A stretch of DNA of 23,727 nt, from the IMG/VR virus record IMGVR_UViG_3300012353_000007, positions 1 to 23,727 of that record. The stretch is one strand, 5' to 3'. Of the stretch, positions 1-23,727 are shown piece by piece (positions within the stretch are counted from its first letter, which is position 1; each line of letters starts with the position of its first letter). A program made the position numbers and the translations under genes. The DNA is from a virus. The notes under the pieces are model-generated. The model was not told where the DNA came from. It was given only the letters and a program-made list of their open reading frames with translations, and made no database searches.

Positions 1-2
1 CT

Positions 3-71
3 CCTGCCGGGTCCATGGGCCTACTCATCCCAGCGGGGGGCGGTCGCTGCCCGGCCCGGTCCGATGAATAG
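3..71 (+). CDS. possible C-terminal end of an upstream gene (partial)
   Basis: An open frame runs from the left edge to a TAG at 69-71 and would encode about 22 residues ending in CPARSDE. It could be the tail of a rightward gene that begins outside the window, or an 18-residue peptide from the ATG at 15. There is no Shine-Dalgarno site before that ATG, so the partial-gene reading is preferred. No function can be given. Confidence 0.3.
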   Translation, partial: PAGSMGLLIPAGGGRCPARSDE

Positions 72-93
72 GTGGCGCGTCCCCCGCGCCCCC
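71..93 (+). terminator. GC hairpin before gene at 115
   Basis: GGTGGCGCG (71-79) pairs with CGCGCCCCC (85-93) around a 5-nt loop, with one mismatch; the inner six pairs are perfect. No U-run follows. It starts at the preceding stop codon and ends 21 nt before the next ATG, the same position seen for the hairpins at 620-645, 1187-1217 and 5804-5829. It could be a terminator, an attenuator or a 5'-end stabiliser. Confidence 0.45.
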
Positions 94-114
94 GCACATT
101 AACAGGAGGAATAC

Positions 115-510
115 ATGGCAGATACCGAGGGGACCGACTTCCTGGTCTTGGTGAGGCGACGCACCACCACCCCGACCACAGCGGACCGGGTGGCTCAGGA
201 GATGGCCCAGTGTGATCCGGACTACGGGGAGAGCACCCTGACCGTCACGGCCGTGCCCCTGGCCGTCCCCGAGCGGCCGGCAGAGCCGGGCACGCAGGAT
301 CCCCTCTCCGTCCACGAGGCGTGGGCGGAGAGGGTGGTTGAGACCGAGCAGGAGACCCTGCAGATGGTGGGCACGGTGGTCCAGGCCGCCCTGTCGGCGG
401 CCGGGGTGCAGATCGGTGCGGAGAACCCGCTGGTGGATGGCAACTACTTCATCGGAGGCGAGGCGCCCAACGGCACTCCGATCTCCGGATCCCTGAACGT
501 CACCCCGTGA
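115..510 (+). CDS. hypothetical phage protein, 131 aa
   Basis: I do not recognise this family. The ATG is chosen because AGGAGG lies at a good distance upstream (AACAGGAGGAATACATG). The protein is acidic, without membrane segment or signal peptide. Residues 1-22 look like a short beta strand (FLVLVRRR) followed by a Thr-rich stretch; the middle (about 75-105) is probably helical (EAWAERVVETEQETLQMVG); the end is Gly/Asn-rich and may be loose. It has one cysteine. Its stop overlaps the GTG of the next small gene by GTGA, so the two are probably translated together. It belongs to the accessory cluster at the left of the window, where each unit is preceded by a hairpin. Confidence 0.8.
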   Translation: MADTEGTDFLVLVRRRTTTPTTADRVAQEMAQCDPDYGESTLTVTAVPLAVPERPAEPGTQDPLSVHEAWAERVVETEQETLQMVGTVVQAALSAAGVQIGAENPLVDGNYFIGGEAPNGTPISGSLNVTP

Positions 511-584
511 CGGACCAGGACGACAAGGACAAGGACAACGGGAAGGGATCTGGCCCGGGCGGCCTGAACCCCCCGAAGAAGTAA
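507..584 (+). CDS. tiny charged disordered protein, 25 aa
   Basis: The GTG overlaps the previous stop (GTGA) and there is no separate Shine-Dalgarno site, so expression would rely on translational coupling. The product begins MTDQDDKDKDNGKG and ends LNPPKK; it is almost all Asp, Lys, Gly and Pro, and should be disordered. It resembles in start (MTD), composition and coupling the 38-residue product at 1334-1450, which suggests the two are related or serve a similar role. The stop TAA is embedded in a perfect anti-16S sequence. Function unknown; existence is inferred mainly from the repeated arrangement. Confidence 0.5.
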   Translation: MTDQDDKDKDNGKGSGPGGLNPPKK

Positions 585-592
585 GGAGGTGA
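582..592 (+). promoter_or_regulatory. perfect 11-nt Shine-Dalgarno match
   Basis: TAAGGAGGTGA complements the 3' end of bacterial 16S rRNA over 11 nt and overlaps the TAA of the 25-aa gene. The ATG at 592 is only 2 nt from the GGAGG core and would give a 4-residue peptide ending at 606, so it is not an obvious initiation site. The next real gene starts at 675 beyond a hairpin. A near-identical element is at 1138-1147. Confidence 0.5.
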
Positions 593-619
593 TGCCCGCG
601 TCGTAGCCAATCGCCCCGG

Positions 620-645
620 GGGGAGCGTCCCGACCGTCGCTCCCC
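620..645 (+). terminator. 8-bp perfect GC hairpin before gene at 675
   Basis: GGGGAGCG (620-627) and CGCTCCCC (638-645) form a perfect stem with a 10-nt loop. No T-run follows. It ends about 15 nt before the AAGGAG of the secreted-protein gene. Confidence 0.55.
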
Positions 646-674
646 TCCCCGCCTCACACCAAGGAGACATACAC

Positions 675-1136
675 TTGATTCGCAGGCTGCTCACCCCCCT
701 GGTCCTGACCTTCCTGGCGGCCACGCTGGTCGTGCCGGTGGTCGTGGCCCAGGCCCGCCCCGCGCAGGCGTGCACCCCGGGCTGGACCCAGACCGCCTAC
801 ACCAGCGCCGTCGCCACCGACGTGTTCGGCCAGAAGGCGGCCACCGACATCCTCGCCGTCACCGACAACTGCGGGTGGCGCGAGTACAAGTACAGCGTCT
901 GGAGCCCGACCGGCAGCTCGCTCAGCAACGTCGGCATCGGCTACCGGGTCTGGGTCTGCGGAACCCTGGTCAACCAGGTCCACACCTTCGCCAACCCCGC
1001 GTGGTCGGGATGGTTCAACTACGGCGGCTGTGGCAACCAGACCGACAACGCCTCGGGGGTGGGCGGGACCACGGCCAACACCTCGGGGGCGGCGTACAAC
1101 TCCAACAACTTCGGGGTCTTCTACGACCGACTCTAG
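675..1136 (+). CDS. secreted cysteine-containing protein, 153 aa
   Basis: The product starts with a clear Sec signal peptide: basic MIRR, a hydrophobic stretch to about residue 26, then ARPAQA with probable cleavage before Cys33. There is no proper lipobox, so a soluble exported protein is more likely than a lipoprotein. The mature part is about 120 residues, rich in Gly, Asn, Thr and Trp, with four cysteines (CTPGW, NCGW, VWVCGT, GGCGNQ) that could form two disulfides. The start is TTG, chosen because AAGGAGACATACAC precedes it. The family is not recognised. A phage protein exported by the host could act at the cell surface, for example in superinfection exclusion, but this is only a guess from location. 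It sits between two GC hairpins, as a separate unit. Confidence 0.8.
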   Translation: MIRRLLTPLVLTFLAATLVVPVVVAQARPAQACTPGWTQTAYTSAVATDVFGQKAATDILAVTDNCGWREYKYSVWSPTGSSLSNVGIGYRVWVCGTLVNQVHTFANPAWSGWFNYGGCGNQTDNASGVGGTTANTSGAAYNSNNFGVFYDRL

Positions 1137-1137
1137 G

Positions 1138-1147
1138 AAGGAGGTGA
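1138..1147 (+). promoter_or_regulatory. perfect 10-nt Shine-Dalgarno match
   Basis: AAGGAGGTGA lies directly after the TAG of the secreted-protein gene and is 7 nt (from GGAGG) before a GTG that opens a 9-codon frame. It matches the element at 583-592. Confidence 0.6.
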
Positions 1148-1151
1148 GCCA

Positions 1152-1181
1152 GTGAACGATCTGGTCGGACCGCTTCGGTAG
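1152..1181 (+). CDS. possible 9-codon leader peptide
   Basis: GTG AAC GAT ... CGG TAG reads MNDLVGPLR. It has a perfect Shine-Dalgarno site at ideal spacing and its stop is 5 nt before the 12-bp hairpin at 1187-1217. The geometry is that of a leader peptide before an attenuator, but the peptide has no run of one amino acid. It may also be a chance frame. Confidence 0.3.
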   Translation: MNDLVGPLR

Positions 1182-1186
1182 TTCGG

Positions 1187-1217
1187 GGGGAGTCGGTGTC
1201 GAGCCCACCGGCTCCCC
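1187..1217 (+). terminator. 12-bp hairpin before gene at 1242
   Basis: GGGGAGTCGGTG (1187-1198) pairs with CACCGGCTCCCC (1206-1217) over 12 pairs with a single G-U, 7-nt loop. No T-run follows. It ends 13 nt before the GGGAGG of the next gene. Confidence 0.6.
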
Positions 1218-1241
1218 ACCATCCAATAGGGAGGAACTCCA

Positions 1242-1337
1242 ATGCCGACGATTTGCTCGTGCCCCATCTGCGGTGCCAACATGGAGTGTGGCGGCACCTG
1301 TCCCAACTCCGGCAGCCACGACGACAAGAAGAAGTGA
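1242..1337 (+). CDS. zinc-ribbon-like mini-protein, 31 aa
   Basis: This short gene begins at an ATG with a good ribosome site (AGGGAGGAACTCCA). The product holds five cysteines in the order CSCPICGANMEC then GGTC, followed by a hydrophilic Lys-rich end (SHDDKKK). The CxC-CPxCG-C spacing is that of a small metal-binding knuckle, so zinc binding is likely; the biological role is unknown. Its stop overlaps the GTG of the next gene by GTGA. Another tiny zinc-ribbon protein lies between the polymerase and purZ at 8633-8716. Confidence 0.6.
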   Translation: MPTICSCPICGANMECGGTCPNSGSHDDKKK

Positions 1338-1450
1338 CTGACAAGAAGAACGGGGACCAGCCCGGTGATCGGGAGCCGGCCAAGCCGGGCACCGATCCCA
1401 AGCAGCCCGAGGGCAAAGATGGGGAGGAGAACGGCGGGAAGAAGAGGTAA
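1334..1450 (+). CDS. tiny disordered Lys/Gly/Pro-rich protein, 38 aa
   Basis: The GTG overlaps the preceding TGA (GTGA), and no separate Shine-Dalgarno site is present, so it is probably translationally coupled. The sequence starts MTDKKNGDQPGD and ends ENGGKKR; it has almost no hydrophobic residues and should be unstructured. It resembles the 25-residue product at 507-584. Function unknown. Confidence 0.5.
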   Translation: MTDKKNGDQPGDREPAKPGTDPKQPEGKDGEENGGKKR

Positions 1451-1620
1451 TCGGCCCCGAACCGTGTGTGACATTCCCTACCCAGCCGCCCCGACTTTCC
1501 GGTCCATCCGATAGACAGTCCGTACTCCATCGCCCCGACAGCCCTAACCGACCCGTTCGACAGTTCGGACCTGTCCCCAAGACGGTCCTGCTCTGTTCGA
1601 CCCTTAGACCCCCAGGAGGG
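1451..1620. other. C-rich intergenic stretch without a gene
   Basis: About 170 nt between the 38-aa gene and the RAMP-like gene. The + strand is C-rich and poor in G, with repeated short elements such as CCGAC, TTCGAC and TTCGACAGTTCGG. I see no convincing promoter or frame. The composition resembles Rho-utilisation sequence, but that is inference. Confidence 0.4.
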
Positions 1621-1625
1621 AGCAC

Positions 1626-2306
1626 ATGACTACGCTGTGGTACGAGTACCAAGTGAAGATCCGGGTGGATCGCCTGGTAGGCGGCATCCCGGGCAACCCC
1701 CATCTCATCCAGGCCTGGCTGGAAGCGGGTCGCGCCGCCCCGGGGGCGGAGAAGACGGCAGCCACGGTGGCGGCCTCAGGTGGCGCCCTGTCCCTGCCCG
1801 ACCCCGTGGCCGAAGACGTCCTGGCCATGCTGGAGCGGGCTGACCTGGATCCGGAGGAGACCCACACCTGCATCTTCTACCGGGACCCCGAGGGCCATCC
1901 CTGCTACGAGTGCCGCTGCTTCAAGGCGGCGTTCAAGGAGGCGGCCAACGTCCTGGGCAGCAGCACCAAGCGCCAGGGCCTGCTGGAGGTGATCAACCTC
2001 CGGTCCAAGCTGGCCGAGCGGGTCTTCGTGGTGGGTCGCTACGTGCGACTGGAGAACGTCCAGGTGATGCGCTTCGAGAAGCCCATCTCCGTGATGACCA
2101 TGCAGGGACCCCGCACCAGCATCAAGCGTGCCGAGTACGTGGAGGACGTGGAGATGGACTTCACCCTGCGCGTGCTGCGGGACAACCTGATCACTCTGGA
2201 GCACATCCGAACCATCCTCGACTACATGTCGGTGGGCGGGATAGGGTCGGACCGCTCGCAGGGCGCTGGCACCTTCACCCTCCTGGATCTGCGCCAGACG
2301 GCCTGA
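1626..2306 (+). CDS. RAMP/Cas7-like protein with glycine-rich loop, 226 aa
   Basis: ATG with AGGAGGGAGCAC upstream. The C-terminal part has GGIGSDRSQGAGTF at 204-217, close to the glycine-rich loop (G-x-G-x-x-R-S-x-G-x-G-x-F) that marks RAMP-superfamily RNA-binding proteins such as Cas5, Cas6 and Cas7 of CRISPR systems. Before it, 175-200 would form the strand and helix that usually precede this loop. Near the middle, CFKAAFKEAANVL (98-110) is in the place of the SxLKGxxR segment of Cas7-like proteins, and the N-terminus (YEYQVKIRVDRLVGG) could be the first strand. A Cys cluster (C82, C93, C96, C98) is also present. There are no other Cas genes of an effector complex and no CRISPR array nearby, so it is an orphan. 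RNA binding is inferred from the motif only. Alternative: an unrelated phage protein with a look-alike loop. Confidence 0.6.
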   Translation: MTTLWYEYQVKIRVDRLVGGIPGNPHLIQAWLEAGRAAPGAEKTAATVAASGGALSLPDPVAEDVLAMLERADLDPEETHTCIFYRDPEGHPCYECRCFKAAFKEAANVLGSSTKRQGLLEVINLRSKLAERVFVVGRYVRLENVQVMRFEKPISVMTMQGPRTSIKRAEYVEDVEMDFTLRVLRDNLITLEHIRTILDYMSVGGIGSDRSQGAGTFTLLDLRQTA

Positions 2307-2557
2307 CGAGCCGACCCGAATCAACCCTCGTGACAAGCCTTACCATTCGTACGACAACCTGAGCCAACCCGTAAGGACCAGCCTGTCCAACGCCCGTCGA
2401 CAACCCTACTCTCTCTCAGTCCGATCGACACGCCAGACCGTGTCTCTCCGGACCCCGCGACTACCCCTACCCGGCCAACCGACGGAACGGACCATATCGA
2501 CCCGGGCCGACCAACCTGGCCAGACCCGTCCGCGCGACAACCCTTCTCAACGCGTAC
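2307..2557. other. C-rich gene-free region with short repeats
   Basis: No gene is visible. C exceeds G by about two to one on the + strand (in 2341-2520 about 77 C and 37 G by eye). CGACAACC(C/T) occurs three times, at 2352, 2398 and 2535, with related CGACA and CGACCC copies between. The region could hold a Rho-dependent terminator for the upstream units, iterons of an origin, or binding sites for a regulator of the adjacent promoter. No strong hairpin is seen before 2558. Confidence 0.4.
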
Positions 2558-2586
2558 CGCCCCCGCCGCACTTGACGGCGGGGGCG
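2558..2586. repeat. perfect 11-bp inverted repeat across the -35 element
   Basis: CGCCCCCGCCG (2558-2568) and CGGCGGGGGCG (2576-2586) are exact reverse complements around CACTTGA. The TTGACG -35 box begins in the loop and runs into the right arm. It may be a terminator that shields the promoter from upstream transcription, or an operator. Confidence 0.75.
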
Positions 2587-2601
2587 CCGCTGTGCTATAC
2601 T
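2572..2601 (+). promoter_or_regulatory. sigma70-type extended -10 promoter of the replication operon (P1)
   Basis: -35 TTGACG (2572-2577), 18-bp spacer, extended -10 TGC-TATACT (2593-2601). The expected start point about 7 nt after the -10 is G2608, the first base of the GTG of the next gene, so the mRNA would be leaderless. The leftward promoter at 12929-12958 has the same GCTGTGCTATACT core and spacer length. Confidence 0.8.
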
Positions 2602-2607
2602 GGTGGT

Positions 2608-2820
2608 GTGTACGAGAAGACCCAGGCCCGGATCCAGAAGGCCGTGGAGTTCCTGGCCTTTACCGAGAAGGAGCTGCGCGAGGTAGGGCTTACCGAGACT
2701 CTGGGCGCGGAGGCGGGAGCGCACACCCACGGAGTGCGAGCCATCCTCTCCGCGCTGGACGATCTGAACACCTGCCGGCAGTCCCTGATGGAAACCCACG
2801 ACTTGCTGCTGCGGCTATGA
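2608..2820 (+). CDS. first gene of the replication operon, 70 aa, leaderless
   Basis: The open frame extends upstream to 2440, but the promoter lies inside that extension, so the start is placed at GTG 2608. There is no Shine-Dalgarno site, and the predicted transcription start is this same base. The product is mostly helical and charged (YEKTQARIQKAVEFLAFTEKELREVG, then a second helix with DDLNTCRQSLMETHDLLLRL). It has no recognisable domain; a small helical dimer or regulator is possible. Its stop overlaps the next ATG by ATGA. Confidence 0.7.
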   Translation: MYEKTQARIQKAVEFLAFTEKELREVGLTETLGAEAGAHTHGVRAILSALDDLNTCRQSLMETHDLLLRL

Positions 2821-2996
2821 CACTGGGCGAGTACATCCAGAAGCTGCAGGCCCTGCCTGCGGAGTGGATGGACCTTCCGGTGCTATGGGACAGTTGGAAT
2901 GCGGACGCTCGCTATGGCCAGAATGAATACGTGGAGCCCGTGGTAATGCCAGCAAACTGGCTCCACCCAGGAGCCCCCCGACTGGTGAGGTTGTGA
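2817..2996 (+). CDS. hypothetical protein, 59 aa
   Basis: Starts at the ATG that overlaps the preceding TGA and ends in an overlap (GTGA) with the nuclease gene, so it is held tightly in the operon. The sequence begins MTLGEYIQKLQALPAEWMDLPV, which resembles small phage proteins that start with a helix and a short hydrophobic strand (LPVLWDSWN). It has five Trp or so in 59 residues, is acidic and has no Cys. No function can be assigned. Confidence 0.7.
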   Translation: MTLGEYIQKLQALPAEWMDLPVLWDSWNADARYGQNEYVEPVVMPANWLHPGAPRLVRL

Positions 2997-3838
2997 CCGA
3001 GCCCTACGTCTTCAGCTACTCCGAGCTGGAGGACTGGCGTCAGTGTCCCTTCAAACATGAGCTGAGGTGGACCGAGCGCTGGAAGGAGCCACGGGAAGGG
3101 GAGGCAGCGGCCCGTGGCCATCGCTGGCACGAGATCATGGAGTGCTACTACGGGTTCCGCATGGAGGGGAACGGTCCCCGGCGAGCCGCCCGTTGGACGT
3201 GGAACCGCCACCTCTTCGGGGACCGCTCGGACGAGGGCGAGCTGCTGCGCTGGATGTTCCGAGGCTACACCGAGCACTGGGGTGGCAACCGCGAGTGGCG
3301 TGTGCACGCGGTGGAGGTCCGCATGACCGTCCCGGTGTGGCAGAGCATCTCGATCAAGATCAAGGCCGACCTCATCGTGAGCCTTCGGTCCGATCCCAAG
3401 ATGCGGATGTGGCTGGTGGATGCCAAGAGCAGCAAGAACCTGCACTCGCAGGACGAGCTGCAGCTCCACCCACAGTTCCCTCTCTACACCTGGGCGCTGC
3501 GCAAGGTGGGCATCCCCGTGGTTGGCAGCATCCACGACAACGTCCGGACCCAGCGCAACGTCAATCAGGACAAGCAGTCCCTGGAGAGCCGGCATCGCCG
3601 CACCCTCCTGCACCACAACGCCAAGGAGCTGGAGACGGTGGCGCGCGATGCTTGGTACGACATCACCGCGATGATAGACACCAACCGGCAGGCGGGAGAC
3701 AGGCCCCGGCATCTGGATCCCGAGCGCTGCCGCTATCGCTGTCCCTTCACCGAGCCATGCATAGCCGGGATGCGTGGCACCCCAACCCGTCCCTTCCTGC
3801 ACGACCTAGGGTTCGTGCGGGAAACCACCCGCCATTAG
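2993..3838 (+). CDS. PD-(D/E)XK nuclease, Cas4/RecB-like, 281 aa
   Basis: Start GTG overlaps the preceding TGA. The core is that of the RecB/Cas4 exonuclease family: SYSELEDWRQCPF at 8-20, GHRWHEIME (42-50) for the first metal-binding His, ADLIV with D126, LVDAKSS with D143 and K145 (the D-x-K pair), and QFPLYTWAL (161-169) for motif QxxxY. Cys18 plus Cys246, Cys250 and Cys256 (CRYRCPFTEPC) have the one-plus-three arrangement of the 4Fe-4S cluster in Cas4 and AddB. The family degrades or resects DNA ends to give single strands. With the Sak4-like ATPase and SSB-like gene downstream it probably forms a phage recombination/end-processing module. No Cas1 or Cas2 is nearby, so a spacer-acquisition role is not supported. 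Confidence 0.85.
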   Translation: MTEPYVFSYSELEDWRQCPFKHELRWTERWKEPREGEAAARGHRWHEIMECYYGFRMEGNGPRRAARWTWNRHLFGDRSDEGELLRWMFRGYTEHWGGNREWRVHAVEVRMTVPVWQSISIKIKADLIVSLRSDPKMRMWLVDAKSSKNLHSQDELQLHPQFPLYTWALRKVGIPVVGSIHDNVRTQRNVNQDKQSLESRHRRTLLHHNAKELETVARDAWYDITAMIDTNRQAGDRPRHLDPERCRYRCPFTEPCIAGMRGTPTRPFLHDLGFVRETTRH

Positions 3839-3848
3839 GAGGAAGAAG

Positions 3849-4313
3849 GTGCCCCCTTCACACCACCACGCTGTCGACGACGAGTTCGCTCGCCTCATGG
3901 CCAGGGGCCTGACCCTCGACGATTCCCCGCCCAACCCCGACGAGGAGGCAGCGTTCCGGAAGATGGGCGAGGAGCTGCGCGAGGATCTGGGTGACAAGGT
4001 CGTCCCGCAGGACAACATCGCCATGGCCCGCACCTACTACGTGGATGCCCTGGACCGGGGCACCCTGCAGCGAGTCCAGGAGGACGCCGATGCCCACGGG
4101 GTGCCGACCAACGCCCAGATGAGCATGGGGACGCTGGAGGAGGAGCTTCAGGGCAAGGACCCGTCCGTCCGAGCGCTGGCCCAGATCATCTCCGCCGCCA
4201 CGAAGGTGGGCCACTGCCGCATCACCTACCGCTGGTGTGCCGGCCGGCTGGACAGCCCCGCCACGCCCCCGTCCGCGCCACCGGAGGAGGCACGTGGCGC
4301 CCACCGCGCGTAG
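3849..4313 (+). CDS. hypothetical protein, 154 aa
   Basis: GTG start after AGGAGGAAGAAG, 10 nt past the nuclease stop. The product is acidic, probably mostly helical, with a His-rich start (MPPSHHHAVDDEF) and a Pro/Ala-rich end (SPATPPSAPPEEARGAH). In between, residues about 32-75 carry charged helices and 110-133 a possible small fold with VGHCRITYRWC (two Cys). No family is recognised. Its last 20 nt overlap the next gene, whose ribosome site lies inside it. Position between nuclease and recombinase suggests a role in replication or recombination, but nothing in the sequence shows it. Confidence 0.75.
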   Translation: MPPSHHHAVDDEFARLMARGLTLDDSPPNPDEEAAFRKMGEELREDLGDKVVPQDNIAMARTYYVDALDRGTLQRVQEDADAHGVPTNAQMSMGTLEEELQGKDPSVRALAQIISAATKVGHCRITYRWCAGRLDSPATPPSAPPEEARGAHRA

Positions 4314-5178
4314 GCCCGCCCGGGGGCGCCGCCCCCGCCGTGCGGTCTCGCCCGAGCAGCACCCGGCCCCTTCGTGGCAGACTCTGGAGGAGCAGACCGA
4401 CTGGGCCAAGGTGGTTTACTACGGGGACTCGGGCACGGGCAAGACCACGGCCCTGGCGTCCATGGCCAAGATGGGTCCGGTCCTCGTGGTCAACGCCGAG
4501 TCAGGTCTGAAGAAGCGGCCCCTCCGGGGACTGGGCATCCCGGTGGACCAGATCCAGACCACGCGGGTAACCGGCTTCGACGACGCCGAGGCCCTCACCC
4601 GGGATCTGCACCAGCGCTTCGAAGACGACCCCTCCTGCCTGCTGGCTGTCCTGATCGACTCGATAACGGAGATCGAGACCGTTCTGATGAACGAGGGGCT
4701 GTCCGAGGAGGTCCGCAAGGCCCAGCTGCGGGGGGTGGACCGGGACGTCTTCCTCACAGAGGGGGACGACTGGGTCCGCAACAACGCCAAGATGCGCCGG
4801 TTCATTCGGCGGCTGCGGGACCTGCCCTGCCACGTGGGCTTCTCCGCCCTGTCTCGCCGCGACATCGACGAGGAGGGGGTGGTGATGTACCGCCCCGCCC
4901 TGGGTCCCCAGGTGGCCGGCGTGCTGGTCGCCTACTGCGATATCTCCGTGGCCATGCAGCCATTCATCGTCCAGCCCCGCCACAGGGACATCGTGTGGGG
5001 CATCACCCGTCGGCAGGGCAAGTGGTCGGGCAAGGATCGCTTCCGCATCCTGCCCGCTCAGATGCCCTACCCCTCTCTGGACCGCATCGTGGCGTACCTG
5101 GAGGGCAGTCTGACTGCCAAGACCGACCCGGAGGTGGCAGCCTTCCGCGCATACCGGGATAGGAACAAGGAGACCTAG
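4294..5178 (+). CDS. RecA-fold ATPase, Sak4-like single-strand annealing/recombination protein, 294 aa
   Basis: GTG start chosen for the upstream GGAGGAGGCAC. After an Arg/Pro-rich N-terminal tail (1-28), the core shows Walker A GDSGTGKT (44-51), PVLVVNAESG (62-71), and Walker B LLAVLIDSI (116-124, D122). The spacing, the GDSGTGKTT form and the NAESG strand are typical of the phage AAA/RecA-like family called Sak4, which promotes annealing with SSB. The usual length of these proteins is about 220-300 residues, so it appears complete. The SSB-like gene follows at once and the Cas4-like nuclease lies upstream, a common phage recombination trio. A general AAA ATPase is the alternative label. Confidence 0.8.
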   Translation: MAPTARRPARGRRPRRAVSPEQHPAPSWQTLEEQTDWAKVVYYGDSGTGKTTALASMAKMGPVLVVNAESGLKKRPLRGLGIPVDQIQTTRVTGFDDAEALTRDLHQRFEDDPSCLLAVLIDSITEIETVLMNEGLSEEVRKAQLRGVDRDVFLTEGDDWVRNNAKMRRFIRRLRDLPCHVGFSALSRRDIDEEGVVMYRPALGPQVAGVLVAYCDISVAMQPFIVQPRHRDIVWGITRRQGKWSGKDRFRILPAQMPYPSLDRIVAYLEGSLTAKTDPEVAAFRAYRDRNKET

Positions 5179-5790
5179 ATGCCAGCGCTTCCCCGCGCAA
5201 AGGCCAAGTCCGTTGCCCAGGCCGAGAGCAAGGGGCCCTCGGCCCTGCTCGAGCTGGGTGTCTACCCCGGCAAGCTGATCGACGTCACTGTGGTGGCCGG
5301 CAAGGCCGCCTCCCAGTGGAACACCCAGTGGGAGGTCCGCTTCGAGGGTGCCAAGTACACGCTCTGGGAGCGCATCTCCCTGTCCGAGGCCGCCGAGTGG
5401 AAGATGAAGGAGTTCTTCGAGGCCTTCGGCGTTCCCCCCACCACCAACACCGACGAGCTGCTGGGCGAGACCATCGACCTGCAGGTGGGGGTGGAGACCA
5501 TCCAGGCCGGCAAGCGCAAGGGGGAGGAGACCAACAGCATCGAGGCCTTCCTGCCCCCCGGCGCCGAGGACGGCGAGGAGGAAGAGGAGCTCGAGGACGA
5601 CGACGAGGAGCTCGAGGACGAGGATCCCGACGAGTCCGAGGACGAGGAGGACCTCGAGGAGGATGAGGAGGAGCCCGAGCCCCCGCCCCCACCGAAGCGC
5701 AAGAAGGCCCCCGCCCCGGCGCCTGCGCCCGCCCCAGCCAAGACCAAGCGGCGCCGGGCCGCAGCAGCGGACGACGAGCCCCCGTTCTAG
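5179..5790 (+). CDS. SSB-like protein with acidic domain and C-terminal PPF tip, 203 aa
   Basis: ATG follows the previous TAG directly, with AAGGAGA upstream. Residues 22-127 would form an OB-like beta domain (LELGVYPGKLIDVTVVAG, WEVRFEGAKYTLWERISL, GETIDLQVGVETIQAG). Then come a highly acidic run (129-167), a Pro run, basic KRKK, an Ala-Pro repeat, KTKRRR, and the end ADDEPPF. A negatively charged tail with a terminal Pro-Phe is the hallmark of bacterial SSB, which uses it to recruit partners. The acidic/basic low-complexity linker is unusually long. The assignment as the partner of the Sak4-like ATPase fits the context; the OB domain itself is not a close match to cellular SSB. Confidence 0.75.
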   Translation: MPALPRAKAKSVAQAESKGPSALLELGVYPGKLIDVTVVAGKAASQWNTQWEVRFEGAKYTLWERISLSEAAEWKMKEFFEAFGVPPTTNTDELLGETIDLQVGVETIQAGKRKGEETNSIEAFLPPGAEDGEEEEELEDDDEELEDEDPDESEDEEDLEEDEEEPEPPPPPKRKKAPAPAPAPAPAKTKRRRAAAADDEPPF

Positions 5791-5803
5791 ATCCCTGACC
5801 GCC

Positions 5804-5829
5804 GGGAACCACCCGCAAGGGTGGTTCCC
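5804..5829 (+). terminator. 11-bp perfect hairpin with GCAA tetraloop
   Basis: GGGAACCACCC (5804-5814), loop GCAA, GGGTGGTTCCC (5819-5829). A GNRA tetraloop closes a perfect stem. It follows the SSB stop by 13 nt and precedes the AAGGAG of the next gene. It lacks a T-run. It may end or attenuate transcription within the operon, or stabilise a processed mRNA end. Confidence 0.75.
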
Positions 5830-5846
5830 CCACCACAAGGAGTGAT

Positions 5847-6140
5847 ATGTCCGAGGTCCGATGGTTCCGGGAGGTCTCTCGCACGCAACCTGCAGCCTCC
5901 AGCGACCGGACCAAGCAGGTGTGCAGGGATCTGCGCGAGAATGAGGGCCTGTGGATGGCCGTCTCGTCCCACATCTCCAAGGGCGCTTCCCAGGTGGCGC
6001 TCTACCGCTGGCGCAAGCGCTGGTTGCTCCAGGAGGATGGCCTCGAGTTCCGAGGGAAGGTTCGCATGATCGATGAGGATAGCGACCAGCCCTGGGCACT
6101 GCTCTTGGCCTACCGACCCCGGCTGGAGGTCGAGCCATGA
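5847..6140 (+). CDS. hypothetical protein, 97 aa
   Basis: ATG with AAGGAGTGAT upstream, first gene after the hairpin. The sequence WFREVSRTQPAASS-DRTKQVCRDLREN looks like an N-terminal strand-helix, followed by a helix-rich, Trp-containing middle (HISKGASQVALYRWRKRWLLQEDGLEFRGK split over 43-70) that is basic. A small nucleic-acid-binding role is possible because of YRWRKRW, but no domain is recognised. Ends in ATGA overlap with the next gene. Confidence 0.75.
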   Translation: MSEVRWFREVSRTQPAASSDRTKQVCRDLRENEGLWMAVSSHISKGASQVALYRWRKRWLLQEDGLEFRGKVRMIDEDSDQPWALLLAYRPRLEVEP

Positions 6141-6382
6141 CTCCTCCCCGCCGGTTCTGCCTGCTGCGCCACAAGGACCCCACCGGTGTATCGGGGACGG
6201 GCGTGGTCGCGCGCGGCTGCTACTTCCCCGAGCAGGAGATCGCGGTTCTGGTGTGGGCCGGGCCCGACCCCTCCGTGGTCGTGAGGCACGGCACCCCTGG
6301 CAGCCCGGGCGTAATGGAGGCCACCCGACGAATCCATGGCCACGATGGCATGACCTCCGTCCTGTGGGAGGACGAACCATGA
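6137..6382 (+). CDS. hypothetical protein, 81 aa
   Basis: ATG overlaps the preceding TGA, and its own stop overlaps the next ATG. The product is mostly beta (FCLLRHKDPTGVSGTGVVARGCYF, then IAVLVWAGPDPSVVVRHG as two separate strand groups) with a His/Gly-rich end (RIHGHDGMTSVLWEDEP). The pattern is that of a small all-beta phage protein of unknown function that occurs in nucleotide or replication regions. No catalytic residues can be named. Confidence 0.7.
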   Translation: MTPPRRFCLLRHKDPTGVSGTGVVARGCYFPEQEIAVLVWAGPDPSVVVRHGTPGSPGVMEATRRIHGHDGMTSVLWEDEP

Positions 6383-6807
6383 ACCCCATCCGGGGAGCGA
6401 AAGCCACCTTTACCATACGTGATGAATGCGGTCAGATTCATCCCGATGCCCTAGTCTGGGCAGGGTACGTCAATGGCCTGAAGATCATTCACGGTGCCCC
6501 GGTGCGGGTTCCCGTGTCGCCCCCCAACTCCTTCTACACCACAGCTGGTGGCGGTGTGATCAGCGAGAAGGAACTCAACCGCGTGCAGGCCCAGAGCTTC
6601 CGCAGCAAGGGCGCCGACAAGGCGTACGGGGAACTCCTCCTGTGGGAAGGGACCCGTCGTGTCCACATCAAGCATGCTCCCGGCCGGCGCCCAGTCCCGC
6701 TGCGCGGGAACCGCGACCCCGAGGATGGCGAGGAGGGCACTCTGGTAGCCAGTGTGCTCCTCAAGCCCGGAATGGCCGGATTCAACGACGGAGACGAGCC
6801 TCTGTGA
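6379..6807 (+). CDS. hypothetical protein upstream of polymerase, 142 aa
   Basis: ATG overlaps the preceding TGA. The protein is basic to neutral with beta-type segments (KATFTIRDECGQ, HPDALVWAGYVNGLKIIHG, VRVPVSPP) and a Gly-rich loop (TTAGGGV). There is one Cys and no obvious active-site motif. Its TGA overlaps the polymerase GTG (GTGA), so the two genes are translationally coupled, which could mean a polymerase-associated protein. No known family is recognised. Confidence 0.7.
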   Translation: MNPIRGAKATFTIRDECGQIHPDALVWAGYVNGLKIIHGAPVRVPVSPPNSFYTTAGGGVISEKELNRVQAQSFRSKGADKAYGELLLWEGTRRVHIKHAPGRRPVPLRGNRDPEDGEEGTLVASVLLKPGMAGFNDGDEPL

Positions 6808-8636
6808 TCTGGGCGCTGGATACCGAGACCTCGGCGCTGCACCCGGACGACGGGGGACGGGCCGTGGTTCTCGCCTGGGCCTGGCGCACCCCGGAGGGGA
6901 AGCTCCGGTCCCGCGCCGTGCCCACGCCCCACGCCACCAACCCCGAGTGGCCACGCCTGGGAGTGGACGAGTGGCGCAAGATAGTCCAGGGGCTGGCCAA
7001 CCGCGAGTCGCAGCTGGTCTTCCACAACGCCAAGTTCGATCTGCTGCATCTCGACTACATCCTGCGAGGCCAGGTCCAGCCGCGAGGGGAGCGGCTGCGC
7101 CCCATCCACGAGGCGCTGGTCGAGAACACCGTCTGGGACACCATGCTCGCCCAGAAGGTGATATCGGGGGAGAACAGCGCCGCCCTGAAGACCACGGCGG
7201 CCCGACTCTGGGGAGAGGCGGAAACGGCCGAGGCCGATGAGCTGGAGGAGTACTTTATCCAGAAACGACAGAAGACCAAGCCCCTGTACGCCGAGGCACC
7301 CTGGGACCTGGTCAAGAGATACGCCCGCAAGGACGTCAAGCTGACTCTCCGCTTGTTCGAGTGGCAGCAGGAGTACCTGGCCGGCTGCGCCCGCCCCTCC
7401 ACCCGCGCCCTGGTGGCGCGCGAACTAGCTTTCATGAAGGTGGTGCTGGCTATGGAGCAGCGTGGCGTGGCCTTCGATGCCGACCGCGCCCGAGAGAGCT
7501 CTGAGCTGCTCCAGCCCGCTATCCAACGGGTGGCCAGCCAACTCCCCTACCGACCCACCCTGCCAGCGGCCAAGACCTACTACTTCGGCTCCCCCGGAGA
7601 GGGAGGCCTAGGCCTGCAGCCCAAGTCGCTCACCAAGAAGGGTGCCCCTGCCCTGTCCGAGCGTGACGTGGGAGCCATGGCCCAGGAGGGAGTGCCCTAC
7701 GCAGCCGAGCTGCACCGATACCAAGCCCTCATGGCCATGAACACCAAGTGGTTCGTCCCGTGGCCACGGATGATGGGGGAGGATGGCCGGGTTCGCGCCA
7801 GTTTCAATCTGACCAACGTCCGATCGCACCGGCTATCCGTGCAACGCTTCCAGGTCCAAGCCATTCCCCACATTCGACATTTCGTGGATCTGGAGCTGCC
7901 CGAGGGCGTAGCCCTTCCCCGCGAGCTGTTCCGAGCCAAGCCCGGCTACCGCCTGTGGGAGATAGACCTGTCGCAGGGCGAGGTCCGGATAGCCACGGCG
8001 ATAACTGGGTGCCGGGCCATGAACGAAGCCATCCAGAGCACCGACGTCCACGGAGAGACCTGCAAGCGCATGTTCGGGGTAACCGAGGAGGCGCCCAACT
8101 GGAAGAGCCGGCGGGACATGGCCAAGCGTCTCACCTTCGGCACCATCTACGGGGCCGGTCCCCAGAAGCTGGCCGATACCGCCTACCTGGACACCGGGGT
8201 TCGCATCCCCGTCTCTGAGATGAAGCGGATGGTGGATGACTACAAGCGGGTGTTCCCCGAGTTCTTCATCTACGCCCGCCAAGCTGAGCGATCCTGCGAG
8301 CGTCTGGGCTACGTCACCCTGGTATCGGGAAAGCGCCGGTACTTCAACTTCGGTGCTCCGCTCTGGGAGAAGGCCTACCGGGCATTCAACGCCGTCATCC
8401 AGGGAGACCTGGCCGAGACCATGCGGGACGTCATGATCAAGGTGGAGCGCGAGATCGGGGGCGTGCTGCTCCTCCAGATCCACGACAGCCTGGTGGTGGA
8501 GCTGCCCCGGCGCTCCCCCGATGGCACCGACACGGAGCACGCCCAGTTCATTCGGGACATCATGGTCAACACCTATCATCGGCAATACGGCGTGGTCTTC
8601 GACGCGGAGGCCGGGCTATGGGAGGACAAGAAGTGA
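6804..8636 (+). CDS. family A DNA polymerase (PolA type, DpoZ candidate), 610 aa
   Basis: The start is GTG 6804, which overlaps the previous stop; the frame opens further upstream but the exonuclease motif starts 5 residues after this GTG. The 3'-5' exonuclease is complete: D6/E8 in ALDTETS, HNAKFD (74-79), WDT with D112, and Y173-D177 in YARKD. There is no 5'-3' exonuclease domain. Polymerase motifs: A, DLSQGEVR (388-395); B, R437, K441, F445, Y449 in RDMAKRLTFGTIYG; C, QIHDS (558-562). Two motif positions differ from canonical DYSQIELR and HDE: Gly replaces Ile next to the steric-gate Glu, and Ser replaces the Glu after HD. Presence with purZ and a MazG-like gene points to the DpoZ group, which copies 2-aminoadenine DNA in other phages, but substrate preference cannot be read from sequence. 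Confidence 0.95.
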   Translation: MIWALDTETSALHPDDGGRAVVLAWAWRTPEGKLRSRAVPTPHATNPEWPRLGVDEWRKIVQGLANRESQLVFHNAKFDLLHLDYILRGQVQPRGERLRPIHEALVENTVWDTMLAQKVISGENSAALKTTAARLWGEAETAEADELEEYFIQKRQKTKPLYAEAPWDLVKRYARKDVKLTLRLFEWQQEYLAGCARPSTRALVARELAFMKVVLAMEQRGVAFDADRARESSELLQPAIQRVASQLPYRPTLPAAKTYYFGSPGEGGLGLQPKSLTKKGAPALSERDVGAMAQEGVPYAAELHRYQALMAMNTKWFVPWPRMMGEDGRVRASFNLTNVRSHRLSVQRFQVQAIPHIRHFVDLELPEGVALPRELFRAKPGYRLWEIDLSQGEVRIATAITGCRAMNEAIQSTDVHGETCKRMFGVTEEAPNWKSRRDMAKRLTFGTIYGAGPQKLADTAYLDTGVRIPVSEMKRMVDDYKRVFPEFFIYARQAERSCERLGYVTLVSGKRRYFNFGAPLWEKAYRAFNAVIQGDLAETMRDVMIKVEREIGGVLLLQIHDSLVVELPRRSPDGTDTEHAQFIRDIMVNTYHRQYGVVFDAEAGLWEDKK

Positions 8637-8716
8637 ACCCCTGCGACAAGCACGGAGAGCTGGTCTACTACGTGAATGGGCAGAAGAAATGCCTGGCCTG
8701 CGGAGGTGACTGCTGA
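8633..8716 (+). CDS. zinc-ribbon mini-protein, 27 aa
   Basis: GTG overlaps the polymerase stop (GTGA) and the stop TGA overlaps the purZ ATG (TGATG). The product begins MNPCDKHGELVYYVNG and ends CLACGGDC, giving C-x2-H-like and C-x2-C pairs expected to hold a zinc ion. It contains the AGGTGA before purZ within its 3' end, so it also carries the ribosome site of purZ. Its position wedged between polymerase and purZ with overlaps on both sides argues that it is a real gene. Role unknown. Confidence 0.65.
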   Translation: MNPCDKHGELVYYVNGQKKCLACGGDC

Positions 8717-9849
8717 TGGCCGGATTCGGCCGCATCCAGGTGGTGGTGGGCGGCCAGTATGGGTCGGAGGGCAAGGGGGCGGTCTGCAAGTGGCTGGCCC
8801 AGGAGAGCCCCGGCCTGGTCTGCGCCCGGGTGGGCGGTCCCAACGCCGGGCACACCGCCTACGACGGGAAGGGGCGGGGGTGGAAGCTCCAGCAGGTGCC
8901 GGTAGGCGCCCTGGTCCAGGACGGCCCCCTGGTTATAGGGGCAGGATCCGAGGTAGATCCCCTGTTGCTGGGTCGCGAGATCTGTGCCCTCGAGGAGGCG
9001 GGCATCCCGGTGGCCTCGCGTCTCCTGATAGACCAAAGCGCCACCATCCTCACCGAGCAGCATGGCTGGGCCGAGACCGAGGGCCTGGCCCACGGGGAGG
9101 GGGGACTATCCCGGCGCATAGGCAGCACAGGCAAGGGAGTGGGCGCTGCCCGCGCCGATCGCATCTGGCGCAAGGCGTTCACTGTGAGCAGCGACCTCCA
9201 GGTGAGAGGGGAGACTGGCAGCACCTGGAAGGTCTGGGATCCCGACCACGGAGCGGTGGCCGCTCGCATCCCGGTCACCGACACCGCTCTCTACCTGGAG
9301 GGCGCCCTGGCCGACGGTAGGATGGTCCAGATAGAGGGAACCCAGGGATATGGCCTGGGCCTCCACACAGAGAACTACCCCTTCGTGACCTCAGGGGACT
9401 GCCGAGCCATCGATATGCTGGCGCAGGCCGGCGTCTCGCCCTGGTCGGTCCCCGAGGACCATCTCGAGGTATGGGTGGTGTTCCGTACCTTCCCCATCCG
9501 CGTGGCCGGCACCTCGGGGCCGCTGCGGGGAGAGACCACCTGGGAGGAGCTGGGGCAGCCACCCGAGATCACCACGGTCACCCGCAAGCAGCGACGAGTG
9601 GGCGCCTGGGACCACGAGCTGGCCCGCGCCGCCCTGCACGCCACCGGCGCCTACACCTACCGGGGCGCCACCCACGTGGCTCTGCTCTTCCTCGACTACC
9701 AGTTCCCCGAGCTGAAGGGCTGCCTGGATCCCCATCGCGTGGAACAGGTGGCCGGGGAGTTCCTGGCTCAGCGGGAGAACGAGTTGGAGCACCAGATTCG
9801 GCTGGTCGGGACCGGCCCCAACCACATCGTAAGGAGAAAGAACCGCTGA
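8716..9849 (+). CDS. purZ: PurZ, (2-amino)adenylosuccinate synthetase-like, 377 aa
   Basis: PurZ is the phage relative of adenylosuccinate synthetase that joins dGMP and aspartate, with ATP, to give the precursor of 2-aminoadenine deoxynucleotide. Sequence signs: GQYGSEGKG (13-21), the P-loop, with Ser17 where PurA has its catalytic Asp (GDEGKGK); GPNAGHT (41-47) retaining the catalytic His46; STGKGVG (137-143); EGTQG (207-211); NYPFVTS (220-226); TRKQRRVGAWD (289-299) for the base/phosphate region. The length is 377, shorter than the about 430 of cellular PurA. Loss of the Asp at this site is the reported hallmark of PurZ. The zinc-ribbon gene precedes and the MazG-like gene follows with TGATG overlap. 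Confidence 0.93.
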   Translation: MAGFGRIQVVVGGQYGSEGKGAVCKWLAQESPGLVCARVGGPNAGHTAYDGKGRGWKLQQVPVGALVQDGPLVIGAGSEVDPLLLGREICALEEAGIPVASRLLIDQSATILTEQHGWAETEGLAHGEGGLSRRIGSTGKGVGAARADRIWRKAFTVSSDLQVRGETGSTWKVWDPDHGAVAARIPVTDTALYLEGALADGRMVQIEGTQGYGLGLHTENYPFVTSGDCRAIDMLAQAGVSPWSVPEDHLEVWVVFRTFPIRVAGTSGPLRGETTWEELGQPPEITTVTRKQRRVGAWDHELARAALHATGAYTYRGATHVALLFLDYQFPELKGCLDPHRVEQVAGEFLAQRENELEHQIRLVGTGPNHIVRRKNR

Positions 9850-10382
9850 TGGCAGGACCCCAGGACAGCCGCAATAGTGGCACCGTGCCCAACCGCGATC
9901 TCGGATCGCCGGTGGCGTTCCTCCGAGCGGAACATCGTGAGGGCAAGCACGCGGGGCGCATGCTGAACGGCGACTGCCCCGATTGCTATCCGAACGATTC
10001 CGTGCAATCCGACCACGGACAGCCGGTCTGGGAATCCACCGATCCCGCCTCCGTGACCGAGACGGTGCGCCTGCTCTGGGAGGACCTCAACCGAGCGGAG
10101 ATCAACAAGGTCCTACCCAAAGCAGTGGAGTACGGGGCCGCCGATCTGGATCTCATGGGCCACGCTCTGGGCCTGATGCTGAACTCCCCTCGTGCCCGCG
10201 AGGCGAAGTGGACGCCGGCCGAGCTGCAGGAGATGGCCTCGGCCTTCTACGCCCTGGGCAAGGTGGCCCGGGTCTTCGGGGCCTTCGCCCAGGGCCAGGT
10301 CCCCTCCGAGGACTGCTGGCATGACCTGGGCGTGTACGCGAGGATGGTCCAAGTGATCCGTCGCCGAGGGGGATGGATGTGA
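9849..10382 (+). CDS. MazG-like nucleotide pyrophosphohydrolase, MazZ candidate, 177 aa
   Basis: ATG overlaps the purZ TGA. After a loose N-terminus (1-66, with CPDC at 43-46), the helical part has LNRAEINKVLPKAVEYG (residues 80-96), ADLDLMGHAL, then ELQEMASAFYALGKVARVFG and EDCWHDLGVYARMVQVIRR as separate helices. Acidic residues E94, D99, E125/E128, E154 and D159 could be the metal ligands of a MazG-type all-alpha NTP pyrophosphohydrolase. The same pattern (KAxEYGxxDL, HDLGVY, RxxGGW) is, as I recall it, seen in MazG-like proteins of actinophages. In Z-phages a MazG family enzyme, MazZ, turns dGTP into dGMP for PurZ. The direct purZ neighbour supports this, but activity is not proven by sequence. 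Confidence 0.7.
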   Translation: MAGPQDSRNSGTVPNRDLGSPVAFLRAEHREGKHAGRMLNGDCPDCYPNDSVQSDHGQPVWESTDPASVTETVRLLWEDLNRAEINKVLPKAVEYGAADLDLMGHALGLMLNSPRAREAKWTPAELQEMASAFYALGKVARVFGAFAQGQVPSEDCWHDLGVYARMVQVIRRRGGWM

Positions 10383-10705
10383 GGGTAGCCCTAGTCGGCC
10401 CCATAGACCTGGGAGGAGGGGCCACGGAGACCCAGATCCAGGCCAACCTCGATCGCTTCGACAAGGCAGAACTGGTCCTAGCAGGACGAGGTCACACAGT
10501 TTACAACCCCGCTCGGCGAGGACGAGTTCATCGCTACGAGTGGAGCCGGGCCGATTTCATGCGGGCCAGCGTGAAGGACATCTTGCAGGTGGAGGGCATA
10601 GCGCTGCTGCCGGGCTGGGGCGCCTCCCCCGGGGCCACCGTGGAACTCTCGCTGGCCCGGCAGCTGGATCTGATCGTCATTCACATCCAGGAGGAAGAGC
10701 TGTGA
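10379..10705 (+). CDS. DUF4406 protein, deoxyribosyltransferase-like fold, 108 aa
   Basis: GTG 10379 overlaps the previous TGA and is preferred to ATG 10373, which would sit directly on the GAGGGGG. The product shows RVALVGPIDLGGGATE, a phosphate-binding-like start; RGHTVYNPARR; FMRASVKDILQVEGIALLPGW in the centre; and GASPGATVELSLARQL, the usual final helix of the DUF4406 family. This family is a small relative of nucleoside 2-deoxyribosyltransferases and often occurs in phage nucleotide regions. The E in ATVE is the residue that aligns with the transferase active-site Glu. Whether it acts on nucleosides is unknown. Located between the MazG-like gene and the dUTPase, it may belong to nucleotide metabolism. 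Confidence 0.8.
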   Translation: MRVALVGPIDLGGGATETQIQANLDRFDKAELVLAGRGHTVYNPARRGRVHRYEWSRADFMRASVKDILQVEGIALLPGWGASPGATVELSLARQLDLIVIHIQEEEL

Positions 10706-11370
10706 CCATATTCAGCGACTATCTGGCCCGGCGCCGGGCCCGCCGCCAAGCCGCCCTGGCACCCCCCGCCCCGGCCTCCGGTCAGACCGCACCGGACCCA
10801 CGGGAGCGCCTAGGCCCGGCCCGGCACGCCCTGCGGCGCGCGGACCCCACAGCGGGTCTCCGCTCCGCCTACGCCATGGAGCCGGAAACCGAGCTGGAGG
10901 CTACCGGTCGCGCCCTCCGAACCCTCCCTCTGCATTTCGCCCCTGCTGGTGAGATGGCCGTGGCGATGGAGGACCTGCATCTGCCCTCTCGCACCTACCC
11001 CGACGACGCCGGTCTCGACCTCTTCGTCACTCAGGACGCCGTGGTGCGCCCGGGGGAATTCGTCGACATCCACTGCCATCTCGCGGTGGAGCTGCCCCCC
11101 GGGGTCTGGGCCCTGGTCATAGGCCGCTCCAGCACCCTGCGCAAGCGCGGTCTCATGGTCAATCCGGGGATCATCGACACCGGGTACCGAGGCGAGCTGT
11201 TCACCGGGGTGTGGAACATGGGACCAGCCATGGCCCGGGTAGAGTTCGGGGAGCGCCTGGCTCAGCTCATCCTCTTCGACAACGTTACCGCCCGGTACTT
11301 CCCTCACCCGGTGGACCAGCTGTCGCCATCCCTCCGTGGCAGTCAGGGATTCGGGAGCTCGGGCCGATGA
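10702..11370 (+). CDS. dut: dUTPase with N-terminal extension, 222 aa
   Basis: GTG overlaps the previous TGA and has AGGAGGAAGAGCT before it. All five dUTPase motifs are present: I DAGLDL (102-107), II GRSST (141-145), III GIIDTGYRGEL (156-166), IV GERLAQLIL (183-191), V RGSQGFGSSG (212-221). The enzyme hydrolyses dUTP to dUMP and keeps uracil out of DNA. The catalytic domain is of normal length, but about 75 residues come before it (Arg/Ala/Pro-rich, then helical), unlike typical phage dUTPases of 140-160 residues. This could be an added domain or a domain-like tail. Overlaps the next gene by ATGA. Confidence 0.93.
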   Translation: MTIFSDYLARRRARRQAALAPPAPASGQTAPDPRERLGPARHALRRADPTAGLRSAYAMEPETELEATGRALRTLPLHFAPAGEMAVAMEDLHLPSRTYPDDAGLDLFVTQDAVVRPGEFVDIHCHLAVELPPGVWALVIGRSSTLRKRGLMVNPGIIDTGYRGELFTGVWNMGPAMARVEFGERLAQLILFDNVTARYFPHPVDQLSPSLRGSQGFGSSGR

Positions 11371-11600
11371 GAGATCGGGTCCCTCTGGATTTCGAGACCA
11401 ATCCCGGAGCTAGCGCTCGCGAAGCTACCTTGCTCGAGCGCATCGACGACCTGTGGAAGGCCCAAGCACAATCCGCCGAGAAGATTGTCACGCTGGAAGC
11501 TCGCGTACTGGAGCTCGAGCGAGTCTTGGCCCTGCAGGTGGGGATCGCCACTTCTTCCTGGACTCGTCAGTCCCAGGTCGAGGAGAAGCGCCCGTACTGA
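11367..11600 (+). CDS. coiled-coil protein, 77 aa
   Basis: ATG overlaps the dUTPase TGA. The central region is a heptad-rich helix (REATLLERIDDLWKAQAQ, then AEKIVTLEARVLELERVLALQ) that should form a coiled coil, ending in a short polar tail (RQSQVEEKRPY). It has no Cys and no transmembrane segment. It is the last gene of the rightward operon, followed by the convergent terminator. Function unknown. Confidence 0.75.
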   Translation: MRDRVPLDFETNPGASAREATLLERIDDLWKAQAQSAEKIVTLEARVLELERVLALQVGIATSSWTRQSQVEEKRPY

Positions 11601-11608
11601 GACATAGA

Positions 11609-11643
11609 GGAGCCCTCTCTCCCGCATTGGGTTTGAGGGCTCC
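11609..11643. terminator. bidirectional terminator hairpin between convergent operons
   Basis: GGAGCCCTC (11609-11617) and GAGGGCTCC (11635-11643) form a 9-bp stem with a 17-nt loop, between the rightward stop at 11600 and the leftward stop at 11662. CCCCTT follows on the + strand, a weak T tract. It is placed as a terminator shared by both strands. Confidence 0.7.
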
Positions 11644-11661
11644 CCCTTGGGAGGAAGAAGG

Positions 11662-12375
11662 CTAGTAGATGAAGGTCTCTAGCGGGATGGTCGCCAGATA
11701 CACGGTCCGGAAATCAACCACATCCCACGCCTTGTAGTTCATCTCCGAGACCACGAAGGACCCATCGGCGTTCACCGATTCCACGTAGGCCACGTGACCG
11801 ATGGGACCCTCCCAGGTCACCATGATAGCCCCCACCCGAGGCGTCTTCCCCTCCGGAAACCCCATTCGAGCCGCGTTGGGTCCCCACTGCCCGGCATCAC
11901 CGAACCAGGGGATTGGGCGCTTGTTGGCCACGTACCAGGTGCAGTACCCGAAGCTGAAGTGGTTGCCCACGGCGCCCACCGCTGGGCGAGGTCCCGGGGC
12001 TGGTTCCGCCCCGGAGGGCGCCGCCAGCTGCGCGGGGGGAGGCGGCGGGGGAGGGGCCGTGCCCCCCGGCATCCGCAGCACCTGTCCCGGCGCTATCTGG
12101 TCGGGATTGGCCACGGTATCGCTGTTGGCCAGCTCCGCTGCGGCCAGATCCACGCCCCAGGCCCAGGCCAGCGTGGAGAAGGTGTCTCCCGGCTGGACGG
12201 TAACCGTGGGGGGAGGTGGCAGGGGAGGTGGCGGGGGCTGCGAGCACCCAGCCGGCAGCTCCAGCAGATAGCAGGAGTCGAGAACGGCCCCACGCGGGGC
12301 CTCCGCCCCAGGGTCTGCCGGGGTCTGGGTCGGGGCGGCCACAAGGAAGGCGATAGATGCCAGAATGCCGATCAT
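11662..12375 (-). CDS. secreted LysM-CHAP peptidoglycan hydrolase, 237 aa
   Basis: Start ATG 12375, chosen because GGAGGT lies 7 nt before it; a GTG 24 nt upstream has no such site. Residues 1-26 form a signal-like hydrophobic segment. A LysM domain (about 57-103: TVTVQPGDTFSTLAWAWG...) follows a Pro run, and a second Pro run leads to a CHAP domain (about 140-237) with Cys145 in GYCTWYVANK, His194 in GHVAYVES and Asn213 in EMNY as the catalytic set. LysM binds glycan; CHAP cleaves peptide bonds in peptidoglycan. An exported hydrolase of this type is either an endolysin using the host Sec system, or a host-wall enzyme. It is the last gene of the leftward lysis region. Confidence 0.85.
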   Translation of the reverse strand: MIGILASIAFLVAAPTQTPADPGAEAPRGAVLDSCYLLELPAGCSQPPPPPLPPPPTVTVQPGDTFSTLAWAWGVDLAAAELANSDTVANPDQIAPGQVLRMPGGTAPPPPPPPAQLAAPSGAEPAPGPRPAVGAVGNHFSFGYCTWYVANKRPIPWFGDAGQWGPNAARMGFPEGKTPRVGAIMVTWEGPIGHVAYVESVNADGSFVVSEMNYKAWDVVDFRTVYLATIPLETFIY

Positions 12376-12507
12376 TCTAAGGACCTCCGTTCCGACCACG
12401 CCCAGAGTGGATACTGTGGCGTCTACCCCTAGACTTCCTTGGCAAGGTCGGAGTTTGTACGGCGCCCCACCCGCGTCGAGCGAAGCGCCGGAAATGAAGA
12501 AGGAGAC
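12376..12507. other. intergenic region between holin candidate and LysM-CHAP gene
   Basis: No gene or clear promoter. A 6-bp inverted repeat, CGGCGC (12460-12465) and GCGCCG (12485-12490), could be a weak hairpin on the leftward transcript. The ribosome site of the LysM-CHAP gene lies at the left end. Confidence 0.35.
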
Positions 12508-12888
12508 CTACGGTTGCGTAGGCCTTCCCACCGGTACTCCGCTCACGAGCCACACCAGCTCGTACAGCGTATCGCGAACCACGGGCAGCGTAGCTGCTGC
12601 CGCCGCCCCGACCAGCGCCAGGAACGCCGGCCCGAAGGCCGCGTGCCAGTCCCCGCCCGGGATGGTCGTCGTGGCCAGCGTCAACACGAAGGTGGTCAGG
12701 ATGGCCAGACCACGGGTGGTGGCGAAGTCCTGTTCGACGAAGGCGCCGAGGCGGTGCCAGTCGAAGTCGTGCAGACGCAGCAGGTGGAGAAGCGCGCCGA
12801 CGACCACGTGGGCCAGAACGGCAAGCAAGAAGATGAGCACCGTGGCCACCTCCGGGTGAACCATGATCAGTGCCTGCAGCTGGTTCAT
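12508..12888 (-). CDS. membrane protein, holin candidate, 126 aa
   Basis: ATG with GGGAGGGAGACGAACGAC before it, 34 nt after the predicted start of transcription from the promoter at 12929-12958. The protein has three to four hydrophobic segments (about 14-37 VATVLIFLLAVLAHVVVGAL; 57-75 LAILTTFVLTLATT; 84-101 FGPAFLALVGAAAAATLPVV; and a weaker one at the end LVWLVSG), fitting a holin that forms holes for the lysins. Acidic and basic residues are at the loops. The lysis region and the downstream LysM-CHAP gene support this. The family is not recognised, so another membrane role cannot be excluded. Confidence 0.65.
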   Translation of the reverse strand: MNQLQALIMVHPEVATVLIFLLAVLAHVVVGALLHLLRLHDFDWHRLGAFVEQDFATTRGLAILTTFVLTLATTTIPGGDWHAAFGPAFLALVGAAAAATLPVVRDTLYELVWLVSGVPVGRPTQP

Positions 12889-12928
12889 GTCGTTCGTCTC
12901 CCTCCCGTCGAGAAAATCAGCGTTGGGT

Positions 12929-12958
12929 AGTATAGCACAGCTGGGGAGGGGCTGTCAA
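12929..12958 (-). promoter_or_regulatory. leftward extended -10 promoter inside the lysis region (P2)
   Basis: Read on the minus strand: TTGACA (12958-12953), 18-bp spacer, TGC-TATACT with -10 at 12934-12929. The -35 overlaps the TGA of the upstream 153-aa gene (GCT TGA CA). Predicted start near 12922, giving a 34-nt leader before ATG 12888. The core GCTGTGCTATACT and spacer length match the rightward promoter at 2572-2601, and the -35 sits in a 6-bp inverted repeat (12948-12953 / 12958-12963). Confidence 0.8.
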
Positions 12959-13416
12959 GCCCCCGTCGTGCGCGTGTAGTAGAGGCGATTCCAGAGCCAG
13001 TTAACTCGGAACAGAGCGGCCACCAGCAGCTCGCCGGTCACGGTGAAGGCCACTCCAACCACGCGATAAAGCGGGGTGGGGGACGGAGGAGTGGGAGCTA
13101 GCATGCCCAGGCCGCCCAGGGCCAGCAGCAGAATATGCAACCCCAGCATGACCATTCCTATCAGGAAGAACGCCTCCACCGCCATCTGGGTGCTTCCATT
13201 CCGCTGGGCGGCTTGGGCGGCCCGGCCGTCCGTGACGACCTCCCGGATGAACTTGGCCGACAGGAATACCCCGGTCCCTGCGGTTAGGGTCCACTCGAGC
13301 TCGGCCACATTGATAGTCGGAGTGATGTCTTGTGTCCCCAGCCACGCGAGATGGGCCGAGGAGACAGCCACTCCCAGAGCCACGAGGGCCCAGGCCCGAC
13401 GCGAAATCGTTATCAA
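12955..13416 (-). CDS. four-helix membrane protein, holin candidate, 153 aa
   Basis: Start TTG 13416, which overlaps the preceding TGA (TTGA) and follows GGAGGG; the ATG at 13420 is out of frame with the membrane protein. Hydrophobic segments: about 8-25 (AWALVALGVAVSSAHLAW), 43-54 short (TLTAGTGVFLSAKF), 83-104 (AFFLIGMVMLGLHILLLALGG, split by an acidic-free stretch) and 118-138 (YRVVGVAFTVTGELLVAALF). The pattern is a small polytopic membrane protein, as in class I holins. It is in the lysis region, directly upstream of the P2 promoter. No family is recognised. Confidence 0.65.
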   Translation of the reverse strand: MITISRRAWALVALGVAVSSAHLAWLGTQDITPTINVAELEWTLTAGTGVFLSAKFIREVVTDGRAAQAAQRNGSTQMAVEAFFLIGMVMLGLHILLLALGGLGMLAPTPPSPTPLYRVVGVAFTVTGELLVAALFRVNWLWNRLYYTRTTGA

Positions 13417-13574
13417 CCATCCCTCCGCAGAGTGGCGTTCCGGATAGCTTCTATCCGACGAACACGAGCTTGGAGATCCCGCACCCGCTGATCTTCCTTC
13501 TCGTGCACCTCTCGGGGAGTGATGTATGTATCGGATTGCGGGGGGCGCCGCAGGAGCCAGTCCACCAATCTCAC
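13413..13574 (-). CDS. small basic protein, 53 aa
   Basis: GTG 13574 overlaps the TGA of the preceding gene (GTGA) and its own TGA overlaps the TTG of the next one. It starts MRLVDWLLRRPPQ, an amphipathic or membrane-touching helix, then a charged helix with KEDQRVRDLQARVRRIEAIR. It has no Cys. The short hydrophobic start and charged tail could make it a membrane-associated partner of the lysis proteins; no family is recognised. Its existence rests on the two overlaps and a clean codon pattern. Confidence 0.6.
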   Translation of the reverse strand: MRLVDWLLRRPPQSDTYITPREVHEKEDQRVRDLQARVRRIEAIRNATLRRDG

Positions 13575-13816
13575 ACCTTCGCTACCTCGCTCGCGATCGT
13601 GGTCGAGCGCTCAGCCATCTGGAGAGTAAGGAAGTATCGATCGCGCCACAAGTCACGGTCAGCCCGCAGCGCATCTCTGTCCTTTTCCAGTGCCTCTACC
13701 TCTCGTCCGAACGCCCACCAGCGACGGTAGAACCCTACAAGAATGAAGAATAGGAGCCCACTGAACCCTAGCTTGGCCAGGGTGTTGTAGATCCCTATGA
13801 AGTCTATTCCGACCAC
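13571..13816 (-). CDS. one-span membrane protein with coiled coil, 81 aa
   Basis: GTG 13816, with AGAGGTGG upstream. One transmembrane helix (about 14-28, KLGFSGLLFFILVGF) is followed by a basic turn (YRRWWAFGRE) and a charged coiled-coil stretch (EVEALEKDRDALRADRDLWR), then a polar end. This topology is shared by phage lysis accessory proteins such as spanin-like or antiholin-type proteins. Overlaps the 53-aa gene by GTGA. Function is inferred from location only. Confidence 0.65.
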   Translation of the reverse strand: MVGIDFIGIYNTLAKLGFSGLLFFILVGFYRRWWAFGREVEALEKDRDALRADRDLWRDRYFLTLQMAERSTTIASEVAKV

Positions 13817-13845
13817 CCGCCACCTCTACCGGAGGCCCAGCCTCC

Positions 13846-14781
13846 CTACAGAACCGGAATGGGAAGTGAGAACTCCCCGGTCTGCGTGGTCCACACGCTG
13901 TCGTAGACCCGCCCCCCGGGCGCGCGCTCCACCGCCCGCACCCGCAGCTCGGTCTCGTCGGCGTTCCACGCGGTCCCGTCCTCGAGCAGCACGACACTCC
14001 ACTCCCCCGGCACGGGGTCGTTGTGAAGCAGCTCCCCCGTAACCGACAGGTGGAGGTGGCGCATGTGGCCCCCGTAGATCACCAGGAACACATCGCTCTC
14101 CCCGCCCTGGCGAACCAGCTTGATGGGATTCATCTCTTCTTCCTCCTCGATTGCAGGGGGCGGGCCTTCTCCCCCACGACCCGGACCCTCCGAAATGAAC
14201 AGGTACTCGGCGGTGTTGATGTCGTACCCCACCCCAAGGAAGCTGGCATCGAATGCCCACTGCACCGCTATCCAGCCCGGCATGAACGACGGGTTGAAGA
14301 TGGTAGCCGGGTTGCCCCACCCCGGCTTGGCCACCCAGATGGCGTCGAACATCTCGCCCAGGGCCGCACACCCGTCGGGCGTGCAGTAGAGCACCGGCCG
14401 CAGCCCGGCATCCCTTACCGTCTTGGCCCACCCCGCCGCGTACACCCGCGACTGGCCGGGTGCCCCTCGGTAGATCCCGGGCTCGAGATCCAGAGCGAAG
14501 AGGTCGCCATCCTCCGCCTCATAGGCGTTACGGTTCCACTGCGCGAAATAGGCGCCATCGGCAGCCCCGTCCCGCCCCAGCACCGTGGTGACGTGGATGC
14601 CCATGCCGTGTCTACCCCCCTGGCGCAGCAGACGAACATCCGATGCGAACCACGGGTGCAGGGCTATGTTTCCGCCCACGTAGTAGGCGAACTCCTCCGC
14701 GCTCTCGTGGGCCAGAACGGCGTTGAAGGTGAATACGGAGCCGTAGTAGGCAGCGTCCAGGAACTTGATCCAGTCGCTCAC
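13846..14781 (-). CDS. muramidase-like endolysin with C-terminal domain, 311 aa
   Basis: Start GTG 14781, overlapping the previous TGA and with AGGAGG 7 nt before it; an upstream GTG gives only 10 more residues. The N-terminal part (1-195) looks like a glycoside hydrolase of the GH25 or Rv2525c-like fold: DLFALDLEPG (93-102) carries the acidic pair, the middle has a barrel-like alternation, and WAFDASFLGVGYDINTAEY (175-193) resembles the WQY...DLN end of GH25. After a Gly/Pro and Glu-rich linker (197-216) comes a C-terminal domain (217-311), probably cell-wall binding. It would cleave the glycan of peptidoglycan. An internal Shine-Dalgarno site and ATG lie exactly at the linker (see findings). 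Confidence 0.65.
   Translation of the reverse strand: MSDWIKFLDAAYYGSVFTFNAVLAHESAEEFAYYVGGNIALHPWFASDVRLLRQGGRHGMGIHVTTVLGRDGAADGAYFAQWNRNAYEAEDGDLFALDLEPGIYRGAPGQSRVYAAGWAKTVRDAGLRPVLYCTPDGCAALGEMFDAIWVAKPGWGNPATIFNPSFMPGWIAVQWAFDASFLGVGYDINTAEYLFISEGPGRGGEGPPPAIEEEEEMNPIKLVRQGGESDVFLVIYGGHMRHLHLSVTGELLHNDPVPGEWSVVLLEDGTAWNADETELRVRAVERAPGGRVYDSVWTTQTGEFSLPIPVL
14131..14147 (-). promoter_or_regulatory. internal ribosome site and ATG at the lysin linker
   Basis: On the minus strand AGGAGG (14147-14142) is followed 8 nt later by ATG (14133-14131), in frame with the lysin. Initiation here would yield a 95-residue C-terminal domain (MNPIKLVRQGGES...). Confidence 0.55.
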
Positions 14782-14975
14782 GTCCGGCCCTCCTGGGCGC
14801 AGTCGTGACACCCCACCGCCTCGCCCTCGATCATCCGAATCTCGGTGTGCCGGTGGTGCCGCATAAGCTCGTGGCCACAGCTCAGCACCACCCGGTCCTC
14901 TAGAACCTTCTCCACCACGCGCCAGGGAAGGTCCGGGTGCGGGAACCGCTGCCGCGACCTGTATTGGTCGTCCAT
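14778..14975 (-). CDS. small Cys/His protein, 65 aa
   Basis: The start is ATG 14975, preceded by GGGAGGATGAT; the open frame extends to 15077 but that part overlaps the tail gene and lacks a ribosome site. The product begins MDDQYRSRQRFPHPDLPWRV and has VVLSCGHELMRHHRHTE in the middle and VGCHDCAQEGRT at the end. CGH and CHDC form a probable zinc site of the ribbon or treble-clef type. It lies between the tail and the lysin genes, with a GTGA overlap to the lysin. Function unknown. Confidence 0.65.
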   Translation of the reverse strand: MDDQYRSRQRFPHPDLPWRVVEKVLEDRVVLSCGHELMRHHRHTEIRMIEGEAVGCHDCAQEGRT

Positions 14976-15030
14976 ATCATCCTCCCAATTAGATTCCGCA
15001 TAGCGCCAGATCAGGTCATCGCTCTCCTCC

Positions 15031-16494
15031 TCAGGCAATATTCCACCGCACCGATCGCCGTACCAACCACTGCGCAAAGAGAGGTGCCGCCAGAGTCCGG
15101 TCCGTGGCCACGGAGGGGGCTCCTGTGGTTGGCAGCATCCAGAACCCGTACCGTCTCACCGCCCCCTGCGTAGGACCCGCGCTATCGCCTAGCCCAAATA
15201 CCGTGGTGCTGGCCAACCTGCCCTGGTTTGTTGGAGTATTCTGATAGAACCAGCCGAAAATGGGCGAGGCGGTAGCTGCAGCCTGCGCCCCCGCATAGCC
15301 CGACACCGAGGTGGTGGCCAGGCTGGAGGGGAAGGTGGTGGAGGAGGTGCTCTCCGTGAACCCGGTAGCGTAGGTGCCGCCGCCCACTATGGTCCACGAG
15401 AGAGCATTCAGGCTGGTGTTGGACTGGGTCATGGGCTGGAAACCCACATACCCGTGGTAGCCGGCCGCATCCAGCTTGTACCAGAGCTTGGCCCAGTTCC
15501 CGGCCGAGGTAGACAGCATCACCCGGATGCGTACCTCGTGCCACCCCAGCATCTCTATGCTGACCTCACGCAGCGTCCCCACGTTGGCCGAGTTGTCCTG
15601 GTACTCGATGTCCCCCAGGTACTGCCAGACCGCCGTTATAGAGGTGTTCCAGAAGTACACCTTGGGTGCCCCGGCCTGCCCGGCCTGGAACAACAGCAGC
15701 CACAGACCGTTGGTGACCACGCAGTCCCCGGTCCACATGTGCTTGCGACCGTACACCTGCACCCAGTTGGTGTTGACGAATACGCCCGCACTTGTGGGGA
15801 TAGGGTTGGCCGTGGTGTCCATCGTATCGAACACCTTGATGCAGCCGGTGAACGCAGCCGCTATGGTTCCGGGCCGCACCATGGGCGCCGGATTGATGTT
15901 GCCCACAGGGAAGGTGGAGATGGGGATGGTACCCTCAGCCCCCACCCGTGTCCCGGCTGTCGGCGGCGGTAGCGTAGCCCCTATGGGGAAGTTGATCAGA
16001 GTAGAAGGGGTGGCGCTGTAGGAGGAGTTCATAGCCCCTCCCACATAGCCCACCGCCCAGCGGCTCAGGGTGTACGGCGCCACCAGGCTGGCGTCCATCG
16101 TGCAGATCACGAACCCCCCCATCACGGTGGAGTAGTTCGGCTGGAGGTTGCTCAGGTAGTACCAGCCATCGTGCAGCTCGGGAGCGTTGAGCGCACCTCC
16201 GCCCACGCCGGTGCTCGTCCACTGGATGTTGACCGGCTGCAAGTCGCGGTTGCTTGCCACCTCCTCCAGCTGCCGTAGCAGCAGCTCGAGGGCCGCCGGG
16301 CTGTTGGCGCTCTGCCCACCCAGCGCCCGCCAAGCGTTCACGCCTATCCCCACGCCCACCTGCTTCCCCAGGGATCCCCCCAGCGACCAGACCAGCTCGT
16401 CCGCGCCCCCCATGGCGGTATTCAGATTCTGGCCCATGGTGGGGACCGGCCAGGGATGAGAGGGGCCGAGATCCAGGTCGTTGAAGGTGCTCAT
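15031..16494 (-). CDS. minor tail / tail-tip structural protein, 487 aa
   Basis: Start ATG 16494, overlapping the previous TGA by ATGA; upstream codons to 16578 belong to an open extension without ribosome site. The protein is rich in Ser, Thr, Gly, Asn and aromatic residues in many beta stretches, with no membrane segment, no Cys-rich region and no enzyme motif. This is the typical composition of phage fibre or tail-tip proteins that contact the host surface. It is the last of the tail structural genes, downstream of the larger tail protein. A role in host binding is a guess from position; no family can be named. Confidence 0.7.
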   Translation of the reverse strand: MSTFNDLDLGPSHPWPVPTMGQNLNTAMGGADELVWSLGGSLGKQVGVGIGVNAWRALGGQSANSPAALELLLRQLEEVASNRDLQPVNIQWTSTGVGGGALNAPELHDGWYYLSNLQPNYSTVMGGFVICTMDASLVAPYTLSRWAVGYVGGAMNSSYSATPSTLINFPIGATLPPPTAGTRVGAEGTIPISTFPVGNINPAPMVRPGTIAAAFTGCIKVFDTMDTTANPIPTSAGVFVNTNWVQVYGRKHMWTGDCVVTNGLWLLLFQAGQAGAPKVYFWNTSITAVWQYLGDIEYQDNSANVGTLREVSIEMLGWHEVRIRVMLSTSAGNWAKLWYKLDAAGYHGYVGFQPMTQSNTSLNALSWTIVGGGTYATGFTESTSSTTFPSSLATTSVSGYAGAQAAATASPIFGWFYQNTPTNQGRLASTTVFGLGDSAGPTQGAVRRYGFWMLPTTGAPSVATDRTLAAPLFAQWLVRRSVRWNIA

Positions 16495-18344
16495 TGGCGT
16501 ACCCCGAAGATCTGATTGAGGATTTCCAGGTTGGACTCCAGGTTCTGCTGCCGCAGTGCATTCTGCCGCCATGTCCATTCATCCAACTGAACGTCCATGA
16601 AGGGGCTCCTCTCCCGGAAGGTGTAGCCCACCACCAAGGCCGGCATGTCCAGAATGTCCACGGGGGGGCAGTCCAGCTCCACCAGATCCAGCTCGTGGAA
16701 CATCTCGGCCACATCGGGGGTTCGCAGGATGGTCACGGTTTTGGCCTGGTTGGGAGCCGACCGAATGGTGGCCGCGTTCTCTCCCTGCCGGCGCAGGGCC
16801 AGGGCGTCAGCCGTCCCTACGTCCACATTCTGCTCGGTCAGTGCAATGGTATTGGCCAGCGACCCGGCTTCCACTCCTATGGACTGAGCGTTCAGGATGG
16901 AGACCCAGTTGACGTTGCCGCCCCCCGCCGAGGAAGCGTCTCCGGACATCCGTATCTCCGTGGCCAGAGACTGCAGGTTGCCCTCCAGCTTCAGGTCCAC
17001 CAGATTGCGCCCCCACTGGAACTTGACCGATCCTGTGAGATCGCGTCCCACGTTGGTCGCGGCTCCGCCCTTGGTGGGCACCACCCCCAGATCGATGAAA
17101 TCCCCCGAGAAGTCGGCGGCCGTCCGCTTGCGAATGCGACAGCCAGCTATGGACGCCCCGAAGGTGATCATGTCCAGGAAGCTCTGGCCATTCACGGGAA
17201 TGTTGCCGGCTGGTGGCCCTGTGCTGGTATCGATGTTCCCTTGCTTCATCCACTTCGTGTTCACCCGCCGCTGCGTGAACACGAACTGACTCATCCAGGC
17301 CTGCCCCACGTTGGCCGACCCCGGCCAACGCACCCCGACGTAACCGGTGGGAGGCGAGGCGGTATAGGTCACGAAGGCGGTCACGTCCTTCCCGTTGATC
17401 ATGATACGCCAGATGACCTTGCCAGCCAAACGACAGTCCCCGATGGCCGTGATCTGGAACCGGTGGTCTCCGGTCAGCCCGGTGAGGCAGCTCACCGACA
17501 GGTCGATGGTCCCGGTGCCCGCCGTGAAGTGGCCCACCTCCGCCAACACATGATAGGTATCGGGAGGGCCTCCGTCTCCTACCAGGGCCGCTCGCAGGAT
17601 ATATCCATTTAGAGCCGAGGCGCCTAGGCCGTCGAACCCCACGATAAGGCCCAGCTCCCCGATGGAGCCCGCAGTGTACACCGAGGGGGAGAAGTGGAAC
17701 CACGCCTCTATCACGCAGACCGGCGAGTAGGAGGAGAAGTTGGTGGTGTGCTGGAGGAGGTGTACCCCCGTGGTGTCGGCCTCCGTCCAGGCCAGGATAC
17801 CCTCATCGGCCACGGGACCGCCCCAGGCCGCGCCCGGATTGTTCCACGTTCCGTTGAGGATGCCATGCCCGTTCATGTCGTCCATCATGCGGTACTCGTT
17901 CACCGCGATGTAGTCCTTGGCCACGAGGCCGCCGGTGGTACCCACCGCGAACTCTCCGACCAGGCCCAGACTCATGTGCTCTATGGCTATCCAGTCCAGA
18001 CCCGTGAGCGTGGCCGTCCCATCCCGCACAGCTACATCCAGCTTCACGATGATGCCGGTGAACGCCGGAGCGCCAGCCGGCGAGTCGGCCCAATACCCCT
18101 CTATCCGCATGCCCCCCACGATGAGGGAGTACTCGTTGAACCAGTAGTCCGACCACATGTCGTGCTTGGGGCCGTAAAGTGGAATGGTGAAGTCGCCGAT
18201 GGCCGAGCCCCCTTGCTGGCCCGGCTGCATGGTAACCACGTGCCAGGTGCTGTCGTGGAGATGGTGCAGGTCATCCACCACCAGGGTCCCGTCCAAACCC
18301 CAGATCTTGTAGTAGAGCGTGCCTAGAACCGCGTCTTCTTCCAC
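16491..18344 (-). CDS. minor tail protein, 617 aa, with lectin-like region
   Basis: Start GTG 18344, overlapping the tape measure TAG by one base (TAGTG). N-terminal half is beta-rich; residues about 220-355 resemble a concanavalin/laminin-like sandwich (GYILRAAL..., FTAGTGTIDLSVS, HRFQITAIGD, VIWRIMINGKDVTAFV as separate strands, then WMSQFVFTQRR). The C-terminal half (about 370-617) has features of siphovirus baseplate/tail-tip proteins, ending in a helix (QQNLESNLEILNQIFG). Directly downstream of the tape measure is where the distal tail or tail-tip proteins lie. A structural role with possible sugar binding is likely; no enzymatic motif was seen. Confidence 0.75.
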   Translation of the reverse strand: MEEDAVLGTLYYKIWGLDGTLVVDDLHHLHDSTWHVVTMQPGQQGGSAIGDFTIPLYGPKHDMWSDYWFNEYSLIVGGMRIEGYWADSPAGAPAFTGIIVKLDVAVRDGTATLTGLDWIAIEHMSLGLVGEFAVGTTGGLVAKDYIAVNEYRMMDDMNGHGILNGTWNNPGAAWGGPVADEGILAWTEADTTGVHLLQHTTNFSSYSPVCVIEAWFHFSPSVYTAGSIGELGLIVGFDGLGASALNGYILRAALVGDGGPPDTYHVLAEVGHFTAGTGTIDLSVSCLTGLTGDHRFQITAIGDCRLAGKVIWRIMINGKDVTAFVTYTASPPTGYVGVRWPGSANVGQAWMSQFVFTQRRVNTKWMKQGNIDTSTGPPAGNIPVNGQSFLDMITFGASIAGCRIRKRTAADFSGDFIDLGVVPTKGGAATNVGRDLTGSVKFQWGRNLVDLKLEGNLQSLATEIRMSGDASSAGGGNVNWVSILNAQSIGVEAGSLANTIALTEQNVDVGTADALALRRQGENAATIRSAPNQAKTVTILRTPDVAEMFHELDLVELDCPPVDILDMPALVVGYTFRERSPFMDVQLDEWTWRQNALRQQNLESNLEILNQIFGVRQ

Positions 18345-20149
18345 TACCGCTGCATCCTTCCGAAGTAGGCGTTGATGCGCCCATCCACGTAGCGCCCCAG
18401 CACCTCGTTGTTCAGCACCAGCGTGACGTCTCCACCGCCCCCTGCCGCCCGCTGCTCAGGCGTCAGCACCGCCTCCCCTCCGTGGACCACCGCCAGCTGG
18501 GGCGCTCCCACGGGGCCGGGCACTATGCCGCCCGTGGCGAAGGTAAGCATAGGGCCGCCGGCCGAGCCTCCTCCGCCTCCGGAAATAGAGCCCTGTGACC
18601 AGTCCACGTGGGCCTGGTGTGCCGCTGCAGCGTCTGCCAAGCCTGGAATGCGTCCCAACCACCCAGCCAGACTGGCTGCCGCCGATGCCGCCGCTCCCAG
18701 TATCCCCGCTAGCTTGCCTATGTTTCCTATCAGGCTTCCTTCGATAAGTTGCTCGAAGTTAACTATGGCCTGCCACACTCTCTGGAACCATTCAAACAGC
18801 TGGGATACTGCCGTAGTTACGACCACGACCGCCGTGTAGAACAGCGTTAGCACCACGATGCTCAGCACCAAGGTCGCGCCCAAAGCCTCCAGCATCCGAA
18901 TGGTGAGCTCGCCGTGCTGATCCATGAACTGGAACATCATGGCCACCAGCTGAAGAGCCAGGGGAAGCTCCACCTTCAGCGTAGGCTCGATCTGAGTCCA
19001 CCCACGCACAATGGAATCCCACGTCGTCTGAACGTTCTTGGTGATCTCCGGCCAGTGATTAATGAAGAAGTCCACCAGGTGCGCCACAATATCCGCCAGG
19101 TCCTGAATGTGCTCTCCGATCCACGAGAAGATTTGGCCAACCACCGGCCCCATCGTGGGCAGTTCTTTGATGAACCAGTCAGTAAGTCGAATCAGGTTGC
19201 GCAGCAACCCATCCACCGCCCCCACCAAAATGTCCAGCCCCTTCTGGGCGACGGGACCTATCTGAGGGAACCGTGCCGTTACCTCATCAAAGAAAGTGCC
19301 CCAACTGACAGCCATGCGACGCACCGCATCCCCCACCGGCCCCGCCGCTGCCTCCAAAGTCTTCATGGCAGCAGGCAATCTATTCTGGAACCACTGCAGG
19401 GCTTCCAGCCCCGCTGCCGTTATCCCCGGGGCCAGCTTAGCCACCGCGTCACTCAGCTGACCGACCACCGGAAGAGCAGCGGTGCCTATGGTGTTGGAGA
19501 TTTGGCTGAGTGTCTCCTTGAACCCATCCATGGGGTCCTTCAGCCCCGCTATCTCCACCTTCAGGGCCGCTACATGCTCCGTGTAAGCCTTCTGCTGAGC
19601 TGTCCCCCACTGACCAGCCGCTATCAACTGGTCTCTCTGCACCCCCAGCGCTGTCACCTGATCCTGGAGAGCCTGCGTAGAGCTTTGAAACGCCTTGTCA
19701 GCCAGGAACACAAAGGCCGCCCCAAGCAAAGCAAACGGCCCTAGCGCCAGCAGCACCGTGGCCATGAGGCCAGCCAGCCCCGCTGTGAAGCCCGTAAGAA
19801 CCACGGTGGCTCCCACCACAGCCTCAATGAAAGGCAACAGCACCGTGGTTGCCGCTATCAGGGCCACCACCAGGACCTGAACCAGGAACGGAGCCTTGTC
19901 AAACTCGTTGAGCAGACCAGTTATGAAGGGGATGGCCTTCTGGTTGGCGTCAGCATTGTCATTGGTAGCTTTCTTGGCCACCTCCTGCGCCGCTGCGTTG
20001 GCCAACGTGGCTTCCATGAGCCCGGCGGTAACCACAGTGAGCTGGAGCATGCGATTCTCCACCTCTCGCAGCGCCCGCGCCACATCCTGGATGGAATCTA
20101 TTCCAACGGCGGCTGCCGCCAGGATGATCTCTAGGGTCTCTTCATCCAC
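18344..20149 (-). CDS. tape measure protein, 601 aa
   Basis: Start GTG 20149; the frameshifted chaperone product ends inside it (8-nt overlap). The protein has long helical and hydrophobic segments (about 90-170 with ALIAATTVLLPFIEAVVG and ALGPFALLGAAFVFLAD; 420-445), a central helix-rich part, and a C-terminal Gly-rich tail with LTFATGGIVPGPVG and VVHGGEAVLTPEQ, which is characteristic of phage tape measure proteins. It sets tail length; at about 0.15 nm per residue it would give a tail near 90 nm. Position after the tail assembly chaperone pair and before the tail tip genes agrees. Confidence 0.93.
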   Translation of the reverse strand: MDEETLEIILAAAAVGIDSIQDVARALREVENRMLQLTVVTAGLMEATLANAAAQEVAKKATNDNADANQKAIPFITGLLNEFDKAPFLVQVLVVALIAATTVLLPFIEAVVGATVVLTGFTAGLAGLMATVLLALGPFALLGAAFVFLADKAFQSSTQALQDQVTALGVQRDQLIAAGQWGTAQQKAYTEHVAALKVEIAGLKDPMDGFKETLSQISNTIGTAALPVVGQLSDAVAKLAPGITAAGLEALQWFQNRLPAAMKTLEAAAGPVGDAVRRMAVSWGTFFDEVTARFPQIGPVAQKGLDILVGAVDGLLRNLIRLTDWFIKELPTMGPVVGQIFSWIGEHIQDLADIVAHLVDFFINHWPEITKNVQTTWDSIVRGWTQIEPTLKVELPLALQLVAMMFQFMDQHGELTIRMLEALGATLVLSIVVLTLFYTAVVVVTTAVSQLFEWFQRVWQAIVNFEQLIEGSLIGNIGKLAGILGAAASAAASLAGWLGRIPGLADAAAAHQAHVDWSQGSISGGGGGSAGGPMLTFATGGIVPGPVGAPQLAVVHGGEAVLTPEQRAAGGGGDVTLVLNNEVLGRYVDGRINAYFGRMQR

Positions 20150-20327
20150 GGTTCTTGGCTTGCTCCTGCCTGATCAACATGATGACTCGGAACTCCTCCA
20201 GGTCCTGCTCGTGCGCTTCATCTACCAGATGAGGCGGCCAGATGCCAAACTCCTGGCAGAAGGTGTAGCGCTCTAGAGCGCGTTGGGCTCCGGCATGGGC
20301 GATCGGGTATCCGGAAAGGATGCCCCC
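20142..20327 (-). CDS. -1 frame extension of tail assembly chaperone (GT-type)
   Basis: Beyond the TAG at 20273-20275, the -1 frame is open from well upstream and reads ...QRALERYTFCQEFGIW then PPHLVDEAHEQDLEEFRVIM and LIRQEQAKNRG, ending with TGA 20144-20142. It has no start codon of its own with a ribosome site and forms a natural end for a fusion, as in lambda G/GT. The slip point is not certain: the best candidate is the G5 run (minus strand TCGGGGGCA, 20323-20327), where a Gly tRNA on GGG can re-pair one base back. The start coordinate given here is that site, not a start codon. Confidence 0.8.
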   Translation of the reverse strand, partial: GGILSGYPIAHAGAQRALERYTFCQEFGIWPPHLVDEAHEQDLEEFRVIMLIRQEQAKNRG

Positions 20328-20746
20328 GACCGCCTGCCGGAAGGAGGGTCGGCCACTGGCTTCTTCATGCGCTTCTTGGCCGCCGCCTGAAGCACATCAT
20401 CATCCTCCTGCTCCAGCCCGTCCAGCGTGGCCACGGTGATGGGGAGAATGTTGCCGGCCTCATCGTCCAGATTCCACTCGACGATAAGTCGCATCATCCA
20501 GGTGTCGAAGTACGCCTTGGTGTGGTACTTGGTCAGCATGCCACGCTGAGCCGTAGGATCCTCGGGATCCACGGCCACCTCCTCCCGGTCCTCCGGGCTC
20601 AGACCCTGAAGTCCCACCGTCCGGATCTTTAGCATGGCCTCCTGCGCGGCCAGCCTGTCCCCCCTCGTAGCCTTGGTCTTCATGCGGACCCAGTACCCCG
20701 ATGGGAGATCAATCTGCTCGGTCTCCGCTCTGCCGCCGTACGCCAT
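20273..20746 (-). CDS. tail assembly chaperone (G-type), 157 aa
   Basis: ATG 20746 with GGGAGGATAGAAGA. The protein has a beta-rich front (YWVRMKTKATRGDRLAAQEAML) and acidic middle with a helix and ends in a disordered Lys/Pro/Ser region. Location between the tail tube and tape measure genes is the hallmark of the G protein of siphoviruses. Near its end a programmed -1 frameshift would join it to the downstream frame (20142-20327). It interacts with the tape measure and tail tube subunits during assembly and is not in the virion, by analogy to lambda. Confidence 0.85.
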   Translation of the reverse strand: MAYGGRAETEQIDLPSGYWVRMKTKATRGDRLAAQEAMLKIRTVGLQGLSPEDREEVAVDPEDPTAQRGMLTKYHTKAYFDTWMMRLIVEWNLDDEAGNILPITVATLDGLEQEDDDVLQAAAKKRMKKPVADPPSGRRSGASFPDTRSPMPEPNAL

Positions 20747-20766
20747 TCTTCTATCCTCCCTACTGT

Positions 20767-21939
20767 CTAGTACGCCGTCGCGCGCTGGTTGTAGACCACC
20801 ACCTTGATGGGCGATGTCGACCCGTCGGTGGCGTTGTCCACCGCCTCCCAGGTCCCCTTGAGCTGGGTGAAGTTGCCTCCGTGATCGAACGCCGTCGGCT
20901 TGAGGAATGCCACCTTCGACATCTGGTACAGGATCCTCGTCGACGAGGTATCAATCGTCATGGCCACGGAGGGCTGGACGTTGCCGATGTAGTAGTTGAA
21001 CTCGGTGTAGTCATCCGGCACCACCAGGAAGGTGCCTTCCACCGTGAGCTGGTCCGAGATGGCCGAGCTGGCCGACGTCGTCCCGTTCATCCCGAAGATC
21101 TGCTGGTTCTTCGCCTTGAATGCGTAGTCCCACCCGATGAACCGCGCATTGGCCACGCCGCCCACCACCAGCGACGCCTGCCACGGGATGTCGAACGACT
21201 CGGCCGAGTAGGCCGGGAACGACGGTGTCGCGATGTTCGAGCCCAGTTTGCCCAGGCCCTTGGCCGTCACCTGCATGGCTCCGGGGTTGGCCAGCTTGAT
21301 GTCCAGCTCGTCGAAGTAGATGCCCGAGACCTGCCGGGCGTTGGCCCCGTTCAGACCATCGAACTTGGCCCCCGTATACGACGGTGGCTGCCCAGTGTTC
21401 AGCGTAGTGAGAGTGTGCGAGAACAGGGTCTTGACCGCCGCGCCGCCCGCGTGCGCGAACTTGAAGGAGTTGAGCCCCGTGCTGGGCACCGTCCACACAT
21501 TGCCCGCGATGGACGTAGGCACCACGATCTCCTGCGTGGCCAGCCCGGCATCGACCAGGAAGATGTCGCCAGTCACCGACGATCCGCCGGTTCCTGGGGT
21601 GTAGGTGGCCGCTGCGCCCCCCGCCGCCACCGCCGTAATGGTTCCCGTCCGGGCCGTGCCGGCTATGGTGTCCTGCCCGAGCAGGGCCATCAAGAAGTGG
21701 ACGGAGTCGTCCCCGTAGAACGGCATGTTGGCCAGCGTCACCGCCGTGTGGCCAGCAGCGAAGTAGATGGCCTTGGTGGCCGCGCGCGTCCCCCGGAGGC
21801 CCTTGTCCTTGATGGGATCCTGGTCTTCCTGGAACATGGGGTTGTCCACGGAGACCATGAAGGTGGGCGGGCTGATGGGCGTCCCCCAGACGGTCTCCTT
21901 CGCGAATCCCGCCTTTACGGTCCAGTTCGGCTGCGGCAC
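20767..21939 (-). CDS. major tail tube protein, 390 aa
   Basis: Start GTG 21939, with AGGAGG five nt before it. N-terminus reads NWTVKAGFAKETVWGTPISPPTFM, typical of tail tube proteins of siphoviruses with the KETTWGT motif. The body is beta-rich and Gly/Ala/Thr/Ser-rich, with an inserted segment (about 95-140) of the Ig-like or loop kind (TGTITAVAAGGAAATY, then TGGSSVTGD). The gene precedes the chaperone pair and follows the tail terminator, as expected. The protein is larger than the about 200-300 residues usual for tail tubes, consistent with an additional surface domain. Confidence 0.8.
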   Translation of the reverse strand: MPQPNWTVKAGFAKETVWGTPISPPTFMVSVDNPMFQEDQDPIKDKGLRGTRAATKAIYFAAGHTAVTLANMPFYGDDSVHFLMALLGQDTIAGTARTGTITAVAAGGAAATYTPGTGGSSVTGDIFLVDAGLATQEIVVPTSIAGNVWTVPSTGLNSFKFAHAGGAAVKTLFSHTLTTLNTGQPPSYTGAKFDGLNGANARQVSGIYFDELDIKLANPGAMQVTAKGLGKLGSNIATPSFPAYSAESFDIPWQASLVVGGVANARFIGWDYAFKAKNQQIFGMNGTTSASSAISDQLTVEGTFLVVPDDYTEFNYYIGNVQPSVAMTIDTSSTRILYQMSKVAFLKPTAFDHGGNFTQLKGTWEAVDNATDGSTSPIKVVVYNQRATAY

Positions 21940-21948
21940 TTGATCCTC

Positions 21949-22434
21949 CTAGGCCGGCGATATGAGTTCGGTTAGGGGCAGTGTAATGATGACCTTGAAG
22001 GTCACCAGGGCCAGGTCCGGATCCGTCGGCATCATGGCCTGGACCTGGATGTCCTCTCCGATGTGCGTGAGGGTAGAGCTCTGGCCATCCACGGGATCGA
22101 CCAGCGGCACCTGCCCGGCCAGAGGGGCGCGAAACACCCAGAGCATGCGCTCTACCAGGGTGTCGAACCCATCGCCCCCCACCTGCGGGTCCTTGTGGGA
22201 GGTCTGCAGCAGCAGGTTGAGCCGATAGGACAGCTCCTTGGTGCCTTGCCCCCGTGGCCCCCGAAAGCGCTTCTCGGGCCGCAGGTACAGGCCGGTTACC
22301 GCCATGCACTCCGCCCCGTTCAGATCCTCTCTTGGAAACTGGGTGTACACCTGGATCTTGGCCCACGGAAGCCGGTCCATGGACACCGTGGCGGCCTGCC
22401 CCCCAATGTACGCCTTCACGGCCAAGATGCTCAC
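21949..22434 (-). CDS. tail terminator-type protein, 161 aa
   Basis: GTG 22434 overlaps the TGA of the gene before it (GTGA); the open frame continues upstream over that gene but is not used. The sequence has alternating strands and helices (ILAVKAYIGGQAATVSM, QVYTQFPREDLNG, LSYRLNLLLQTSHKD, FDTLVERMLWVFRAPL). Its place between the HK97 gp10-like neck gene and the major tail protein is that of the tail terminator/tail completion protein, which caps the tail tube and joins it to the neck. No residue motif proves it; assignment is from gene order. Confidence 0.6.
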   Translation of the reverse strand: MSILAVKAYIGGQAATVSMDRLPWAKIQVYTQFPREDLNGAECMAVTGLYLRPEKRFRGPRGQGTKELSYRLNLLLQTSHKDPQVGGDGFDTLVERMLWVFRAPLAGQVPLVDPVDGQSSTLTHIGEDIQVQAMMPTDPDLALVTFKVIITLPLTELISPA

Positions 22435-22874
22435 TTGCCTAGCACCCACTTGGCCACACCGTGGGCCTTCTCCAGGATGTCCAGCTTGGCCAGAGCCAGG
22501 GCGCGCTTGGGGAAGGGATTGGGAGCGTTCCCGGGGTGCATCACCCGTCGGACGGGATGCAGAGCCCCGGGCCACCACAGCGCATGCTTGCCCACATGAG
22601 CACGAATCTCGTGGGGGCGCGTACCCTTGCGCACGTACACCGAGTAGGTCGCTCGCGTGGTGAAGTGCGCTCGGTCTCCCACCACGTGCGCCTCTATGGT
22701 GGAAGCCATGAACCCGGTCCGCTTGGGCGCCTCCGCCCGCAGGGCCTGGACCATCACATCGGCCCCTTCCTCCACCACCTTGTGGGGGGCCAAATGGAAC
22801 TTCTCCTGGGCCGCGACCAGCCGCGCCAGCATCCCGAAGAATCCGAAGGATCGCACATCTAGAGCTACGCCCAT
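22431..22874 (-). CDS. HK97 gp10-like neck/tail-joining protein, 147 aa
   Basis: ATG 22874. Features of the HK97 gp10 family: a helical N-terminal region (FGMLARLVAAQEKFHLAPHK), then VVEEGADVMVQALRAEAPKRTG, with the APKRTG turn common to the family, then STIEAHVVGD and ATYSVYVRKGTRPHEI, and the HPGNAPNPFPKRAL segment that is frequent in this family. The usual length is 130-150 residues. It connects portal/head-completion proteins to the tail in siphoviruses. GTGA overlap with the next gene. Confidence 0.85.
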   Translation of the reverse strand: MGVALDVRSFGFFGMLARLVAAQEKFHLAPHKVVEEGADVMVQALRAEAPKRTGFMASTIEAHVVGDRAHFTTRATYSVYVRKGTRPHEIRAHVGKHALWWPGALHPVRRVMHPGNAPNPFPKRALALAKLDILEKAHGVAKWVLGK

Positions 22875-22875
22875 G

Positions 22876-23256
22876 TCACCATGCCAGCGGCTTGCGCCGC
22901 CAGATCCCCTTCACGTTGAGCTCGGTCTGGGCACGCGGGCACAGCCGCTGGCGCCTGGCCGCCATCACCTGAAGGCCGTGCCCTATCTGGGCGCCCGGTG
23001 CCGCCTGGTACATGCCCTTGGCACCGTACTCGTCTCCGGTCACTCGCCACCACTCCACCTGGGCACAGGTCGCATCACGCAGAGCCGCTATCACCACGGG
23101 GTCGGTGGCGTTGCCGGCGGTATCGGTCACGTAGTAAGCGGAAGACAGCTCACCCTTCACCAGCGTCGTAGCACGCTCCAGCCGTCGCTCATCGCCCGGC
23201 CCCAGGGAATCCTCCCCGGTGTACGCGGCAAGCTCAGCCATCGTGGCGTAAGCCAT
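22876..23256 (-). CDS. head-tail connector/adaptor, HK97 gp6-like, 126 aa
   Basis: ATG 23256 with AGGAGGAGG before it. Begins MAYATMAELAAYTG, followed by ERRLERATTLVKGELSSAY and VIAALRDATCAQVEWW, the helix pattern of HK97 gp6-type adaptors (N-terminal helices, then ALRxATxxQVEW). C-terminus has basic segments (RRQRLCPR) with one Cys. Adaptors form a ring under the portal. Gene order, head-closure-type gene before and gp10-type gene after, supports the call. Confidence 0.8.
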   Translation of the reverse strand: MAYATMAELAAYTGEDSLGPGDERRLERATTLVKGELSSAYYVTDTAGNATDPVVIAALRDATCAQVEWWRVTGDEYGAKGMYQAAPGAQIGHGLQVMAARRQRLCPRAQTELNVKGIWRRKPLAW

Positions 23257-23265
23257 CTCCTCCTC

Positions 23266-23619
23266 CTAGATTGTCGGAACCTGAACCGACGGCAGCACCG
23301 TCCAACGGAAGCGCTGCGACCGGTACTTGTTCACCGTGTTGCCCACCCACAGCTCGCCTTCGTAGTCCCCCGGCGTAGCCATGCTGGTAGACCCCCAGGC
23401 CCAAGACACATCGCCCGGAGTGGCGGTCTGGTCGGCCAGCGTAGCCGTGATCTCGGTGGGCGTGGTGGTGTTCCACCGCCGGAACTCGAACTTGGAGGTG
23501 AAGGTGGGAGACCCAGCCAGAGAATCCCGCGACCCATCCGCCTTGAGGAAGGTGAAGAGCACGGGCTCGGGCACCTCTCCTTGAGAGTATGGTCCCAGCC
23601 TTATCGTGTTGTCACTCAC
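23266..23619 (-). CDS. head-tail region protein, Ig-like beta fold, 117 aa
   Basis: GTG 23619, with AAGGAGAGCTAG; it overlaps the end of the upstream frame by 8 nt. The sequence is nearly all beta: EPVLFTFLKADGS, FTSKFEFRRWN, TEITATLADQTA, VSWAWGS, GDYEGELWVGN, RFRWTV. This pattern (with MATPGDYEGELWV) resembles small phage Ig-like proteins next to connector genes, such as BppU-like N-domains. Location suggests a head-closure or tail-associated role. No catalytic motif and no Cys. Not confidently assigned. Confidence 0.6.
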   Translation of the reverse strand: MSDNTIRLGPYSQGEVPEPVLFTFLKADGSRDSLAGSPTFTSKFEFRRWNTTTPTEITATLADQTATPGDVSWAWGSTSMATPGDYEGELWVGNTVNKYRSQRFRWTVLPSVQVPTI

Positions 23620-23727
23620 CTAGCTCTCCTTCTGCCATCTTGCGTTCCATCCGGCCGATAGCCGGTCCGACCCGTTCCCGGTCGCTGCCCAGATCTTCCC
23701 GCCACCGGCCGCGCTCCGCCCCAGACC
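23612..23727 (-). CDS. C-terminal end of a leftward gene (partial)
   Basis: The minus-strand frame ending at TGA 23614-23612 reads ...ERGRWREDLGSDRERVGPAIGR then MERKMAEGELGE and runs off the right edge. It is highly charged and helical. A second frame ends at TAG 23623-23621 (...WNARWQKES) but looks less protein-like. The end of a capsid-region or connector gene is likely; nothing more can be said. Confidence 0.5.
   Translation of the reverse strand, partial: SGAERGRWREDLGSDRERVGPAIGRMERKMAEGELGE

Follow-up and report, generated by a model that had tools for sequence, protein, structure and literature searches.

Does a chain of overlapping genes on a virus fragment encode the replacement of adenine by 2-aminoadenine (Z) in DNA, and if so, by which of the known routes? 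The window, by which we mean the whole stretch of DNA analysed, is a 23,727-base fragment from IMG/VR, and its minus-strand genes for a tape measure, a connector and a LysM/CHAP lysin mark the source as a tailed phage. The plus strand carries six open reading frames (ORFs) chained end to start, with start/stop overlaps at 8633, 8716, 9849, 10373 and 10702; the single overlapped gene run of the original prediction therefore holds at every junction. The same prediction had placed a Z cassette at 6804-10382, where the polymerase and purZ genes that it listed are confirmed, but this interval ends too early, as the genes at 10373-10705 and 10702-11370 complete the known PurZ0 pathway. Context genes farther upstream on the plus strand, as called from Pfam and PHROG, are a PD-(D/E)XK nuclease (2993-3838) that belongs to this phage's replication module and a Sak4-like AAA ssDNA annealing protein (4237-5178), the real start of which is probably farther downstream. 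In our judgement the segment is very probably a DNA-precursor and replication cassette of the PurZ0 type, the catalysis and the Z in virion DNA being predicted from its genes.

The order of the genes matches that in Theresita, IndiRoo and Ghobes. Cultured actinophages as well as IMG/VR contigs share it, so the arrangement is not due to chance. The closest known systems are the PurZ0-type Z phages, namely Gordonia phages Ghobes and Archimedes, Arthrobacter phage Wayne, Microbacterium phages Sucha and Theresita, and Streptomyces phage Galactica. Common to these and the window, in the same order, are PolA, PurZ0, a protein family that we call family X (gp51 of Ghobes; missing from Wayne), an NDT-fold slot (in some) and DutZ, with identities of 41-49% for PurZ and 26-33% for family X. 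Unlike the PurZ0-type isolates listed here as comparison, the window fragment is without PurB. Phages S-2L, phiVC8 and SH-Ab 15497 share with the window the replacement of the catalytic Asp of PurA by Ser, and the same predicted product, but they differ from the window in having a separate PurZ clade, DatZ together with MazZ or DUF550, and a polymerase that is either DpoZ-2 or PrimPol.

The purZ gene (8716-9849) encodes a protein of 377 aa that carries GSEGKG, with Ser17 where PurA has its catalytic Asp, as originally described, and that matches PF00709 (8e-42) and phrog_1211 ('2-aminooxy adenylosuccinate synthetase', 3e-82). Ser17 alone is not diagnostic and was rejected as proof of PurZ, because the GSEGK motif is also found in PurA paralogs on the chromosomes of many bacteria. 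In a 106-row tree, the window protein falls inside the phage PurZ0 clade (SH-aLRT 100), which stands apart from the PurZ proteins of S-2L, SH-Ab 15497 and phiVC8 and from the bacterial paralogs, with no exact branch supported for it within that clade. It is full-length and retains 70 of the 72 strongly conserved PurZ0 positions; its top match in the PDB, 7vf6, agrees in aligned sequence with PurZ0 of Archimedes. By tblastn, phage genomes yielded 216 records, the top ones, from Streptomyces, Curtobacterium, Arthrobacter and Microbacterium phages, being 41-44% identical, and in IMG/VR an alignment query found loci where a single-sequence query returned nothing. By sequence, the protein is a PurZ0-type 2-aminoadenylosuccinate synthetase, with its substrate use predicted.

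Some observations on related loci stand on their own. An adenylosuccinate lyase (PurB) gene lies near purZ0 in many IMG/VR loci (L017, L021, L022, L033, L040, L046, L053, L095 and others). One contig from a Verrucomicrobia MAG (L128, 13,569 bases analysed) carries PurZ0, X, DmtZ, DutZ and PurB together, and so probably comes from a PurZ0 phage and was binned into that MAG. The bacterial Ser-type PurA paralogs, spread over many phyla, have an RNase_H_2 plus AAA protein upstream in 55 of 79 loci and a dCTP-deaminase-like protein downstream in 51, both neighbours being present in 43 (e.g. L131, L136 at 7956-11852, L139 at 7891-12149, L169, and other genome loci within L129-L207). The upstream protein gave weak PADLOC candidate matches (PDC-S44, dCTPase), and the operon is possibly a defence or nucleotide system, on which our literature search found no paper.

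Directly upstream of purZ are the polymerase gene and a very short ORF. The polymerase (6804-8636, GTG start, 610 aa) has a 3'-5' exonuclease domain (PF01612, 1e-10) and a polymerase domain (PF00476, 5e-43), and gave no 5'-3' exonuclease match, in agreement with the family A assignment made originally. A model built from PurZ0-phage polymerases, with that of the window left out, scored the window polymerase at 407 bits, and six polymerases of non-Z phages at 125 or less; in the tree it sits near the base of the PurZ0-phage clade, DpoZ-1 (SH-aLRT 100). We thus assign it by sequence to the DpoZ-1 clade, from which a preference for dZTP over dATP would be expected. A Tyr to Phe replacement at the steric gate of helix O is the one change common to both DpoZ clades (Czernecki et al., PMC8599892). 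The window polymerase retains Tyr there (RRDMAKRLTFGTIYG), and thus lacks the Phe of the published clades, as do 11 of 30 other PurZ0-phage polymerases tested; Tyr is found in Galactica, and not in Wayne or Ghobes. Three changes on the polymerase tree explain this pattern, from which it follows that either Phe is dispensable or the members with Tyr are less selective; since both published DpoZ clades have replaced the gate Tyr by Phe, the Z selectivity of the window polymerase is less sure. The short ORF that follows (8633-8716, GTG start at 8633, 27 codons) does contain CxxH...CxxC, which weakly favours the zinc ribbon proposed for it, but no comparable ORF was found between polymerase and purZ in other PurZ0 loci, just unrelated Cys-rich ones such as the HNH gene of Wayne. 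For want of a conserved counterpart in relatives, we rejected the zinc ribbon as a conserved component of the cassette.

The two genes at the downstream end bear on how dATP would be depleted. The original prediction was right that DatZ is absent from the window, a genome fragment in which no match was found, but not that DatZ is needed, since according to Poubanne et al. (PMC12884076) the PurZ0 branch uses DutZ and DmtZ in place of DatZ and MazZ; the absence of DatZ is therefore not a gap. These authors show that dATP and dGTP are both hydrolysed by the DutZ of PurZ0 phages, and that DmtZ either turns dAMP into adenine or moves its deoxyribose phosphate onto the Z base, with the activity of Ghobes DmtZ abolished by Y6A. 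The window dUTPase (10702-11370), which has an additional N-terminal stretch of about 90 aa, is nearest to PurZ0-phage DutZ (127-151 bits, up to 58% identity; best other among the matches listed, 82 bits), and its conserved DutZ positions are intact. These match scores group it with DutZ of PurZ0 phages, which predicts the corresponding activity. The gene at 10373-10705 occupies the dmtZ position. Its product matches DUF4406, is related by profile (hhalign) to both DmtZ and DUF4406, and in an AlphaFold model with a DmtZ alignment as input matches solved NDT and MilB structures (E 2e-5 to 6e-4). Unlike the PurZ0-type isolates, it has lost two residues of the Tyr/Asn/Glu triad of DmtZ, with Ala6 where Tyr stands in 51 of 51 DmtZ proteins and Ser66 where Asn stands in 48 of 51, while Glu91 and Asp12 are retained; four DUF4406 proteins of other phages keep the Tyr. 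From these residues, the dAMP hydrolase/transferase activity has probably been lost or altered. A separate observation concerns Ghobes gp53 (L006:42692-43177), which is annotated as a deoxyuridine triphosphatase and whose sequence aligns with NDT-fold DmtZ domains.

The protein encoded between purZ and the dmtZ position (9849-10382, 177 aa) had been called MazG-like, a label that did not survive comparison with known families. It matched no Pfam or PHROG family, hhalign to MazZ, MazG and DUF5664 gave less than 1%, which is control level, and the MazG, DUF550 and DUF5664 profiles were unmatched; on these searches we rejected a MazG/MazZ identity. DUF5664 fills the same slot in Wayne, and was rejected as a relative since it has no profile similarity to family X. 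Instead, the protein belongs to an all-helical family linked to PurZ0. Phage genomes searched by tblastn contained 31 matching records, from Microbacterium, Gordonia, Streptomyces, Micrococcus and Curtobacterium phages and from no Arthrobacter phage, and wherever the matches of both X and PurZ showed the genus, the counts per genus were the same. From IMG/VR, 80 loci were selected solely for similarity to PurZ0, near-duplicates among them, and every one carries family X. In the reverse direction, the 69-row alignment of X was too diverse for locus search and a DNA motif was used instead; contigs fetched by this motif alone had X in 57/57 and PurZ0 in 55/57, with X at the edge of the available DNA in the remaining two. 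Outside Arthrobacter phages, X was found next to PurZ0 at all the loci examined.

An AlphaFold model of X has a confident helical core (pLDDT >90 across most of residues 66-177). A fold search against the PDB gave no match reaching E 1, and among solved structures no sequence or fold match was credible, the two sequence matches being designed helical proteins. In a viral fold library, family members ranked first, followed by weak matches that included DUF6378 proteins (probability 0.72-0.87). The likeness between the X and DUF6378 profiles is remote and collinear (hhalign probability 52%, column-shuffled and reversed controls <1%), and too weak for membership; the Pfam DUF6378 model reached a best E of 0.12, in one member. 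The commonest weak PHROG match was phrog_474 (best E 2e-4, 16 of 69 members at E <=1); in mycobacteriophage Violet, whose relatives also carry this remotely similar family, it coincides in position with DUF6378.

Could these genes be accounted for in other ways? One alternative accepts that dZTP is made, and holds that a polymerase without Z selectivity and an incomplete depletion of dATP leave adenine replaced in part, so that phages with a gate Tyr would be mixed A/Z phages. The retained Tyr, here and in the 11 relatives, and the degenerate DmtZ slot both point this way. Against it, Z selectivity is not thought to be set by a single gate residue, Phe in place of Tyr is also tolerated where there is no Z (PMC8599892), and the conserved positions of DutZ are intact; we consider partial replacement unlikely, though worth keeping in mind. 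The possibility that the PurZ homolog is an ordinary or bacterial-type Ser PurA paralog, in a phage with canonical DNA, draws on how common such paralogs are in bacterial chromosomes. They form clades apart from phage PurZ0, however, and lie mostly in another operon, and the polymerase, DutZ and X encoded alongside PurZ favour the phage pathway, which makes this explanation highly improbable.

The 2-aminoadenine reading itself is upheld by the placement of PurZ and the polymerase in the right clades, but the model taken from S-2L, phiVC8 and SH-Ab 15497 is not, since both proteins are on the PurZ0/DpoZ-1 branch. In an S-2L-type cassette, a MazZ at 9849-10382 would make dGMP, and DatZ, encoded elsewhere in the genome, would remove dATP. 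The gene does adjoin purZ and superficially resembles the MazG pattern; against this stand its unmatched profiles and the lack of a DatZ match in the PurZ0-type Z phages examined, complete genomes (Sucha and Ghobes) included, and we give this scheme hardly any credence.

We therefore return to a PurZ0-type cassette, of a kind already known but in divergent form, in which family X, the Tyr-gate polymerase and the degenerate DmtZ slot are new. From homology, clade membership, gene order, co-occurrence, predicted folds and residue status, we infer every catalytic step, as well as Z in virion DNA. The DutZ-type dUTPase would hydrolyse dATP, depleting it, and convert dGTP to dGMP, which PurZ0 would join with aspartate to form N6-succino-2-amino-dAMP. 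Host PurB and host kinases could then yield dZTP, some related phages having a PurB of their own, and the DpoZ-1 clade polymerase would replicate the genome, placing dZTP opposite T. Family X would accompany the pathway as a constant partner, and the DUF4406/NDT-fold protein would hold the dmtZ position with its activity probably lost or changed. Judged from the genes of this fragment, dZ is likely to replace dA in virion DNA.

The 2026 description of Z-DNA synthesis in PurZ0 phages names PurZ0, DpoZ, DutZ and DmtZ, plus DUF5664 in Arthrobacter phages, and we found no sign of family X in its main text (PMC12884076). The most likely reading of X is that of a constant PurZ0 partner, which would assist the pathway by acting on nucleotides or else on one of the two enzymes PurZ0 and DutZ. 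A bolder proposal, to which we give slightly less than even chances, is that X belongs almost universally to the PurZ0 pathway as a component not recognised before, required for Z-DNA synthesis in a new enzymatic or regulatory role, and that deep-branching Tyr-gate members make Z-DNA without the typical polymerase and DmtZ features. The divergent polymerase and DmtZ slot offer a test of which features Z-DNA synthesis really requires, and family X, of which that main text gave no sign although it is found with purZ0, may be a missing component that can be tested in cultured Gordonia and Microbacterium phages.
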